A stretch of DNA of 64,000 bases from Noviherbaspirillum massiliense JC206 (lineage in GTDB: Bacteria > Pseudomonadota > Gammaproteobacteria > Burkholderiales > Burkholderiaceae_D), in NCBI RefSeq assembly GCF_000312045.1, contig NZ_HE978634.1, positions 1,286,842-1,350,841 on the forward strand, in the 5' to 3' direction. The notes below the pieces were generated by a model. The model saw only the letters and a program-made list of their open reading frames with translations, was not told where the DNA came from and searched no databases. Positions 1 to 64,000 of the stretch are shown here, piece after piece; the first letter of the stretch is position 1, and every line of letters begins with the position of its first letter. Both the position numbers and the translations under genes were made by a program.

Positions 1-585
1 CTCGACCAGCATCGCCTGCGTACCGGCCGCCTCAACGACGAAGACTGGCCCCGGCTAACGCATGCGATCCAGAAGATGAACGATGCGCAGCTGTACATCG
101 ATGAAACGCCGGCGCTGAGTTCGATCGAATTGCGGGCGCGCTCGCGCCGCCTTTCGCGACAGTGCGGGAAGCTTGGCCTGATCATCATCGACTATCTGCA
201 GCTGATGTCCGCCAACTCCGCAGGCGAAAACCGCGCGACCGAGATTTCGGAAATTTCGCGCAACCTCAAGGGTTTGGCGAAAGAACTGAATTGCCCCGTC
301 ATTGCACTGTCGCAGCTCAACCGTTCGCTGGAGCAGCGTCCCAACAAGCGGCCGGTGATGTCCGATCTGCGTGAATCCGGCGCGATTGAACAGGATGCTG
401 ACGTCATCCTGTTCATCTACCGCGACGAGGTGTACAACCCGGATTCGCAGGACAAGGGCACTGCCGAGATTATCATCGGCAAACAGCGTAACGGGCCAAT
501 CGGCACTGTACGTCTGACCTTCCTGGGACAGTACACCAAGTTTGACAATTACACCGGCGGACAGGCGATCTACGGCGGAGAATGA
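1..585 (+). CDS. dnaB: Replicative DNA helicase DnaB, C-terminal part (5' truncated by window)
   Basis: The reading frame is open from base 1, so only the last 194 codons of the RecA-like ATPase domain are seen; the N-terminal domain and Walker A lie outside the window. Visible DnaB hallmarks are the Walker B segment LIIIDYLQLM (about residues 60-69 of the fragment), the NLKGLAKELNCPVIALSQLNR stretch around the glutamine sensor, SDLRESGAIEQDAD, and the C-terminal KQRNGPIGT loop. In the cell it is the hexameric fork helicase that unwinds DNA 5'-3' and recruits DnaG primase. The gene ends 88 bp before a phosphate-transport pair with which it has no evident functional link. Confidence 0.97.
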   Translation, partial: LDQHRLRTGRLNDEDWPRLTHAIQKMNDAQLYIDETPALSSIELRARSRRLSRQCGKLGLIIIDYLQLMSANSAGENRATEISEISRNLKGLAKELNCPVIALSQLNRSLEQRPNKRPVMSDLRESGAIEQDADVILFIYRDEVYNPDSQDKGTAEIIIGKQRNGPIGTVRLTFLGQYTKFDNYTGGQAIYGGE

Positions 586-673
586 CGCGGCACCGCCTAT
601 GCCTGATCCCTGCCGAAGGAAATCGCGACGGCAGGGCGCGAAAGCTTTAAAACACATATCTTGAGAGAGAATC

Positions 674-1300
674 ATGTTCGGACGATTGATGCCTAACGAG
701 GGAAAGTTCTTTGAACTCTTCATTCAGCATGGTGAATTGTGTGTCAAAGGCGCACGTGAAATGGTTGGCCTGATGACCAATTTCGATGACCTTGAGCACC
801 GCGTTCATGCGATCGAAAGCATCGAGAAGCAAGCCGACAAGGTGACGTACCACACGCTCGACCTCCTGCACAAAACATTCATCACGCCGCTCGATCGTGA
901 CGATATTCATCAACTGATCACGCGCATGGATGACATCCTCGATCTGCTGGAGGATGCGGCCCAGACCATTTCCCTGTACGACATCAAGGCCATCACTCCG
1001 GAAGCCAAGCGGCTGGCGGAGCTGTGCCTCGCCTGCACTGAAAAAGTGAAGGCGGCAGTCGGCTTGCTCGAAAACATGGACAACTCGAAACAGATTCTCA
1101 CCGTCTGCGAAGAGATCGACCGGCTCGAATCCGATGCGGACCATGTGATGCGGGCGGCAATGTCGAAACTGTTCCGCGACGAGCCGGACGTGCGGACTCT
1201 CATCAAGCTCAAGGCGATCTATGAGCTGCTGGAAACGGTGACCGACCGCTGCGAGGATGTCGCCAATATCATCGAAGGCATCATCGTCGAAAATGCCTGA
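674..1300 (+). CDS. DUF47/PhoU-like phosphate transport regulator
   Basis: A 208-residue, all-helical protein of the DUF47 family (TIGR00153 type), related to PhoU. The sequence is rich in acidic and His positions typical of PhoU-like metal-binding helical bundles, with conserved segments ESIEKQADKVTYH and ITRMDDILDLLEDAAQ in the first half and EIDRLESDADHVMRAA in the second. The start is preceded by a purine-rich AGAGAG. It lies 131 bp upstream of a PiT-type phosphate transporter on the same strand. DUF47-pit pairs are common and the protein is generally taken to modulate the permease; that role is inferred here from adjacency and family. Confidence 0.9.
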   Translation: MFGRLMPNEGKFFELFIQHGELCVKGAREMVGLMTNFDDLEHRVHAIESIEKQADKVTYHTLDLLHKTFITPLDRDDIHQLITRMDDILDLLEDAAQTISLYDIKAITPEAKRLAELCLACTEKVKAAVGLLENMDNSKQILTVCEEIDRLESDADHVMRAAMSKLFRDEPDVRTLIKLKAIYELLETVTDRCEDVANIIEGIIVENA

Positions 1301-1431
1301 GCGGCATGCCGGCTTGTTGCGCTGGCTGCGACGCCGTATGCACGAACGGCAGGCGGCCGCCCGGGCCGGATTGCCGTTCTTCAAATTGAGCCTGACGCGG
1401 TACCCGGCCCGGGCAAAAACCAAGAAGAATT

Positions 1432-2439
1432 ATGCACACCCTTGAAATAAGCATTTACGTACTCGGTTTTCTGGTGGCACTGGCCTTGCTGTTCGACTTC
1501 ATGAACGGCTTTCATGACGCGGCAAACGCGATCGCCACAGTCGTATCGACCGGCGTGCTCAAGCCGCAAACGGCTGTTGCGATGGCCGCGGTCTTCAATG
1601 TCATCGCCGTCTTCTTCTTCCATCTGAAGGTGGCAGCGACGGTTGGCAAAGGCACTGTCGACCCTTCGGTAGTGGATCATTATGTCGTGTTCGGTGCACT
1701 GATCGGCGCCATCGTCTGGAATATTCTGACCTGGTATTACGGCATTCCGTCATCGTCATCGCACGCATTGATTGGTGGACTGGTTGGTGCTGCAGTTGCC
1801 AAGGCCGGCACGGGCTCGCTGATTGGCACAGGATTGATGAAGACCATCGCCTTCATCGTGCTGTCCCCTTTGCTCGGGTTCATATTTGGCTCGCTGATGA
1901 TGGTGCTGGTGTCGTGGCTTTTCGTCCGGTCCACGCCACGTCGCGTCGACAAGTGGTTCCGCCGCATGCAATTGCTGTCCGCATCCATGTACAGCCTGGG
2001 GCACGGGGGCAACGATGCGCAAAAGACGATGGGTATCATCTGGATGCTGCTTATTGCGGCGGGATACAGCAAAGCCGAAGAGGCTTTGCCGTGGTGGGTC
2101 ATCATTTCCTGTTATACCGCCATCGGCCTCGGCACGCTGTTCGGTGGCTGGCGCATCGTCAAGACCATGGGCCAGAAAATCACCAAGCTGAAGCCAGTTG
2201 GCGGATTTTGCGCGGAGACGGGCGGTGCAATCACACTGTTTACCGCATCCGCGCTCGGCATCCCGGTATCCACCACCCATACCATCACCGGCGCAATCGT
2301 CGGTGTGGGTTCAGCAAGAACAATGTCCGCGGTCCGCTGGGGAGTTGCCGGCAATATCGTGTGGGCATGGATTCTCACCATCCCGGCTTCCGCGTTCATG
2401 GCGGCGATCGCCTGGTGGATAGGCACGAAGATTCTGTAA
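1432..2439 (+). CDS. pit: Low-affinity inorganic phosphate transporter, PiT family
   Basis: A 335-residue integral membrane protein of the PiT (PF01384) family that imports phosphate, usually as a metal-phosphate complex with protons. Both halves carry the duplicated family signature: FMNGFHDAANAIATVVSTG near the N-terminus (residues about 22-40) and GHGGNDAQKTMGI in the middle (about 190-203). The C-terminal GGFCAETGGA and STTHTITGAIVGVG segments are also typical. The length fits the short bacterial PiT class without the large cytoplasmic loop. It follows a DUF47 regulator and is closed by a strong hairpin terminator. Confidence 0.95.
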   Translation: MHTLEISIYVLGFLVALALLFDFMNGFHDAANAIATVVSTGVLKPQTAVAMAAVFNVIAVFFFHLKVAATVGKGTVDPSVVDHYVVFGALIGAIVWNILTWYYGIPSSSSHALIGGLVGAAVAKAGTGSLIGTGLMKTIAFIVLSPLLGFIFGSLMMVLVSWLFVRSTPRRVDKWFRRMQLLSASMYSLGHGGNDAQKTMGIIWMLLIAAGYSKAEEALPWWVIISCYTAIGLGTLFGGWRIVKTMGQKITKLKPVGGFCAETGGAITLFTASALGIPVSTTHTITGAIVGVGSARTMSAVRWGVAGNIVWAWILTIPASAFMAAIAWWIGTKIL

Positions 2440-2444
2440 GCAAC

Positions 2445-2473
2445 AAAAAAGCCTGCGCTAAGCAGGCTTTTTT
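2445..2473. terminator. Bidirectional rho-independent terminator between pit and phoH
   Basis: Inverted repeat AAAAAAGCCTGC - GCTAA - GCAGGCTTTTTT lies between the convergent pit and phoH-like genes. The A-run on one side and the T-run on the other give each strand a U-tract after a GC-rich stem, so it should end transcription from both sides. Confidence 0.9.
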
Positions 2474-2489
2474 GCAAGCTTTCAGATCG

Positions 2490-4145
2490 CTACAGCACTT
2501 CGCTTGCATGATCGGCCAGGCGCGAGCGTTCGCCGCGCGCCAGCGTTACATGACCGCTATGCGTCCATCCCTTGAACCTGTCGACTACGTAAGTCAGGCC
2601 GCTTGATCCTTCAGTAAGATAGGGCGTATCAATTTGCGCAATATTGCCGAGGCAGACGATTTTCGTTCCCGGACCTGCACGAGTAACCAGCGTCTTGATC
2701 TGCTTCGGCGTCAGATTCTGGGCTTCATCGATGATCAGGTACTTGTTGACGAAGGTGCGGCCGCGCATGAAGTTGAGCGACTTGATCTTGATCCGGGAGC
2801 GAATCAGGTCCTGGGTAGCGGCGCGGCCCCATTCGCCGCCTTCGGTATCGGACTTGTTGAGCACTTCGAGATTGTCGTCGAATGCGCCCATCCACGGTGA
2901 CATCTTCTCTTCCTCGGTGCCCGGCAAGAAGCCGATGTCTTCCCCGACCGGGACTGTCACACGGGTGACGATGATTTCGTTATAGAGCTTGGTCTCCAGC
3001 ACCTGCGCCAGCCCGGCAGCGAGCGCGAGCAAGGTCTTGCCGGTGCCGGCCTGTCCGAGCAGGGTGACGAAATCGCATTCGGGATTCATCAGCAGATTGA
3101 GTGCGAAATTCTGCTCCCGGTTGCGCGCGGTTACTCCCCAGACATTATTTTTTCCATGGCTGTAGTCCCGCAGCGTCTGCAAGACGGCCGTCTTGCCATT
3201 GATCTGCCTCACCTGTCCATAGAACGGTGCTTCGCCGTTTTTCGGCTCAAGGTAGACGAACTGGTTGATCAGGAAGGATGGCACCAGAGGGCCGGTCAGC
3301 CGGTAAAAGGTGTAGCCGGTCCCATGCTTGTTCTCTTGCCAGGATTCGATGCCCTTACCGTGCTTGGTCCAGAAATCGTCAGGCAACTGCATGATTCCGG
3401 AATACAGCAGGTCCGTGTCTTCCAGCACATGGTCGTTGAAATACTCTTCCGCGGGCAGGCCCATGGCACGCGCCTTGATGCGCATGTTGATGTCTTTCGA
3501 CACCAGCACGATGGGACGTCCGGGATACTGGGATTCAAGCGCGCGGACGACGCCCAGAATCTGGTTGTCGGCCTTGCCGCTCGGTAGACCTTCCGGCAGC
3601 GTCACGTTTTCCAGCCGGGTCTGGAAAAACAATCGGCCCTTGGCATCCTTGTTGCCGAGTTTGGACAGGGGAATCCCCGCCTCAATCTCGCCTTCCTCGA
3701 CCCCGGCCACCATCGCGTCCAGGGAACGGGAAACCTGGCGGGCATTGCGTGCCACTTCGGACATACCCTTCTTGTGGTTGTCCAGCTCTTCCAGGGTCAT
3801 CATCGGAAGATAGACATCGTGTTCTTCGAAGCGGAACAGTGAAGTCGGGTCGTGCATGAGCACGTTGGTATCCAGGACAAACATCTTGGTCACGCCCAGC
3901 TTGTCGGCAGCGCGACTGGCGCTCGACTTGATCGAGATGTCGACGGCCTTGGGTTTCGTGGTTCGTTTGCTTGCCGGAAGGGATTCGGTTGATTTTGCCC
4001 GTGCTTGCGGCGCTTCTTCCGTAACTTGAGAGCTGGATTCAACCAGCGTCATCACAGGTTTGACGGGCTTGCCTTTTTCTGCCTTCGGATAATCGCTTGG
4101 TGATAACAGGGTAGCGGGTTTGGTCGGTAATTTGGGCAGTGGCAT
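2490..4145 (-). CDS. PIN-PhoH ATPase (PhoH2-type, putative RNA helicase/RNase)
   Basis: A 551-residue protein with an 85-residue low-complexity, Lys/Pro-rich leader, a PIN nuclease domain from about residue 88 (MFVLDTNVLMHD, then LEELDNHKKG, and the late acidic VLVSKDINMRIKA), a linker/OB-like region, and a C-terminal PhoH P-loop ATPase with Walker A GQAGTGKT (about 364-371) and Walker B YLIIDEAQNL (about 469-478). PIN-PhoH fusions (PhoH2) have been described as ATP-dependent RNA helicase/nucleases. The link with phosphate starvation is historical and not shown here, although a PiT transporter is the convergent neighbour. It runs in the same direction as bcp, but a terminator separates them. 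Confidence 0.9.
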   Translation of the reverse strand: MPLPKLPTKPATLLSPSDYPKAEKGKPVKPVMTLVESSSQVTEEAPQARAKSTESLPASKRTTKPKAVDISIKSSASRAADKLGVTKMFVLDTNVLMHDPTSLFRFEEHDVYLPMMTLEELDNHKKGMSEVARNARQVSRSLDAMVAGVEEGEIEAGIPLSKLGNKDAKGRLFFQTRLENVTLPEGLPSGKADNQILGVVRALESQYPGRPIVLVSKDINMRIKARAMGLPAEEYFNDHVLEDTDLLYSGIMQLPDDFWTKHGKGIESWQENKHGTGYTFYRLTGPLVPSFLINQFVYLEPKNGEAPFYGQVRQINGKTAVLQTLRDYSHGKNNVWGVTARNREQNFALNLLMNPECDFVTLLGQAGTGKTLLALAAGLAQVLETKLYNEIIVTRVTVPVGEDIGFLPGTEEEKMSPWMGAFDDNLEVLNKSDTEGGEWGRAATQDLIRSRIKIKSLNFMRGRTFVNKYLIIDEAQNLTPKQIKTLVTRAGPGTKIVCLGNIAQIDTPYLTEGSSGLTYVVDRFKGWTHSGHVTLARGERSRLADHASEVL

Positions 4146-4267
4146 CAGGACCTCGATCTAGAAATGTGTGGGATTTACGGCTCACGCAAGAAAAACCAGC
4201 CAGGGCGAGCGACAAGTGTCGGGCAGGCCTGGAAAGAACTGGGGCAGGGAAGGGAAGGCCGGAAAGT

Positions 4268-4315
4268 AAAAAAAGCCGTTTTGGAAGGCAGGGTGCCTGT
4301 TCCAGAAACGGCTTT
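4268..4315 (-). terminator. Rho-independent terminator of bcp
   Basis: Read on the minus strand downstream of bcp, AAAGCCGTTTCTGGAA pairs with TTCCAAAACGGCTTTTTTT across an about 13-nt loop that can itself pair (GGCA/TGCC). The stem ends in a run of T, giving a standard terminator about 50 bp after the bcp stop and before phoH. Confidence 0.85.
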
Positions 4316-4362
4316 CTTCAGAGTAAGAACTTTTAGGTTCAATGGGTTGAGGGTTGAGCTGG

Positions 4363-4839
4363 TTAAGCAAGAGCCTTCACGAACTCCAGTATCTCGTCAA
4401 CATGACCAGGCACTTTCACTCCACGCCATTCTTTCACCAATTTGCCGCTTGCGTCAATCACAAAAGTACTGCGTTCGATGCCGCGCACCTGCTTGCCATA
4501 CATGTTCTTGGTTTTCATCACATTGAACATTTCGCAAACAGTTTCTTCTGGGTCGGAAATCAATTCGAACGGCAATTCCAGTTTTGCCTTGAACCCTTCA
4601 TGGGAACGAAGGCTGTCACGGCTGATGCCGAAAATTTCGGCATTGGCAGCCTTGAATTGGGGATGCAGGTCGCGAAAATGCAAACCTTCAGTCGTGCATC
4701 CGGGGGTGTTGTCCTTGGGATAAAAATAGACGACCAGGTTCTTGCCCCTGTAGGCAGAAAGCCGAAATGTCTGGTTGCCTGTCATTGGCGCGGAAAATTC
4801 GGGTACGCTGTTGTTCAATGTGGGTACACTGCTTGCCAC
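4363..4839 (-). CDS. bcp: Thiol peroxidase, Bcp/PrxQ-type peroxiredoxin
   Basis: A 158-residue peroxiredoxin that reduces hydrogen and organic peroxides with thioredoxin as electron donor. The peroxidatic Cys is in YPKDNTPGCTTEG (C48) and the FxxLSD-like segment FELISDPEETVC carries a second Cys (C102). The resolving Cys that many Bcp proteins have five residues after the peroxidatic one is absent (Leu there). I take the GTG at 4839 as start because AGGAG (minus strand, 4846-4850) sits 6 nt upstream and the length then equals the family norm. An upstream in-frame ATG at 4911 would add 24 unconserved residues. Confidence 0.92.
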   Translation of the reverse strand: MASSVPTLNNSVPEFSAPMTGNQTFRLSAYRGKNLVVYFYPKDNTPGCTTEGLHFRDLHPQFKAANAEIFGISRDSLRSHEGFKAKLELPFELISDPEETVCEMFNVMKTKNMYGKQVRGIERSTFVIDASGKLVKEWRGVKVPGHVDEILEFVKALA

Positions 4840-4934
4840 GTTGGTCTCCTGGTCCGTAGGTGGTTGATCGCTTGTGACGACTTTTCCATGTATGGTGCTG
4901 GCATGCCGCACCGGGCGGGGGTTTTGCTGACAGG

Positions 4935-5894
4935 TCAGCCCGCAATTGATGCTTGAGTATCCTGGACGATTAATTCCCCGGAACGTCCAGGCAACTCACC
5001 CCAATCGAGCGAATGAACGGGCAACTGACGATCCTTGACTTTCCGGTACTGGTCGGCCATTGACACCAATTCATAGCCTTGGGCTTGCCATCCTGTCAGC
5101 AACTGATCGAAGATGGGGACAAGTTTTTGTCCTTCAAGTTCTGCATGCAGGGTGAACACATGGTCGCGTGGAATTTTTGTCAATTCGAGCAGGACCGAGG
5201 CAATATTTGATGTCTCAACAGCAACGCCATTAATGGTTCGGCCAAGGAGTTCATCCAGGGTCGGCAAGGTGGTCGGCATCTGTATGCACGACAGAGTTTT
5301 CCCGGAAACCTGCAGGCGGTAAGGACCGGCCTCGGGATTGGCCAAGTAGCCATCTTCGCTCAAGGCAGCACGCCCGTCCGACGCATAGCGCATCCCGAAC
5401 GCATCGAGCTGTGCAAACGCGTGTTCATTCATCTGCCAGCCTGCTGCACCATGCGTCTGCGGCGCCTCGCCAAATATCTCGACATAGCGCTCGAAGGCTT
5501 TCCGCATCTGGGCCGTGGTCCAGACTGCGTCGCGCCGGCGCACATTGTCCTGCCAAAGCACATGGTCCCAGGTATGGATGCCGCACTCAAACCCGGCAGC
5601 TGCAACTGCGCGCATTTCGGCTGCACAGGTCTTTCCGATGTCGGGGGCAGGCAGGAGCACCCCGTACATCAGGGTTTTCAGACCGTAATGCTCGACGACC
5701 GAAGTGCGCGACACCTTCTGGAAGAAGCCGGGTCGAAACACCCGACGCAAGGCCCAGCCGGTATGGTCCGGGCCCAGCGAAAACAGGAAGGTGGCGTTGG
5801 CCTCGCGCCGTTGCAGCAGCCGAACCAGGTTGGGTACGCCTTCGCGCGTGCCGCGATAGGTATCGACGTCTATCTTTAAGATAAGCTGCGGCAT
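4935..5894 (-). CDS. arnD: 4-deoxy-4-formamido-L-arabinose-phosphoundecaprenol deformylase ArnD
   Basis: A 319-residue polysaccharide-deacetylase (NodB homology) protein. It removes the formyl group from undecaprenyl-phosphate-Ara4FN, giving the L-Ara4N lipid donor. The N-terminal LKIDVDTYRGTREGVPNL holds the catalytic and metal-binding Asp residues; ECGIHTWDHVLWQD gives the metal-binding His residues; APQTHGAAGWQMNEHA and HAELEGQKL match ArnD of enterobacteria. Its ATG overlaps the arnA-dehydrogenase stop by one base (TGATG), so the two are translationally coupled. It is the last gene of the arn operon. Confidence 0.95.
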   Translation of the reverse strand: MPQLILKIDVDTYRGTREGVPNLVRLLQRREANATFLFSLGPDHTGWALRRVFRPGFFQKVSRTSVVEHYGLKTLMYGVLLPAPDIGKTCAAEMRAVAAAGFECGIHTWDHVLWQDNVRRRDAVWTTAQMRKAFERYVEIFGEAPQTHGAAGWQMNEHAFAQLDAFGMRYASDGRAALSEDGYLANPEAGPYRLQVSGKTLSCIQMPTTLPTLDELLGRTINGVAVETSNIASVLLELTKIPRDHVFTLHAELEGQKLVPIFDQLLTGWQAQGYELVSMADQYRKVKDRQLPVHSLDWGELPGRSGELIVQDTQASIAG

Positions 5895-6949
5895 CAGTCC
5901 ATCAATGCCTTGGCCTCGGCAACCTGGCTGCGATAGGCATCGAAAATCTTGCGCAGCGTGTCTTCCATCGTCGTACGCGGCTTCCAGCTCAGATCGTCGC
6001 AGGTATTGGTGATTTTCGGCACCCGGTTCTGCACGTCCTGATATCCCTTGCCGTAGTAGGCAGCGGCTGTTGTCTCCACCAGCTGCACCTTCCTGGCGGA
6101 GCTGGCGTATTCCGGATATTCGGCTGCAAGCTTGAGCATCATGCCGGCCAGGTCGCGGATCGAATAGTTATTGCTTGGATTGCCGATGTTGTAGATCTTG
6201 CCGCTGGCAATGCCATTTTCATTGGCAATGATTTTCATCAGCGCGTCGATGCCGTCATCAATATAGGTGAAGGCGCGCTTCTGATGGCCACCATCCACCA
6301 GCGAAATGTTTTCGCCGCGGACGATGTGGCCGAAGAACTGGGTGACCACGCGCGAGCTGCCTTCCTTCGGCGTATGAATGGAGTCGAGTCCGGCGCCAAT
6401 CCAGTTGAACGGGCGGAACAGGGTGAAGTTCAAGCCTTCTTCCATGCCGTAGCCCCAGATCACGCGGTCCATCAGCTGCTTGGCGCAGGAGTAGATCCAG
6501 CGCGGCTTGTTGATCGGACCGCAGATCAGCTCGGAGTTATCGGGATCGAATTCCTCGTCGTGGCACATGCCATACACTTCGGAGGTCGAAGGGAAGACCA
6601 GATGCTTCTTGTACTTCGCGGCCGAACGCACGATGGGAAGATTGGCTTCGAAGTCGAGTTCGAATACGCGCAACGGCTGCTTCACATAAGTCGACGGCGT
6701 GGCAATCGCCACCAGCGGCAGGATGACATCGCATTTCTTGACGTGATACTCGACCCATTCCTTGTTGATGGTGATATCGCCTTCAAAGAAATGCATGCGC
6801 GGCTTGTACGCCTCATTCTCCAGCAGGTCGGTGATGCGATCGGTCATCATGTCCATGCCGTAGACATGCCAGTCCGTCGTTTCCAGAATGCGCTTGGAAA
6901 GATGGTGACCGATGAAGCCGTTGACGCCGAGAATAAGGACCTTTTTCAT
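5894..6949 (-). CDS. arnA: UDP-4-keto-pentose/UDP-xylose synthase (ArnA dehydrogenase half)
   Basis: This 351-residue SDR-family enzyme corresponds to the C-terminal half of enterobacterial ArnA, which oxidatively decarboxylates UDP-glucuronate to UDP-4-keto-arabinose. Seen are the NAD-binding GVNGFIGHH (residues 8-16), the STSEVYG catalytic Ser/Glu segment, YSCAKQLMD with the Tyr-x-x-x-Lys pair, and an Arg in NRVPKI near the C-terminus matching the decarboxylase Arg of ArnA. The ATG at 6949 was chosen because the protein then begins directly at MKKVLILGVNG. In E. coli the formyltransferase is fused in front; here it is the separate upstream gene. Confidence 0.93.
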   Translation of the reverse strand: MKKVLILGVNGFIGHHLSKRILETTDWHVYGMDMMTDRITDLLENEAYKPRMHFFEGDITINKEWVEYHVKKCDVILPLVAIATPSTYVKQPLRVFELDFEANLPIVRSAAKYKKHLVFPSTSEVYGMCHDEEFDPDNSELICGPINKPRWIYSCAKQLMDRVIWGYGMEEGLNFTLFRPFNWIGAGLDSIHTPKEGSSRVVTQFFGHIVRGENISLVDGGHQKRAFTYIDDGIDALMKIIANENGIASGKIYNIGNPSNNYSIRDLAGMMLKLAAEYPEYASSARKVQLVETTAAAYYGKGYQDVQNRVPKITNTCDDLSWKPRTTMEDTLRKIFDAYRSQVAEAKALMD

Positions 6950-7023
6950 GTTTGCAATTCTTTCTGAGGTTGTGATTCGTAAGGCCGCTCCGGACATCCG
7001 TTCCCCGGGGCGCGGCCTGTCTC

Positions 7024-7935
7024 CTACACACGAGAGGCTTGTGACAGGATTTCCTGCAGTTCCAGCGGCGTAACGGGTTTGCCATCCGCCAGCAGTTCAT
7101 GGATCGACAGGGCTCGACCGTCGCCGCATACGCCGAACGCGCAATTATCCACTACTGCCAAGCCCAAGGGCAAATCCGGATTGCGCATCTCGGACAGGCG
7201 GGCCTTGCCAATGATGAAAGTCTTGCCCGCAACGGTCGTCCATGCCCCGGGATAAGGAGGCGCTACGGCGCGATGCAGGTTATACACGGCCTGCGCCGGG
7301 AGCGACCAGTCGATGCGGCCGTCCTCGGGCTTGCGCCCGCCGAAATAGCTTCCCTTGGACAAATCGTTCGTCAGGCGCGGCGTCTTCCCGGCCAGCATGG
7401 AGGGCAGCACATTCCATAATGTCTGCTCTGCCGCCACCGTGACCTTGCCGAATACTTCGAAGGCGGTGTCGTCCGGCAGGATCGGCACGGCAGTCTGGGC
7501 AACGATCGCCCCCGCATCGGGCTTGGCGGCCATTTCATGCAGTGTTGCGCCGGTCTCCGATTCTCCGTGGAGCACGGCCCAGTTGACCGGTACCCGCCCG
7601 CGGTACTTCGGGAGCAGGGAACCATGCATGTTGTAGGCGCCATGCTTTGCCAATGCCAGCAGTTCCACGGGCAGCATATGGCGATAGTAGAAGCTGAAGA
7701 TGAAATCCGGCCGCTCTGCCTGCACTGCGCGATGCAAGTCCGGCGACTTCGGATCCTCCGGGGTAATGAAGGGAATGCCATGTTCCCGGCACAGCGCTGC
7801 GACGGATTCGAACCAGATGGTCTCGGCGGAATTGTCCTGGTGCGTCACAACCAGGGGAATCGCCACGCCGCGCGCCAGCAGCACCTTCAGGCAACGGACG
7901 CCCACGTTATGGTAGGCAAATACAACCGCACGCAT
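7024..7935 (-). CDS. UDP-L-Ara4N formyltransferase (ArnA N-terminal half)
   Basis: A 303-residue formyltransferase equal to the N-terminal half of enterobacterial ArnA, transferring formyl from 10-formyl-THF to UDP-L-Ara4N. The catalytic triad is visible: Asn and His in AYNMHGSLLPKYRG and Asp in AAKPDAGAIV. GRKPEDGRIDW and PPYPGAW belong to the C-terminal Fmt-like subdomain. The ATG at 7935 follows GGAGAGG at good spacing and lies 4 bp after the arnC stop. The stop is 74 bp before the dehydrogenase gene. The N-half/C-half order of fused ArnA is kept. Confidence 0.93.
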   Translation of the reverse strand: MRAVVFAYHNVGVRCLKVLLARGVAIPLVVTHQDNSAETIWFESVAALCREHGIPFITPEDPKSPDLHRAVQAERPDFIFSFYYRHMLPVELLALAKHGAYNMHGSLLPKYRGRVPVNWAVLHGESETGATLHEMAAKPDAGAIVAQTAVPILPDDTAFEVFGKVTVAAEQTLWNVLPSMLAGKTPRLTNDLSKGSYFGGRKPEDGRIDWSLPAQAVYNLHRAVAPPYPGAWTTVAGKTFIIGKARLSEMRNPDLPLGLAVVDNCAFGVCGDGRALSIHELLADGKPVTPLELQEILSQASRV

Positions 7936-7939
7936 CGGT

Positions 7940-8914
7940 CTAACCTCTCCGCGCCGCACGGATGGCCTGCGTGGTTTGCTCGCCGCTCTGTTCGAGCACG
8001 GCCTGCACGACATAACGGGGCCGGCCGCGCACCTGCTGGTAGATCCGCCCGACGTATTCGCCTACCAGTCCGATGCCGAACAGGATCACACCCATCAGGA
8101 AGAAGGCAATGGCAAACAGGGTGAACACGCCTTCGACTTCTGCGCCGAACATGAAGCGCCTTATCAGCAGCAGGACGAAGAGCGCCGCCGAAACGAAGGA
8201 CAATGCCACTCCGAGCATGGAGAAGGCCTGCAGCGGTATCAGCGAAAAGCCGGTAATCAGGTCGAAATTCAGGCGGATCAGGCTGTAGAGCGAATACTTC
8301 GATTCTCCGGCCGCGCGCTCCTCGTGTTCGACCATGATCTCGGTCGGTTTTCGGGCAAAGGTGTAAGCCAGGGCCGGGATGAAGGTGTTCACCTCGTTGC
8401 ACTGATTGATGAGATCGATCACATTCCGGCCATAGGCTCGCAGCATGTTGCCCTGGTCGGTCATGGTGATCTTCGTGATTTTTTCACGCAGGTGGTTCAT
8501 CGCACGCGACGAATAGGTGCGCCACGCGGAATCCTGGCGCACGCGCCGGATGGATCCGACGTAGTCGTAGCCTTCCTGCATCTTGGCGATCAGGTTGCCG
8601 ATTTCCTCCGGCGGGTTTTGCAGGTCGGCGTCCAGCGTGACGACGATGTCGCCGCGCGTTTCCCTGAAGCCGGCGAGGATCGCCATGTGCTGCCCGTAAT
8701 TGCCGTTGAAGAGCACGACACGCGTCACGTCCGGGCGCTCGCGAAACTGGTCGGCAAGGATCTCGGCAGAATGGTCGCGGCTGCCGTCGTTCACGAACAC
8801 GATTTCGTAAGCCATTCCAAGCTTGTCGAGCGCTGGATACAGGCGCGCGAACAGCTTGGCCAGGCCGGCTTCTTCGTTATATACGGGGATGACAACGGAG
8901 AGTTCTGGTTTCAT
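7940..8914 (-). CDS. arnC: Undecaprenyl-phosphate 4-deoxy-4-formamido-L-arabinose transferase ArnC
   Basis: A 324-residue family-2 glycosyltransferase that moves Ara4FN from UDP to undecaprenyl phosphate at the inner leaflet. The GT-A domain starts with LSVVIPVYNEEAGL, has FVNDGSRDHS and the catalytic VTLDADLQNPPEEI, and is followed by two C-terminal membrane helices (about residues 220-255 and 262-290). The ATG at 8914 is preferred over a TTG one codon earlier. It lies 15 bp downstream of arnB and 4 bp upstream of the formyltransferase, inside the arn operon. Confidence 0.94.
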   Translation of the reverse strand: MKPELSVVIPVYNEEAGLAKLFARLYPALDKLGMAYEIVFVNDGSRDHSAEILADQFRERPDVTRVVLFNGNYGQHMAILAGFRETRGDIVVTLDADLQNPPEEIGNLIAKMQEGYDYVGSIRRVRQDSAWRTYSSRAMNHLREKITKITMTDQGNMLRAYGRNVIDLINQCNEVNTFIPALAYTFARKPTEIMVEHEERAAGESKYSLYSLIRLNFDLITGFSLIPLQAFSMLGVALSFVSAALFVLLLIRRFMFGAEVEGVFTLFAIAFFLMGVILFGIGLVGEYVGRIYQQVRGRPRYVVQAVLEQSGEQTTQAIRAARRG

Positions 8915-8929
8915 CAAGCGTCAGACTGG

Positions 8930-10051
8930 TTATTGGAGAACGGATTTTACAGCGGCGACCGCGCGTTCCACGTCGCTTTCAGTCATGGCGGCAAACATCG
9001 GAAGCGTCACGATCTGACGGCCAACGCGCTCGGCAATCGGGAACATGCCTTCCCGGAAGCCGCGTTCGCGGTACAGCTTGAACAGGTGGATGGGCGGGTA
9101 GTGGTAGCCAATGCCGATGCTCTTGTCCATCATGCGCGCCATGAATTCGGCGCGCGGCATGCGCTCGGGCAGCACCAGCTGAAACATGTGCCAGTTGGAG
9201 TTTTCGAAATCGGCGACTGGCAGCTGGGCACCATAGCGCGCTTCGAAATCCGGCCCGAAGCTGGCGAAATATTGGCGAGCAAGCATGCGGCGCTTTGCCG
9301 TGATTTCCTCGATATGCGCAAACTGGCCGAGGCCGATCGTCGCCGCGATATCAGTCATGTTGAACTTCCCGCCGAGCACGTCGACCTCGATGCCGTCAAA
9401 GCCACTGCGGGTGACGCCCTGCAGCCGGTATTTCTCCGCCAGGCGGGCCTCGTCGGCATTGTTCAGCACCAGGCATCCGCCTTCCGAGGTGGTGATGTTC
9501 TTGTTCGCCTGAAAGCTGAAGGACACGAAGTCGCCGAAGGCGCCGATGCGCCGGCCCTTCCAGGACGATCCGAGCGCCTGGGCGGCATCTTCGATGACAC
9601 GCAGGTTGTGTTTCTGCGCAATGGCGTACAGGCGATCCATATCCACCGGCAGGCCGGCCAGATAGATGGGAATGATGGCCTTGGTGCGCGGAGTAATCGC
9701 GGCTTCCACCTTGTCCAGATCGATGTTGCGGGTGACGGGATCGATATCGGCAAATATCGGCGTGGCCCCGACTTCAAGAATGACATTCGAGGTGGCGACC
9801 CAAGAAATCGGCGTGGTGATCACTTCATCGCCCGGGCCGATGCCAGCAATGCGCAAGGCGATCTCCATGGTGCAGGTGCCGGAGTTGAAGGTGCGTACCA
9901 GCCTTCCGCCAAAGTACTCGGAAAGTTGCGCTTCGAATGCCTGTACCTTGGGCCCGCTGGTGATCCAGCCGGAACGCAGAACATCGGCGACCGCGACGAT
10001 GGTGGCTTCATCGATGGTGGGGCGGGAAAAGGGCAGAAAAGGTACGCTCAT
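8930..10051 (-). CDS. arnB: UDP-4-amino-4-deoxy-L-arabinose aminotransferase ArnB
   Basis: A 373-residue DegT/DnrJ/EryC1 aminotransferase that uses glutamate and PLP to convert UDP-4-keto-arabinose to UDP-L-Ara4N. Recognisable ArnB features are FSRPTIDEATI and LRSGWITSGPK at the N-terminus, FNSGTCTMEIAL, EDAAQALGS, and the PLP-lysine segment FSFQANKNITTSEGG. It follows the small flippase gene by 51 bp and precedes arnC by 15 bp. Length and motifs match the family end to end. Confidence 0.95.
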   Translation of the reverse strand: MSVPFLPFSRPTIDEATIVAVADVLRSGWITSGPKVQAFEAQLSEYFGGRLVRTFNSGTCTMEIALRIAGIGPGDEVITTPISWVATSNVILEVGATPIFADIDPVTRNIDLDKVEAAITPRTKAIIPIYLAGLPVDMDRLYAIAQKHNLRVIEDAAQALGSSWKGRRIGAFGDFVSFSFQANKNITTSEGGCLVLNNADEARLAEKYRLQGVTRSGFDGIEVDVLGGKFNMTDIAATIGLGQFAHIEEITAKRRMLARQYFASFGPDFEARYGAQLPVADFENSNWHMFQLVLPERMPRAEFMARMMDKSIGIGYHYPPIHLFKLYRERGFREGMFPIAERVGRQIVTLPMFAAMTESDVERAVAAVKSVLQ

Positions 10052-10102
10052 AAGATTGGTATGAATTGGATGGTGGAAGGCATGGAATGTGTCTTCGATA
10101 CT

Positions 10103-10474
10103 TCAGCTGCGCGCCAGCAGGCCCACTCCGACAACGATGATGCCGATGGCGGCCAGGCGCTGAACGGACATGGATTCGCCGAGAAAATACCATGCGCCGA
10201 TTGCGTTGAGAATGTAGCCGATCGACAGCATCGGATAGGCGATGGTGACATCGACACGTGACAGGCCAATGATCCAGACCATTACCGAAATGACATAACA
10301 GCTGAGTCCGCCTATGATCGGCCACTGGGTCGCCAGTTTCAATCCGATCGAGAGCCAGTTTTCGGCAGTCAGGTGGATTGCTCCTACCGCATTTGTTCCT
10401 GCTTTAAGTAGTAGTTGTGCAACAGCATTCAGAGAGATTCCGGTGAGGATGAATCCAAAGGTGGTCAGGTTCAT
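10103..10474 (-). CDS. SMR-type transporter, probable L-Ara4N-phosphoundecaprenol flippase subunit (ArnE/ArnF-like)
   Basis: A 123-residue, four-helix protein of the small multidrug resistance/EamA type. Conserved pieces include LLLKAGTNA after the first helix, VDVTIAYPMLSIGY and WYFLGESMS. The ATG overlaps the arnT stop as ATGA, and arnB follows, so it belongs to the arn operon. The E. coli flippase uses two such proteins (ArnE and ArnF); only one is present here, so it may act as a homodimer or with a partner encoded elsewhere. Flippase function is inferred from context. Confidence 0.8.
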   Translation of the reverse strand: MNLTTFGFILTGISLNAVAQLLLKAGTNAVGAIHLTAENWLSIGLKLATQWPIIGGLSCYVISVMVWIIGLSRVDVTIAYPMLSIGYILNAIGAWYFLGESMSVQRLAAIGIIVVGVGLLARS

Positions 10475-12144
10475 TGCGGAGCGTAATTCTTCAAGTCATT
10501 CGTTACTGCAACACGTCGCGGGTCCTGGGCGATAACACGCATCGGAACGCCTTTGGCTTTCAAGTCTGCAAAATTTTCGGGACGCATGATGGCGATCGCC
10601 TTTTTGCCCTTGGCCTGGTCTGCAATCCATATCTCGATAAAGGTTTCCTCCTTGGGAATCCATAAATGCGGCTCGTGAGCCAGGCCGAACGTCAGCTCAC
10701 TCGTGTGCTGGACCAGGGTCATGGTGTGTTCCAGGTAAAAGGGCAGTACCTGTTCATAACGGCCAAGCGCATAGATCGGGATTTGCGGCCCCATTTCCGC
10801 CTTGATGGCGGGCACCAGGTCGACGCCGGCTGCATAGCGTCCAAGCGGCTCATACCCAAGCGTCAGGAGCTGGCCGGTCAGGAAGGCCGCTCCACCGAGG
10901 CTCACAATCGACCATTGCCTTTGGTGGCGTAGAAGCCAGATCGCCAGGGTGCTTCCCAGGATTCCTACAATCGCGCCGGCGGCAATCCAGGGCTGGTAAG
11001 CCTGGTACAAGGGTAATTTGTATGGAATATCTGCCAAGCTGGTCAGCTTTGGCACGAAAGCCAGGATGCCGACATTGCAGATTCCGAAGAGCGCGGCGCT
11101 AATCGTAACGGCCTTGGCAGGGGCTTCGTCCAGGTAGCAGGCGATCAGCAGCGCCAGTGCAGGGAAGATCGGCAGGATGTAGGAGGACAGCTTGGAATTG
11201 GAAATGCTGAAAAAGAAAAAGATGAAAACTGCCCAGATCAGCAGCATCTTCCGGGGCTGAAAGCCGGCGGAAGCATCGCGTCGACCGTTCCACAAGCTTT
11301 GCGCCAGCACGCCCAGCCAGGGCATGATGCCCAGCACGAGAATCGGGATGAAGTAATGCCAGGGGCCGGTGCGCTTGTGGATCTTGGTAGTAAAGCGCTG
11401 CAAATGCTCATGGATGAAGAAAAACTGCGCGAATTCCTGATTCTTCAGCGATACCAGCACGAACCACGGAGCGGTGATTGCAAAGAACACCAGCAGGCCC
11501 GGTCCGAAGTGCATTCGCTTCCAGATCGCCCAGTCGCGCGAGGCCAGCGTGTACAGGACCAGCACTGCGCCCGGCAGGACCAGGCCGACGAGGCCCTTGG
11601 ACAGGACTGCCAGGGCCATGCCCGCCCAGCACGCCAGCATCCATCCGCGCTGCTCGCCGGGATTCGCATCGTTGCGTTGGGCGATCAGCAGGGAGCACAA
11701 GGCCACTGCCATCATGGCGGACAAGCCCATATCCAGCGTGTTGAGGTGGCCCAGTGCCGCCCAGTACAGGCTGGAGGCGAGCACGATGGCAGCTGTAAAG
11801 CCGATGCGCGGACTGAAGACGCGTCGCCCAGCGTAGCCGACGAGGAAAATCCCGAGCAGGCCGCACAATCCGGTCCACAGCCGTGCCTGCCATTCACCAA
11901 GGCCGAAGACTTTGAATGCCAGTGCAGTCATCCAGATCTGAAGCGGCGGCTTCTCGAAATACTTGATGCCGTTCAGGCGCGTGGTAATCCAGTCGCCGCT
12001 GGCCAGCATTTCGCGCGCCATTTCCGCATAGCGGCCCTCGTCCGTCGGTATCAGCGTGCGCGCCCCCAAGGCGTAGAACCAGATGATGCAAAACAGGAAA
12101 ATCAGAGTCCAGGTGACAGGCTTAGACTTGTAAATATTCGTCAT
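10471..12144 (-). CDS. arnT: Lipid A 4-amino-4-deoxy-L-arabinose transferase ArnT-like (GT39/GT83)
   Basis: A 557-residue inner-membrane glycosyltransferase with about 12 hydrophobic helices. It transfers L-Ara4N from undecaprenyl phosphate to lipid A phosphates at the periplasmic face, giving polymyxin resistance. The first periplasmic loop has TDEGRYAEMAREML with the acidic pair of GT-C enzymes, followed by YFEKPPLQIW. The C-terminal soluble part is short. I chose the ATG at 12144 (MTNIYKSK), which precedes the first helix; the frame is open further upstream but overlaps the preceding gene. Being in the arn operon makes ArnT more likely than a generic family-39 transferase. Confidence 0.88.
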   Translation of the reverse strand: MTNIYKSKPVTWTLIFLFCIIWFYALGARTLIPTDEGRYAEMAREMLASGDWITTRLNGIKYFEKPPLQIWMTALAFKVFGLGEWQARLWTGLCGLLGIFLVGYAGRRVFSPRIGFTAAIVLASSLYWAALGHLNTLDMGLSAMMAVALCSLLIAQRNDANPGEQRGWMLACWAGMALAVLSKGLVGLVLPGAVLVLYTLASRDWAIWKRMHFGPGLLVFFAITAPWFVLVSLKNQEFAQFFFIHEHLQRFTTKIHKRTGPWHYFIPILVLGIMPWLGVLAQSLWNGRRDASAGFQPRKMLLIWAVFIFFFFSISNSKLSSYILPIFPALALLIACYLDEAPAKAVTISAALFGICNVGILAFVPKLTSLADIPYKLPLYQAYQPWIAAGAIVGILGSTLAIWLLRHQRQWSIVSLGGAAFLTGQLLTLGYEPLGRYAAGVDLVPAIKAEMGPQIPIYALGRYEQVLPFYLEHTMTLVQHTSELTFGLAHEPHLWIPKEETFIEIWIADQAKGKKAIAIMRPENFADLKAKGVPMRVIAQDPRRVAVTNDLKNYAPQ

Positions 12145-12158
12145 TACGAATAAGAAAT

Positions 12159-12539
12159 TTAATTGTTCTTCTGAAATATGAGAGCCAGCGCCACCTTGCG
12201 GTCTTCTCCCATGAGAATATTGTAGGTACGGCAAGCCGCCTGGTTGTCCATGCATTCGACCCCCACATGCCGAGCCGACAGGGAAGCGACCAGTTTCGGG
12301 TGCACGAAGCGCTGTCGATCGCCGGTCCCAAGGATGACAACATCCGGTTTTGCTCCATCGATTTGCGCGAAATTGTCGGCTGACAGCGTGTCGAATGAAG
12401 TCACGGGCCAGGGTACGGGCGGCATTTCGGGCATGACGATCAGGCTGTAGTCATACTTCACTGCATTGATCTCGACGCCGTCCTTATCATAGGCGGTAAC
12501 GGTTTGATAATGCTGGGTGGGAGTGGAATGGAGCTTCAT
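12159..12539 (-). CDS. Mth938-like domain protein (DUF498/NDUFAF3 family)
   Basis: A 126-residue protein of the Mth938-like fold, distantly related to mitochondrial NDUFAF3. It shows the family pattern: YDKDGVEINAVKYDYSLIVMP, then DVVILGTGDRQRFVHPKL and GVECMDNQAACRTYNILMGEDRKVALALI. The molecular function is not established in bacteria. The start at 12539 (MKLHSTPTQ) gives a family-typical length; the same frame stays open another 114 codons without family similarity. It lies 14 bp upstream of arnT, so it is probably the first gene of the arn transcript, although in other genomes it is not tied to arn. Confidence 0.85.
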   Translation of the reverse strand: MKLHSTPTQHYQTVTAYDKDGVEINAVKYDYSLIVMPEMPPVPWPVTSFDTLSADNFAQIDGAKPDVVILGTGDRQRFVHPKLVASLSARHVGVECMDNQAACRTYNILMGEDRKVALALIFQKNN

Positions 12540-12898
12540 GGCTGCGGGCGCGAAGATGACTTGAATTTCCGCGATCAGGAAGGAAAGAAGCAGCATTGTA
12601 GCCGTTTCGCGGAGAAATCCAACTCCTGGAATGGATTCCTCTCGGATACGCGGGCTGTGCGAGGGCAGGGGCGGATGAGCGCAGGGCGTACTACCGCCAG
12701 ATCCGCTGCCGCGGCAAGCCTGTGGCGACGAGTTTGCGGCGCACCCGGCACTCGCGCCGCACCTTGAAACCGAGCCGCGCAGCCGGAGAATCCTAGGGAA
12801 ATCCGCTCTATTGGATTGATTAAACGAGTTGCTTTCGGCAAAATGAAACTTTTGGCGGTGCAGCATAGCGCCGCATTGCATTCTTTAAAGGACTGTTC
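12540..12898. other. Divergent intergenic region between arn operon and alaA-like gene
   Basis: 359 bp with no convincing gene. The half next to the arn operon is GC-rich and keeps an open frame in continuation of the Mth938-like gene, which I regard as fortuitous. The last 90 bp before the aminotransferase are more AT-rich (TTGATTAAACGAG, AAAATGAAACTTTTGG) and should hold its promoter, but no hexamer pair is clear enough to place. Promoters for both directions are expected here. Confidence 0.5.
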
Positions 12899-14131
12899 GT
12901 GCGACCGATACAGAAATCGAAAAAGCTGGCAGACGTGTGCTATGACATCCGTGGCCCGGTCTTGGAAAAGGCCAAGCAGATGGAAGAGGACGGCCACAAG
13001 ATCATCAAGCTGAACATCGGGAACCTCGCCGTGTTCGGTTTCGATGCGCCGGACGAGATCGTGCAGGACATGATCCTCAACATGCAGAATGCATCCGGCT
13101 ACACCGATTCCAAGGGCCTGTTCGCGCCGCGCAAGGCGATCATGCATTACACCCAGGAAAAGCGCATCTCCGGTGTCAAGATCGACGATATCTATATCGG
13201 CAATGGCGCGTCCGAGCTTATCGTGATGGGCATGAATGCGCTGCTCAATACCGGCGACGAAGTGCTGGTGCCGGCGCCCGATTATCCGTTGTGGACCGCG
13301 GCCGTCAGCCTGTCCGGCGGCAAGCCCGTGCATTACATTTGCGATGAGGCGTCCGACTGGCTGCCGGACATCGAAGATATCAAGAAGAAGATCACGCCGA
13401 ACACCAAGGCGATCGTCGTCATCAATCCGAACAATCCGACCGGCGCGCTGTATCCGGTGGAGTTGCTGGAACAGATCGTCGAAGTGGCGCGCCAGCACCA
13501 GCTGATCGTGTTCGCCGACGAGATCTACGACAAGACCCTGTATGACGGGAATACCCATACCTCGATCGCTTCACTGGCGGACGACGTGCTGTTCCTGACG
13601 CTGAATGGCCTGTCGAAGAACTACCGGTCGTGCGGCTACCGGGCCGGCTGGATGGTGGTGTCGGGCGAGAAAAAGCATGCCAAGGATTACATCGAAGGCT
13701 TGAACATGCTGGCTTCGATGCGCCTTTGCGCCAATGTGCCGGGCCAGTACGCGATCCAGACCGCACTTGGCGGCTACCAGAGCATCGACGACCTGGTCGG
13801 ACCGGGCGGGCGACTGCTGAAGCAGCGCGACCTTGCGCACAAGCTGTTGACCGATATCCCGGGTGTGACCTGCGTGAAGCCGAAGGCCGCCCTGTACATG
13901 TTTCCGCGCCTTGACCCGAGGATGTATCCGATCCGGGACGATCAGGAATTCGCCTATGAACTGCTGGCGGAGGAAAAGGTGCTGATCGTGCAGGGGACTG
14001 GTTTCAACTGGCTGGAGCCGGACCATTTCCGGGTGGTGTTCCTTCCGAATTCGGACGATTTGACGGAAGCGATCGGACGCATCGCGCGCTTCCTCGACAG
14101 CTACCGTCGCCGCCACGCAAAAGCAGCCTAG
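12899..14131 (+). CDS. alaA: PLP-dependent alanine/glutamate-pyruvate aminotransferase (AlaA-like)
   Basis: A 410-residue class I aminotransferase resembling E. coli AlaA (YfbQ), which makes alanine from pyruvate with glutamate. Typical segments are NIGNLAVFGFDAP, YTDSKGLFAPRKA, INPNNPTGALYP, FADEIYDK, and the PLP-lysine motif LNGLSKNYRSCGYRAGW. It begins with GTG at 12899, since residues RPIQKSKKLADVCYDIRGP match the family N-terminus and no nearer ATG fits. It lies 66 bp upstream of hom; the aminotransferase-hom-thrC arrangement recurs in betaproteobacteria and suggests joint amino acid synthesis control. Confidence 0.9.
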   Translation: MRPIQKSKKLADVCYDIRGPVLEKAKQMEEDGHKIIKLNIGNLAVFGFDAPDEIVQDMILNMQNASGYTDSKGLFAPRKAIMHYTQEKRISGVKIDDIYIGNGASELIVMGMNALLNTGDEVLVPAPDYPLWTAAVSLSGGKPVHYICDEASDWLPDIEDIKKKITPNTKAIVVINPNNPTGALYPVELLEQIVEVARQHQLIVFADEIYDKTLYDGNTHTSIASLADDVLFLTLNGLSKNYRSCGYRAGWMVVSGEKKHAKDYIEGLNMLASMRLCANVPGQYAIQTALGGYQSIDDLVGPGGRLLKQRDLAHKLLTDIPGVTCVKPKAALYMFPRLDPRMYPIRDDQEFAYELLAEEKVLIVQGTGFNWLEPDHFRVVFLPNSDDLTEAIGRIARFLDSYRRRHAKAA

Positions 14132-14197
14132 CTGGCGTACGCTTGCCGGAATGGCCGGCGCAGAGTGACATCCCGCAGTATTTATCTTTCTTAATTT

Positions 14198-15508
14198 ATG
14201 AAACCCATCAAAGTAGGCCTGTTAGGCATCGGCACCGTCGGCTCCGGCACCTTCAACGTTCTGAAGCGCAATCAGGAAGAAATCATGCGGCGCGCGGGTC
14301 GCGCCATCCAGATCGCAATGGTTGCCGACCTGAATACCGAGCGTGCGCGGGAATTGACCAAGGGCGAGTGCGAAGTCGTTGCCGACGCCAACCTGGTGGT
14401 GAGCCATCCGGACATCGATATCGTCATTGAACTGATCGGTGGCTACGGGATCGCGAAAGACCTGGTGATGAAAGCGATTGCGAACGGCAAGCATGTGGTC
14501 ACCGCCAACAAGGCGCTGCTGGCCACCCACGGCACCGAGATTTTCCAGGCGGCCCAGGCGAAGGGCGTGATGGTCGCATTCGAAGCGTCGGTCGCCGGCG
14601 GCGTGCCGATCATCAAGGCCTTGCGCGAAGGTCTGACGGCGAACCGGATCGAATGGATTGCCGGCATCATCAACGGCACCACCAATTTCATACTGTCCGA
14701 GATGCGCGACAAGGGCCTGGATTTCGACGTGGTACTGAAGGAAGCCCAGCGTCTCGGCTATGCCGAAGCCGATCCGACCTTCGACATTGAAGGCATCGAT
14801 GCCGCGCACAAGGCGACCATCATGTCGGCTATCGCTTTCGGCATTCCGGTGCAGTTCGACAAGGCCTATGTGGAAGGCATCACCAAGCTGCAGGCTTCCG
14901 ACATCCGCTATGCCGAGCAACTCGGCTACCGCATCAAGCTGCTCGGCATTTCCAAGCGCACACCCAAGGGCATCGAATTGCGCGTGCATCCGACGCTCAT
15001 TCCCGCCAAGCGCCTAATTGCGAATGTTGAAGGCGCGATGAATGCGGTGGTGGTGCAGGGGGATGCAGTGGGCCCCACGCTCTATTACGGCAAGGGTGCC
15101 GGCTCCGAGCCGACCGCATCGGCGGTGATCGCGGATCTGGTCGACATTACCCGCCTGGCGACCGCCGATCCGGAGCATCGGGTGCCGCATCTGGCTTTTC
15201 AGCCGGATGCCATGACCGATATCCCGATCCTGCCAATGTCGGAGGTCACGACCAGCTACTACCTGCGCATGCGGGTGGCAGACCAGCCCGGCGTACTGGC
15301 GGATGTGACACGCATCCTCGCGGATTCCACGATCTCCATCGATGCAATGCTGCAGAAGGAGCCGAGCGAAGGCGAACAGCAGACCGACATCATCATCCTG
15401 ACCCACCAGACTCAGGAAAAGAATGTCATCGCGGCAATCGGGAAAATCGAAGCCCTGTCGACCGTGGCCGGGCAAGTCACGAAGATCCGCCTGGAACACC
15501 TGAACTGA
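14198..15508 (+). CDS. hom: Homoserine dehydrogenase
   Basis: A 436-residue monofunctional homoserine dehydrogenase, reducing aspartate semialdehyde to homoserine on the way to threonine and methionine. The Rossmann motif GLLGIGTVGSGTF lies at residues 8-20, NKALLATHG and AGIINGTTNFIL follow, and EADPTFDIEGIDAAHK contains the catalytic acidic and Lys residues. A C-terminal ACT domain (from about residue 350, YYLRMRVADQPGVLADV) is the usual site of threonine feedback. No fused aspartokinase is present. A Shine-Dalgarno sequence is not obvious. Confidence 0.97.
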   Translation: MKPIKVGLLGIGTVGSGTFNVLKRNQEEIMRRAGRAIQIAMVADLNTERARELTKGECEVVADANLVVSHPDIDIVIELIGGYGIAKDLVMKAIANGKHVVTANKALLATHGTEIFQAAQAKGVMVAFEASVAGGVPIIKALREGLTANRIEWIAGIINGTTNFILSEMRDKGLDFDVVLKEAQRLGYAEADPTFDIEGIDAAHKATIMSAIAFGIPVQFDKAYVEGITKLQASDIRYAEQLGYRIKLLGISKRTPKGIELRVHPTLIPAKRLIANVEGAMNAVVVQGDAVGPTLYYGKGAGSEPTASAVIADLVDITRLATADPEHRVPHLAFQPDAMTDIPILPMSEVTTSYYLRMRVADQPGVLADVTRILADSTISIDAMLQKEPSEGEQQTDIIILTHQTQEKNVIAAIGKIEALSTVAGQVTKIRLEHLN

Positions 15509-15668
15509 TTCCATTCTTGCACGCATCCGGGCGTTGGGGCCGGATGCGCCACGATCCTGGCTTCGGCATGAGCGGGTGCGAGCGGTAATGAGTATTTCAC
15601 CCGAAAGCCATCGCCGCATGGCTGCTGCTTTATAATGGCAGCCAACTCCTTGTAATTCATCCAATTCC

Positions 15669-17129
15669 ATGCAATACCTGTCTACACGCGGCCAGTCCGC
15701 GCCACAGTCGTTTTCCCATATCCTGCTTGGCGGCCTCGCTCCCGACGGCGGGCTCTACCTGCCGGCCGAATATCCGCGCGTCAGCGGCGCTGAACTCGAC
15801 GCCTGGCGCAAGCTGTCCTACGCCGACCTGGCGCTGGAAATCCTGAAGAAATTCGCCACCGACATCCCCTCTGTCGACCTGAAGCAGCTGACGCACAAGA
15901 CCTATACCGCCGAGGTCTATCGCAATGCGCGGGCCGGCGAGGATGCAGCGCAGATCACGCCGCTGCGGGTGCTGGAAAACAAGGATGGCAGGAAACTGGT
16001 ATTGCAGGCGCTCTCGAACGGCCCGACGCTGGCCTTCAAGGACATGGCGATGCAATTGCTCGGCAACCTGTTCGAGTATGAACTCGCGAAGGAACATTCG
16101 GAGCTGAATATCTTCGGCGCGACTTCCGGCGACACCGGCAGCGCCGCCGAATATGCGATGCGCGGCAAGAAGGGCATCCGCGTCTTCATGCTGTCGCCGC
16201 ACAGGAAGATGAGCGCGTTCCAGACCGCGCAAATGTTCAGCCTGCAGGATCCGAACATTTTCAATATCGCGATCCAGGGCGTGTTCGACGATTGCCAGGA
16301 CATGGTCAAGGCGGTGTCGAACGACCTGGAGTTCAAGGCCCGCTACAAGATCGGCACGGTGAATTCGATCAACTGGGCGCGCGTCGTGGCGCAAGTGGTG
16401 TACTACTTCCGCGGCTACCTGAGCGCGACCACGGCCAACGACCAGAAAGTGTCGTTCACCGTCCCATCCGGGAATTTCGGCAATATCTGCGCCGGTCATA
16501 TCGCCCGCATGATGGGTTTGCCGATCGACAAACTGGTCGTCGCCACTAACGAGAACGATGTGCTGGATGAATTCTTTCGTACCGGCGTGTACCGGGTGCG
16601 CAAGTCGTCCGAGACCTATCACACCACCAGCCCCAGCATGGACATCAGCAAGGCCTCCAACTTCGAGCGCTTCGTTCATGATTTGCTGGACCGCGATACT
16701 GACCGGGTGCGGGCATTGTTCAGGAAAGTGGAAACCGATGGCGGCTTCGACCTGTCCGGCAAGCCGGGCAGCGATGGCGACGAATTCCGCAAGGTCGCGC
16801 AATACGGTTTCGTCTCCGGCAAGTCCACGCACCAGGATCGCATCAATACCATTCGCGATGCGCATGCCCGGTACGGCGTAACCATCGATACCCATACCGC
16901 GGATGGCGTCAAAGTCGCGCGCGAATACATGACGCCCGGTGTGCCGATGATCGTGCTGGAAACCGCCTTGCCGGCGAAATTCAATGAAACCATCCGTGAA
17001 GCGCTCGGGCGCGATGCGGAACGCCCTGCGGGTTTCGAGAATATCGAGGCATTGCCGCAGCGCTTCGAAGTCATGGCACCGGACGTGCAGCAGGTGAAGG
17101 CATTCATCGCCAGGCACACCGGACTCTAA
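15669..17129 (+). CDS. thrC: Threonine synthase
   Basis: A 486-residue PLP enzyme that converts O-phosphohomoserine to threonine. The N-terminal STRGQSAPQSFSHILLGGLAPDGGLYLP is characteristic of the long, proteobacterial threonine synthase class. The PLP lysine is in PTLAFKDMAMQ, and the phosphate-binding FGATSGDTGSAAEYA follows. VPSGNFGNICAG is the cofactor ring-binding loop. It lies 160 bp after hom, a gap in which I see no terminator, and 16 bp before moeA. Confidence 0.96.
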   Translation: MQYLSTRGQSAPQSFSHILLGGLAPDGGLYLPAEYPRVSGAELDAWRKLSYADLALEILKKFATDIPSVDLKQLTHKTYTAEVYRNARAGEDAAQITPLRVLENKDGRKLVLQALSNGPTLAFKDMAMQLLGNLFEYELAKEHSELNIFGATSGDTGSAAEYAMRGKKGIRVFMLSPHRKMSAFQTAQMFSLQDPNIFNIAIQGVFDDCQDMVKAVSNDLEFKARYKIGTVNSINWARVVAQVVYYFRGYLSATTANDQKVSFTVPSGNFGNICAGHIARMMGLPIDKLVVATNENDVLDEFFRTGVYRVRKSSETYHTTSPSMDISKASNFERFVHDLLDRDTDRVRALFRKVETDGGFDLSGKPGSDGDEFRKVAQYGFVSGKSTHQDRINTIRDAHARYGVTIDTHTADGVKVAREYMTPGVPMIVLETALPAKFNETIREALGRDAERPAGFENIEALPQRFEVMAPDVQQVKAFIARHTGL

Positions 17130-17145
17130 TTCCAGGGAGGCGAGC

Positions 17146-18375
17146 GTGAGCGAGAAGAGACCCATGCTGAGCACGGCGGAAGCCCTCGATTTTCTCCTGT
17201 CCGCAGTGCGGCCGATCACGGAAACCGAAAGCATTCCGACGCTTGCCGCCAATGGCCGGATTCTGGCTGCCGCCCAGACTTCCCAGCTCAACGTCCCGCC
17301 GATGGACAATACTCAGATGGATGGGTATGCGGTGCGGGCGGCGGATTGCGCCAGCGGCCAGGCAAGGCTGACAGTCGTCCAACGCATTCCTGCCGGCCAG
17401 GTCGGCCAGCCGCTCGCAGCCGGCACTGCTGCGCGCATCTTTACCGGCGCCATGATCCCGGAAGGGGCGGATGCGGTGGTGATGCAGGAAATGTGCGTGA
17501 CTGACGGCGAATCCGTCACCATCAATCACAAGCCGCAAGCGGGCGAATGGATACGCCGCACCGGTGAAGACATTGCAGCCGGCAGCATCATCCTTCCGGC
17601 CGGGACGCGTTTGCGCGCACAGGAACTCGGCCTGGCGGCCTCGGTCGGGCTGGCCAGCCTGCCGGTATTGCGCCGCACGCGCGTGGCCGTATTCTTCACG
17701 GGCGATGAACTAGCGATGCCGGGCGAGCCGCTCAAGCCCGGCGCCATCTACAATTCCAACCGGTTCACCCTGTGCGGCCTGCTCGAAAATCTGGGCTGCA
17801 CGATCACCGACTTCGGCATCGTCCCGGACACGCTGGAGGCTACCCGTGAAACCCTGCGCAAGGCGGCGGAAGACCATGACTTGATCATCACGTCCGGCGG
17901 CGTCTCGGTCGGCGAGGAAGACCATATCCGGCCGGCAGTCGAGGCCGAAGGGCATCTGAACATGTGGCAGATCGCGGTCAAGCCGGGCAAGCCGCTGGCT
18001 TTCGGCGAGGTGCGCCGGGCTGCGACTCCGGCAACAGCCTTTTTCCTCGGCCTGCCGGGCAATCCGGTATCCAGCTTCGTCACCTTCCTGCTGTTCGTGC
18101 GGCCCTTCATCCTGCGGTTGCAGGGGGTGGAGGAAGTCGCGCCCAACGCCTTCAGCGTGCGTGCCGATTTCGACTGGCCCAAGCCGGACAAGCGCAATGA
18201 ATTCCTGCGCGCGAGGATGAATGCCGATGGCGGGCTCGATCTGTTCCCGAACCAGAGCTCGGCCGTGCTGACTTCGACTGTATGGGGCGATGGCTTGATC
18301 GATAATCCGCCGGGGCGGACAATCGCGAAGGGCGATCTGGTACGTTTCATCCCATTCAATGTACTGATGTATTGA
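17146..18375 (+). CDS. moeA: Molybdopterin molybdenumtransferase MoeA
   Basis: A 409-residue enzyme that inserts molybdate into adenylylated molybdopterin. Present are the family motifs MDNTQMDGYAVR (about residues 46-57), the RIFTGAMIPEGADAVV segment, NSNRFTLCGLLENLGC and the MPT-binding SGGVSVGEEDH (about 250-260), followed by PGKPLAFG and GLPGNPVS. It starts with GTG, 8 nt after GGGAGG. It stands 16 bp after thrC and leads a molybdenum-cofactor group with moaD and moaE. Confidence 0.96.
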   Translation: MSEKRPMLSTAEALDFLLSAVRPITETESIPTLAANGRILAAAQTSQLNVPPMDNTQMDGYAVRAADCASGQARLTVVQRIPAGQVGQPLAAGTAARIFTGAMIPEGADAVVMQEMCVTDGESVTINHKPQAGEWIRRTGEDIAAGSIILPAGTRLRAQELGLAASVGLASLPVLRRTRVAVFFTGDELAMPGEPLKPGAIYNSNRFTLCGLLENLGCTITDFGIVPDTLEATRETLRKAAEDHDLIITSGGVSVGEEDHIRPAVEAEGHLNMWQIAVKPGKPLAFGEVRRAATPATAFFLGLPGNPVSSFVTFLLFVRPFILRLQGVEEVAPNAFSVRADFDWPKPDKRNEFLRARMNADGGLDLFPNQSSAVLTSTVWGDGLIDNPPGRTIAKGDLVRFIPFNVLMY

Positions 18376-18424
18376 CAGTACGGCCGCCGCGGGCTCGAGC
18401 ATCGACCGGGAGAGTAGAACAGCA

Positions 18425-18682
18425 ATGAATATCCAACTCCGCTTTTTCGCCAGCGTGCGCGAGGCAGTCGGCACCGCCCAGGAAGCGGTCGTGCTGCCCC
18501 CGGCCGTACGGACCGTAGGAGAGCTGCGCGCCTTCCTGCGCGAGCGCGGCGGCACCTGGGCTGACGCGCTGGCGGAAGGGCGGGCATTGCGCATGGCATA
18601 CAACCAGCAAATGGCCGGCCCGGACACCCGCATCGCAGAAGGCGGGGAAGTGGCCTTCTTCCCGCCCGTGACGGGCGGCTGA
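18425..18682 (+). CDS. moaD: Molybdopterin synthase sulfur carrier subunit MoaD
   Basis: An 85-residue ubiquitin-fold protein ending in the diagnostic double glycine (PPVTGG), whose terminal carboxylate becomes a thiocarboxylate and donates sulfur to precursor Z/cPMP. The N-terminal IQLRFFASVREAVG is typical. It sits 49 bp after moeA and 31 bp before moaE, the other synthase subunit. Confidence 0.95.
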   Translation: MNIQLRFFASVREAVGTAQEAVVLPPAVRTVGELRAFLRERGGTWADALAEGRALRMAYNQQMAGPDTRIAEGGEVAFFPPVTGG

Positions 18683-18713
18683 GACCGCTGCGCATTCTTT
18701 CCGGAGCCCGAAC

Positions 18714-19205
18714 ATGCCCATCCGCGTACAGACTGAAGACTTCGACCTGAGCACCGAGGTTGCCCGGCTGCGCGCCGGCAACCCGGCCATCGGCGCGGTC
18801 GCCAGCTTCATTGGCACCGTCCGCGATGTCAATGACGGCGCCGGCGTGACGGGGATGGAACTCGAGCACTATCCCGGCATGACGGAAAAGGCGCTGGAGG
18901 CCATCGTGGAGCAGGCGCGCCAGCGCTGGCGCGTAATCGACGCCCTGGTGATCCATCGCGTCGGACCATTGAAACCGCTGGACCAGATCGTACTGGTTGC
19001 CGTCGCCTCCGCCCACCGCGGAGACGCCTTTGCCGCCTGCGAATTCATCATGGATTTTCTCAAGACGCAGGCCCCATTCTGGAAAAAGGAACAGACGGCG
19101 CAGGGCGCGCGCTGGGTCGATGCCCGGGTGGCGGATGACAAGGCGCTGGCACGATGGGGCGAGAATTCGAGTAATGCATCGGGTAATGCCGGAGACGCGG
19201 CTTGA
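18714..19205 (+). CDS. moaE: Molybdopterin synthase catalytic subunit MoaE
   Basis: A 163-residue catalytic subunit of the MoaD2-MoaE2 synthase, adding the dithiolene sulfurs to cPMP. FIGTVRDVNDGAGVTGMELEHYPGM and IHRVGPLKPLDQIVLVAVASAHR are family landmarks, and the active-site lysines are in FLKTQAPFWKKE. The C-terminus (from GENSSNASGNAG) is a low-complexity extension. Its stop codon overlaps the TTG start of crcB. Confidence 0.95.
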   Translation: MPIRVQTEDFDLSTEVARLRAGNPAIGAVASFIGTVRDVNDGAGVTGMELEHYPGMTEKALEAIVEQARQRWRVIDALVIHRVGPLKPLDQIVLVAVASAHRGDAFAACEFIMDFLKTQAPFWKKEQTAQGARWVDARVADDKALARWGENSSNASGNAGDAA

Positions 19206-19582
19206 GCTGGCTTGCGGTCGGTATCGGTGCGGCTTGCGGAGCCTGGTTGCGCTGGGGGCTGGGCTTATGGCTCAACAACCTGCATGGCCAGCTTCCAATC
19301 GGCACACTGGCGGCGAATCTGATCGGCGGCTACCTGGTCGGGATCGCAGTGGGATTTTTCGCCGGCAATCCTGCCGTGCCTTCCGAGTGGCGCCTGTTCG
19401 CCGTGACCGGTTTTCTCGGCGGGCTGACCACCTTTTCCACCTTTTCCGCCGAAGCGATGCTGCTCCTGCAGCGCGGGGACTATCTCTGGGCGCTCGGACA
19501 TTCCTCCGTCCACCTGTTCGGCTCGATTGCCTGCTGCATCGGCGGCTTTGCGACTTACCGCGCCCTTGCAGGAAGCGCCTGA
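19202..19582 (+). CDS. crcB: Fluoride exporter CrcB/Fluc
   Basis: A 126-residue four-helix protein of the Fluc/CrcB family, a dual-topology dimeric channel that expels fluoride. It shows GAACGAWLRW near the start, NLIGGYLVGIAVGFF, and the signature GFLGGLTTFSTFSAEA with the phenylalanine and TTFST elements. The start is a TTG at 19202 overlapping the moaE stop (TTGA), which places it in the same transcript. No fluoride riboswitch is seen, consistent with the overlap. Confidence 0.93.
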   Translation: MSWLAVGIGAACGAWLRWGLGLWLNNLHGQLPIGTLAANLIGGYLVGIAVGFFAGNPAVPSEWRLFAVTGFLGGLTTFSTFSAEAMLLLQRGDYLWALGHSSVHLFGSIACCIGGFATYRALAGSA

Positions 19583-19763
19583 GCCAAACTGCGAAACTTT
19601 CGTTTCTCGTTGCCAGTCTTCTGCTTGTGTCCGATCCATTCGTGACGCCGCTGAGCGTCCGCAATCATTTCCGGATGTCTTTGACCTGAAGTGCGTGCCG
19701 GCAAGCCCATCGAGTCGACTTCCCGCATCCCGCCTTCTGGCTTGGCCAGTCTGAAAATCCTTT

Positions 19764-19791
19764 CTTGAAATGCGCCTGCTCGGCCTTATGT
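19764..19791 (+). promoter_or_regulatory. Sigma-32-like heat-shock promoter of clpB
   Basis: CTTGAAA at 19764-19770 is an exact match to the sigma-32 -35 element. After 13 bp comes CCTTATGT (19784-19791), which matches the -10 consensus CCCCATnT at six of the eight positions, the n included. It lies about 31 bp before the clpB start, which fits a heat-shock gene. Confidence 0.6.
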
Positions 19792-19822
19792 TGATGGCAA
19801 TGAACATTCTCGGAGAGCAGTC

Positions 19823-22411
19823 ATGCGCTTAGACAAGCTAACAACAAAATTGCAGGAAGCCCTTGCCGACGCTCAGAGTCTGGCAGTGGGCAATGACAAC
19901 CAGTACATTGAACCGGTACACATACTCAGCGCCCTGATCAATCAGGAAGAAGGCGGGGCGCGCTCGCTGCTGCAGCGCGCGGACGTGAACGTAGGCGGCC
20001 TGTCGGCCGGCCTGAAGCAGGCGCTGGAGCGCCTGCCCAAGGTGTCCGGCACTGGCGGCGAAGTGCAAATCAGCCGTGATTCCATGGCATTGCTGAACCT
20101 CGCGGATAAGGAAGCGCAGAAGCGTGGCGACCAGTTCATCGCGAGCGAGATGGTGCTGCTCGCACTGACGGAAGACAAGTCCGATGCCGGCAAGCTCGCT
20201 CGCGAAAACGGCCTCTCGCGCAAGGCCCTGGAAGCGGCGGTCAACGCAGTGCGTGGCGGCGCGAACGTCAATTCGCAGGAAGCCGAGGGCCAGCGCGAAG
20301 CGCTGAAGAAATACACGCTGGACCTGACCGAACGTGCGCGCAACGGCAAGCTCGATCCTGTGATCGGGCGCGATGATGAAATCCGCCGCGCGATCCAGGT
20401 CTTGCAGCGGCGCAGCAAGAACAACCCGGTTCTGATCGGCGAACCCGGCGTGGGCAAGACCGCCATCGTCGAAGGCCTCGCTCAGCGCATCGTCAACGGC
20501 GAAGTGCCGGACAGCCTGAAATCCAAGCGCGTCCTGTCGCTCGACATGGCAGCATTGCTTGCAGGCGCGAAATACCGCGGCGAATTCGAGGAAAGGTTGA
20601 AGGCGGTACTGAAGGAAATCGCACAGGATGAGGGCCAGACCATCGTCTTCATCGACGAACTTCATACCATGGTGGGCGCCGGCAAGGCAGAAGGCGCGAT
20701 TGACGCCGGCAACATGCTGAAGCCGGCGCTGGCGCGCGGCGAGCTGCATTGCATCGGCGCCACCACGCTGGACGAATACCGCAAGTACATCGAAAAGGAT
20801 GCGGCCCTGGAGCGGCGCTTCCAGAAGATCCTGGTGGACGAGCCGAGCGTGGAAGCGACCATCGCGATCCTGCGCGGCCTGCAGGAGAAATATGAAGTCC
20901 ACCACGGCGTTGAAATCACCGACCCGGCCATCGTCGCGGCGGCTGAACTATCGCATCGCTACATCACAGACCGCTTTCTGCCGGACAAGGCGATTGACCT
21001 GATCGACGAAGCGGCCGCGAAGATCAAGATCGAGATCGATTCCAAGCCCGAGGTCATGGACCGGCTTGATCGCCGCTTGATTCAGTTGAAGATCGAGCGG
21101 GAAGCGGTGAGGAAGGAAACCGACGAGGCATCGCAGAAGCGCCTCGGCCTGATCGAGGACGAAATCGCACGCCTGGAACGCGAATACGCCGATCTGGAAG
21201 AAGTGTGGAAGTCGGAAAAGGCTTCGGTGCAGGGCACGCAGTACATCAAGGAAGAAATCGAAAAGGTGCGCCAGCAGATGGAAGAAGCGCGGCGCAAGGG
21301 CGACTGGCAGAAGATGTCGGAGCTGCAGTATGGCAAGCTGCCTTCGCTCGAAGCGCAGCTCAAGCAGGCCGACAAGGATGAAAAGCAGATCGAGGCAGAC
21401 CGGCCTCAACTGGTGCGCACCCAGGTCGGCGCCGAAGAGATCGCCGAAGTCGTTTCGCGCGCAACCGGCATTCCCGTATCGAAGATGATGCAGGGCGAAC
21501 GCGACAAGCTGCTGCGCATGGAAGAGGTATTGCACCAGCGCGTCGTCGGGCAGGATGAGGCCATCGTCGCGGTATCGGATGCGATCCGCCGTTCGCGCGC
21601 CGGCCTCGCTGATCCGAATCGTCCCTACGGCTCCTTCATGTTCCTCGGCCCGACGGGCGTGGGCAAGACCGAGCTGTGCAAGGCGCTGGCCAGCTTCCTG
21701 TTCGATACCGAGGAGTCGCTGATCCGCATCGATATGAGCGAATTCATGGAAAAGCACTCGGTCGCTCGGTTGATCGGCGCGCCGCCCGGTTATGTCGGCT
21801 ATGAAGAAGGCGGCTACCTGACCGAGGCAGTGCGCCGCAAGCCCTACAGCGTGATCCTGCTCGACGAGATCGAGAAGGCGCATCCGGACGTATTCAACGT
21901 CCTGCTGCAGGTGCTGGACGATGGCCGCATGACCGATGGACAGGGCCGGACCGTGGACTTCAAGAACACGGTGATCGTCATGACCTCCAACCTCGGTTCG
22001 CAAAAGATCCAGGCGATGGAGGACAGCGATCCGGCGGTCGTGAAGCTGGCGGTGATGGCCGAAGTGAAGAACCATTTCCGTCCGGAGTTCATCAACCGGA
22101 TCGACGAAATCGTGGTGTTCCATGCGCTGGATGAAAAGAACATTGGCGCGATTGCCCGGATCCAGTTGCAGATACTGGAGAAACGGCTGGCGAAGATGGA
22201 CATCAAGCTCGACGTCACGGATGGCGCGTTGCAAAAGATCGCGGAAGCAGGCTTCGATCCGGTCTATGGAGCGCGTCCGCTGAAGCGCGCAATCCAGCAG
22301 GAAATCGAGAATCCGCTGTCGAAGGCCATCCTTGAAGGCCGCTTCGGTCCTAAGGATACGGTGGTGGTAAATGCCTTCAATGGCGGGCTGAAGTTCGAGA
22401 AAGCAGCCTGA
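19823..22411 (+). CDS. clpB: ATP-dependent disaggregase ClpB
   Basis: An 862-residue Hsp100 chaperone that resolubilises aggregates with DnaK. It has the N domain (repeats over about 1-145), NBD1 with Walker A GEPGVGKT (206-213), the long coiled-coil middle domain (about 405-525, rich in Glu/Lys/Arg: LERRL... [17 protein letters not shown]) and NBD2 with Walker A GPTGVGKT (609-616) plus the C-terminal [10 protein letters not shown] sensor-2 segment. The middle domain distinguishes it from ClpA. The N-terminal [18 protein letters not shown] fits the family start. It stands alone between a heat-shock-type promoter and a strong terminator. Confidence 0.98.
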
Positions 22412-22430
22412 TTCCGGAACGACTGATTGG

Positions 22431-22463
22431 CGGCGCGGGGTAATGCCCGCGCCGTTTTTTTTT
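22431..22463 (+). terminator. Rho-independent terminator of clpB
   Basis: A perfect 9-bp stem CGGCGCGGG / CCCGCGCCG with a 6-nt loop is followed by nine T residues, 20 bp after the clpB stop. Confidence 0.93.
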
Positions 22464-22522
22464 GCACATTTTGATCGTACGGGCCGCTGCGGCGCGGAAT
22501 GATGCTGTCGGTAGGTCGTGCT

Positions 22523-23317
22523 TCAGCGCTTGTCTTTCCGGGCGAAGAATGCGGACGGAGACTGTCCGAAGGTACGCTTGAACATCGCGGAAAAAGCAGA
22601 CTGGCTGGCATAGCCGAGCTTGGATGCCACTTGCGAAAGCGGCACGCCGCGCGCGATCAGCGGCGCGGCGTGCGCCAGCCGAGCCTGTTGCCGCCACTGG
22701 CCGAAGCTCATGTTCAATTCCTGCTCGAAGAGGCGTGCGAGCGTGCGTTCGGTTGCGCCCACCTGCTGCGCCCATTCAGCCAGGGTTAGCGATTGCGCGG
22801 GGTCCCTGAGCAGGGCTTCGCACAGGCTCTTGAGGCGCTTGTCGGCGGGCAGGGCGATGCGGATCGGCAGCGTGGCCAGTCGGCCGAGCTCGTCGAGGAT
22901 CAGCGCGGAAAGCATGCTCTCGCGCGCATCTCCGGCATCTGCCAGCGACAGCGCGACAATCAGCTCGCGCAGCAAGGGCGAGACATCCAGGACCTGGCAC
23001 TCGGCATGCGGAAACGGTGCAGCGCTCGCATGCAGGTACAGCACGCGCAGCCGGGTCTTTTCCAGCGTCGCAACCTCATGCACCGCCTGCGCAGGAATCC
23101 AGATTGCCCGAAGCGGCGGGACGATCCAGGTACTGTTTCCGACGGTGACCCGCACCACGCCGTCTAGTGCATAGGTGACCTGGCTCCAGTCGTGACTATG
23201 TGCGGCGAGCAGCTCGGATGCATTCAGATCCCGCGCCACCAGCCGAACCGGGCGCGCTGCGCTGGGAGCGGTGTCGGGCAGGTTGGTCCTGGTATGGAGT
23301 ACAGGCTGGACTGGCAT
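22523..23317 (-). CDS. AraC-family transcriptional regulator (cupin-HTH)
   Basis: A 264-residue regulator with an N-terminal cupin-like sensor (HSHDWSQVTYALDGVVRV, about residues 40-57; PPLRAIWIPAQAVHEV) and a C-terminal double helix-turn-helix (LTLAEWAQQVGATERTLARLF and PLSQVASKLGYASQSAFSAMFKRTFGQSP). The layout is that of NimR/YeaM-type regulators, which control a divergently encoded exporter. Here the divergent neighbour is an MFS transporter 105 bp away, so it most likely controls that gene. The ligand is unknown. Confidence 0.9.
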   Translation of the reverse strand: MPVQPVLHTRTNLPDTAPSAARPVRLVARDLNASELLAAHSHDWSQVTYALDGVVRVTVGNSTWIVPPLRAIWIPAQAVHEVATLEKTRLRVLYLHASAAPFPHAECQVLDVSPLLRELIVALSLADAGDARESMLSALILDELGRLATLPIRIALPADKRLKSLCEALLRDPAQSLTLAEWAQQVGATERTLARLFEQELNMSFGQWRQQARLAHAAPLIARGVPLSQVASKLGYASQSAFSAMFKRTFGQSPSAFFARKDKR

Positions 23318-23422
23318 GAATGGCCTTGGCGGGAACGCGATAAAAGTTGTCTTTTTATCTTAAAACAGACGCGCAGTCTTTGCTTACACTTTTGGCATTG
23401 CCTTTCACAAAGGGGTGCCCCG

Positions 23423-24661
23423 ATGACAACTGCTTCAGCCCCGGTTTTCCGGCAGGATGCCCAGGTGATCGGCCTGGTAGGAGTCGCTCATGCCGTTTCC
23501 CATTTCTTCCACCTCATTCTCGCGCCCCTGTTCCCCTGGCTGAGGGCGGAGTTCAGCCTGTCATACGCGGAACTGGGCTTGCTGATGACAGTGTTTTTCG
23601 TGATCTCGGGCGTCGGCCAGGCACTGGCCGGCTTCGTGGTCGACCGCGTCGGTGCACGCGCCGTGCTGTTTGCCGGCATCTCCTTCCTCGGCCTGTCGGC
23701 ATTGGTGCTGTCCCAGGCGCAGACGTATCCCATGCTGCTGGCAGGATCGATGCTCGCAGGTCTCGGCAACAGCGTGTTTCATCCGGCCGATTACACCCTG
23801 CTCAACAAGCGCGTGTCGGCGCCGCGCCTCGGCCATGCATTTTCGGTGCACGGCATTTCCGGCAACCTCGGATGGGCGGCGGCTCCGGTATTCCTGACCA
23901 CGATTGCGGGCTTGGCCAACTGGCGCATGGCCTTGCTTGCCGCGGCCGTCATTCCTCTGGCGGTCCTGGTTTTGCTGGTGGTGAATCGGGGCATCCTGCG
24001 CACCGAGGAAGTGCATGCAGCCGTGGTCTCGTCAAAGAAAGCCGGGGAGTCGGAGGGCGGCCAGCTGGGTTTCCTGCGCTTGCCTGCAGTGTGGATGTGC
24101 TTCGCCTTCTTTTTCATTACCGCAATGGCGCTGGGTGGTATCCAGAGCTTCTCGTCAACCAGCCTGCGCAGCCTGTACGGCATGCCGTTGGCCTGGGCGA
24201 CCGTCGGATATACCGCCTACATGCTTGCATCCGCCGGAGGCATGATCTGGGGCGGCTTCCTCGCTGCGAAAACCTCCCGGCATGAGCGTACGATCGCGAT
24301 GGCATTTACCGCCGCCGGCCTGTTTGCGCTGGTGATTGCGACCGGGATGATTCCGCCGCTGCTGGCGGTTGTGATGATGGGCTTGGTCGGTTTCGGCTCC
24401 GGCATTGCCGGCCCGTCGCGCGACTTGCTGATCCGTGCGGCGGCGCCGAAGAATGCCACCGGCCGGGTGTATGGCGTGGTGTATTCCGGGCTGGACATCG
24501 GCCTTGCCACCGCGCCCCTGCTGTTCGGTGCGCTGATGGACGCGAGGCACCCGTCGCTGGTATTCGTCGGCATAGGCGTGTTCCAGGCGCTCGCCATCTT
24601 TACCGCCATGACGGTGGGCGTCAACACGGCAAAAGGCGCTGCCAAACCCCAGGCCGCCTGA
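23423..24661 (+). CDS. MFS transporter, fosmidomycin-resistance (Fsr)-like
   Basis: A 412-residue, 12-helix major facilitator. The order [66 protein letters not shown] and [12 protein letters not shown] closely follows the Fsr subgroup of drug/proton antiporters, in particular the GNSVFHP segment. Export of a small toxic compound is therefore the likely role; the substrate cannot be read from sequence. The ATG at 23423 is preceded by AGGGG; an in-frame upstream ATG would start inside the divergent regulator region. It probably answers to the adjacent AraC protein. Confidence 0.85.
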
Positions 24662-24679
24662 CAAAACCAGGATCCATGG

Positions 24680-24711
24680 CAAGCCGCCGGATGCCAAGGC
24701 GGCTTGTTTTT
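24680..24711 (+). terminator. Rho-independent terminator of the MFS gene
   Basis: CAAGCCGCC and GGCGGCTTG form a perfect 9-bp stem around a 9-nt loop, followed by TTTTT, 18 bp after the transporter stop and before rraA. Confidence 0.9.
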
Positions 24712-24765
24712 CGGACAACTCGCTTACAATCTCGCTTTCTCGACCCTTACCCATCGGAGGAATGG

Positions 24766-25260
24766 ATGACGTTTGCGACCTGTGACATTTGTGACGCCAA
24801 TGAAGACAAGATTGTCGAAGGCACGCTGGCGGTGCTGCCGCCGGTGTTCCAGAAGTTTGGCAAGCGAGCCAGCTTTTCCGGTCCGGCAGCCACGCTGAAG
24901 GTGTTCGAGGACAATGTTCTGGTGCGTTCGACACTGGAGACGCCGGGCAACGGCCGCGTGCTGGTCGTGGATGGCGGCGGCAGCCTGCGCTGCGCGCTGG
25001 TGGGCGGCAATCTCGGCATGCTGGCGGAGAAGAACGGCTGGTCGGGAATCGTCGTGAATGGATGCGTGCGCGATTCGGATGAACTGAATGCCTGCGATAT
25101 CGGCATTCGCGCCTTGGCAACGCATCCGCAGCGCAGCATCCGCAAAGGCATTGGCGACAGCAACCTCAAGGTGACAATTGCCGGAGTGGCGGTGGCCCCG
25201 GGGGACTGGATCTATGCCGATGCGGATGGCGTGCTGGTCTCCCGCGCAAAACTCGACTGA
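24766..25260 (+). CDS. rraA: RraA-family protein (ribonuclease E activity regulator or HMG/CHA aldolase-type)
   Basis: A 164-residue RraA fold protein. It shares the E. coli RraA pattern: N-terminal [52 protein letters not shown], and [16 protein letters not shown]. The GGGS...GNLG and CVRD segments form the central cavity of the trimer. Members either inhibit RNase E or act as HMG/oxaloacetate aldolases; the CVRD arginine-aspartate pair is shared with the aldolases, so the enzyme activity cannot be excluded. The ATG at 24766 has GGAGG 5 nt upstream and is preferred over an earlier in-frame start. Confidence 0.88.
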
Positions 25261-25444
25261 GAGGCCGAAAGGGAAGACTGTCGCGGCGGGAAGATCCGCT
25301 TGACGCAGCCTTCTCCCGGCAAAACCGCCGCCTTTTCCAATCCCGGGCCTTCTTCCTCCCATATCAGGAGCGCCGCTCCAATCCTTCAGGCCCTAGCATT
25401 TCTCCGAACGGGCTCCTAGAGCGGATTTCGATTTGCCATGGGAA

Positions 25445-25522
25445 GTAGGGCGCGCTGTGCGCACCATGCAATTCCAGTGCGCACGGCGCACTCTACTTCC
25501 TTCCCCTTTCCGGCTTATGGAA
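25445..25522. repeat. Dispersed palindromic repeat, copy 1
   Basis: A 52-bp hairpin-forming core (25445-25496) has 21-nt arms starting GTAGGG and ending CTCTAC around the 10-nt loop ATGCAATTCC. Arm mismatches are of the G-T wobble type. An outer arm GGCTTATGGAA (25512-25522) follows on the right and is the reverse complement of the sequence found left of copies 2 and 3. The core has exactly the same length and nearly the same loop as the copies at 47143 and 47316. Confidence 0.85.
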
Positions 25523-25799
25523 GCTGCCTTAACTGATCCGCTCGCGTTCACCGGATCTGGCTGGGCCTGTCTTCCGTTTCGCTCACTTGCTTTGCGCTCC
25601 CGGCGGGAATGCCGTGCACGATTAGCCCGCAGATTTGGTTGGCTGCGTTCACAACCGGCTGATTCAGGTGCCTGAGTAGGCTCTTTTCATCATCCTGAAT
25701 TCCGATTTCGTATTGCGGAAACCTCACCGCGGAGCGCTCTGACTACATTTTCGTAATCAGGAATTTTGTGCCGCATCATGAAAAGTAGGTTTTAAGTCT

Positions 25800-25829
25800 T
25801 TGAAATTTAACGTTTTAAAATTAGTTATA
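25800..25829 (+). promoter_or_regulatory. Candidate sigma-70 promoter of aceA
   Basis: TTGAAA (25800-25805) and GTTATA (25824-25829) are separated by 18 bp in an AT-rich stretch about 100 bp before aceA. The assignment is tentative because several AT-rich hexamers could serve as -10; the palindrome directly downstream supports a regulated promoter here. Confidence 0.4.
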
Positions 25830-25830
25830 T

Positions 25831-25844
25831 GTCTTATATAAGAC
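25831..25844. promoter_or_regulatory. Candidate operator upstream of aceA: perfect 14-bp palindrome
   Basis: GTCTTATATAAGAC is a perfect dyad that begins immediately after the presumed -10 element and lies 84 bp before the aceA start, the position expected for a repressor operator. Its half-site (GTCTTAT) is of the kind bound by GntR-type regulators, but the regulator is not in the window and the assignment is inference. Confidence 0.5.
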
Positions 25845-25927
25845 CTTGTTGCCTCGCAGGAGACCAAATATGATCTTTCCAACGGATACGAATTTTTCTT
25901 TCACTCTCGTCATTACAGGAGATCGAC

Positions 25928-27238
25928 ATGACATCCCGCGAACAGCAAGTTCAAGCACTGGCCAAAGACTGGGCCGAGAACCCGCGCTGGAAAGGCATCA
26001 AGCGCAACTACACTGCAGAAGACGTGGTCCGTCTGCGCGGTTCCCTGCAAATCGAGCACACGCTGGCCAAGCGCGGCGCCGAAAAGCTCTGGAATCTGAT
26101 CAACGGCGGCGCGAAGAAGGGCTACGTGAATGCCTTCGGCGCGATCACTGCTGGTCAGGCCATGCAGCAGGCCAAGGCTGGCCTGGAAGCCGTGTACCTG
26201 TCGGGTTGGCAGGTCGCTGCCGACGGCAACACCTCCGAAACCATGTATCCCGACCAGTCGCTGTACGCCTACGACTCGGTGCCGACCATGGTCCGCCGCA
26301 TCAACAATACGTTCAAGCGTGCCGACGAAATCCAGTGGTCGCGCGGCGTAGGCCCGGGCGATGAAGGTTTCATCGACTACTTCCTGCCTATCGTGGCTGA
26401 TGCGGAAGCCGGTTTCGGCGGCGTACTGAACGCCTTCGAGCTGATGAAGAACATGATCGCCGCTGGTGCTGCCGGCGTGCACTTCGAAGACCAGCTGGCT
26501 GCCGTGAAGAAGTGCGGCCACATGGGCGGCAAGGTACTGGTCCCGACCCAGGAAGCGATCGAGAAGCTGGTTTCCGCTCGCTTTGCGGCCGACGTCATGG
26601 GCGTGCCGACCATCGTGCTGGCCCGTACCGACGCTGAAGCTGCGAACTTGATCACTTCCGATCACGACGCCAACGACAAGCCCTTCCTGACCGGCGAGCG
26701 CACCCAGGAAGGTTTCTACCGCGTCAAGAACGGCCTGGAGCAAGCCATCAGCCGCGGCGTTGCCTACGCTCCGTACGCCGACCTGGTCTGGTGCGAAACC
26801 GGTACGCCGGACCTGGGCTTCGCCCGCGAATTTGCGCAGGCAGTGCACGAGAAGTGCCCGGGCAAGCTGCTGTCCTACAACTGCTCGCCGTCGTTCAACT
26901 GGAAGAAGAACCTGGACGACAAGACCATCGCCCAGTTCCAGGACAAGCTGTCCGAGATGGGCTACAAGTACCAGTTCATCACGCTGGCCGGCATCCACGT
27001 CAACTGGTACAACACATTCCAGTTCGCCCACGCCTATGCCCGCGGCGAAGGCATGAAGCACTATGTGAACATGGTGCAGGAGCCGGAATTCGCAGCCCGC
27101 GAAAAGGGTTACACCTTCGTGTCGCACCAGCAGGAAGTCGGCGCCGGCTACTTCGATGAAGTAACGACCGTCATCCAGGGTGGATCGTCTTCCGTGAAAG
27201 CCCTGACCGGCTCGACCGAGGAAGAGCAGTTCCACTAA
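25928..27238 (+). CDS. aceA: Isocitrate lyase
   Basis: A 436-residue glyoxylate-shunt enzyme splitting isocitrate into glyoxylate and succinate. The catalytic cysteine signature [10 protein letters not shown] is at residues 194-203, with metal/substrate elements [16 protein letters not shown]-type [17 protein letters not shown] and NCSPSFNW. The length is that of E. coli-type AceA. AGGAG ends 6 nt before the ATG. It stands alone, with a dedicated AT-rich regulatory region and its own terminator; malate synthase is not in the window. Confidence 0.97.
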
Positions 27239-27270
27239 TCAGCATCAGCAGTATCCCCACTGGCCTTGAA

Positions 27271-27295
27271 ACCGCACCTTCGGGTGCGGTTTTTT
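27271..27295 (+). terminator. Rho-independent terminator of aceA
   Basis: ACCGCACC-TTCG-GGTGCGGT is a perfect 8-bp stem with a stable UUCG loop, followed by TTTTT, 32 bp after the aceA stop. Confidence 0.95.
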
Positions 27296-27368
27296 ATTTC
27301 TTCGGGAAACTGGTCCGATCGCACGAATTCCCGCCATCGCTGCGATGTGGCGGGACGAGCCCGGCGAG

Positions 27369-28292
27369 CTACCAGACGCTCGACTTCTGGCTCGCGCCAG
27401 CATTTTTCTGATTGAAGCTGGAGCTCAGGAATTCGGTGAAGGCCCGAACCTTGGGTGACATCTGCTGCCGCTCCGGATACACCGCATAGATGTCCGCGGG
27501 AGGCGCTGCATAATCCTCCAGCACCAGCACCAGCCTGCCGCTGCGCAGATATTTCGCGGTATCCCATTCCGCACGCAGCGTAATGCCATGTCCGTCCAGT
27601 GCCCAGTTCAGCGTCACCTCGCCGTCGTTGCTGCTCAAGGCACCGCGCACTTTCACACTCTCCGTATGGCGGCCGCGGCTGAAATGCCATGTTCCGTATG
27701 CGACATCGTTTTGCCTCAGCACGATGCAGTTATGCCGGGTCAGGTCATGCGGCACCTTCGGGATGCCGTGTTTCTTCAGGTAGGAGGGGGCGGCGCACAG
27801 CAGCCTGCGGTTTGGCGCAACTTTGTGCGCAATCAGCCTTGCATCCGGCAAGGCGCCGAAACGAATTCCGAGGTCAAAGGCTTCGTCGACCAGGTTCAGC
27901 GGATGGTCGGTCAGCTGCAGCTGGACTTCGACGTCCGGGTAGTTCTTGATGAACTTCGATACCAGCGGCGTGATGTAGGTCCTTCCGAAGCCGAGCGGGG
28001 CGTTCACCCGCAGCAGTCCCTTCGGTGCCGAGCGGTTGCCGGAGACAAGCCGTTCCATCTCTTCCAGCTCCGCCAGCAAACGCATCGCGCTGGCACGATA
28101 CAGCTCGCCTTCATTGGTCAGACTCAGTCGCCGCGTGGTCCGGTTGAACAGCTGCACGTCAAGCCGCTGCTCCATTTGCGCCAGGCGCTTGCTGACCGAC
28201 GGCGGCGTCAAGCCAAGTTCCCGGGCTGCGGCCGAGAGGCTGCCCGCCTTGACGATCGCGGAAAAGAACACCAGTTCGGAGGTGTGGATCAT
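27369..28292 (-). CDS. LysR-family transcriptional regulator
   Basis: A 307-residue LysR protein: winged HTH at the N-terminus (LVFFSAIVKAGSLSAAARELGLTPPSVSKRLAQME, about residues 6-40) and a periplasmic-binding-like effector domain starting at GLLRVNAPLGFGRTYI. I place the start at the ATG at 28292, which has TGGAG 7 nt upstream; an upstream in-frame start adds 12 residues. It is divergent from a tartrate/malate-type dehydrogenase with 96 bp between, the classic LysR arrangement, so it probably controls that gene and the following binding protein. The effector may be tartrate or a related hydroxyacid. Confidence 0.9.
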   Translation of the reverse strand: MIHTSELVFFSAIVKAGSLSAAARELGLTPPSVSKRLAQMEQRLDVQLFNRTTRRLSLTNEGELYRASAMRLLAELEEMERLVSGNRSAPKGLLRVNAPLGFGRTYITPLVSKFIKNYPDVEVQLQLTDHPLNLVDEAFDLGIRFGALPDARLIAHKVAPNRRLLCAAPSYLKKHGIPKVPHDLTRHNCIVLRQNDVAYGTWHFSRGRHTESVKVRGALSSNDGEVTLNWALDGHGITLRAEWDTAKYLRSGRLVLVLEDYAAPPADIYAVYPERQQMSPKVRAFTEFLSSSFNQKNAGASQKSSVW

Positions 28293-28322
28293 TATTAACT
28301 CCAGCGACAAGCCAGCATGAAT

Positions 28323-28342
28323 TTTCACGCATTCGTGTGATT
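28323..28342. promoter_or_regulatory. Candidate LysR binding site
   Basis: TTTCACGCATTCGTGTGATT contains the dyad CACG-CATT-CGTG and the T-N11-A form expected of LysR boxes, and lies midway in the short gap between the divergent regulator and dehydrogenase genes. The call is weak, from position and symmetry only. Confidence 0.35.
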
Positions 28343-28388
28343 TCCGGCCATATTAAATTGAAAAACCGTTTTCACATAAGGACAGGTA

Positions 28389-29447
28389 ATGCGTGTACAT
28401 AGGATTGCCGCCATCGGGGCGGATGGAATCGGGCCGGAAGTCATTTCAGCGGGCCTGGAAGTGCTGGAAGCGCTGGCTGCCAGGGATGGCGGCTTCAGGC
28501 TGGAAGTCGAGCATTTTCCGTGGAGCTCGGAGTACTACCTCAGGCACGGCCACTACATTCCCGAGGGCGGGCTGGAAAAACTCAAGACCTTCGACGCGAT
28601 TTTCTTCGGCGCGGTCGGCAGCCAGCAGGTTCCCGACCATGTTTCCCTCTGGGGGCTCAGGCTGCCCATCGTGCAGGGATTCGACCAGTATGCCAACGTG
28701 CGCCCCGCGCGAGTGCTGCCAGGCGTGAAGAGCCCGCTGCAGAACGGCGACAAGATCGACTGGGTCATCATCCGCGAAAATTCGGAAGGCGAATATGCCG
28801 GCAACGGCGGCCGTGCGCATCGCGGATTGCCGATCGAAGTGGGTACGGAAACCGCGGTCTTCACCCGGGTTGGAGTGGAAAGAATCCACCGCTTCGCCTT
28901 CGAACTGGCGCGCAAGCGCCCCCGCAAGCATTTGACGCTGGTGACGAAGTCCAATGCCCAGCGTTACGGCATGGTGATGTGGGATGAGATTTTTTACGAA
29001 GTCGCGAAGGATTATCCGGACGTGAAGACCGATCGCGAGCTGGTCGATGCGGTGACGACGCGCATGGTATTGAAACCGCAGACGCTCGACGTGGTGGTGG
29101 CAACCAATCTGCATGCCGACATCCTGTCCGACCTGGCTGCGGCCCTGTCCGGCAGCCTCGGCATCGCGCCGACCGCCAACCTCAATCCGGAACGCCGCTT
29201 CCCCTCGATGTTCGAACCCATCCACGGTTCGGCCTTCGACATCACCGGCAAGGGAATCGCCAACCCGGTCGCCACATTCTGGACCGCGGCCATGATGCTG
29301 GAACACCTTGGCGAGGGCGCGGCGGCGCATCGCCTCATGGAAGCGGTCGAGGCGGTGACGGCCAGCGGGCTGCAGACACCCGACCTTGGCGGGAAGGCCA
29401 CCACCGCAGAGGTGACGCGGGAGGTCTGCAGGAGAATCGCCGGATAA
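28389..29447 (+). CDS. Tartrate dehydrogenase/decarboxylase or D-malate dehydrogenase
   Basis: A 352-residue metal- and NAD-dependent beta-decarboxylating dehydrogenase of the isocitrate/isopropylmalate family. Segments WGLRLPIVQGFDQYANVRP, IRENSEGEYAG, the catalytic Lys in KSNAQRYGMVMWDE and the metal-binding DVVVATNLHADILSDL identify the TtuC/DmlA branch, which oxidises tartrate and D-malate. The IRENSEGEY loop argues against LeuB. It is divergent from a LysR regulator and 61 bp upstream of a TctC-type binding protein that could deliver the substrate. Which substrate is preferred cannot be read here. Confidence 0.88.
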   Translation: MRVHRIAAIGADGIGPEVISAGLEVLEALAARDGGFRLEVEHFPWSSEYYLRHGHYIPEGGLEKLKTFDAIFFGAVGSQQVPDHVSLWGLRLPIVQGFDQYANVRPARVLPGVKSPLQNGDKIDWVIIRENSEGEYAGNGGRAHRGLPIEVGTETAVFTRVGVERIHRFAFELARKRPRKHLTLVTKSNAQRYGMVMWDEIFYEVAKDYPDVKTDRELVDAVTTRMVLKPQTLDVVVATNLHADILSDLAAALSGSLGIAPTANLNPERRFPSMFEPIHGSAFDITGKGIANPVATFWTAAMMLEHLGEGAAAHRLMEAVEAVTASGLQTPDLGGKATTAEVTREVCRRIAG

Positions 29448-29508
29448 GCCTTCCGGAAGTTCGTAGCAAGCTTTTTTGTCCACTACACCTATAACGAAGG
29501 AGACTGAC

Positions 29509-30462
29509 ATGAAGTTGCACGCTTTCTTACGCTCACTCACGCTTGGCGTGGCTGCGCTGCTTTCCCTCGGCAGCGCGCATGCCTATCCGGACAAGCCGAT
29601 CCAGTACATCATCCCGTTCACTCCGGGAGGCGAATCCGACTACGTCGCCCGCCTGCAGGCAGAAGTCTTCAAGAACAAGTACAAGCAGTCGATGATCGTT
29701 CTGAACAAGCCGGGAGCGGGCGGGGCGCTGGTCTGGTCGCAGCTGAATTCCATGCCGGCGGACGGCTATACCATTGCCGGCGTCAACCTTCCCCACATCG
29801 TCCTGCAGCCGCTGGAAGGATCGGCCCACTACAAGACCGAGGACATCACGCCGGTCTATTTCTATCATTTCACGCCGGATGCGATCGTGGTTCCGGCGGA
29901 CGGCCCGTTCAAGACGTTCCAGGACTTGATCAAGGCCGCGAAGGAAAGGCCGGGCTCGCTCAATTTCGCCGGTTCCGGAAGTTTTTCCGCCAACCATATG
30001 GCGCACGAACGGTTGAACAAGATCGCAGGCATCAAGTCGACCTATGTGCCGTTCAAGGGCACCGGCGACCTCATTTCCTCCATGCTGGGCAAGCATGTGG
30101 ATGCGGCAATGACTTACCTGCCTTTCGCCATCCAGCAGAAGGGCAAGATGCGCTTGCTGGCGGTTGCATCGGAAAAGCGCCACCCCGCCTTTCCGGATGT
30201 TCCGACCTTCAAGGAACTCGGGTTGGACTGGGTAGACGGCGCCTACCGCGGAATTGCGGTGCCGAAATCCACACCCAAGGAAATCCAGAAGCAGGTTTCC
30301 GACATGATGGGCGTCCTCAACCAGGATCCGGAGATGCGCAAGAAGCTGGCTGATGGCGGCTACGACGTCATTGACGTTCCGCTGGAGAAAATGGCGGACT
30401 TCGTTGCCGAACGCAGGAAGGTTTATGTGCAGGATGCCAAGGATGCGGGCTTGATCAAATAA
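29509..30462 (+). CDS. Bug/TctC-family tricarboxylate-type solute-binding protein
   Basis: A 317-residue periplasmic protein with a clear signal peptide (MKLHAFLRSLTLGVAALLSL, cleavage after SAHA), then YPDKPIQYIIPFTPGG, the standard start of Bug proteins, plus VLNKPGAGGALVW and AGSGSFSANHMAHE around the ligand site. Bug/TctC proteins feed carboxylates to TctAB membrane components or act as sensors. No TctA/TctB genes follow here, so it is an orphan receptor, presumably for the hydroxyacid used by the upstream dehydrogenase. AAGGAG lies 7 nt before the ATG; a hairpin terminator follows. Confidence 0.9.
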   Translation: MKLHAFLRSLTLGVAALLSLGSAHAYPDKPIQYIIPFTPGGESDYVARLQAEVFKNKYKQSMIVLNKPGAGGALVWSQLNSMPADGYTIAGVNLPHIVLQPLEGSAHYKTEDITPVYFYHFTPDAIVVPADGPFKTFQDLIKAAKERPGSLNFAGSGSFSANHMAHERLNKIAGIKSTYVPFKGTGDLISSMLGKHVDAAMTYLPFAIQQKGKMRLLAVASEKRHPAFPDVPTFKELGLDWVDGAYRGIAVPKSTPKEIQKQVSDMMGVLNQDPEMRKKLADGGYDVIDVPLEKMADFVAERRKVYVQDAKDAGLIK

Positions 30463-30502
30463 GCGATCCGGCCGTAGTCCGACAAGTTCGTACGCAGAGG
30501 GG

Positions 30503-30536
30503 AAAAAGCCGCGCCGCATGGGGGCGGCTTTTTTTT
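30503..30536. terminator. Rho-independent terminator after the Bug protein gene
   Basis: AAAAAGCCGC pairs with GCGGCTTTTT across an 11-nt loop and is followed by further T residues (eight in all), 40 bp after the stop. The A-run on the left could make it work on both strands. Confidence 0.88.
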
Positions 30537-30628
30537 GCTTGAACATGGCCGGGCATGCAGTTTGAGGCCCTGATTCCGGAATGAACTGTACAATAATGCA
30601 CTGACCCCTCTGCTTCCCACACTTTCCT

Positions 30629-31549
30629 ATGTTGAGTTATCGCCACGCCTTCCACGCGGGCAATCATGCTGACGTCCTGAAGCATCTCGTGCTCATTCAG
30701 CTATTGCGCTACCTGGGCCAGAAAGATGTTCCGTATATGTACATCGATACCCATGCCGGAGCGGGCGTGTATGAACTCGACAGCAAATTTGCGGCGAAGA
30801 ATGCGGAATATGAAACCGGCATCGGGCGCTTGTGGGACCGCAGGGATTTGCCGGAACCGGCAGCCGATTATGTCCAGCTGGTCAAGTCGCTGAACCCGAA
30901 GGGCAAAATGCGCTACTACCCCGGCTCCCCGTATTGCGCCGAGAATATTTTGCGAGAGCAGGATCGCATGCGGCTGTTCGAATTGCATCCAAGCGACAGC
31001 AAGCTGCTCGAGGCGAATTTCCGCCAGCTTGAAGCGCAGGCAACCGCCGAGGGTCGCCGCACAGGGGCTCGCGGCAAGCGCGTGATGATCCAGAAGGCAG
31101 ATGGATTCACGGGCTTGAAGGCATTGCTGCCGCCGCCGTCGCGTCGCGGTCTGGTGCTCATTGACCCGCCGTATGAAGTCAAGGATGATTACCGGCGCGT
31201 CTCCGACACCCTGAGCGATGCTCTCACGCGTTTTGCCACCGGCACCTATGCAGTGTGGTATCCGGTGCTGCAAAGGATGGAGTCGCGCCAGCTTCCGGAG
31301 AAGCTGAAGCGGCTGCCTTCCAATGGCTGGCTCAACGTCACCTTGTCCATCAGCGCTCCACTGCCGGATGGCTTCGGTCTGCGCAGCAGCGGGATGTTCA
31401 TACTCAACCCGCCATGGACACTGGAGCCGATGCTGCGCAGCTTGATGCCGTATCTGGTCGATGTCCTGAGACTCGACGATGGTGCCGGCTTCACGCTCGA
31501 GACGGGAGATGCGTTGCCCGCATCCCGGAACTTGAGGCGGGCGCTTTAA
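30629..31549 (+). CDS. rlmJ: 23S rRNA (adenine2030-N6)-methyltransferase RlmJ
   Basis: A 306-residue SAM-dependent methyltransferase that modifies A2030 of 23S rRNA. The N-terminal MLSYRHAFHAGNHADVLKH is almost invariant in RlmJ, DTHAGAGVYEL forms the SAM site, and the N6-adenine catalytic motif is VLIDPPYEVKDDY (DPPY, about residue 178). KRLPSNGWLNVTL and GSGMFI-like SSGMFILNPPW follow. Length is slightly above the E. coli protein (280). It stands alone. Confidence 0.94.
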   Translation: MLSYRHAFHAGNHADVLKHLVLIQLLRYLGQKDVPYMYIDTHAGAGVYELDSKFAAKNAEYETGIGRLWDRRDLPEPAADYVQLVKSLNPKGKMRYYPGSPYCAENILREQDRMRLFELHPSDSKLLEANFRQLEAQATAEGRRTGARGKRVMIQKADGFTGLKALLPPPSRRGLVLIDPPYEVKDDYRRVSDTLSDALTRFATGTYAVWYPVLQRMESRQLPEKLKRLPSNGWLNVTLSISAPLPDGFGLRSSGMFILNPPWTLEPMLRSLMPYLVDVLRLDDGAGFTLETGDALPASRNLRRAL

Positions 31550-31670
31550 GGGAGTGGGGACAAAGTGCCTGCGCGGCCGGTGGCCGGCACTTCCCGGGCG
31601 CACCGCTGTCCTGAAGGTTACCGGCGCGCGGTCTCCAATCGTAAGAACCAAAAAAAGATGAAGCTTTTTC

Positions 31671-32948
31671 ATGTCTGACCTGGCTTTTAATCGCTACACG
31701 CAATCACACAAGGCACGGGATTTTTTCCTGGCACGGCAACCAATCCTGGATCGCGACCAGCAACTGATCGCGTATGAATTGCTGTTTCGCAGCGCAGCTG
31801 CGGGACCGGCGAATGTTACCGACGACTTGCTGGCGACTGCGTCCGTCATCGCCCATGCATCCGAACTCGGCATGGAAAATGTCGTCGGCGATTCGCTGGG
31901 CTTCGTGAACGTGGATGCGACAGTACTGCTGAGCGACTTTGTGGAGTTTCTGCCGACAGGCAAAGTCGTGCTGGAGATCCTGGAAACCGTCAAGGTGAAC
32001 GACCAGATCATTGAACGGGTCAGCGCACTTGCGAACAAAGGCTATCGATTCGCATTGGATGACGTGGTCGCGGAGTCGCCGGACGTGCAGCAGCTCCTGC
32101 CCTTGGTCGAGATCATCAAGGTCGATATCACCGACATGAAGCAGGCCCAGCTGTTCCAGCTCAGCAGTCGGTTCAAAAGGGCAGGCAAGCGACTGCTCGC
32201 CGAAAAAGTCGAAACCATTGAGCAGTTCCAGCGCTGCCTTGAGCTCGGATTCGATTACTTCCAGGGCTATTACTTCGCCAAGCCGCATGTCCTGACGGGG
32301 AAAAAGCTGTCACCCTCGCAGCTCATCATCATGCAGCTGATTTCTCAGCTGGCTGCGGATGCCGATACTGCCGAGATCGAGCGCAGCATCAAGCAGGATG
32401 CCTCGCTGGTACTGACCCTGCTGCGCATGGTCAATACGCCGGCCGCGGGCGTAATGCAGCGCATCGATTCGCTGGGCCAGGCACTGATTGTCCTCGGGCG
32501 GCGTCAGCTGCAACGCTGGCTGCAAGTGCTGCTTTACGCCGACCCGCGGAAAACCGGCCGCGCCGCCCCGCCGTTGCTCGTGCTGGCCACCACGCGCGGC
32601 AGACTGCTGGAACTGATGGCGCAGCATGCCAGACCGGACCAGCGCGCTGTTGCCGACATCGCGTTCACAGTCGGCATAATGTCCCTCATGGATGCCCTGT
32701 TCGGCTTGCCAATGGAAAATATCCTCGAAAAGATTTCCGTTGCAGACGAAGTCCGGCAAGCGTTGTTGCATCGAAGCGGCATCTATGGCGACATGCTCAA
32801 GCTTGCCGAGCACATCGAAAACATCAATGAAGCCGGACCGATGGTGCTGCCGTTGCTGGCTAAACTCAATATTTCGGGTGAGCAATTCAACAAGCTGCAG
32901 ATCGCCGCATTCGAGTGGAGCGAAAGCATTTCACGCAATGCAGCGTGA
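31671..32948 (+). CDS. EAL-HDOD signalling protein (CdgJ/YuxH type)
   Basis: A 425-residue protein with an N-terminal EAL-like domain (about 15-205) and a C-terminal HDOD domain (about 215-405). The EAL core is partly kept (AYELLFR, GFVNVDA, VLEILE, FALDDV, IIKVDI, FDYFQGYYF) but the AEG motif reads AEKVE, so c-di-GMP hydrolysis is doubtful. HDOD elements LTLLRMVNTPAAG and LGRRQLQRWLQVLLY are clear. Proteins of this layout in Vibrio and others affect motility as c-di-GMP-related regulators without catalysis. The upstream ATG at 31658 is in another frame. No neighbour suggests a partner. Confidence 0.88.
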   Translation: MSDLAFNRYTQSHKARDFFLARQPILDRDQQLIAYELLFRSAAAGPANVTDDLLATASVIAHASELGMENVVGDSLGFVNVDATVLLSDFVEFLPTGKVVLEILETVKVNDQIIERVSALANKGYRFALDDVVAESPDVQQLLPLVEIIKVDITDMKQAQLFQLSSRFKRAGKRLLAEKVETIEQFQRCLELGFDYFQGYYFAKPHVLTGKKLSPSQLIIMQLISQLAADADTAEIERSIKQDASLVLTLLRMVNTPAAGVMQRIDSLGQALIVLGRRQLQRWLQVLLYADPRKTGRAAPPLLVLATTRGRLLELMAQHARPDQRAVADIAFTVGIMSLMDALFGLPMENILEKISVADEVRQALLHRSGIYGDMLKLAEHIENINEAGPMVLPLLAKLNISGEQFNKLQIAAFEWSESISRNAA

Positions 32949-33028
32949 TTCCTGATGGTAAGGCCAATGTGCTCACGAGTTGCTTCGGCGACTCGCATGG
33001 CGCCGGAACCTCGCTAAAATACTCTGTT

Positions 33029-33586
33029 ATGAGCAAGGCATTTGTCAAAGAATCGGACGACGGGGACGACCTCGAGGCAGCGCTGCCTGCCATTCCTGCC
33101 GGATCGAAGAATTACATTACCCCACAAGGACATCAGCGCCTGAAGGATGAATTGCTGCGCCTGATCGATGTCGAGCGGCCTGAGGTGGTGCGCATCGTTT
33201 CCTGGGCTGCGTCCAATGGCGATCGTTCGGAGAATGGCGACTATATCTACGGCAAGCGCCGCCTGCGCGAAATTGACCGCCGCATCCGTTTCCTTACCAA
33301 GCGGCTGGATATTGCCGAGGTGGTCGATCCAAGCGTTCACCATGGCAGCGACCGCGTTTTCTTCGGTGCTACCGTCACCTACGAAAACCAGGCTGGCGAG
33401 GAGCATACGGTGACGATTGTCGGCATCGACGAACTCGACCCCTTGAATGGAAAGATCAGCTGGGTATCGCCGGTAGCAAGGGCGCTGACCAAGGCGCAGG
33501 AAGGCGATACGGTGGTACTGAAGACACCGTCGGGCATGGAAGAGCTGACTATCCTGGAAGTCAGCTATCCGGCAAAACAAGGGTAA
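33029..33586 (+). CDS. greB: Transcription elongation factor GreB
   Basis: A 185-residue Gre factor that makes backtracked RNA polymerase cleave its transcript. The N-terminal coiled coil starts at NYITPQGHQRLKDELLRL and its tip carries the acidic NGDRSENGDYIYGKRRLREIDRRI, typical of GreB. The C-terminal FKBP-like domain holds VTIVGIDELDPLNGKISWVSPVARAL. The ATG at 33029 (MSKAFVKES) is chosen. An extra 27-residue leader ahead of the coiled coil (DDGDDLEAALPAIPAG) is longer than in E. coli GreB. It converges on spoT. Confidence 0.93.
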   Translation: MSKAFVKESDDGDDLEAALPAIPAGSKNYITPQGHQRLKDELLRLIDVERPEVVRIVSWAASNGDRSENGDYIYGKRRLREIDRRIRFLTKRLDIAEVVDPSVHHGSDRVFFGATVTYENQAGEEHTVTIVGIDELDPLNGKISWVSPVARALTKAQEGDTVVLKTPSGMEELTILEVSYPAKQG

Positions 33587-33652
33587 GCGCGCGGATTGCG
33601 GAGCAAGGATGATGGCATCCGCACTCGCGAAAGGCGAAGATGCGGAACACCA

Positions 33653-35926
33653 TTAGCCGCGTTCGCGCAGGATGCGGGCCACGTTGGGAACGCGCCGGAG
33701 GTTGCGCATCAGGCGCGCGAGATGGATGCGGTCCTCCACCTGGACCGTGAAATGCAGCTGCTTCATCACCGGGTCGCGATCATCGTCCATGCCGACGTAC
33801 ACGATGTTCGCATCGGATTCGCCAATTTCCGCAGTGACGCGCGCCAGGGTGCCTCTCTGGTTGTGTACCAGCACCTTGATGCGGCAATCGAAGCGCCGAT
33901 TGATGTCCGTTCCCCAGGCAAGGTCGATCCAACGGTCAGGCTCCTTGGAGCGCTGTCGCCGTGCGAGATCGCAATCCGTGGCATGCACCGCGATGCCCTG
34001 ATCGCGCTTGAGCTGGCCCATGATGCGGTCGCCCGGGATTGGATGGCAGCAGGTGGCAAGCAGTACCGACGCTCCTTCATTGCCATTGATCGTGACGGGC
34101 GCGATCTCGTCCGTATCAATGTCGGTGTCGATGTCCGTCACAGTGCCTGGCGGCAATTCATCATTTGCCAGCTTGCGAATATGGCGGGCTACCAGTGTTG
34201 CCATCCGCTTTCCGACGCCGATATCGGCATACAGCTCGTCCAGCGACTTCGCACTCGATTCGTTCAGCAGCTTTTCTACCAGCGGTTCCGGCAGGGGGGG
34301 CGTGATGTTCAGTGCGGCCAGAGCCTGGACCAGCAGGCGCTTGCCCAGCTCGGTGGACTCGGAAAGATTGATGGTGCGCAGGTGGTGACGGATCGCCGAG
34401 CGAGCCTTTCCGGTGCGGACGAAAGTCAGCCAGTTGGGACTCGGGCGCGAGGTCGGCGACGTGACGATTTCAACGATGTCGCCGTTGCGCAATTCGGTGC
34501 GTAGCGCTGCCGGCTCGTGGTTCACCTTGGACGCAATCGCCTGGTCGCCGATGTCGGTATGAATGGTATAGGCAAAGTCCAGTACCGTCGCTCCGCGCGG
34601 CAGGGCGATGATGCGGGACTTCGGCGTGAATACATAGACCGAATCGGGGAACAGGTCGACCTTGACGTGTTCGAGGAACTCGGCGGAATCGCCGGTCTGC
34701 TTCTGGATGTCGAGCAGCGACTGCAGCCAGGCATGGGTGCGCTGCTGCAGGTCGGTCAGGCTCGCATCCTCGTCCTTGTACAGCCAGTGCGCCGCGACCC
34801 CGGCCTCCGCCACATGGTTCATTTCCTGGGTCCGGATCTGGAATTCCACGGGCGTGCCATAAGGGCCGATCAGCGTGGTATGCAGGGATTGGTAGCCGTT
34901 CAGCTTCGGGATCGCGATGTAGTCCTTGAACTTGCCGGGCATGGGTTTGTAAAGCCCGTGCAGGGCACCCAGCGCGACATAGCAGTTGGACAGGCTGTCC
35001 ACCACAATGCGAAAGCCGTAGACGTCCAGCACTTGCGAAAACGACAGATGCTTGTTGCGCATCTTGCGGTAGATGCCGAACAGCGTCTTTTCCCGCCCAT
35101 ACACCTGGGCCGGAATCCCGTTTGCTGCCAGCGTATGGGTGACTGCATCAAGGATCTTGCTGACCACTTCGCGCCGGTTACCGCGCGCGGCCTTGACCGC
35201 CTTGGACAGAGTCCGATAGCGCACTGGATAAAGATGGGCGAAAGCCAGGTCCTGCAATTCGCGGTAGATGTTGTTCAGGCCCAGCCGGTTTGCTATGGGC
35301 ACATAGACTTCCATCGTTTCGCGGGCGATCCGGCGCTTCTTTTCCGGCGACATGAAGCCCAGAGTACGCATGTTGTGCAGGCGGTCGGCGAGCTTGACGA
35401 GGATTACCCGCACATCGCGCGCCATGGCCAGCAGCATCTTGCGGAAATTTTCCGCCTGGATTTCGATCTGGCTCTGGAATTCGATCTTGTCGAGTTTGGA
35501 AAGGCCGTCCACCAGGGTGGCAACCGGGGCGCCGAAGCGCTCGATCAATTCTTCCTTCTTGACATCCTGGTCCTCCATCACGTCGTGCAGCAATGCAGCC
35601 ATGATGGCTTGCGCGTCCAGTTTCCAGTCGGCGCAGATTTCCGCCACCGCGATCGGATGGGAGATATAGGGCTCGCCCGACTTGCGCATCTGCCCGAGGT
35701 GCATCTCGTCTGAAAAACGGTAGGCCTCCCGGACCTTCTTCAGTTCGGACGGCGTCAGGTATTCGGAGAGCTTGGAAGCGAGCAGGGCAACGGAAGCGAC
35801 GCCCGAGCCGAGGGTATTCGGATCAGGCTTGGAGAGGCTGTCGGTATCCTTGGTGGCCGAGCGATCGGATGTCGCTCGGCTGTTTTGAGCAACTGATACT
35901 GTTGAATCTGCTGGTGTCAGGTTCAT
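33653..35926 (-). CDS. spoT: Bifunctional (p)ppGpp synthetase/hydrolase SpoT/Rel
   Basis: A 757-residue stringent-response enzyme. It has an intact N-terminal HD hydrolase domain (MAALLHDVMEDQDV and LVKLADRLHNMRTL), the synthetase domain (REKTLFGIYRKMRNK, DVYGFRIVVDS, LNGYQSLHTTLIGPYG, QIRTQEMNHVAEAGVAAHW), a TGS domain (VYVFTPKSRIIALPRGATVLDFAY), and a C-terminal ACT domain (about 680-750). The intact HD metal ligands separate it from RelA. About 55 residues precede the HD domain. It is downstream of gmk and rpoZ, the standard gmk-rpoZ-spoT order, 36 bp after rpoZ. Confidence 0.97.
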   Translation of the reverse strand: MNLTPADSTVSVAQNSRATSDRSATKDTDSLSKPDPNTLGSGVASVALLASKLSEYLTPSELKKVREAYRFSDEMHLGQMRKSGEPYISHPIAVAEICADWKLDAQAIMAALLHDVMEDQDVKKEELIERFGAPVATLVDGLSKLDKIEFQSQIEIQAENFRKMLLAMARDVRVILVKLADRLHNMRTLGFMSPEKKRRIARETMEVYVPIANRLGLNNIYRELQDLAFAHLYPVRYRTLSKAVKAARGNRREVVSKILDAVTHTLAANGIPAQVYGREKTLFGIYRKMRNKHLSFSQVLDVYGFRIVVDSLSNCYVALGALHGLYKPMPGKFKDYIAIPKLNGYQSLHTTLIGPYGTPVEFQIRTQEMNHVAEAGVAAHWLYKDEDASLTDLQQRTHAWLQSLLDIQKQTGDSAEFLEHVKVDLFPDSVYVFTPKSRIIALPRGATVLDFAYTIHTDIGDQAIASKVNHEPAALRTELRNGDIVEIVTSPTSRPSPNWLTFVRTGKARSAIRHHLRTINLSESTELGKRLLVQALAALNITPPLPEPLVEKLLNESSAKSLDELYADIGVGKRMATLVARHIRKLANDELPPGTVTDIDTDIDTDEIAPVTINGNEGASVLLATCCHPIPGDRIMGQLKRDQGIAVHATDCDLARRQRSKEPDRWIDLAWGTDINRRFDCRIKVLVHNQRGTLARVTAEIGESDANIVYVGMDDDRDPVMKQLHFTVQVEDRIHLARLMRNLRRVPNVARILRERG

Positions 35927-35962
35927 GCTTTCGGTATATCAGCCGCATGGCATTGGTACATC

Positions 35963-36166
35963 TTAGCTGGGGACCTTCTTGAGCATCTCAAGGCCCACCT
36001 TGCCGGACGCGATCTCACGCAGCGCAATCACGGTGGGTTTGTCCTTGGCTTCCACCTTGGGCGTGTGACCCTGCAGCAGCTGGCGGGCACGATAGGTAGC
36101 GGCCAGGGTGAGCTGGAAGCGGTTCGGAATCTGTTTGAGGCAATCTTCGATGGTAATGCGGGCCAT
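35963..36166 (-). CDS. rpoZ: RNA polymerase omega subunit
   Basis: A 67-residue omega subunit ([30 protein letters not shown] at the start, then [16 protein letters not shown]), which aids beta' folding and, with it, forms the ppGpp site 1. AGGAG lies 6 nt before the ATG. It is 22 bp from gmk and 36 bp from spoT, so ppGpp-related functions are co-transcribed. I wrote the start as a family landmark; all key positions match. Confidence 0.97.
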
Positions 36167-36188
36167 TCTTACTCCTAAAAAAACGGTG

Positions 36189-36833
36189 TCAGCTTAAGGC
36201 GGCGTGAATACCCAGTTGGGTAAATAGGGAGGCGTTGCGTGCAGCTTGTTGCGTGAAACGGCAGCGAGCCGCTTTGACAATTGCACTCAACTCTGACAAA
36301 GCAGTCGCAAAGTCTTGATTAATAATAACATATTCGAACTCGGGCGCGTGCGCGATTTCACCTCCCGCTGCTAGTATCCGGCGCGTGATGACGTGCGGTT
36401 CATCCTGTCCACGCTTTTTCAGGCGCTCCTCCAGCGCCGCAATCGACGGCGGCAGGATGAAAATGCCGATCGCATGAGGGAATTGCTTTTTTACCTGCTG
36501 CGCGCCTTGCCAGTCGATCTCCAGCAAAACGTCCGTGCCTGCCTTCATCTGCTCGGAAATCAGCAGCCGCGAGGTACCGTAGTAATTACCGTGGACTTCG
36601 GCTGATTCCAAAAATTCCCCGGATTCCCGCCTTGCCAGGAAATCCTTGACCGAGGTGAAGTAATACTCCCGTCCATGCTGTTCGCCGGGACGGGGAGGCC
36701 TGGTGGTGTAGGAAATCGACAACTTGATGGCCGGTTCCTGCTCGAGCAGGGCATTGACGAGAGTGGATTTGCCGGCGCCGGAAGGCGCGACGACCATGAA
36801 CAGGCTACCGGAATGGGCTTTGGCGTCGGACAT
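36189..36833 (-). CDS. gmk: Guanylate kinase
   Basis: A 214-residue GMP kinase. The P-loop is [13 protein letters not shown] (about residues 14-26), the GMP-binding region [20 protein letters not shown] follows, and [15 protein letters not shown] and [12 protein letters not shown] are family landmarks. The C-terminus is slightly short of an E. coli-like tail. It leads the rpoZ-spoT genes and lies 51 bp after yicC. Confidence 0.97.
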
Positions 36834-36884
36834 AGGGTTTGTGGGGGAACTGGGAAAGATTTCAGCCGGGCAGCGTACTGCGCT

Positions 36885-37802
36885 TCATTCGAGATTCTGG
36901 ACTTGTTCGCGCATCTGCTCAATCAAAAGCTTCAAGGCCATCGAGGCATCCGACAGCTCCTTCACTGCAGCCTTGGAGCCGATGGTGTTGGCTTCGCGAT
37001 TAAGCTCCTGCATCATGAAATCGAGGCGCTTGCCGACCTGCCCGCCCTTGCTGAGGATCTGCCGGGTTTCGGCGAGATGGGCCGACAGTCGCGACAACTC
37101 TTCGGCGACGTCCACGCGGATGCCATACAGCGTCACTTCCTGGCGAATGCGGTCCATGGCTTCCTCGTGCGAGAGCAGGGGAGACGCTGCCGCGGCCCCA
37201 TTCTGCATTGCCAGGCCGAGCGCTTCCTTCATGCGCTCGATGGCTTTCTGCTGGAACTGCGCAATCGCCTGCGGAATCAGCGGCGTGATGCGCTGGACGA
37301 TCGCTTCCATGTCGTCAACGCGCGACAGCAGCATCGCCTGCATCGCCGCGCCTTCGCGCGCCCGGGCCTGGACGAAGGCATCCAATGCGGCCGCCATGAG
37401 CGCCTGGACATCCGCCTGCAGCGTGTCCTGAGCGATATCGGCTTCCTCGATCACGCCAGGCCAGCGCAGCAACTCGTTGACGGACATGTGCGGCGCATCC
37501 GGAAAGCGTTGGCGAATTTCGCCTTGCATTCTTTCCAAGGACTCGAGGAGTGTTGCATTCAGCGCATGGCTGTCGCCCGCATTCGAGGCACGGCCGAAGC
37601 TCAGACGGCATTCGACCTTGCCGCGGCTGATGCGCGCCATGATCGCTTCGCGCAGGATGGGCTCCAGCGAACGCAACTCGTCGTTGATCCGGAACTGCAG
37701 GTCGAGGAAGCGGGAATTGACGCTTTTTAACTCTGCCGTAAGCGTTCCCGCCGAGGTGTCGCGAGTAAGGACCGCGTATCCGGTCATGCTGTAAATAGTC
37801 AC
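36885..37802 (-). CDS. yicC: YicC-family endoribonuclease
   Basis: A 305-residue YicC/YloC protein; E. coli YicC has been shown to be an endoribonuclease that affects RyhB. The N-terminal SMTGYAVL, LKSVNSRFLDLQFRINDELR and the C-terminal DFMMQELNREANTIGSKA are diagnostic. The start is a GTG at 37802 preceded by GGGAAG; an ATG five codons later is the alternative. It sits upstream of gmk, a common arrangement. Confidence 0.92.
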   Translation of the reverse strand: MTIYSMTGYAVLTRDTSAGTLTAELKSVNSRFLDLQFRINDELRSLEPILREAIMARISRGKVECRLSFGRASNAGDSHALNATLLESLERMQGEIRQRFPDAPHMSVNELLRWPGVIEEADIAQDTLQADVQALMAAALDAFVQARAREGAAMQAMLLSRVDDMEAIVQRITPLIPQAIAQFQQKAIERMKEALGLAMQNGAAAASPLLSHEEAMDRIRQEVTLYGIRVDVAEELSRLSAHLAETRQILSKGGQVGKRLDFMMQELNREANTIGSKAAVKELSDASMALKLLIEQMREQVQNLE

Positions 37803-37877
37803 GGCTTGCTTCCCGGTTTCTTCTTTACAAAAAAGTCATTTATCAACACAATCGCAAGTAAATTGCTGAGGGACGCT

Positions 37878-38882
37878 ATGGCTGTACAAAATAATGCCCC
37901 GTTGCCAGACGGACTTGAAATTGCCGGATATCGCATTGTAAAGAAGATTGCGTCCGGCGGGTTCAGTATCGTCTATCTCGCTTACGATGAAGACGGCAAT
38001 GCCGTGGCAATCAAGGAATACCTGCCCAGTTCGCTGGCACTGCGTCAACCGGGTGAACTGGCACCTGCCATCTCGCCGGAGAACCTTCCGGTATTTCGCA
38101 TCGGCCTGAAATGCTTCTTCGAGGAAGGCAGGGCGCTCGCGCGGATTTCCCATCCGAACGTCGTCAGCGTCCTCAATTTTTTCCGGGCCAACGATACCGT
38201 CTATATGGTGATGGCATACGAATCCGGGCGCTCCCTGCAGGACCATATCCTCCGGCGGCGCGAGAAGGGAGAACGGCCTCTGGTGTCGGAACGATTCATC
38301 CGCAAAATGTTCAACCAGGTGATGAACGGATTGCGCGAAGTCCACACCAACAAGCTTCTGCATCTCGACCTCAAGCCCGCGAATATCTACCTGCGCATGG
38401 ATGGCACGCCGATCCTGCTGGACTTCGGCGCCGCCCGGCAGACGCTGAAGGGCGACATGCAAAAGCTGTATCCGATGTACACGCCGGGCTTCGCGCCGCC
38501 CGAGTTGTATGAGAAAAATGGCAATCTCGGTCCCTGGACCGATATCTACAGCATCGGCGCGTCGATATTCGCCTGCATGGTAGGCGCACCTCCGCAACCG
38601 GCGGACCAGCGCAAGACCAACGACAAAATGGAAACCTATTTCCGCAAGCTGGAAGGCCTGTATTCGACCGAGTTGATCGACGTCATCCGCTGGAGCCTGC
38701 AGGTCGATCCGCTGCAGCGGCCGCAAAGCGTGTTTGCGCTGCAGAAGGCTCTGAGGGAACAACAGCCCGAAGTGAAGGAAGAAGCCTTGCTGGATAAATT
38801 GTCCGGCAAGCTGCGCGGCTTGTTTGCCGGCATTGGCAGGAGTACGGCCGCCGCCACGACCATTCAGGAAAACTCACGATAA
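37878..38882 (+). CDS. Hanks-type serine/threonine protein kinase
   Basis: A 334-residue cytoplasmic kinase. Visible subdomains: glycine loop KIASGGFSIVYLA (24-36), ATP-binding lysine in AVAIKEYLP (K46), catalytic loop LHLDLKPANIYL (HLD in place of the usual HRD, 162-164), DFG in LLDFGAARQT (182-184), and PPELYEKNG for the APE region. No transmembrane or PASTA segment follows; the C-terminal 40 residues are a short tail. GAGGGA precedes the ATG at 37878. A PP2C phosphatase follows 12 bp downstream, so the two probably form a reversible phosphorylation pair. Targets are unknown. Confidence 0.93.
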   Translation: MAVQNNAPLPDGLEIAGYRIVKKIASGGFSIVYLAYDEDGNAVAIKEYLPSSLALRQPGELAPAISPENLPVFRIGLKCFFEEGRALARISHPNVVSVLNFFRANDTVYMVMAYESGRSLQDHILRRREKGERPLVSERFIRKMFNQVMNGLREVHTNKLLHLDLKPANIYLRMDGTPILLDFGAARQTLKGDMQKLYPMYTPGFAPPELYEKNGNLGPWTDIYSIGASIFACMVGAPPQPADQRKTNDKMETYFRKLEGLYSTELIDVIRWSLQVDPLQRPQSVFALQKALREQQPEVKEEALLDKLSGKLRGLFAGIGRSTAAATTIQENSR

Positions 38883-38894
38883 CGTTCAATCTCC

Positions 38895-39827
38895 ATGCGA
38901 TTTTCTGTCTATCAAGAAAGCCATATCGGCGGACGCAAGAATAACCAGGACCGCATGGGATATAGCTTTACGCGCGATGCATTGCTGCTGCTTCTGGCGG
39001 ACGGCATGGGCGGGCATATCCAGGGCGATATGGCGGCGACGATCGCCTTGCAGACGATCGGTGCGATGTTCCAGCAGCATGCCAATCCCTATATCAAGAA
39101 GCCGGAACGCTTTCTGGAAGACAGTTTTTTGGCGGCCCACCGCGAGATCCACCGCTACCGGGCTGTCAATAACCTGCCGGAAACGCCGCGTACCACGATT
39201 GTCGGCTGCCTGATCCAGCACAACAGCGCCTTCTGGGCGCATTGCGGGGATTCGCGCCTGTACTGGATGCGGCGCGGTCAAATTCTGGCGCGCACCCGCG
39301 ATCATTCCCGCATCGAAACTCTGATCGCGCAGGGCAAGGTGGATCCGGCCGAGCGCGACACCCATCCGGATCGGAACAAGCTGTTCAACTGCCTCGGCGC
39401 GCCCACCATGCCGATCATCGAACTGTCGCGCCGGGCCAGTCTGCAGGCCGGGGACATAATCCTGCTGTGCTCTGATGGGTTATGGTCGGTGCTCCCGGAT
39501 CATGTGCTGGCCGAGAAGTTGCACAACAATACCGTGGTGCGGGCCGTGCCGGAATTGCTGACTACCGCAACCGGTATCGCTGGAAAGAGCAGCGACAACG
39601 TGACCGCTCTTGCAGTGATGTGGGAAAGTGAAAATCCGCTGCAGGACGCCAACACGACGATCACCACCCACAGCTTGCCGATCGGTAGCATGACTACTAC
39701 CATTCAGGCGCCGCGCCATGCAGATCTGGAAGGCGCCGATGCATTCAACGAATCCGAGATCGAAAAGGCGATCGAGGAAATCCGCAGCGCCATCGAAAAA
39801 TCCTCGCGTATCAGTTCCAAGAGTTAG
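38895..39827 (+). CDS. PP2C-family serine/threonine phosphatase
   Basis: A 310-residue metal-dependent phosphatase. Motifs of the PppA/PrpC class are clear: [12 protein letters not shown] (metal-binding Asp), [45 protein letters not shown] and [11 protein letters not shown] 60-residue tail with Thr-rich [12 protein letters not shown] and an acidic end has no domain I recognise. It lies 12 bp after the kinase and 8 bp before rph, so the three may share a transcript. Confidence 0.94.
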
Positions 39828-39835
39828 AGTTCACC

Positions 39836-40570
39836 ATGTCGTCAGTCAATCGCCCCAGCGGACGCGCCGCCAATGCGTTGCGTCCAGTCCGTATCACCCG
39901 CCATTACACCAAGCATGCCGAAGGTTCGGTGCTGGTCGAGTTCGGTGATACCCGCGTCATCTGCACCGCGAGCATCGAGGAAAAAGTGCCCCCATTCCTG
40001 AAGGGGAAGGGCCAGGGATGGATGACCGCGGAATATGGCATGCTGCCGCGGTCCACCCATACCCGCATGGACCGCGAAGCCGCAAAGGGCAAGCAGTCCG
40101 GCCGCACCCAGGAGATCCAGCGCCTGATCGGACGCTCGCTGCGCGCTGCCTTCGACCTGTCAGCTCTCGGTGAGCGCACTCTGCACCTGGATTGCGATGT
40201 CATCCAGGCTGACGGCGGTACCCGCACTGCCGCCATCACCGGCGCCATGGTCGCTGCGTACGATGCCGTGTCGAAGCTGGTCGAGGGCAATCTGATTCCA
40301 GCCTTGCCATTGAAACATTTTGTCGCAGCGATCTCGGTGGGTGTCTACCGCGGCACGCCGGTGCTTGACCTCGACTATCTTGAAGATTCCGACTGCGATA
40401 CCGATATGAATGTCGTCATGACCGATGTCGGCCATTTTGTCGAAGTGCAGGGCACGGCGGAAGGTGAGGCATTCGACCGGGCGGCAATGAACCAGTTGCT
40501 CGACCTTGCGCAGCAAGGCATAGCCGAATTAATCGTCTTGCAAAAGAAGTCGCTCGGCTTGGCCGGCTGA
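39836..40570 (+). CDS. rph: Ribonuclease PH
   Basis: A 244-residue phosphorolytic 3'-5' exoribonuclease that trims tRNA 3' ends. [24 protein letters not shown], the [22 protein letters not shown] segment and [20 protein letters not shown] with the catalytic acidic residues match RNase PH throughout; [15 protein letters not shown] is near the C-terminus. Full length, so unlike the frameshifted E. coli K-12 allele. Confidence 0.97.
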
Positions 40571-40630
40571 CACTGTCCCCGCTGCCTGCCTCGATCCAGG
40601 CATGCATCTTGTACAACCGAATTTTCGTCC

Positions 40631-40662
40631 TGGCTGGCGCTTTTCCGCCAGCCATTATCTTT
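40631..40662 (+). terminator. Hairpin with weak U-tract between rph and rdgB
   Basis: TGGCTGGCG pairs perfectly with CGCCAGCCA around a 6-nt loop (40631-40654), followed by TTATCTTT directly before the rdgB ATG at 40664. It may terminate or attenuate the rph transcript; its closeness to the rdgB start could also limit ribosome access. Confidence 0.5.
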
Positions 40663-40663
40663 T

Positions 40664-41248
40664 ATGAACCGAACCCTTATTCTCGCCTCAAACAATGCAG
40701 GCAAGCTCAAGGAATTCAGCGAGATGCTGGCACCGATCGGTTTCGACGTGCGGCCGCAAGGCGAATTCCAGGTGCCGGAAGCGGACGAGCCACATCCGAC
40801 TTTCGTAGAAAACGCGCTGGCCAAGGCGCGTCACGCCGCCCGCCTCACGGGATTGCCGGCATTGGCGGACGACTCCGGCGTCTGCGTCAATGCGCTCGGC
40901 GGTGCGCCCGGCGTGTACTCGGCGCGTTATGCCGGGGAGCCGAAATCCGATGCACGCAACAATCAAAAGCTGGTGGCCGACCTCGCCATCCATGCGGACA
41001 AGTCGGGCTACTACTACTGCGTGCTGGTATTCGTGCGCCATGCCGACGATCCGCAGCCGGTGATTGCCGAAGGGCGCTGGGACGGCGAGATCATTGCAGA
41101 GCCGCGCGGGCAGGGCGGATTCGGTTACGATCCGCATTTCCTGTTGCCTGCCTTGGGCAAGACTGCCGCCGAGCTGTCGCCCGCCGAAAAAAACCGCCTG
41201 TCCCATCGCGGGCAGGCACTACGCCTTCTGGTTGAAAAGTTACGATGA
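40664..41248 (+). CDS. rdgB: dITP/XTP pyrophosphatase RdgB/HAM1
   Basis: A 194-residue non-canonical purine NTP pyrophosphatase that cleans dITP and XTP from the nucleotide pool. The signature starts at LILASNNAGKLKEF; FVENALAKARHAA, LPALADDSGVCVNAL and GYDPHFLLP are the substrate and metal sites. No Shine-Dalgarno sequence is visible; the ATG follows a hairpin by 9 bp. The stop overlaps the hemW start (ATGA). Confidence 0.96.
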   Translation: MNRTLILASNNAGKLKEFSEMLAPIGFDVRPQGEFQVPEADEPHPTFVENALAKARHAARLTGLPALADDSGVCVNALGGAPGVYSARYAGEPKSDARNNQKLVADLAIHADKSGYYYCVLVFVRHADDPQPVIAEGRWDGEIIAEPRGQGGFGYDPHFLLPALGKTAAELSPAEKNRLSHRGQALRLLVEKLR

Positions 41249-42492
41249 TTCCGATCAAGCCCGCGTCTGCGGGCACTGCGTCCGGTTCGCCGGCGAGCAA
41301 CGCGGCACAAGCAGCCGCGTCATTCCTGAAGCCGGGCATGCTTCACTTGCCGGCCTTGCCGCCACTGTCGCTCTATGTGCATTTCCCGTGGTGCGTGCGG
41401 AAATGCCCTTACTGCGATTTCAATTCGCACGAAGTCAAGGGCGGCAGTTTTCCGGAAAAGGAATACCTGGACGCCCTCAGGCTGGACCTGGAAAATGCGC
41501 TGCCCATGATCTGGGGCCGCAAGATATACACCATCTTCATCGGTGGCGGGACGCCCAGCCTGATGTCGGCCGCAGGGCTGGATCGCCTGCTGTCGGACAT
41601 CCGCGCGCTGCTGCCGCTCGATGGCGCGGCCGAGATCACGATGGAAGCCAATCCCGGCACTTTCGAAACAGAAAAATTCAAGTCCTATCGGGCAAGCGGC
41701 ATCAACCGGCTGTCCGTCGGCATACAGAGTTTCAATCCGCGCCACCTGCAGGCGCTCGGCCGGATCCACGACGGAGCCGAAGCGCGCCGCGCAATCGAGA
41801 TCGCGCAAGCCAATTTCGACAACTTCAATCTCGATCTGATGTATGCGCTGCCGTCCCAGACGCTGGACGAAGCGCGGGAAGATGTCATGACTGCGCTCAG
41901 CTTTGCGCCGCCGCATCTGTCGCTCTACCACCTTACGCTGGAACCGAACACCTATTTCGCAAAATATCCGCCATCAGTCCCCGACGACGATACCAGCGCC
42001 GACATGCAGGACATGATCCTGGACCTGACGCATGCTGCCCACTACCATCACTATGAAGTGTCGGCCTATGCGCAGCCCGGCAGGGAAGCGCGCCACAACC
42101 TGAACTACTGGCAGTTCGGCGATTATCTCGGCATCGGTGCCGGCGCGCATTCCAAGATATCGTTCCCGCATCGGGTCATTCGCCAGATGCGTTACAAGCA
42201 GCCGAAGGCGTATCTCGACCATGCCATGGCAGGCAATCCGATCCAGGAAGAAGCCGAGATCGGCAGGGATGAACTGGGATTCGAATTCATGCTCAACGCC
42301 TTGCGCCTGAACGACGGGTTCGAAGCGAACCTGTTCGGTGAGCGAACCGGGATGACGCTCAATGCCATCGACGGCGCACTGAATGCGGCGGAAGCGAAGG
42401 GCTTGCTCTATCGCGACCATAAGATCATCCGTCCGACCGAGCTTGGTAGGCGCTTCCTGAATGATCTGCAACAAATGTTTTTGAAGGAGTGA
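41245..42492 (+). CDS. hemW: Heme chaperone HemW (radical SAM)
   Basis: A 415-residue radical SAM protein once annotated as a second HemN; HemW binds heme and delivers it to membrane targets. The [4Fe-4S] motif is CVRKCPYCDFNSH (CxxxCxxC, about residues 51-58), preceded by LSLYVHFPW. FIGGGTPSLM, EANPGTFE, GVQSF-type GIQSFNPRHL and YEVSAYAQPG follow. The first 30 residues are a variable Ala/Ser-rich leader. It is coupled to rdgB by ATGA. Confidence 0.93.
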   Translation: MIPIKPASAGTASGSPASNAAQAAASFLKPGMLHLPALPPLSLYVHFPWCVRKCPYCDFNSHEVKGGSFPEKEYLDALRLDLENALPMIWGRKIYTIFIGGGTPSLMSAAGLDRLLSDIRALLPLDGAAEITMEANPGTFETEKFKSYRASGINRLSVGIQSFNPRHLQALGRIHDGAEARRAIEIAQANFDNFNLDLMYALPSQTLDEAREDVMTALSFAPPHLSLYHLTLEPNTYFAKYPPSVPDDDTSADMQDMILDLTHAAHYHHYEVSAYAQPGREARHNLNYWQFGDYLGIGAGAHSKISFPHRVIRQMRYKQPKAYLDHAMAGNPIQEEAEIGRDELGFEFMLNALRLNDGFEANLFGERTGMTLNAIDGALNAAEAKGLLYRDHKIIRPTELGRRFLNDLQQMFLKE

Positions 42493-42654
42493 CGGAGCCG
42501 CGTACCGGTTTAGCTGTTTTGACATCCGACCGGACGGTAATTTGCTGGCGATCATGCAGCAATGCGGTACGACTTAGGTATAATGCCGGCTACGGAAGTT
42601 CGGCAGCACATGCGGCGAGATTGCATCCGCCGGTTTCCGTATCCAATCGCAATT

Positions 42655-42744
<90 letters not shown>

Positions 42745-42872
42745 AAACCCGCAGCAAGCGCTTTCAGCGCTGCACTCATGCCCGGGACTAGAACAGTCCC
42801 AACTTGCATATCTCTCCCACAGCAAAATTCGCAAGCGAACGCTTGTGAAGTGTTGCTGTACGACGGACCGGA

Positions 42873-43286
42873 TCAATGCGCGCTTTTCAACGTCATCTGA
42901 CGGGTATCGAAGAAACCCTGGAAGCGAGCGATTTTTCCAGCGTCGTCGAAAACCAGCAGGCTCACGCCTTCATAGTTGAGCGGCTGCCCCGCTGCGCTGG
43001 TTCCGCTTGATCGCCAGAACAGGCCGGCCGAGTGGTCGCTCGCCATGATGTCGAAGAAATCCGAGTGAATGCTGCCGAACGAGGAGGCATATTCACGCCA
43101 GAACGCGGCAATCTGCTCCTGGCCGTGGCGACTTCCGTCAGTACGTTCGATGACTGGGTTGACCAGTTCGGCATCGGGAGCGAACAACTGTGCAAGACGG
43201 TCTGCGCCGGCAGCATCCCCGTCTTCCAGGTGATGCAATTCCTCAATGAAGCGATCGGCAGTTTCTTTCGCTTGCTGTTGGTTCAT
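42873..43286 (-). CDS. NTF2-like/SnoaL-fold protein
   Basis: A 137-residue cone-barrel protein of the SnoaL/DUF4440 kind: a helical start (TADRFIEELHHLEDGDAAG), then LAQLFAPDAELVNPV, QEQIAAFWREYASSF, a strand-rich middle and GKIARFQGFFDTRQM at the end. Members are isomerases, lyases or plain ligand binders, and no catalytic residues can be named here. AGGAG lies 6 nt before the ATG. A SRPBCC protein lies 247 bp away on the same strand. Confidence 0.8.
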   Translation of the reverse strand: MNQQQAKETADRFIEELHHLEDGDAAGADRLAQLFAPDAELVNPVIERTDGSRHGQEQIAAFWREYASSFGSIHSDFFDIMASDHSAGLFWRSSGTSAAGQPLNYEGVSLLVFDDAGKIARFQGFFDTRQMTLKSAH

Positions 43287-43533
43287 GACTACTCCTGAGA
43301 GCGCAGGTTGATGTGTTCAAAGCGCGATTCCCATGACATCCGGCCGCCCTCCGGATCGTGCTCGATGTGCTCAAAGCCTTTTCCCCTGGGCGGAACAGAG
43401 GGCACCCGCGAAGCCGCCTGGCGGCAATGGATGCCTGCAGTCCTGCGGGAGAAATACCGCGGACAATGCAGACATCACAGCGCACGCGTTCCGCAATGCC
43501 TGTTCATGGGATCATCGTGGTTGCAGGCGATGT

Positions 43534-44079
43534 CTAGTGCTGCGGAATCGTGCCGCGCCACGCGCCCGTTTCGGTGCCGCGTTGCTCGACCAGATTCTTG
43601 AACCGCCTCAGGTTCGACTTCGTCTGCATTTTCACAAAACCGAGCGCATCGCCGATCTTCTCGTCGATGGTCGACGGATCGTAATCCATCTGCAGCATGA
43701 TGCGGGTCCTGGAATCCGAGATCCTGTGGAAGGTAACTACACCGGCATTATGCACGCCGCCGGTGCTGCGCCAGGCGATCCGATCATCGGGAATCTGCTC
43801 CGTGATCTCGACATCCCATTCCTTCTCCTTGCCGGCCACGCTTGCGCGCCAATGCAAGTGCTTGTCGTCCAGTTGGCGCACTTCATGAACGCTGTCCATG
43901 AATTGCGGGAAATCTTCGAACTGGGTCCATTGGTTATAGGCCTTGCTTACCGGTACATTCACCTCGATGGATTCTTCGACAGTGGAATGCATATCCGAAC
44001 CGCGCGATTTCATCAATTGCCTGGCAAGAATATATCCGCCGGCGGCAAGGGCAACAGTGGTCACTACACGATTAACCAT
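43534..44079 (-). CDS. SRPBCC-family membrane-anchored protein (polyketide cyclase/START-like)
   Basis: A 181-residue protein with one N-terminal hydrophobic segment (VVTTVALAAGGYILARQLM, about residues 5-23) and a SRPBCC/Bet v1-like domain from about residue 33 (EESIEVNVPVSKAYNQWTQFEDFPQF), with the family's typical WDVEITEQIPDDRIAWRS and GVVTFHRI segments. Such proteins bind lipids or hydrophobic compounds; many are annotated as stress-related. AAAGGA precedes the ATG. No enzymatic role can be assigned. Confidence 0.85.
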   Translation of the reverse strand: MVNRVVTTVALAAGGYILARQLMKSRGSDMHSTVEESIEVNVPVSKAYNQWTQFEDFPQFMDSVHEVRQLDDKHLHWRASVAGKEKEWDVEITEQIPDDRIAWRSTGGVHNAGVVTFHRISDSRTRIMLQMDYDPSTIDEKIGDALGFVKMQTKSNLRRFKNLVEQRGTETGAWRGTIPQH

Positions 44080-44533
44080 GGCATGTCCTTTCTATGTATG
44101 GAGATGGACTGAATGGAACTAGTGGAAGTCATACTTGGGTCAAGAACTCGGAAAAAGGTTCGCCAGATTTCCCTTGGCGCCCGCTGTTGCTAGTGCAGGG
44201 GTAGCGAGTTCCTGCATGCGAGGCAACAGCAGAGGCATCAGCTTTGATCACGGGCACGAACACGGCGGCCCATTCATGCAGAGATTCGCCCTCACCACTT
44301 AAGGCCGAACATGCATGAAGGAATGTTTCGTACTTCGTGGAAGCAGTGAGAGGGTCTTGTGGCACTCCATTTGCATAGCTGCATGCAGGAATGCTTCCAA
44401 ATGAAATGAACAACTGCCTGTGCAATACAGTCTTACGATTCGCATTGCAACATTGCCGAGCTTTATGGTGGCATGGCAAATCAACGGCATGCCTGAACCG
44501 GCGGATAGCCGCCGCTGACCGAAGGGAATTACC
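44080..44533. other. Regulatory intergenic region between SRPBCC gene and cydA
   Basis: 454 bp without a credible gene. It contains the sigma-54-like element at 44360-44375 and, just before cydA, a short hairpin CGGCGG-ATAG-CCGCCG (44499-44514). A clear FNR/Anr dyad (TTGAT-N4-ATCAA) is not present. The segment 44100-44350 shows nothing I can name. Confidence 0.55.
44360..44375 (+). promoter_or_regulatory. Sigma-54-like (-24/-12) promoter upstream of cydA
   Basis: TGGCACTCCATTTGCA has the GG of -24 and the GC of -12 exactly 10 bp apart and matches the TGGCAC-N5-TTGCA form of RpoN promoters. It points at cydA, whose start is 159 bp downstream of the -12 element. No other promoter is as clear in this gap. 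Binding is inferred from the motif alone. Confidence 0.5.
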
Positions 44534-45964
44534 ATGGACGCCTTGCTGCTGTCTCGATTGCAGTTCGCCTGGGTGATCGCCTTTCATATTCTTCTGCCGG
44601 CATTCACAGTCGGGCTGGCCTGTTATGTCGCGACACTGGAAGTGCGATGGTGGATCACGAAGAATGACACGGTGCGCCGCCTGTCTGCCTACTGGATCAA
44701 GATCTTCGCGATTTCATTCGGCATGGGAGTGGTGTCCGGGATCGTGATGCCATTCCAGTTCGGTACCAACTGGAGCCGCTATTCGGATGGCGCTTCGCCG
44801 GTCATCGGTTCCCTGATCGCCTATGAGGTGGTCACTGCATTTTTTCTCGAAGCGGCCTTTCTCGGCGTGCTCCTGTTCGGTCGCAAGCTGGTGCCGCAAT
44901 GGGCACATGCATTGTCGGCGATCCTGGTCGCGCTCGGTACGCTGCTGTCGTCCTTCTGGATTCTTGCGACCAACAGCTGGATGCAGACGCCGCGCGGTTA
45001 TGAGATCGTCGACGGGCGCTTCATGCCGACCAGCATGTTCGAAGTCATCTTTACGCCGTCCTTTCCCTACCGCCTTACGCATACGGTCATCGCCTTTCTG
45101 GTCACCACGGCTTTCGTGATCCTCGGCGTTGGCGCGTTCTACCTGCGTCACAAGCGCTTTCCAGAAGAGAGCAAGATCATGATGCGGATGTCGCTTGCCT
45201 TTCTCGGCATCATGGTGCCGCTGCAGATTCTCGTCGGAGACCTCCACGGGCTGAATTCGCTCGAGCACCAGCCGACCAAGGTGGCGGCCATGGAAGGCTT
45301 GTGGGAAACCGGGCGCGGGGTCCCGGCTTCGCTGTTCGCCATTCCTGACCAGGAAGCGGAGAAGAACCACTTCGAGATTGCCATCCCCAAGCTGGCCAGC
45401 ATCTATCTCACGCATGACATCAACGGCGAAGTGAAGGGTCTCAAGGAATGGCCGAAGGAGGATCGTCCTCCGGTTGCCATTGTTTACTTTGCCTTCCGCA
45501 TCATGGTCGGCATCGGCTTGCTGATGCTGGCAACGGTATACACCGGCCTGTTTCTGTGGAAGAAGGGGCGCCTGTTCGAGCGCCAATGGTACCTGCGTCT
45601 GTGCATGCTGGTATCGCCGGTGGGCTTCATCGCTGTCCTCGCCGGCTGGACCACGACCGAAGTGGGGCGCCAGCCATGGGTGGTTTACGGGCTGATGCGA
45701 ACGCGGGACGCGGTAACACCCTCCCTGACCACGACCGATGTGGCCATCTCCCTGCTTGGCTACATGGTTACCTATGCCATCATTTTCGGCGCGGGCTTCA
45801 TTCTGCTGCGGCGCCTGGTGCGCATCGGGCCACCGGTCGGAGCAGAAGTGGAGGCGCATGAGGTTCAGGCGCATCCGAAGCGACCGCTGTCTGCCGTGAC
45901 CGAGCATGATGACACGGTGGACACGCCTGTGGTCCGGGGATTGGGAGGACGCCATGACGCTTGA
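44534..45964 (+). CDS. cydA: Cytochrome bd-type ubiquinol oxidase subunit I (CIO-like)
   Basis: A 476-residue membrane protein with about nine helices that oxidises ubiquinol and reduces oxygen to water. FHILLPAFTVGLA includes a heme-ligand His near residue 18; SFWILATNSWMQTPRGYEI, PTKVAAMEGLWET and GWTTTEVGRQPWVVYG are subunit-I landmarks. The quinol loop (after about residue 250) is short, which places it in the CIO/CydA-S class found in Pseudomonas and Burkholderiales and often cyanide-tolerant. AAGGGA precedes the ATG. Its end overlaps cydB by 11 nt. Confidence 0.95.
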   Translation: MDALLLSRLQFAWVIAFHILLPAFTVGLACYVATLEVRWWITKNDTVRRLSAYWIKIFAISFGMGVVSGIVMPFQFGTNWSRYSDGASPVIGSLIAYEVVTAFFLEAAFLGVLLFGRKLVPQWAHALSAILVALGTLLSSFWILATNSWMQTPRGYEIVDGRFMPTSMFEVIFTPSFPYRLTHTVIAFLVTTAFVILGVGAFYLRHKRFPEESKIMMRMSLAFLGIMVPLQILVGDLHGLNSLEHQPTKVAAMEGLWETGRGVPASLFAIPDQEAEKNHFEIAIPKLASIYLTHDINGEVKGLKEWPKEDRPPVAIVYFAFRIMVGIGLLMLATVYTGLFLWKKGRLFERQWYLRLCMLVSPVGFIAVLAGWTTTEVGRQPWVVYGLMRTRDAVTPSLTTTDVAISLLGYMVTYAIIFGAGFILLRRLVRIGPPVGAEVEAHEVQAHPKRPLSAVTEHDDTVDTPVVRGLGGRHDA

Positions 45965-46958
45965 TCTCGTTCCGCTGTGGGCATGCATTCTTTCGCTCGC
46001 CGTGCTGATGTACGTGCTGCTGGACGGCTTCGACCTTGGCGTCGGCATCCTGTTTTTCTTCCGCTGCCACGATGAAGACCGCGATCTCATGGTGGCATCG
46101 GTGGCGCCGATCTGGGACTTCAACGAGACCTGGCTGATCCTCGGCGGCGGCGGCTTGCTGGCGGTGTTCCCGCTGGCGTATGCGGTGGTGATTCCCGCCG
46201 TGTACTTTCCCATTCTGCTGATGCTGCTCGGCCTGCTGTTTCGCGGTGTTGCCTTCGAGTTCCGCGATGCGCCCACCGCCCACAAGCATGGGTGGAATAA
46301 CGCCTTTGCCTTCGGTTCGCTGATCGCTACCTTCGCGCAGGGCGTCGTGCTCGGCAATTTCATCAAGGGATTTCCGGTGAATGGGAGGGTCTTCGCCGGG
46401 ACCAGCTGGGACTGGATCGCGCCATTCCCGCTGATGACTGGCCTCGGTCTCGTGGTGGGGTACAGCCTGCTCGGCACGACATGGCTGGTGATGAAGACCG
46501 AAGGCGATCTGCAGTTGTGGGCGCGCCGGACGGCACGCTGGTGCCTGCTCGGTCTGCTGGCTTTCATCCTCCTTGTCAGCCTATGGACTCCCCTGGAAGA
46601 GCCGCGCGTCGCGCAGCGCTGGTTCAGCTTCCCCAACCTGCTGTACTTCTCGCCGGTGCCGATCCTGACCCTGGTGCTCGCCTTGCTCCTCTGGCGCGGG
46701 CTGAACAAGGGGCGTGAGGTGCTGCCCTTCCTGTGTGCGATGGGGCTGTTCTTCCTGTCGTATACCGGCCTCATCATTTCGCTTTGGCCCTATGTCGCGC
46801 CGCCGTCGATCACGTTATGGGATGCCGCGACCGCGCCCATGTCGCAGCAGTTCCTGATGGTGGGCACGATGTTCCTGCTGCCCGTCATCCTTCTGTACGT
46901 GTTCTGGTCGTATTGGGTGTTCCGTGGCAAGGTGCGGGCGGATATCGGGTACCACTAG
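45954..46958 (+). CDS. cydB: Cytochrome bd-type ubiquinol oxidase subunit II (CIO-like)
   Basis: A 334-residue, about eight-helix partner of CydA. MYVLLDGFDLGVGILF, APIWDFNETWLILGGGGLLAVFP and FRGVAFEFRDA are invariant features of subunit II. The ATG at 45954 has GGGAGGA upstream and lies within the last codons of cydA. No CydX-like small subunit is evident downstream; the following 670 bp are repeat-bearing intergenic DNA. Confidence 0.95.
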   Translation: MTLDLVPLWACILSLAVLMYVLLDGFDLGVGILFFFRCHDEDRDLMVASVAPIWDFNETWLILGGGGLLAVFPLAYAVVIPAVYFPILLMLLGLLFRGVAFEFRDAPTAHKHGWNNAFAFGSLIATFAQGVVLGNFIKGFPVNGRVFAGTSWDWIAPFPLMTGLGLVVGYSLLGTTWLVMKTEGDLQLWARRTARWCLLGLLAFILLVSLWTPLEEPRVAQRWFSFPNLLYFSPVPILTLVLALLLWRGLNKGREVLPFLCAMGLFFLSYTGLIISLWPYVAPPSITLWDAATAPMSQQFLMVGTMFLLPVILLYVFWSYWVFRGKVRADIGYH

Positions 46959-47025
46959 GCAGGGTTGCCCGGCCGTTGTCACGGGCAAGTCGTTAGCTTG
47001 GCTTGCCGGTTCTGTATTGACGGAA

Positions 47026-47371
47026 ACTGCCGGAAGCGGCGCAACTCGCGCCGGGTGATCGGCCCTTCGCGCTTATTGTCACCAGAGGTACTTCTTCCTG
47101 CACCACCTACAGCGATTTCCACAAGCCTGAAAGGAAAACAAAGTAGGGTGCGCCATGCGCACCATTCAATGCCGGTGCGCACGGCGCACCCTACGCCCAC
47201 TGCCGGAAGCGGCGGGATTTGCACTGACCGACCAGCTCTTCGCGCCTTGTTGGCACAAAGGCGCTTCAACCTGCACCGCCTAAACCCGTTTCCATAAGCC
47301 CGAAAGGAATAGGAAGTAGGGTGCGCCATGCGCACCATGCAATCCCGGTGCGCGCGGCGCACCCTACGGCT
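47026..47371. repeat. Diverged 173-bp tandem duplication
   Basis: Both units start with ACTGCCGGAAGCGGCG (47026 and 47199) and both carry the palindromic repeat at the same offset (47143 and 47316), so the period is 173 bp with no net gain or loss. Between these anchors the units share TTCGCGC, CTGCACC, GTTTCC/GATTTCC and AAGCC-GAAAGGAA but differ at many positions, showing an old duplication. Confidence 0.85.
47116..47194. repeat. Dispersed palindromic repeat, copy 2
   Basis: The 52-bp core 47143-47194 has arms GTAGGGTGCGCC...GCGCACC and GGTGCGCA...GGCGCACCCTAC that pair over 21 positions with a single A-C mismatch around the loop ATTCAATGCC. The outer arm TTTCCACAAGCC (47116-47127) lies to its left. 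Confidence 0.9.
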
Positions 47372-47387
47372 ACATGGCTTATTGAAA
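47289..47387. repeat. Dispersed palindromic repeat, copy 3
   Basis: The 52-bp core 47316-47367 has the loop ATGCAATCCC and arms with two mismatched positions. The outer left arm TTTCCATAAGCC (47289-47300) and a decayed outer right arm GGCTTATTGAAA (47376-47387) are both present, so this copy shows the full nested palindrome. Confidence 0.9.
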
Positions 47388-47520
47388 TTCGTGCCATGCG
47401 GGTACTCAGAAAAAACAGCGATATTTAGCACGCAATAGTGCTTCGAAGACCGCGCCGTTCAGGTCATTTGTCGTAGATCAAAGGTAGACGATTTTCGATA
47501 ATTTTCAGCCCGCAACCCGA

Positions 47521-47548
47521 TTGATGATGTTGTCAAAACTGCTATATT
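47521..47548 (+). promoter_or_regulatory. Candidate sigma-70 promoter of the rfbF operon
   Basis: TTGATG (47521-47526) and TATATT (47543-47548) are separated by 16 bp in an AT-rich segment 83 bp before rfbF. It is the best hexamer pair in the gap and is placed to drive the plus-strand polysaccharide operon. Confidence 0.55.
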
Positions 47549-47630
47549 TCATCGGCAGAGTTTGAGATAGATAAAAGCCCGACACGCCGGCAGAGCGTGG
47601 GGGAGACAACAAAATCAAAGGGTGGAGAAC

Positions 47631-48434
47631 ATGAAAGTCGTCCTGTTTTGCGGAGGGATGGGCACGCGCTTGCGCGAGCATTCGGATACGATACCGAAGC
47701 CTCTGGTCAACATCGGCTCGCGACCGATCATCTGGCATCTCATGCGCTATTACGCGCACTATGGCCACAAGGATTTCATCCTCTGTCTCGGCTTTCGCGG
47801 CGAGATGATTCGCGATTACTTCCTCAACTACAACGAGTGCATGTCGAACGATTTCACCTTGTCGGGAAACGGGCGGCAAATCGAACTGCACTCCAGCGAT
47901 ATCCACGACTGGCGCATCACCTTCGTCGACACCGGCGTGCATTCGAACATCGGGCAGCGCCTGATGAAAGTGCGCAAGCATCTCGAAGGCGAGCGGGCAT
48001 TTCTCGCCAACTATGCCGACGGCTTGTCCGACGTTCCGATCAATCGCGTCATCGCCGAATTCGAAGACAAGCGCGCCGTAGCCACGTTTGTCGGCGTCAA
48101 TGGCTGGCACAGTTTTCACACCGTCGACGCCACGCCTGAGGGCGTCGCCACTCGTATCGACGGCCGGTCGACCAGGGAATTATTGATCAACGGCGGCTAC
48201 TTCGTTTTGCGCCAGGACATATTCAATTACATCGACCACGGCGACGAACTGGTGGAGCAGCCATTCCAGCGCCTGATTCAGAAGCGCCTGCTGACGGTGT
48301 ACCGTCATTCGGGCTTCTGGCGCGCCATGGATACCTTCAAGGACAAGATCACCTTCGATCGGATGGAGGCGCAGGACGATTGCCCCTGGATGGTATGGAA
48401 GAAGCCGCTGGGGGCGCAGCAATGCTACCGCTGA
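47631..48434 (+). CDS. rfbF: Glucose-1-phosphate cytidylyltransferase (RfbF/DdhA)
   Basis: A 267-residue nucleotidyltransferase making CDP-glucose from glucose-1-phosphate and CTP. The activation loop VVLFCGGMGTRLREHSDTIPKPL, ILCLGFRGEMIRDYF, ANYADGLSDVPI (metal-binding Asp) and the C-terminal YRHSGFWRAMDTFKDK are hallmarks of RfbF rather than RmlA. The ATG at 47631 lies just after GGTGGAG; a GTG three codons earlier is possible. It is the first gene of the coupled operon and overlaps the next gene by 13 nt. Confidence 0.93.
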   Translation: MKVVLFCGGMGTRLREHSDTIPKPLVNIGSRPIIWHLMRYYAHYGHKDFILCLGFRGEMIRDYFLNYNECMSNDFTLSGNGRQIELHSSDIHDWRITFVDTGVHSNIGQRLMKVRKHLEGERAFLANYADGLSDVPINRVIAEFEDKRAVATFVGVNGWHSFHTVDATPEGVATRIDGRSTRELLINGGYFVLRQDIFNYIDHGDELVEQPFQRLIQKRLLTVYRHSGFWRAMDTFKDKITFDRMEAQDDCPWMVWKKPLGAQQCYR

Positions 48435-49090
48435 ATCTGGGTGCGGCTTCCTGGCACCGCCTGGAAGTGCTCTGCATCGGCGCCCATTGCGATGACATAG
48501 AAATCGGCTGCGGCGCCAGCATTCTTGCATTGCAAGAGCACTATCCGGAGTGCCGCATCCACTGGCTGGTGCTCACATCGAATTCGGAACGCCGCGAGGA
48601 GGCGATCGCAGCAGCACGGACTTTGGTGAAGGGGCCGTCGCGCGGAGAAGTATTCATCGGGGAACTGCCGGATGGACTGCTGCCCGCGCATTTCACCGAA
48701 GTAAAGCAGTTGTTCGAGAAGGTCAAGCGCAGCGTCGACCCGAATCTCGTCTTCACGCACCGCGAGGCCGACCGCCATCAGGACCACAGCCTGGTGAGCC
48801 AGGTGACCTGGCAAACCTTTCGCGACCACATGATCTGGGAGTACGAGATTCCCAAGTACGAGGGCGATCTCGTGACGCCGAATATGTATGTGCCCCTGCC
48901 GGTTTCCCTTGCGAAAAGGAAGATCGATATCGTGATGCGCTCCTTTCCCTCCCAGGCGAGCAAATCGTGGTTCACGGCGGAGAATCTTTCCGGGCTCATG
49001 CGCCTGCGCGGGCTGGAATGCCGGTCCGCGAGCGGCTTTGCCGAGGCCTTCCATTGCAGGAAGCTGGTGTTTTCCGGGAGCGGGGCATGA
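48422..49090 (+). CDS. PIG-L family deacetylase
   Basis: A 222-residue LmbE/PIG-L zinc deacetylase. The zinc-binding motif HCDDIEIGCG (AHxDD type) lies at about residues 25-34 and the third ligand in FTHREADRHQDHS near residue 115. The family removes acetyl from N-acetyl sugars such as GlcNAc-lipids, mycothiol precursors or sugar nucleotides. Its place between rfbF and rfbG, coupled on both sides (13-nt and 4-nt overlaps), suggests action on a sugar of the same polysaccharide; the substrate is unknown. Confidence 0.9.
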   Translation: MLPLNLGAASWHRLEVLCIGAHCDDIEIGCGASILALQEHYPECRIHWLVLTSNSERREEAIAAARTLVKGPSRGEVFIGELPDGLLPAHFTEVKQLFEKVKRSVDPNLVFTHREADRHQDHSLVSQVTWQTFRDHMIWEYEIPKYEGDLVTPNMYVPLPVSLAKRKIDIVMRSFPSQASKSWFTAENLSGLMRLRGLECRSASGFAEAFHCRKLVFSGSGA

Positions 49091-50172
49091 ATCCGGGCTT
49101 CTGGTCGAACAAGCGGGTGTTCATCACTGGCCATACCGGTTTCAAGGGAAGCTGGCTTTGCCTGATGCTGCAGTCCCTCGGTGCGCGCGTGGCGGGTTAT
49201 GCGCTGGAGCCGCCGACGCAGCCCAGTCTTTTTTCGCTCGCCCGCGTGGGCGAACTGGTCGAGTCCACCACCGCAGACATCCGGCATCTCGACATGCTGT
49301 GCGAAAACATGCATGCCTTCCGGCCCGATGTGGTGTTTCATATGGCGGCGCAATCGGTCGTTCTCACCTCTTACGAAGATCCGGTGGATACCTATTCCAC
49401 CAACGTCATCGGCACGGTCAACACGCTCGAGGCGGTGCGCCGCATGCGGCGTCCCTGCGTCGTCGTTAATGTGACGACCGACAAGTGCTATGAGAACAAG
49501 GGCTGGGTCTGGGGATATCGCGAGTGCGATACCCTGGGCGGACGCGATCCTTATTCCAACAGCAAGGCCTGCGCCGAATTGGTCGGCCAAAGCTATCGCG
49601 ATTCCTTCTTTCCGCCCGACCGGTTCGGCGAGCATGGCGTGGCGATTGCGAGCGCCCGGGCCGGCAATGTGATCGGCGGAGGCGACTGGACGGCGCGCCA
49701 GCTGATTCCCGAGACGATCGCCGCATTCGTGAAGGCCCAACCTGTCATGCTGCGCCATCCGGATGCGGTGCGTCCGTGGCAGCATGTGCTCGACTGCCTT
49801 GCCGGCTACATGCGACTGGCCGAAGCCCTTGCGGAAGACGCGCCGGGATATGCCGGCGAATGGAATTTCGGTCCGGCCGATGCCGACTCCCGGCCCGTTT
49901 CCTACATCGTCGAATCGCTCGCTGCCGAGTGGGGAATCGAACAGCCGTGGAAGCCCGATGCTGCGATCCATGCCCCCGAAGAGCGCCAGCTGCGGCTGGA
50001 CGTCAGCAAGGCCGCGAACCTGCTTGGCTGGAGCAGCCGTCTGTCACTCGATGAAGGTTTGCGCTGGGTTGCAGGCTGGTATCGGCAATATCACCGCGGC
50101 GCGGATGCGCGAGCGCTGTGCCGCGATCAGATCGCCGGCTATTTCGAACGTGCCGGAAGCCGGAAGCCATGA
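49087..50172 (+). CDS. rfbG: CDP-glucose 4,6-dehydratase (RfbG/DdhB)
   Basis: A 361-residue extended SDR enzyme converting CDP-glucose to CDP-4-keto-6-deoxyglucose. NAD motif ITGHTGFKGSWL (about 13-24), HMAAQSVVLTSYEDP, the catalytic VNVTTDKCYENKGW segment, and RDPYSNSKACAE with the Tyr-x-x-x-Lys pair are all as in RfbG. GNVIGGGDWTARQLIPE and RPWQHVLDCLAGYM follow. Start and stop overlap the neighbouring genes by 4 nt each (ATGA). Confidence 0.95.
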   Translation: MNPGFWSNKRVFITGHTGFKGSWLCLMLQSLGARVAGYALEPPTQPSLFSLARVGELVESTTADIRHLDMLCENMHAFRPDVVFHMAAQSVVLTSYEDPVDTYSTNVIGTVNTLEAVRRMRRPCVVVNVTTDKCYENKGWVWGYRECDTLGGRDPYSNSKACAELVGQSYRDSFFPPDRFGEHGVAIASARAGNVIGGGDWTARQLIPETIAAFVKAQPVMLRHPDAVRPWQHVLDCLAGYMRLAEALAEDAPGYAGEWNFGPADADSRPVSYIVESLAAEWGIEQPWKPDAAIHAPEERQLRLDVSKAANLLGWSSRLSLDEGLRWVAGWYRQYHRGADARALCRDQIAGYFERAGSRKP

Positions 50173-50723
50173 AGTTCACCGAATGCGAAGTGACGGGCGC
50201 CCGGGTTGTCGATCCCGCGCCGCACCAGGATGCAAGAGGGCGTTTCATGCGTGCCTGGTGCTCGCGCGAGCTTGCCGACGCCGGAATCGACTTCGTGCCG
50301 CTGCAGGCCAACATGGGCTACAGCGTGCGGGCAGGCACGATCCGCGGACTGCATTACCAGAGTGATGCGGCGCCGGAGGCGAAGCTCGTGCGCTGCACCC
50401 GCGGCGCGGTATTCGATGTGGTCGTCGACCTGCGCCCTTCCTCGCCCACCTACCTGAGCTGGTTCGGAATCGAGCTGAGCGCCGACAACGGACGCATGCT
50501 GTACGTGCCGGAAGGCTGCGCGCACGGCTGCCAGTCACTCCTCGATGACACCGAAATTCTCTACATGACGTCGGCCTTCTACGCCCCGGATGCGGTACGC
50601 GGCGCGCGCTTCGACGATCCGGTCATCGGCATTCGCTGGCCGATGCCGCCGACACTCGTCTCAGCACAGGACCGGCAATGGCCCCTCATCGAACGGAACA
50701 TCGAAACAGGAGTTACCCCATGA
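50169..50723 (+). CDS. RfbC-like sugar-nucleotide 3,5-epimerase (cupin)
   Basis: A 184-residue RmlC-type cupin. The catalytic His is in TIRGLHYQ, the partner Asp in VVVDLRPSSPTYLSW, and the Tyr acid in the SAFYAPDAVRGARFDDP segment; YVPEGCAHG is the cupin turn. RmlC acts on dTDP-4-keto-6-deoxyglucose, but here the enzyme follows rfbG, so its substrate is probably the CDP-4-keto-6-deoxy sugar, as in ascarylose-type pathways. Whether it epimerises C3, C5 or both is not visible. Confidence 0.88.
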   Translation: MKFTECEVTGARVVDPAPHQDARGRFMRAWCSRELADAGIDFVPLQANMGYSVRAGTIRGLHYQSDAAPEAKLVRCTRGAVFDVVVDLRPSSPTYLSWFGIELSADNGRMLYVPEGCAHGCQSLLDDTEILYMTSAFYAPDAVRGARFDDPVIGIRWPMPPTLVSAQDRQWPLIERNIETGVTP

Positions 50724-52090
50724 CCATTCAAGGCCTCAACAGCCCGATCCAGAGCATGTCGGTCTATCACTTGCTGCAGGCGCGCGAAGCAGAGCGGCGT
50801 CCGATCCGCGTCGGGGTCATCGGCGCGGGCGCAACGGGCCGCGCGATCGCATTGCAACTGGGAACCCCGGTACCCGGCATGCGACTGGCAGCCATCTCGA
50901 ACCGGACACCCGAACACGCCGAGCGTTCTTTCCGCGAGGCCGGCATCCGCGACTGGCAATCGGCGCAAAGTGCTGCCGCGGCAGAGGCGAAGATCGCCCG
51001 CGGCATTCCGGTGCTGACCGACGACCCGCAGGTGCTCACGCGCTGCGGGGCAATCGATTTGATTGTCGAGGTGACCGGGACCGTTGACTTCGGGGCAAGC
51101 GTGGTGCTGGACGCAATCGCGCACGGCAAGGATGTGGTGATGGTCAACGCCGAACTCGATTCTCTGGTCGGACCAATCCTGAAGGCCAGGGCTGACCAGG
51201 CTGGCGTGGTGCTGACCCACACCGACGGCGATGAGCCGGGCGTGGCGATGACACTGTTCCGCTATGTGCAGTCGGTCGGATTGCGCCCTGTCGCCGCGGG
51301 CAACATCAAGGGCATGGTCGATCATTACCGGACACCCGATACCCAGCGCAGTTTTGCCGAGAAGCATGACCAGGATGTAAGAAAGGTCACTTCCTTCGCC
51401 GATGCCACCAAGCTGTCGATGGAGACCTGCGTGCTTGCCAATGCAACAGGCTTCGGCGTCGGCAGGCGCGGCATGTACGGCCCGGCGTGCGGCTATGTGC
51501 GCGAACTGGCAAAGCTGCTGCCGCCTGAAGCGATGCTGAGCGGCGGCATCGTGGATTACTCGGTAGGCGCGGCGCCGCATACGGGCGGCTTCGTCATCGT
51601 GCATGAAGAGAATCCGTACAAGCAGACGCAGCTGGCCTATTACAAGCTCGGCGACGGCCCGTTCTACGTCTTTTACACGCCGTACCACCTACCGCATATC
51701 CAATTGCCATCGACGATCGCACGTGCCGCGCTGCACCGCGACGCGACCGTTGCGCCGATCGCGGGGCCATCCTGCGAAGTGGTGGCCGTGGCCAAACGCG
51801 ATCTGAAGGCGGGCGAGCGGCTGGATGGCGTCGGCGGCTTCTGCGCATACGGCTTGATTGAGAACCATCGCACGGCCCGCGAAGCCAATGCGCTGCCGAT
51901 TGCCATGTCGGATGACTGCGTGTTGTTGCGGGACATTTCGCGTGACGAGGTGATCAGCTTCGACGACGTGAGAATGCCACCCAGGCGCCTGGTCGACGAT
52001 CTGTGGCAGGAACAGATGCGACGCTGGCCGCTGGAAGCGCGGTCGGGCGCAGGCCGCGGGCAGGAGGCCATCGCCGAGGCGCTCATCTGA
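50720..52090 (+). CDS. SAF-domain homoserine-dehydrogenase-like oxidoreductase (COG4091 type)
   Basis: A 456-residue protein with an N-terminal Rossmann domain (RVGVIGAGATGRAIALQL, about 44-61), the middle segment VEVTGTVDFGASVVLDAI and THTDGDEPGVAMTLFRYV, and a C-terminal SAF domain (EVVAVAKRDLKAGERLDG, from about 352). It belongs to the group annotated as predicted homoserine dehydrogenase with SAF domain, whose reaction is not established for cluster members. A true hom gene lies at 14198, so this copy is not needed for threonine. Coupling to rfbC by ATGA ties it to nucleotide-sugar synthesis; a redox or carbon-branching step is possible. Confidence 0.85.
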   Translation: MTIQGLNSPIQSMSVYHLLQAREAERRPIRVGVIGAGATGRAIALQLGTPVPGMRLAAISNRTPEHAERSFREAGIRDWQSAQSAAAAEAKIARGIPVLTDDPQVLTRCGAIDLIVEVTGTVDFGASVVLDAIAHGKDVVMVNAELDSLVGPILKARADQAGVVLTHTDGDEPGVAMTLFRYVQSVGLRPVAAGNIKGMVDHYRTPDTQRSFAEKHDQDVRKVTSFADATKLSMETCVLANATGFGVGRRGMYGPACGYVRELAKLLPPEAMLSGGIVDYSVGAAPHTGGFVIVHEENPYKQTQLAYYKLGDGPFYVFYTPYHLPHIQLPSTIARAALHRDATVAPIAGPSCEVVAVAKRDLKAGERLDGVGGFCAYGLIENHRTAREANALPIAMSDDCVLLRDISRDEVISFDDVRMPPRRLVDDLWQEQMRRWPLEARSGAGRGQEAIAEALI

Positions 52091-52165
52091 GCGAACTGGT
52101 GGATGGGAGCAGGCTTGCAGCAACAAGAACAAGTCGGACATCACAATTCGGGGGAGACATATAAA

Positions 52166-53491
52166 GTGGCAAACATCGTTGTTCTCGGCACCGGCATGGC
52201 GGGATTCGGTGCGGCATACCGGTTGAATGCCGAAGGCATCCGCCCGGTGCTGTATGACAAGGCGAACCATTTCGGCGGACACACCGCCTCGTTCCGCGAC
52301 GACAAGGGCTTCCTGTTCGACCTCGGCCCGCACATCTCCTTCACCAAGGATCCGCGCATACAGGAGCTGTTCGCCAAGTACGTTGATGACAAGTACGAAG
52401 CGGTGCAGGTCAAGCTCGACAACTATTGGCGCGGGCTGACGCTGACCCATCCGGTACAGCTGCACCTGAACGGCTTGCCCCCCGACCTGATCGTCGAGAT
52501 CGTGACCGATTTCCTGCAGGAGCACAACGCGCCCGACAGACCGATCGCGAATTACGAGGACTGGCTTGTCGCCAGCTATGGGCGCAAGTTCGCCGAGCTG
52601 TTTCCCATGCAGTATGGCCGCAAGTACCACACCACTACCGCATCCAACATGACGACCGACTGGCTCGGCCCGCGCATGTACCGGCCGAGCGTGCAGGAGT
52701 TGCTGCGCGGTGCGGTGGCGAAATGGCAACCGGAAGTGCACTACATCACGAATTTCCGCTATCCGACGCACGGCGGGTTCGTGTCGTACATGAACGACCT
52801 GCCCAACATGGCCGACATCCGGCTGCGGCATGAAGTGATTTCCATCGATCCCCGGGAACGCGTGGCACGCTTCGCCAACGGCAGAGTGACGAAATACGAC
52901 GCGCTGGTTTCATCCATCGCGCTCCCCGAGCTGCTGCCCATGATCGCGGGTGCGCCGCAGGACGTCGTCGAGGCGTCGCAGCGCCTGGCGTGCACCACCT
53001 GCGTGCTGGTCAATATCGGCGTCAACCGCGAGGATCTGTCGGAAGGGCAGATCAAGTACATCTACGACGACGACATTGCCTTCACCCGCCTGAGTTTTCC
53101 GCACATGCTGTCGCGGCACAATGCGCCGGACGGTTGCGGCAGTATCCAGGCGGAAGTCTATTACTCCCGGAAGTACAAGCCCCTCACCGAATCGACAGAC
53201 GCCATCATCGAACGGGTGATCGCCGACCTGCGGCGCACCGGCATCCTGCGCGAGTCCGACGAGATCCTGACGCGGCACGCCGCCACCGTACAGTATGCGA
53301 ATGTCATCTTCGACCTCGACCGCACCGAGGCACTGAAAACCGTCCACGGCTATCTCGATGACGTGGGGATCCACTACTGCGGACGCTACGGCGACTGGGG
53401 TTACATGTGGACGGATGAAAGCTTCATCAGCGGCGAGCGTGCGGCGGAGGCTGCGCTGTCGGGGGGCGCTGCCGGGAGCCGGGGAAAATGA
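52166..53491 (+). CDS. FAD-dependent amine-oxidase/UDP-galactopyranose-mutase-like protein
   Basis: A 441-residue flavoprotein. The FAD-binding motif is IVVLGTGMAGFGAAYRL directly at the N-terminus, followed by FGGHTASF and FDLGPHIS, in the style of the NAD(P)-binding-8/amine oxidase group that includes protoporphyrinogen oxidase and Glf-like proteins of polysaccharide clusters. The C-terminal segment GIHYCGRYGDWGYMWTDESFISGERAAE closes the FAD site. The GTG at 52166 is preferred because GGGGGAG lies 9 nt upstream and the Rossmann fold begins at once. Its stop overlaps the next glycosyltransferase (ATGA). The reaction is not predictable. Confidence 0.85.
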   Translation: MANIVVLGTGMAGFGAAYRLNAEGIRPVLYDKANHFGGHTASFRDDKGFLFDLGPHISFTKDPRIQELFAKYVDDKYEAVQVKLDNYWRGLTLTHPVQLHLNGLPPDLIVEIVTDFLQEHNAPDRPIANYEDWLVASYGRKFAELFPMQYGRKYHTTTASNMTTDWLGPRMYRPSVQELLRGAVAKWQPEVHYITNFRYPTHGGFVSYMNDLPNMADIRLRHEVISIDPRERVARFANGRVTKYDALVSSIALPELLPMIAGAPQDVVEASQRLACTTCVLVNIGVNREDLSEGQIKYIYDDDIAFTRLSFPHMLSRHNAPDGCGSIQAEVYYSRKYKPLTESTDAIIERVIADLRRTGILRESDEILTRHAATVQYANVIFDLDRTEALKTVHGYLDDVGIHYCGRYGDWGYMWTDESFISGERAAEAALSGGAAGSRGK

Positions 53492-54732
53492 GAAGCGGGA
53501 AGCGCCGTGGGCCCGAGTTTTCGGGGCATGGCAACAGCTCGCTCGGCATCATTGCGCTGGTTCCGGATTATTGGAGTGGCGTCGTGACGCTCCGGCACCA
53601 GGTGTTGCAGCGGCTGGCAAAGTATCACAGGGTGGTATGGGTTGAACCGGCCGGTGATTGGCGCGAATTCTTGAGACCATCCAGCCCTCGCTTCCTGGCA
53701 AGGGACCGCTGGTCGGAGCCGACGCCTTCGCTCGCGGTCCTGAATACCGGCTGCCTGCGTCCGCAGCTCCATCGTCCGGCATGGCTTGGCGCAGCGAGTT
53801 TTCGGGCGCGACTGACGGCGGCGCGCAGACGCCTGATTGCACAAGGCGCCACCCGGATCGCGCTGTATATCTGGCGCGACGAGTTCGCTGAAGCACTTCA
53901 TCATGTCGACCACGATTTCAGCTGCTATCACATCGACGACGAATACAGCTTTTCCGACAAGGACTTGCCCAACTCGCCGCGGGAGCTGAGCCTGTTGCGG
54001 CACGTCGACCAGGTCATCGTTCACTCGCCAGCCCTGCTGGGCAAGAAGGGCGGCATCAATCGAAACACGGCACTCATTCCCAACGGCGTGGACTTTCAGC
54101 TGTTCTCGAAGCCGCACGAAGAGCCGGCCGACATGGCGTCGATACCTCGCCCGCGCATCGGCTATGCCGGTGTAATCAAGAAGCAGCTCGATCTCGATCT
54201 TCTCGTCCGTCTCGCCGGCGCCCGGCCCCAGTGGTCATTCGTCATGGTCGGGCCGATTGGAAATGTTGCCGGCAAGGAGAGGCAGCTTGCGGCGCTGCGA
54301 CAGATGCGCAACGTCCATTTTTTGGGCGGCAAACCGGTGGAGCGGCTGCCCGGTTACATCCAGCATTTCGATGTCTGCCTGATGTGCTACGAAGTCAACG
54401 ACTATACCCGGTACATCTATCCGCTGAAGCTGCATGAATACCTTGCAGCCGGGCGTCCGACCGTGTCCTCGCCGATCGAGTTGATACACGGCTTTGCGCA
54501 CGCTGTATCGATTGCAAGCGATGAGGCGCAGTGGCTGGCTGCAATCGAGTCCGGGCTGGCGGAGAGCGATCGTGAGGGCGAGGCCGCGCAATCACGGCGC
54601 GCAGTGGCGCGGGCGAACGACTGGAACGTACTGGTAAAGGAGATTGCGGATCTGTTTGCCTCGCCGCAGTCGATGACGAAAGGCTGGCCGCCGCAACAAC
54701 TTCAGGAGCCGGCCAGTTTTTTCCAGGCATAG
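53488..54732 (+). CDS. Glycosyltransferase, GT4-like (TuaH-like)
   Basis: A 414-residue GT-B glycosyltransferase. The N-terminal half has LVPDYWSGVVTLRHQVLQRL and CYHIDDEYSF; the C-terminal half has LIPNGVDFQLF, RIGYAGVIKKQLDLDLL, FVMVGPIG and the donor-binding YPLKLHEYLAAGRPTVSS. It adds a sugar to the growing repeat unit at the cytoplasmic face; donor and acceptor are unknown. Coupled to the flavoprotein gene by ATGA. Confidence 0.9.
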   Translation: MRSGKRRGPEFSGHGNSSLGIIALVPDYWSGVVTLRHQVLQRLAKYHRVVWVEPAGDWREFLRPSSPRFLARDRWSEPTPSLAVLNTGCLRPQLHRPAWLGAASFRARLTAARRRLIAQGATRIALYIWRDEFAEALHHVDHDFSCYHIDDEYSFSDKDLPNSPRELSLLRHVDQVIVHSPALLGKKGGINRNTALIPNGVDFQLFSKPHEEPADMASIPRPRIGYAGVIKKQLDLDLLVRLAGARPQWSFVMVGPIGNVAGKERQLAALRQMRNVHFLGGKPVERLPGYIQHFDVCLMCYEVNDYTRYIYPLKLHEYLAAGRPTVSSPIELIHGFAHAVSIASDEAQWLAAIESGLAESDREGEAAQSRRAVARANDWNVLVKEIADLFASPQSMTKGWPPQQLQEPASFFQA

Positions 54733-54795
54733 CTTCTCGAGATTCTTGATTATGAATGACAGCAATTCTGCTTACGTTTCTGTTGGGAGATCCGC

Positions 54796-55704
54796 ATGAG
54801 AGCGCGCAAAGTAGTCATTGGCCTTCCGGTCTACAACGGCCAGAAATACATTGGTGCGGCGATCGAAAGTCATCTTTCGCAATCCTTCGGCGACTTCGAT
54901 CTGGTGATATCAGACAACGGTTCGACGGATGCTACGCCGGATATCTGTGACGACTACGCCGGCAAGGACAGCCGGGTCAAGTACCTTCGCTCGCCGCAGA
55001 ACCGGGGAATACTTTGGAACCACCGGCGCGTGATGGAGGCGATCTCGAGCCCGGACCAGTATTTCCGCTGGGCGGGCGGAGATGACATTCTGGAGCAGGG
55101 GCTGCTGGAAGGAATGGTTCAGGTGCTGGACCGCCGGCCGGAAGTCGTCGCAGTCATGCCCAACACCAGGAATATCGACGAACTGGGTCAAATCATCGGA
55201 TCAATGGACAGAAGTCTTGACGTACAGTCACCCGACGTATTCGAACGCGCGCACAAGATCCTGATGGCCGATTACCAGCATGTGGTGGCGTATGGCCTGC
55301 TTCGCGCCTCGACGCTGAAGCAAATGCGGACCGGTCCCAACTATGTGGGCTGGGATGAGATTTTCATATGGGAGCTGGGGCTGCGGGGCAAGATCGTTCA
55401 TATGCCGGGGCCGGCACTGCTGAGGCGCTTTCATCGCGGTTCGATCTCGCGAGTGAAGACGGTGAAGGAAATGCGGAAGTGGGTGGAGCCCGATGCAAAA
55501 GGGGCGGGCATGAATTTCCCGCACTGGACCTGGACCTATGAACGCGTGCGGGCTCTGCTGGGCGCACCCGTTTCGGGACGGGACCGGCTCCGAATCGCGC
55601 GACTGCTCGCGCGCGATGTGCGTTGGCGAAGAGTCAAGCTCGCCCGTGACGTGACGCAGGCAGCACGGCGCACGCTTCGCCTGTCCGACGAGTACACGTT
55701 CTGA
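54796..55704 (+). CDS. Family 2 glycosyltransferase
   Basis: A 302-residue GT-A enzyme. The start KVVIGLPVYNGQKYIGAAIESHL, then FDLVISDNGSTDATPDICDDYA and the acidic WAGGDDILEQG motif identify GT2. No membrane helix is present. GGGAG precedes the ATG by 7 nt. It lies 63 bp after the GT4-like gene and 11 bp before the duplicated-domain membrane protein. Confidence 0.92.
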   Translation: MRARKVVIGLPVYNGQKYIGAAIESHLSQSFGDFDLVISDNGSTDATPDICDDYAGKDSRVKYLRSPQNRGILWNHRRVMEAISSPDQYFRWAGGDDILEQGLLEGMVQVLDRRPEVVAVMPNTRNIDELGQIIGSMDRSLDVQSPDVFERAHKILMADYQHVVAYGLLRASTLKQMRTGPNYVGWDEIFIWELGLRGKIVHMPGPALLRRFHRGSISRVKTVKEMRKWVEPDAKGAGMNFPHWTWTYERVRALLGAPVSGRDRLRIARLLARDVRWRRVKLARDVTQAARRTLRLSDEYTF

Positions 55705-55715
55705 GGATCCTGCCT

Positions 55716-57071
55716 ATGTCCGTCGTACTCGGGAGCTATCTCAAGACCACTTTCGCGTGTGTGCTCGTGGTGTGTCTCGCGCTGCTCGGCGTCGTCCTTT
55801 CCGTGCGCAGTTTGCCCGATGCCGCAGCCGCAGTCATTGCTGCGCTGGGTTTGATTGCCGCCTTTTGTGGCGCCGTTCTTGCGTGCGCGGGACTGCTCGT
55901 GCTTGACCGCTACCAGCGTGGTGTGCACGGCAAGCGCGATCTTTTCCTCGAACTCAACCGCACCCGCGAGCCGGCTGCGATCAAAACAGCGGCGCCCCGG
56001 CGCGTGTCCGGCCTGCGTCGCTGGCTGGCAAGACGCCTGCTGGGGCACGATCTGGTAGTGGGAGACCTGGTCGAGGTCAGAAGCTGGGCCGAGATACGCG
56101 CGACACTCGACGAGCAGGGATGCCTGGAGCAATTGCCCTTCATGCCGGAAATGCTGGCGATGTGCGGCCGGCGCGCTTACGTATTCCGCTGTGCGCATCG
56201 CCTGTTCGACTACCGGAAAAGTCGAAGGATGCGGCACATGGATGGCGCAGTATTGCTGGTCGACGCGGTTTGCAGCGGTTCGGCTCACGGAGGCTGCGAG
56301 GCCTCCTGCCACACGCTCTGGAAAGCCGCATGGCTGAAAAGAATCGAGCCGGCGGAAGCGCCAGCATCGCCCGATCGTCCGGCGTCGGTGCCGGATAGGG
56401 CTGTTTTGCAGTTCGGCACTCGGGCTCCGCGCTACGCATGTCAACTGACGCAGCTGCACGCTGCATCGCGTCCCATCGGCAACTGGAGCGCGGTCAATTT
56501 CCTCCGTCCGCTCATCTCGGGCAATGTGGCACCGGCAGCGTTCATCGTTGGCTGGCTGACGCATCTTTTCAACCTGCTGCAGCACTACCGGGGGGGAGTC
56601 AGTTTTCCGACATTCGAAGAGGTCATGCCGATGGACCGGCATTCCGAGGAGATTCACCTGCAGGCGGGCGACCGTGTCACGGTCCGGTCGTCTGCTCAGA
56701 TTCGCGCAACGCTGAATGATCAGCTGATCCATCGCGGAATGGGATTCGAGGACGACATGCTGAAACACTGCGGGGGCCAATATTGTGTCCAGGCAGAGGT
56801 CAGGAAACTGATCGACATCGTGACCGGCGAAATGCGCACGATGAAAACGCCGGCGTATTTGCTGCATGATGTCAACTTCTCGGGCGAGAGGCAACTCTTC
56901 AATGCGCAGTACGAGCCTCTGTTCTGGCGCAGCGTGTGGTTGCAGAAGGTGCGCAGCGAGGAAGAGGGAGGCAATCGGCCCGCTCCGGCAGCCGAGATCA
57001 CAGTCGTCAGCCCTGTTGTCGTCCATGCCCGTGCCGAGCATGCGGAGCAGCCGATTTCCCGCGCTGGCTGA
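55716..57071 (+). CDS. Membrane-anchored protein with two copies of an uncharacterised (Cys-motif) domain
   Basis: A 451-residue protein with two N-terminal membrane helices (about 9-30 and 38-63) and a cytoplasmic or periplasmic part holding an internal repeat. Copy 1 (about 116-210) reads GDLVEVRSWAEIRATLDEQ, LPFMPEMLAMCG, then CSGSAHGGCEASC and WKAAWLKRI; copy 2 (about 317-412) reads GDRVTVRSSAQIRATLNDQ, GFEDDMLKHCGG, then FWRSVWLQKV, without the Cys cluster. I recall related two-domain proteins annotated hypothetical in polysaccharide and natural-product clusters, without a known function. It lies 5 bp before the flippase gene. The cysteine/His set could bind a metal; this is inference. 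Confidence 0.8.
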   Translation: MSVVLGSYLKTTFACVLVVCLALLGVVLSVRSLPDAAAAVIAALGLIAAFCGAVLACAGLLVLDRYQRGVHGKRDLFLELNRTREPAAIKTAAPRRVSGLRRWLARRLLGHDLVVGDLVEVRSWAEIRATLDEQGCLEQLPFMPEMLAMCGRRAYVFRCAHRLFDYRKSRRMRHMDGAVLLVDAVCSGSAHGGCEASCHTLWKAAWLKRIEPAEAPASPDRPASVPDRAVLQFGTRAPRYACQLTQLHAASRPIGNWSAVNFLRPLISGNVAPAAFIVGWLTHLFNLLQHYRGGVSFPTFEEVMPMDRHSEEIHLQAGDRVTVRSSAQIRATLNDQLIHRGMGFEDDMLKHCGGQYCVQAEVRKLIDIVTGEMRTMKTPAYLLHDVNFSGERQLFNAQYEPLFWRSVWLQKVRSEEEGGNRPAPAAEITVVSPVVVHARAEHAEQPISRAG

Positions 57072-57076
57072 CACAC

Positions 57077-58531
57077 ATGTCGACCGCACGCAAAGCGATA
57101 TCGGCCCTGAAGTGGAGCGTGGCTGCCAAACTGGTCGTTCAAGCCGTGAGCTGGGCCGGAACGCTTGTCGTTGTCCGGCTGCTCAGCCCGGAGGACTACG
57201 GGCTCATGGCCAAGGTATCGGTGATCTGCGTCATCGCGGCGGCCATTGCCGAACTTGGCCTCGGCGCTGCCATCGTGCGCTGGACCGACCTGGCGCGCGA
57301 TGACCTGCGGAAGATTTACGGCGTCTCGCTGCTGTTCTCTGCAGGCCTTACGGCAGCCATAGCTGCCGCCGCGCCGCTTCTGGCGCAACTGTTCCATGAG
57401 CCGCGCCTTGCGTGGCCTATCGCGGTCGCCTCGCTGCAGATCATCATAGGCGCGGTTGCGATCATACCCAGCTCCCTTGCTGCCCGCGACCTGTCTTATC
57501 GTGGCCTGGCCAAAGTGGAAATGGCTGCCGGGACAACCGGCATCGCGACAACCCTGCTGTTGGCCCTGATCGGCGCTGGCGTATGGGCATTGGTGCTTGG
57601 CACACTGTTCGCGGCGCTTGCCCGCAGCACCGCATTGCTGGTCTACGGCGAGTGCGTGCGGCCGCTGTTTTCGGTGCGCGGCATCGGCGAGCACCTGAGA
57701 TTCGGCCTGACGCTCGTGTGCAACAGGGTGAGCTATTTCATCGTCACGCAGTCGGATGTGCTGATCGGTAGTTCATTTTTGTCGACGACCGAAATCGGCC
57801 AGTACTCGGTCGCTCTGCAGCTGGCAACACTCCCGATGGCGAAAGTGATGGGGATCATCAATCAGGTCGGCCTGTCAGCACTGGCGCGGGAGCAGAGCGA
57901 CCCTGCATGGGTACGCAACGGTGTGCTCAGGTCCATGCGTCTCATGGCGCTGATTGCCTTTCCCGCCCTGTGGGGGATTTCGGCAGTGGCCCCGGAGCTG
58001 GTACACGTGCTGTTCGGGGACAACTGGCTGCCGGCGGTGCCGGCGCTGGCCATCCTGCCACTCATTGTGCCCATCCGCATGCTGTGCAGCGTCCTGTTTA
58101 CCGCCTCACTGGCGCTCGGGCACCGGCAACTGGACCTGCGCAACACCATCATCAACCTCGTGTTGCTTCCAGCCGGATTTTTTGTGGGAGCGCATTGGGG
58201 GCTACTCGGTCTATGTGCGGCGTGGCTGGTGTCGGTACCGATCGCTTACTCATTCAGCGTGCCTGGTGCACTCCGGCGCATCGGGGTTCGCATGATCGAC
58301 CTCCTGCCGGAATGCGCCCCGCCGGCCATAGCCGCTGCGCTCATGTATGCGGCGGTCACCGCCGCTCGCCCGGCGCTCCATGCACAGCCCGCGATCCTGG
58401 CACTCGGTGCGCTGATCGCATTGGGGGCTGCAGTCTATTTTGCCATCATGGCGCTTATTTCCCGGCGCCATCTGATCAGCATGCGCAGCTTTGCCCGCGC
58501 CGTGCGCGGCGGTACACCGACGACGGCCTGA
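57077..58531 (+). CDS. Oligosaccharide/lipopolysaccharide flippase, Wzx/MOP family
   Basis: A 484-residue protein with 12-14 hydrophobic helices. The N-terminal KWSVAAKLVVQAVSWAGTLVVVRLLSPEDYGLMA is the classic PST/MOP flippase start; FIVTQSDVLIGSSFLSTTEIGQYSVA and FPALWGISAVAPELVHVLFGDNW are also typical (WzxC-like). It would move the lipid-linked repeat unit across the inner membrane. It is the last gene of the plus-strand operon, which ends convergently against the lipoprotein gene 37 bp away. Confidence 0.92.
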   Translation: MSTARKAISALKWSVAAKLVVQAVSWAGTLVVVRLLSPEDYGLMAKVSVICVIAAAIAELGLGAAIVRWTDLARDDLRKIYGVSLLFSAGLTAAIAAAAPLLAQLFHEPRLAWPIAVASLQIIIGAVAIIPSSLAARDLSYRGLAKVEMAAGTTGIATTLLLALIGAGVWALVLGTLFAALARSTALLVYGECVRPLFSVRGIGEHLRFGLTLVCNRVSYFIVTQSDVLIGSSFLSTTEIGQYSVALQLATLPMAKVMGIINQVGLSALAREQSDPAWVRNGVLRSMRLMALIAFPALWGISAVAPELVHVLFGDNWLPAVPALAILPLIVPIRMLCSVLFTASLALGHRQLDLRNTIINLVLLPAGFFVGAHWGLLGLCAAWLVSVPIAYSFSVPGALRRIGVRMIDLLPECAPPAIAAALMYAAVTAARPALHAQPAILALGALIALGAAVYFAIMALISRRHLISMRSFARAVRGGTPTTA

Positions 58532-58568
58532 CGGGGCTTCGACAGTCGCCTCGCCAATCGCAGCGCAG

Positions 58569-59351
58569 CTAGAGGCTTCCTGCCTGAAATGACTTCCATC
58601 CGAAGCGCTCGGGCGACGCATTTTCCACGGGCCAGAAGCCGAGTCCGGGCTGACCGGAGGGCCAGACGGTGCCGCCGGCTGACGAAATATTCACCGCGGC
58701 GACCGTATTGCCATTCAGTTTTACCGTAATGAGGTTACCGCTAATTTCCGCGCGCATTACATCTCCGTCTTTCGGGATCGGGGCACTGCCCGCGCCGGGG
58801 TCATACAGGGGCGTGTAATTGCCTAACGGGCCGTTCCATCGCACGACGGCGAGATAGCCGCGCAAACCCCACAGGACTTCGTAACCGTGTGCGTCGTGAG
58901 GGCCGATGGCAAACCGCAGCAGCAGCTCCACTTCATGCGATGCATCCGAATATCCGTTCGCGAGGTAGACGGTACCCTGCGCGTATTGGTTGGCGCTGAT
59001 GTTCTGAAACGATTTGCTCAAGTGCGCGATGCTGTCGTCGTAGCGTGATACTGAAGCGCCCGAGAGCACTGACGCATAAACCTTGCCTGAAGCCGATTGC
59101 GGGTCGTTCCAATCGAGTCCTGAAGTCTTGCCAGTGGTCCACTTGCCGCTTTCCCGAAGCGGGTTTTCGTTCAGGCTGAAGTCGGTCGAATAGGATCCAT
59201 CCGAAGCGGGCGGGCAATTTGGCGACGAGACGCAACTGTCTCCGGCCTCAGTTTGTTTTGGGGAGGACGGTGTGTCGGCTACACCGGAACTGCAGGACGC
59301 CGTTGAGATCGCGATTGCCGCCCAGATTGTTGGAAAAATGCGGGGTTGCAT
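58569..59351 (-). CDS. Lipoprotein with concanavalin-like domain
   Basis: A 260-residue protein starting at MQPRIFPTIWAAIAISTASC, a lipoprotein signal with lipobox STASC, so it should be lipidated. A Ser/Pro/Cys-rich spacer (SSGVADTPSSPKQTEAG, CVSSPNCPPASD) leads to a strand-rich domain (SYSTDFSLNENPLRESGKW through ERFGWKSFQAG) that looks like a jelly-roll/LamG-type carbohydrate-binding module. AGGG lies 9 nt before the ATG at 59351. The frame is open further upstream, but those residues show no signal. It is last in the minus-strand polysaccharide operon; a role in binding or exporting the polymer is inferred. Confidence 0.75.
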   Translation of the reverse strand: MQPRIFPTIWAAIAISTASCSSGVADTPSSPKQTEAGDSCVSSPNCPPASDGSYSTDFSLNENPLRESGKWTTGKTSGLDWNDPQSASGKVYASVLSGASVSRYDDSIAHLSKSFQNISANQYAQGTVYLANGYSDASHEVELLLRFAIGPHDAHGYEVLWGLRGYLAVVRWNGPLGNYTPLYDPGAGSAPIPKDGDVMRAEISGNLITVKLNGNTVAAVNISSAGGTVWPSGQPGLGFWPVENASPERFGWKSFQAGSL

Positions 59352-59536
59352 GTCGATGCCCTTGATGAAGGCTTTTACGTGATGATGATATGAGACTTCA
59401 GTGCGAGCAATCCGCATGATGCGTTCCTGCATCTGCACTGCGAAGAAATCCGGGGCGGCGGATGGCATCACGGTGGAACGGACAAGGCGTTTCCTGATAG
59501 AGACGCTTTGAGCCTGTAGAACCGTGAAAGCAAGCA

Positions 59537-60703
59537 TTATTGACAACGAGGTTGCCCATCTTCGCGCTTGTTGGATGTTACGGGCATGCGCAAGTTGTTC
59601 AGAACCCTTGGCAATAGATCCAGCGCCAATGCTTTTTTCATTTTCTGCCCCCCAAGATGCCTGATCGCCGCGATGCTTCCATTCAGCGTGCGCAGGTTGA
59701 AGGCGAGGATGCCGCTGCGCTCGCGCCGATGCGACATCCAGTCCTGTTTGTAGGGATCGTCGCCACTCAGGTAGTCCACTTCCCGCACCCGCTCCACGTC
59801 GATGGCATGGCGCATCATGTGCGCGGTCAGGATGGTGCCGACCGAGGATCTCGAAAAGCGCTCGTCGTAGGCCAGCTTGTAAATCGATGCAACGCCGCTG
59901 CCGACGAGCCAGATCTGCGCCGCAGCCGGTTCATCGTTGATGTAGGCGATCCCGAGCCGCAGCCATCCCTGCTCGGCGCTGGTCTGGAGCAGTCCCGGAA
60001 TAAATGCCGGAATTGCTTCGGGTACCTTCCAGCTGGCGCGATAAACCTGCTGGTATGCGGCTATGCCCCTCGCGATATCGGCAGGAGAGGAAATGATCTC
60101 GAGGCGCAGGCTGCCATCGGATTCCAGCTGCCTGGTTTTCCTTGTCAGCGTATTGCGCAGCCTTGACGGCAGGGAGGCGAAATACTCCTGGTAGGATCGC
60201 CCCTTGACGTCCAGATACCAGTTCCCGAAGCAGAAGTAGGTCTGGACCGCCATGCCTGCGCTGCGAAAGGCCTCCGTCAATTTTCTCGAGGAGGGCGTGC
60301 CGGAAGCGAGCGGATGCAGGTCGATGGCATGCCAGCATGGCGTGTCGCGCGCGATTGCCCTTGCCAGCAATTCCATGTCCCGGGCCCGGCATTCCGCACC
60401 AGGCGCAACAATCGGGCCGAACATGGGACTATAGAAGTTGGCGGCCGCAGCAAGTCTGCGGGAGTGGGCTGAGCACCAGCTTGAGCTCTCCTGGCGCATC
60501 GGCAGCACCAGGAGCGGCTTGCCGCTCACGCTGGATTCGAGGACATAGATGCGCAGCTCCGCATCGGCAAATACGGTGGCGGCCAGGTTCCGGAACCATG
60601 GCAGGCTGAAGAACACGCCTTGCGCCTCGCTGGCACGGGCGAACAAGTCCATGCAGGAATCCGGCAGCTCCTCGAAGCCGGAATAGATGGCGACCCTGCT
60701 CAT
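59537..60703 (-). CDS. GNAT-fold acyltransferase (CelD/BcsL-like)
   Basis: A 388-residue protein with a CelD/FemAB-type acetyltransferase fold in its second half: RLRNTLTRKTRQLES, then YRASWKVPEAIPAFIPGLL, the GWLRLGIAYINDEPAAAQIWLV strands and VGTILTAHMMRHAIDVERVREVDYL. The N-terminal half has SLPWFRNLAATVF, also seen in this group. Likely it acylates a sugar amine or a precursor in the polysaccharide pathway. It follows tviC by 22 bp. Confidence 0.82.
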   Translation of the reverse strand: MSRVAIYSGFEELPDSCMDLFARASEAQGVFFSLPWFRNLAATVFADAELRIYVLESSVSGKPLLVLPMRQESSSWCSAHSRRLAAAANFYSPMFGPIVAPGAECRARDMELLARAIARDTPCWHAIDLHPLASGTPSSRKLTEAFRSAGMAVQTYFCFGNWYLDVKGRSYQEYFASLPSRLRNTLTRKTRQLESDGSLRLEIISSPADIARGIAAYQQVYRASWKVPEAIPAFIPGLLQTSAEQGWLRLGIAYINDEPAAAQIWLVGSGVASIYKLAYDERFSRSSVGTILTAHMMRHAIDVERVREVDYLSGDDPYKQDWMSHRRERSGILAFNLRTLNGSIAAIRHLGGQKMKKALALDLLPRVLNNLRMPVTSNKREDGQPRCQ

Positions 60704-60725
60704 GCTGTTTGGACAATCCGGATCA

Positions 60726-61792
60726 TCAGACCGGAGCCGGAACGAGATGCCGCCTGTACCAGCCCAGGGTCTTCTTCAAGCCCTCTCCGATCCGGTAAGC
60801 CGGGGCATATCCCAGCAGCTCCTGCGCCTTGGAAATGTCGGCCTGCGAATGACGCACATCGCCGGCACGGAAGGCGCGGTATTGCGGGCGGTGTTCCTCC
60901 AGATCGGGAATGCTGTCCACCAGAAGCATGCGCATGGCTTCATAGAGCTGCTTCAGCGTGGTGCGGTCACCCAGCGCCACGTTGTAGGTCTGGTTCACCG
61001 CTTCCGGGTTGTCAGTCAGGGCGGCGAGCAGGTTGATCTGCACGACATTGTCGACGAAGCAGAAGTCGCGGCTGGTTTCGCCATCGCCGTTGATGAACAC
61101 CGGCTGACCGGTCATGAGCGCCGCGATCCAGCGCGGAATGACGGAGGCATAGGCGCCGTTGGGATCCTGGCGCGGACCGAAGACGTTGAAGTAGCGCAGC
61201 CCGATCGTCTCCATGCCGTAGCAGCGGGCAAACACCTCGGCATACAGCTCGTTGACATACTTGGTCACCGCATAGGGGGAGAGCGGCTTGCCGATCACCG
61301 CCTCCGTCTTGGGCAGGGCAGGGTGGTCGCCGTAGGTCGAGCTGGAGGCGGCATAGATGAAGCGCTTCACCCTGGCGTCGCGCGCTGCCACCAGCATGTT
61401 GAGGAAGCCGGTGACGTTGTTCGCGTTCGTCAGGATCGGGTCGTTGATGGAACGCGGCACCGATCCCAGCGCGGCTTCATGCAGCACGTAATCGACCCCG
61501 CGGCATGCGAAGGCGCAGTCCTCCAGGGACCGGACGTCGCCTTCAATAAAGCGGAAGTTCGCCCATGCGCGGGACCCCACCAGCTCCCTTACCTGCTCGA
61601 GGTTATGGCGGTGGCCGTTGGAAAAGTTGTCGAGCCCGGTGACCTTCTGGTTCAGCCGGAGCAGGGCTTCGAGAAGATTGGAGCCGATGAAGCCGGCAGT
61701 CCCCGTGACCAGCCAGTGGTATTGATGCTGTCCCAGATGCTGCAGGACGGCTTCATATCTGCTTGCGCGCGCGTCGCCGCCTTCATGCTGCA

Positions 61793-61793
<1 letters not shown>
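60726..61793 (-). CDS. tviC: UDP-N-acetylglucosamine 4-epimerase (TviC/WbpP type)
   Basis: A 355-residue extended SDR epimerase. The NAD motif [19 protein letters not shown] (about 26-44), [40 protein letters not shown] with the Ser-Thr-Tyr and the [13 protein letters not shown] motif follow WbpP/TviC, which interconvert UDP-GlcNAc/UDP-GalNAc or their uronic acids. The preferred start is the ATG at 61793, overlapping the tviB stop by one base. With TviB it gives UDP-GalNAcA, as in Vi antigen synthesis. Confidence 0.92.
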
Positions 61794-63172
<1,379 letters not shown>

Positions 63173-63386
63173 GGGCGTCTCCTTCTTGTTGGATTGAGTA
63201 TCGTCAAGGTCGGCTGGTGACGCTAAGTATTGCTAGGCAGTATGTTGTCGTTTTGATCAAACTCAAGGGAAGGAACTTTGACAAGGGCACTATTTCATGA
63301 CTCGCCAGCCACCCATGTTTTGCTCGATTCATGCCGCCAAGCAAGGGGAACAGGCGATCTGGGAAATCCAATGGAGGGAGGTCGTG

Positions 63387-63638
63387 GTGCAGTCGCTCGA
63401 GAAAATCAAACAACTTATTGCCGATACATTGGGACTGGGGAGCCGCAGTGCAGCAATGCATGCCGACACGCCATTGCTGGGCCATCTTCCCGAGCTGGAT
63501 TCCATGGCGGTGTTGAATCTGATTACCGCCATGGAAGACCGCTTCGGCATCATGCTGGAAGATGAAGACATCAGTGCGAGCGCGTTCCGTACGGTCGGCA
63601 GCCTCTCCGCGCTGGTCGATGCCAAGCTGGCGCAATGA
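63387..63638 (+). CDS. Acyl carrier protein, exosortase-A locus type
   Basis: An 83-residue acyl carrier protein: VQSLEKIKQLIADTLG, then LPELDSMAVLNLITAMEDRFG with the phosphopantetheine Ser in LDSM (about residue 43), DEDISASAFRTVGSLSALV. The start is a GTG at 63387 (or 63384) because GGAGGGAGG lies immediately upstream; an in-frame ATG at 63297 would add 30 residues with no ACP character and no ribosome site. The next gene starts within its stop (ATGA). ACPs are regular members of exosortase-A exopolysaccharide loci. Confidence 0.85.
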   Translation: MQSLEKIKQLIADTLGLGSRSAAMHADTPLLGHLPELDSMAVLNLITAMEDRFGIMLEDEDISASAFRTVGSLSALVDAKLAQ

Positions 63639-64000
63639 ATCGCGGACCACGTCCATCACCGGCGCAAGCCTTCTTCCTCGATGCAGCGCCCGGAAGGCGC
63701 TTCTGCCTTTATCATCCTCCGGCATCGAACCGGGAATGCGCCGGCGCATTCCTGTACGTTCACCCCTTCGGTGAAGAGATGAACCTGTCGCGAAGGATGG
63801 CTGCCATGCAGGCGCGCGCACTGGCCGACGCCGGCTTCGGCGTGCTGCAGATCGATCTTTACGGCTGCGGCGACAGCGACGGTGAACTGCGGGATGCCAG
63901 CTGGCAGATCTGGAAGCTGGATCTTGCTGCTGCGGCAGAGTGGCTTGCAAAGCATGTTGCGCCACCCATCTCCTTATGGGGCTTGCGCCTCGGCGCCACG
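63635..64000 (+). CDS. Exosortase A system-associated alpha/beta hydrolase, type 2 (3' truncated by window)
   Basis: The first 122 residues of an alpha/beta hydrolase are visible. YVHPFGEEMNLSRRMAAMQARALA and LQIDLYGCGDSDGELRDASW are the N-terminal landmarks of the TIGR03101-type hydrolase found in exosortase-A (XrtA/PEP-CTERM) polysaccharide loci; WGLRLGAT at the window edge starts the nucleophile-elbow strand. The nucleophile itself is outside or at the edge. Coupled to the ACP gene by ATGA. The assignment is from recalled family sequence. Confidence 0.85.
   Translation, partial: MNRGPRPSPAQAFFLDAAPGRRFCLYHPPASNRECAGAFLYVHPFGEEMNLSRRMAAMQARALADAGFGVLQIDLYGCGDSDGELRDASWQIWKLDLAAAAEWLAKHVAPPISLWGLRLGAT

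Follow-up and report, generated by a model that had tools for sequence, protein, structure and literature searches.

A tandemly duplicated domain protein encoded with a portable sugar cassette in bacterial surface polysaccharide loci

Gene content of the locus

The window (i.e., the whole 64,000-nucleotide stretch of Noviherbaspirillum massiliense JC206 DNA analyzed here) carries a sugar cassette whose genes all run in one direction, from an NTP transferase gene (starting at position 47622) to a Wzx-type flippase gene (starting at 57077) (Table 1). Among them is the gene for an uncharacterized protein with two copies of one domain (referred to here as the two-copy protein), which occurs as a single copy in its own genome. 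It starts 11 bases past the end (55704) of the upstream glycosyltransferase open reading frame, and the ATG of the flippase gene lies 5 bases past its end. On the reverse strand just past the flippase gene (58572-59546) is encoded a product of 325 residues that by eye seems to have a lipoprotein signal and that has no Pfam match at E values up to 0.001; a homolog occupies the same place in loci L002, L004, L005, and L006. The G+C content is 0.61 to 0.63 at window positions 48001-64000, versus 0.57 to 0.62 in the preceding 48 kb, and the two-copy protein gene was found in none of the 14 other genomes of the genus; both observations fit, weakly, a predicted acquisition of the locus.

Table 1. 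Features of the cassette and of the two-copy protein, in window coordinates
Feature	Position	Strand	Remarks
NTP transferase, nearest glucose-1-phosphate cytidylyltransferase	47622..48434	+	234.7 bits, below the curated cutoff of 300.25
PIG-L family hydrolase	48380..49090	+	
CDP-glucose 4,6-dehydratase	49087..50172	+	451.8 bits, cutoff 278.45
RmlC-like sugar epimerase	50169..50723	+	
DRL (DXR-like) NAD(P)-dependent oxidoreductase	50678..52090	+	PF21135 catalytic domain, with SAF domain
FAD-dependent oxidoreductase	52103..53491	+	Reference matches in the window and L002-L007 only
Group-1 glycosyltransferase	53488..54732	+	
Family-2 glycosyltransferase	54796..55704	+	
Two-copy protein gene	55716..57071	+	451 aa, ATG start
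Predicted membrane hairpin, two helices	55722..55925	+	Residues 3-70; AlphaFold2 model and hydropathy
Copy 1	56061..56351	+	Residues 116-212; small barrel in model
C150	56163-56165	+	24/25 rows
Copy-1 cysteines C186, C194, and C198	56271..56309	+	25/25 rows
Conserved linker	56433..56525	+	Residues 240-270, Y-x-C-Q-x-T ... G-N; C242 in 25/25 rows
Copy 2	56667..56948	+	Residues 318-411; fold as copy 1; two cysteines lost in window clade
Wzx-type flippase	57077..58531	+	Polysacc_synt_3

Domain duplication, cysteines, and membrane hairpin

The two-copy protein arose by tandem duplication of a small domain of about 100 amino acids. The internal repeat reported in the initial annotation was confirmed: GDLVEVRSWAEIRATLDEQ occupies residues 116-134 and GDRVTVRSSAQIRATLNDQ residues 318-336, an ML..CG segment is found at residues 146-151 and 348-353, and the motifs WKAAWLKR (202-209) and WRSVWLQK (404-411) close copies 1 and 2, respectively. 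All three comparisons of the copies gave results well above chance. BLASTP aligned them with 30 of 95 residues identical (E value of 1e-11), their best ungapped score was 98 (versus a mean of 24 and a maximum of 46 for 300 shuffles), and hhalign matched the copy-1 and copy-2 alignments at 99.8% (E value of 7e-28), versus 0.2 to 0.4% when the copies were paired with three unrelated families (six controls). The halves are thus clearly homologous, with their fold elements in one order, and not unrelated folds.

In the AlphaFold2 model, the copies form two small barrels that are probably SH3-like. The whole protein matched no known family in the libraries searched: the Pfam scan returned a chance-level match alone (StcE domain; E value of 0.21, below the cutoff), and the NCBIfam scan returned none. 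Weak matches alone were obtained among the sequences of solved structures (E value of 0.32; 0.2 with the family profile and 0.43 with copy 1). The best Foldseek match of the models of both the L021 protein and the window protein was the C-terminal SH3-like domain of the nitrile hydratase beta subunit (E values of 9.4e-4 and 3.9e-3, respectively), a family (PF02211) with which the two-copy protein has a short G-D-x-V motif in common. However, PF02211 matched none of the 25 two-copy members at E values up to 1, and hhalign gave 6% and 18% over 13 to 15 columns in a comparison that used 23 of the 24 C-terminal domains found in other genomes; we therefore rejected membership in this family at the sequence level. 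Dihydrofolate reductase type B SH3-like proteins (PMC9835603) were also considered and dropped, as no link to the two-copy protein was found in the extracts of that source. The REP domains of Mind bomb, which are tandem SH3-like repeats, count among the closest known systems.

Antiterminators of the NusG/RfaH kind combine a NusG N-terminal domain with a KOW motif, which is itself an SH3-like barrel, and the two-copy protein might by analogy be a regulator of its operon. We consider this highly improbable: neither NusG nor KOW Pfam models matched any of the 25 members at E values up to 1, the window gene has neighbors of the same strand on both sides, and the proteins of the window clade carry a membrane hairpin.

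Conservation was counted in an alignment of 25 rows, which left out L012 (near-duplicate) and L007 (contains N); for 15 rows (L014 to L028), the ATG nearest upstream of the first motif was taken as the start codon if it lay close by. In addition to the cysteines listed in Table 1, C164 is present in 19 and C352 in 20 of the 25 rows. A Cys/His metal site had been proposed in copy 1 (CSGSAHGGCEASC, residues 186-198). Its cysteines are conserved, but position 191 is His in only 17 rows (Tyr in 6 and Phe in 2), and the conserved cluster is, on this alignment, a cysteine-only candidate site of which the histidine is no part. The CDGSH motif of iron-sulfur proteins has the form C-x-C ... C-D-G-x-H, with an invariant His. 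The Tyr or Phe found in 8 of 25 rows, together with the lack of a CDGSH Pfam match at E values up to 1, places the two-copy protein outside that family. The loss of the cluster from copy 2, which had been read from the window protein, applies to the window clade: two further cysteines of copy 2 are present in none of its 6 rows but are kept in all 19 rows outside it. The six window-clade rows also lack C164, and the same rows carry the hairpin.

The hairpin consists of helices at residues 3-32 and 35-70 in the model of the window protein (blocks of mean pLDDT of 92 to 98), in which the maximum 19-residue Kyte-Doolittle mean is 2.83. It is present in 6 of the 25 aligned rows, all from the window clade, and absent from the other 19. 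A check for hidden hairpins gave a top 19-residue hydropathy mean of 1.08 in the upstream open frames of the 19 nonclade rows (5 of which had too little upstream frame to score), compared with 2.25 to 2.85 in the clade rows. The six hairpin rows form one clade (support of 100/100), and a single change on the protein tree accounts for the hairpin. The description "membrane protein" in the initial annotation therefore suits the window protein but not the family as a whole: the core is a two-domain protein without the hairpin, and the protein is not intrinsically a membrane protein. After helix 2, the window protein has 13 Lys and Arg residues versus 4 Asp and Glu residues, and this segment is strongly positive in all six hairpin rows, suggesting by the positive-inside rule that the hairpin ends and both domains probably face the cytoplasm. 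The cysteines would then be reduced, and disulfides are less likely in that state than reactive thiols or a metal site.

Distribution and inheritance with the sugar cassette

By alignment search, which for whole genomes covered the phylum of the window and in which some of the first-look candidates were scored (4 per genome in the phylum sample, up to 23 in the family of genome G197, and 8 in the family of genome G344) and whose counts are lower bounds, the gene was found in 2 of 60 relatives and at least 3 of 398 genomes of the phylum (own genome counted in both), in at least 6 of 75 genomes of the G197 family, and in 9 of 198 genomes of the G344 family. A repeat of the last search with a protein query, in which all listed candidates were scored, returned the same nine genomes and not G543. 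The gene is also carried by six metagenome-assembled loci and six plasmid-collection records (four from Mesorhizobium, one from Bosea, and one from Nonomuraea). In the single record from Nonomuraea, an actinomycete, the same cassette adjoins the gene. No single-domain relatives were found in two plasmid searches with copy 1 alone, which gave only the same six records. There were no relatives among 50,697 phage records, and none of 88 candidate IMG/VR stretches was confirmed as carrying the gene; a viral or phage origin was accordingly rejected. The open-access literature, for the terms searched, names no protein recognizable as this family, and we regard the two-copy proteins as an undescribed accessory family in loci of a well-known type.

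To describe the neighborhood, we compared 27 stretches, which represent 26 distinct loci (window included) and the near-duplicate L012. Reference proteins matched as follows: flippase in 23 stretches, NTP transferase in 20, PIG-L in 20, epimerase in 18, DRL oxidoreductase in 10, C-methyltransferase in 10, and DUF4910 in 8. The gene thus shares its locus with a flippase, as an accessory protein of a Wzx/Wzy locus would, in 23 of 27 stretches, including the window. We then tabulated 22 genomes chosen for having both the gene and the cassette, with further stretches fetched where the cassette was more distant; L007 (cassette present), L012 (duplicate), and Bosea, G556, and G035 (no PIG-L found) were left out. 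PIG-L was present in all 22 genomes, NTP transferase in 21 (the remaining genome has a piece alone, at a contig end), DRL oxidoreductase in 11, and C-methyltransferase in 10. Across the 26 distinct loci, 3 have the gene without a PIG-L ortholog (i.e., the Bosea plasmid, G556, and G035), where the search of Bosea covered the plasmid alone and G035 is 86% complete. In G556, in whose genome no PIG-L ortholog was found, the locus L043 has a divergent member without C150 (match at about 9000-10000) with a Wzz-type and a GNAT gene nearby.

DRL oxidoreductase and C-methyltransferase were found together in none of the 22 genomes (fetched stretches), and neither was present in the range fetched for G197. 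The DRL oxidoreductases of the window, L033, L039, L062, and L063 replace a Methyltransf_13/14 C-methyltransferase. This distribution requires at least four changes on the protein tree, several of the branches under four module swaps being without strong support, and the near sisters L017 and L020 differ in their module. The two-copy protein therefore follows the constant core of the cassette and not the branching enzyme. Judging from the family names, either branching module could give a branched sugar, by C-methylation or by a DXR-like reductive rearrangement or plain reduction. The DXR-like oxidoreductases of these loci are thus candidate makers of branched sugars, and the cassette apparently makes an unusual branched cell-surface sugar. 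Surface polysaccharide loci are rich in hypothetical genes; this one can be linked with a sugar cassette that is defined and portable and occurs in two phyla (the second represented by the Nonomuraea record), with two branching enzymes swapped around a constant core, and the gene travels between bacteria with the cassette.

Two published systems resemble parts of these loci. In loci described by Das et al. (2014; PMC4000134), DUF4910 is likewise an uncharacterized protein encoded with a nucleotidyltransferase, an epimerase, and a methylase, in connection with modified carbohydrates, and it recurs in the eight stretches mentioned above. However, DUF4910 is M28-peptidase-like, unlike the two-copy protein, and the neighborhood section of that paper names no similar protein. 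The extracts of PMC3847144 call two clades related to DXR-II (DLO1 and DLO2) uncharacterized oxidoreductases. The window product encoded at 50678-52090 likewise has a DRL catalytic domain but, unlike DXR-II, DLO1, and DLO2 as presented in those extracts, sits in a polysaccharide cassette.

PIG-L orthologs (threshold, E values up to 1e-20) occur in exactly the 6 of the 75 G197-family genomes in which the gene was found. Among the 198 G344-family genomes, 9 have the gene, 9 have PIG-L, and 8 have both, the exceptions being G556 and G543. The locus of G543 (L060) contains NTP transferase, PIG-L, and epimerase genes, while the two-copy protein was found there with neither query; it offers a natural test case. 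The Fisher p values of these co-occurrences (1.6e-12 and 5.0e-9) are overstated because the genomes share ancestry and the locus is passed on as one block. As a control, we searched both families for flippases. The L029-type flippase occurs in the same 6 of 75 G197-family genomes as the gene, indicating that the locus moves as a block there and that PIG-L is no privileged partner. In the G344 family, the flippase query matched 29 of 198 genomes (7 with the gene and 22 without) and missed 2 of the 9 gene carriers; here, PIG-L is the closer partner. An exclusive coupling of the gene to the flippase is weakened by the G344 family, but co-inheritance with the flippase in the G197 family is as perfect as that with PIG-L.

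Candidate roles

Distance correlations with the two-copy protein across 18 genomes were 0.875 for NTP transferase, 0.796 for epimerase, 0.734 for PIG-L, and 0.709 for flippase; these values are descriptive only, because the cassette is inherited together. Our best reading, which we offer tentatively, is that the protein is a cytoplasm-facing accessory of a branched-deoxysugar pathway that feeds the flippase. Under this reading, the product of the cassette would be a branched deoxysugar, CDP-linked or similar, which would then pass into export of the Wzx type. The protein would act in the cytoplasm, where the hairpin of the window clade would keep it at the membrane. Copy 1 would bind a metal (zinc or an iron-sulfur cluster) via C150, C186, C194, and C198 and keep the conserved activity, and copy 2 and the linker would bind partner proteins. 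Copies and linker could thereby form an adaptor, bringing the sugar enzymes or a glycosyltransferase close to the flippase and handing over the unusual sugar. Co-inheritance with PIG-L in two families, retention of the gene with either branching module, and the presence of a flippase in most stretches speak for this reading, as do the cassette next to the gene in Nonomuraea, the modeled fold, the conserved cysteines, the probably cytoplasmic hairpin ends, and the coding-sequence overlap with the flippase gene in Mesorhizobium. The loci without PIG-L, the genome G543, and the equal co-inheritance of the flippase in the G197 family speak against it, as do a distance correlation for PIG-L that is hardly above that for the flippase and the limited support of several branches under the module swaps. 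A bolder version is quite improbable. In it, the two-copy protein would be the founding member of a class of cytoplasmic double-barrel proteins with a cysteine-metal site and specificity for a single kind of sugar. Paired with PIG-L, it would be indispensable for branched-deoxysugar synthesis and would physically couple finished units to any flippase that the locus has; the window clade would have made it a membrane protein by gaining the hairpin and stripping copy 2.

The conserved cysteines and polar residues may also form an active site. The protein could then be a pathway enzyme, i.e., a cysteine- or metal-dependent catalyst with the nucleotide sugar as its substrate, at a step common to both branching modules, perhaps with PIG-L. 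Its co-inheritance with PIG-L, its highest distance correlation (with NTP transferase), and the invariant Cys, Asp, Lys, and Gln residues of the 25-row alignment are consistent with such a role. Most of the invariant positions are hydrophobic residues, Gly, Pro, or Cys, however, the cysteines of one copy are lost across a whole clade, and SH3-like barrels are binding modules more often than catalysts; we regard an enzymatic function as possible but doubtful.

The initial annotation had suggested a role in repeat-unit handling at the membrane, and close to this idea is a flippase partner that licenses or gates Wzx and recognizes the lipid-linked unit with its branched sugar. Proximity is consistent with it: besides the flippase matches in most stretches, a flippase gene comes directly after the two-copy protein gene on the same strand in 10, and directly before it in 2, of the 23 stretches where the latter was placed by the gene caller. 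The two coding sequences overlap by 4 bases in Mesorhizobium. The hairpin of the window clade and the complete co-inheritance in the G197 family point the same way. However, the loci carry flippases of different families (Polysacc_synt_3 for the window and L009; for L029, a MatE match alone, below threshold), the flippase gene is not adjacent to the gene in any of the six G197-family loci, and, in the G344 family, most genomes with the flippase lack the gene and some gene carriers were missed by the flippase query. We therefore judge a dedicated flippase partner to be unlikely. Since NTP transferase and PIG-L are steady partners across differing flippase families, the evidence for the making or channeling of a branched sugar is no weaker than that for repeat-unit handling, for which the frequent presence of a flippase still counts; the former is not proven over the latter, as the flippase is as co-inherited as PIG-L in one of the two families. 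Two flippase-like matches (G484:C32:417716-419146 and G519:C1:226795-228126) each contain one in-frame stop, which may reflect an alignment running past the gene end or may be real.
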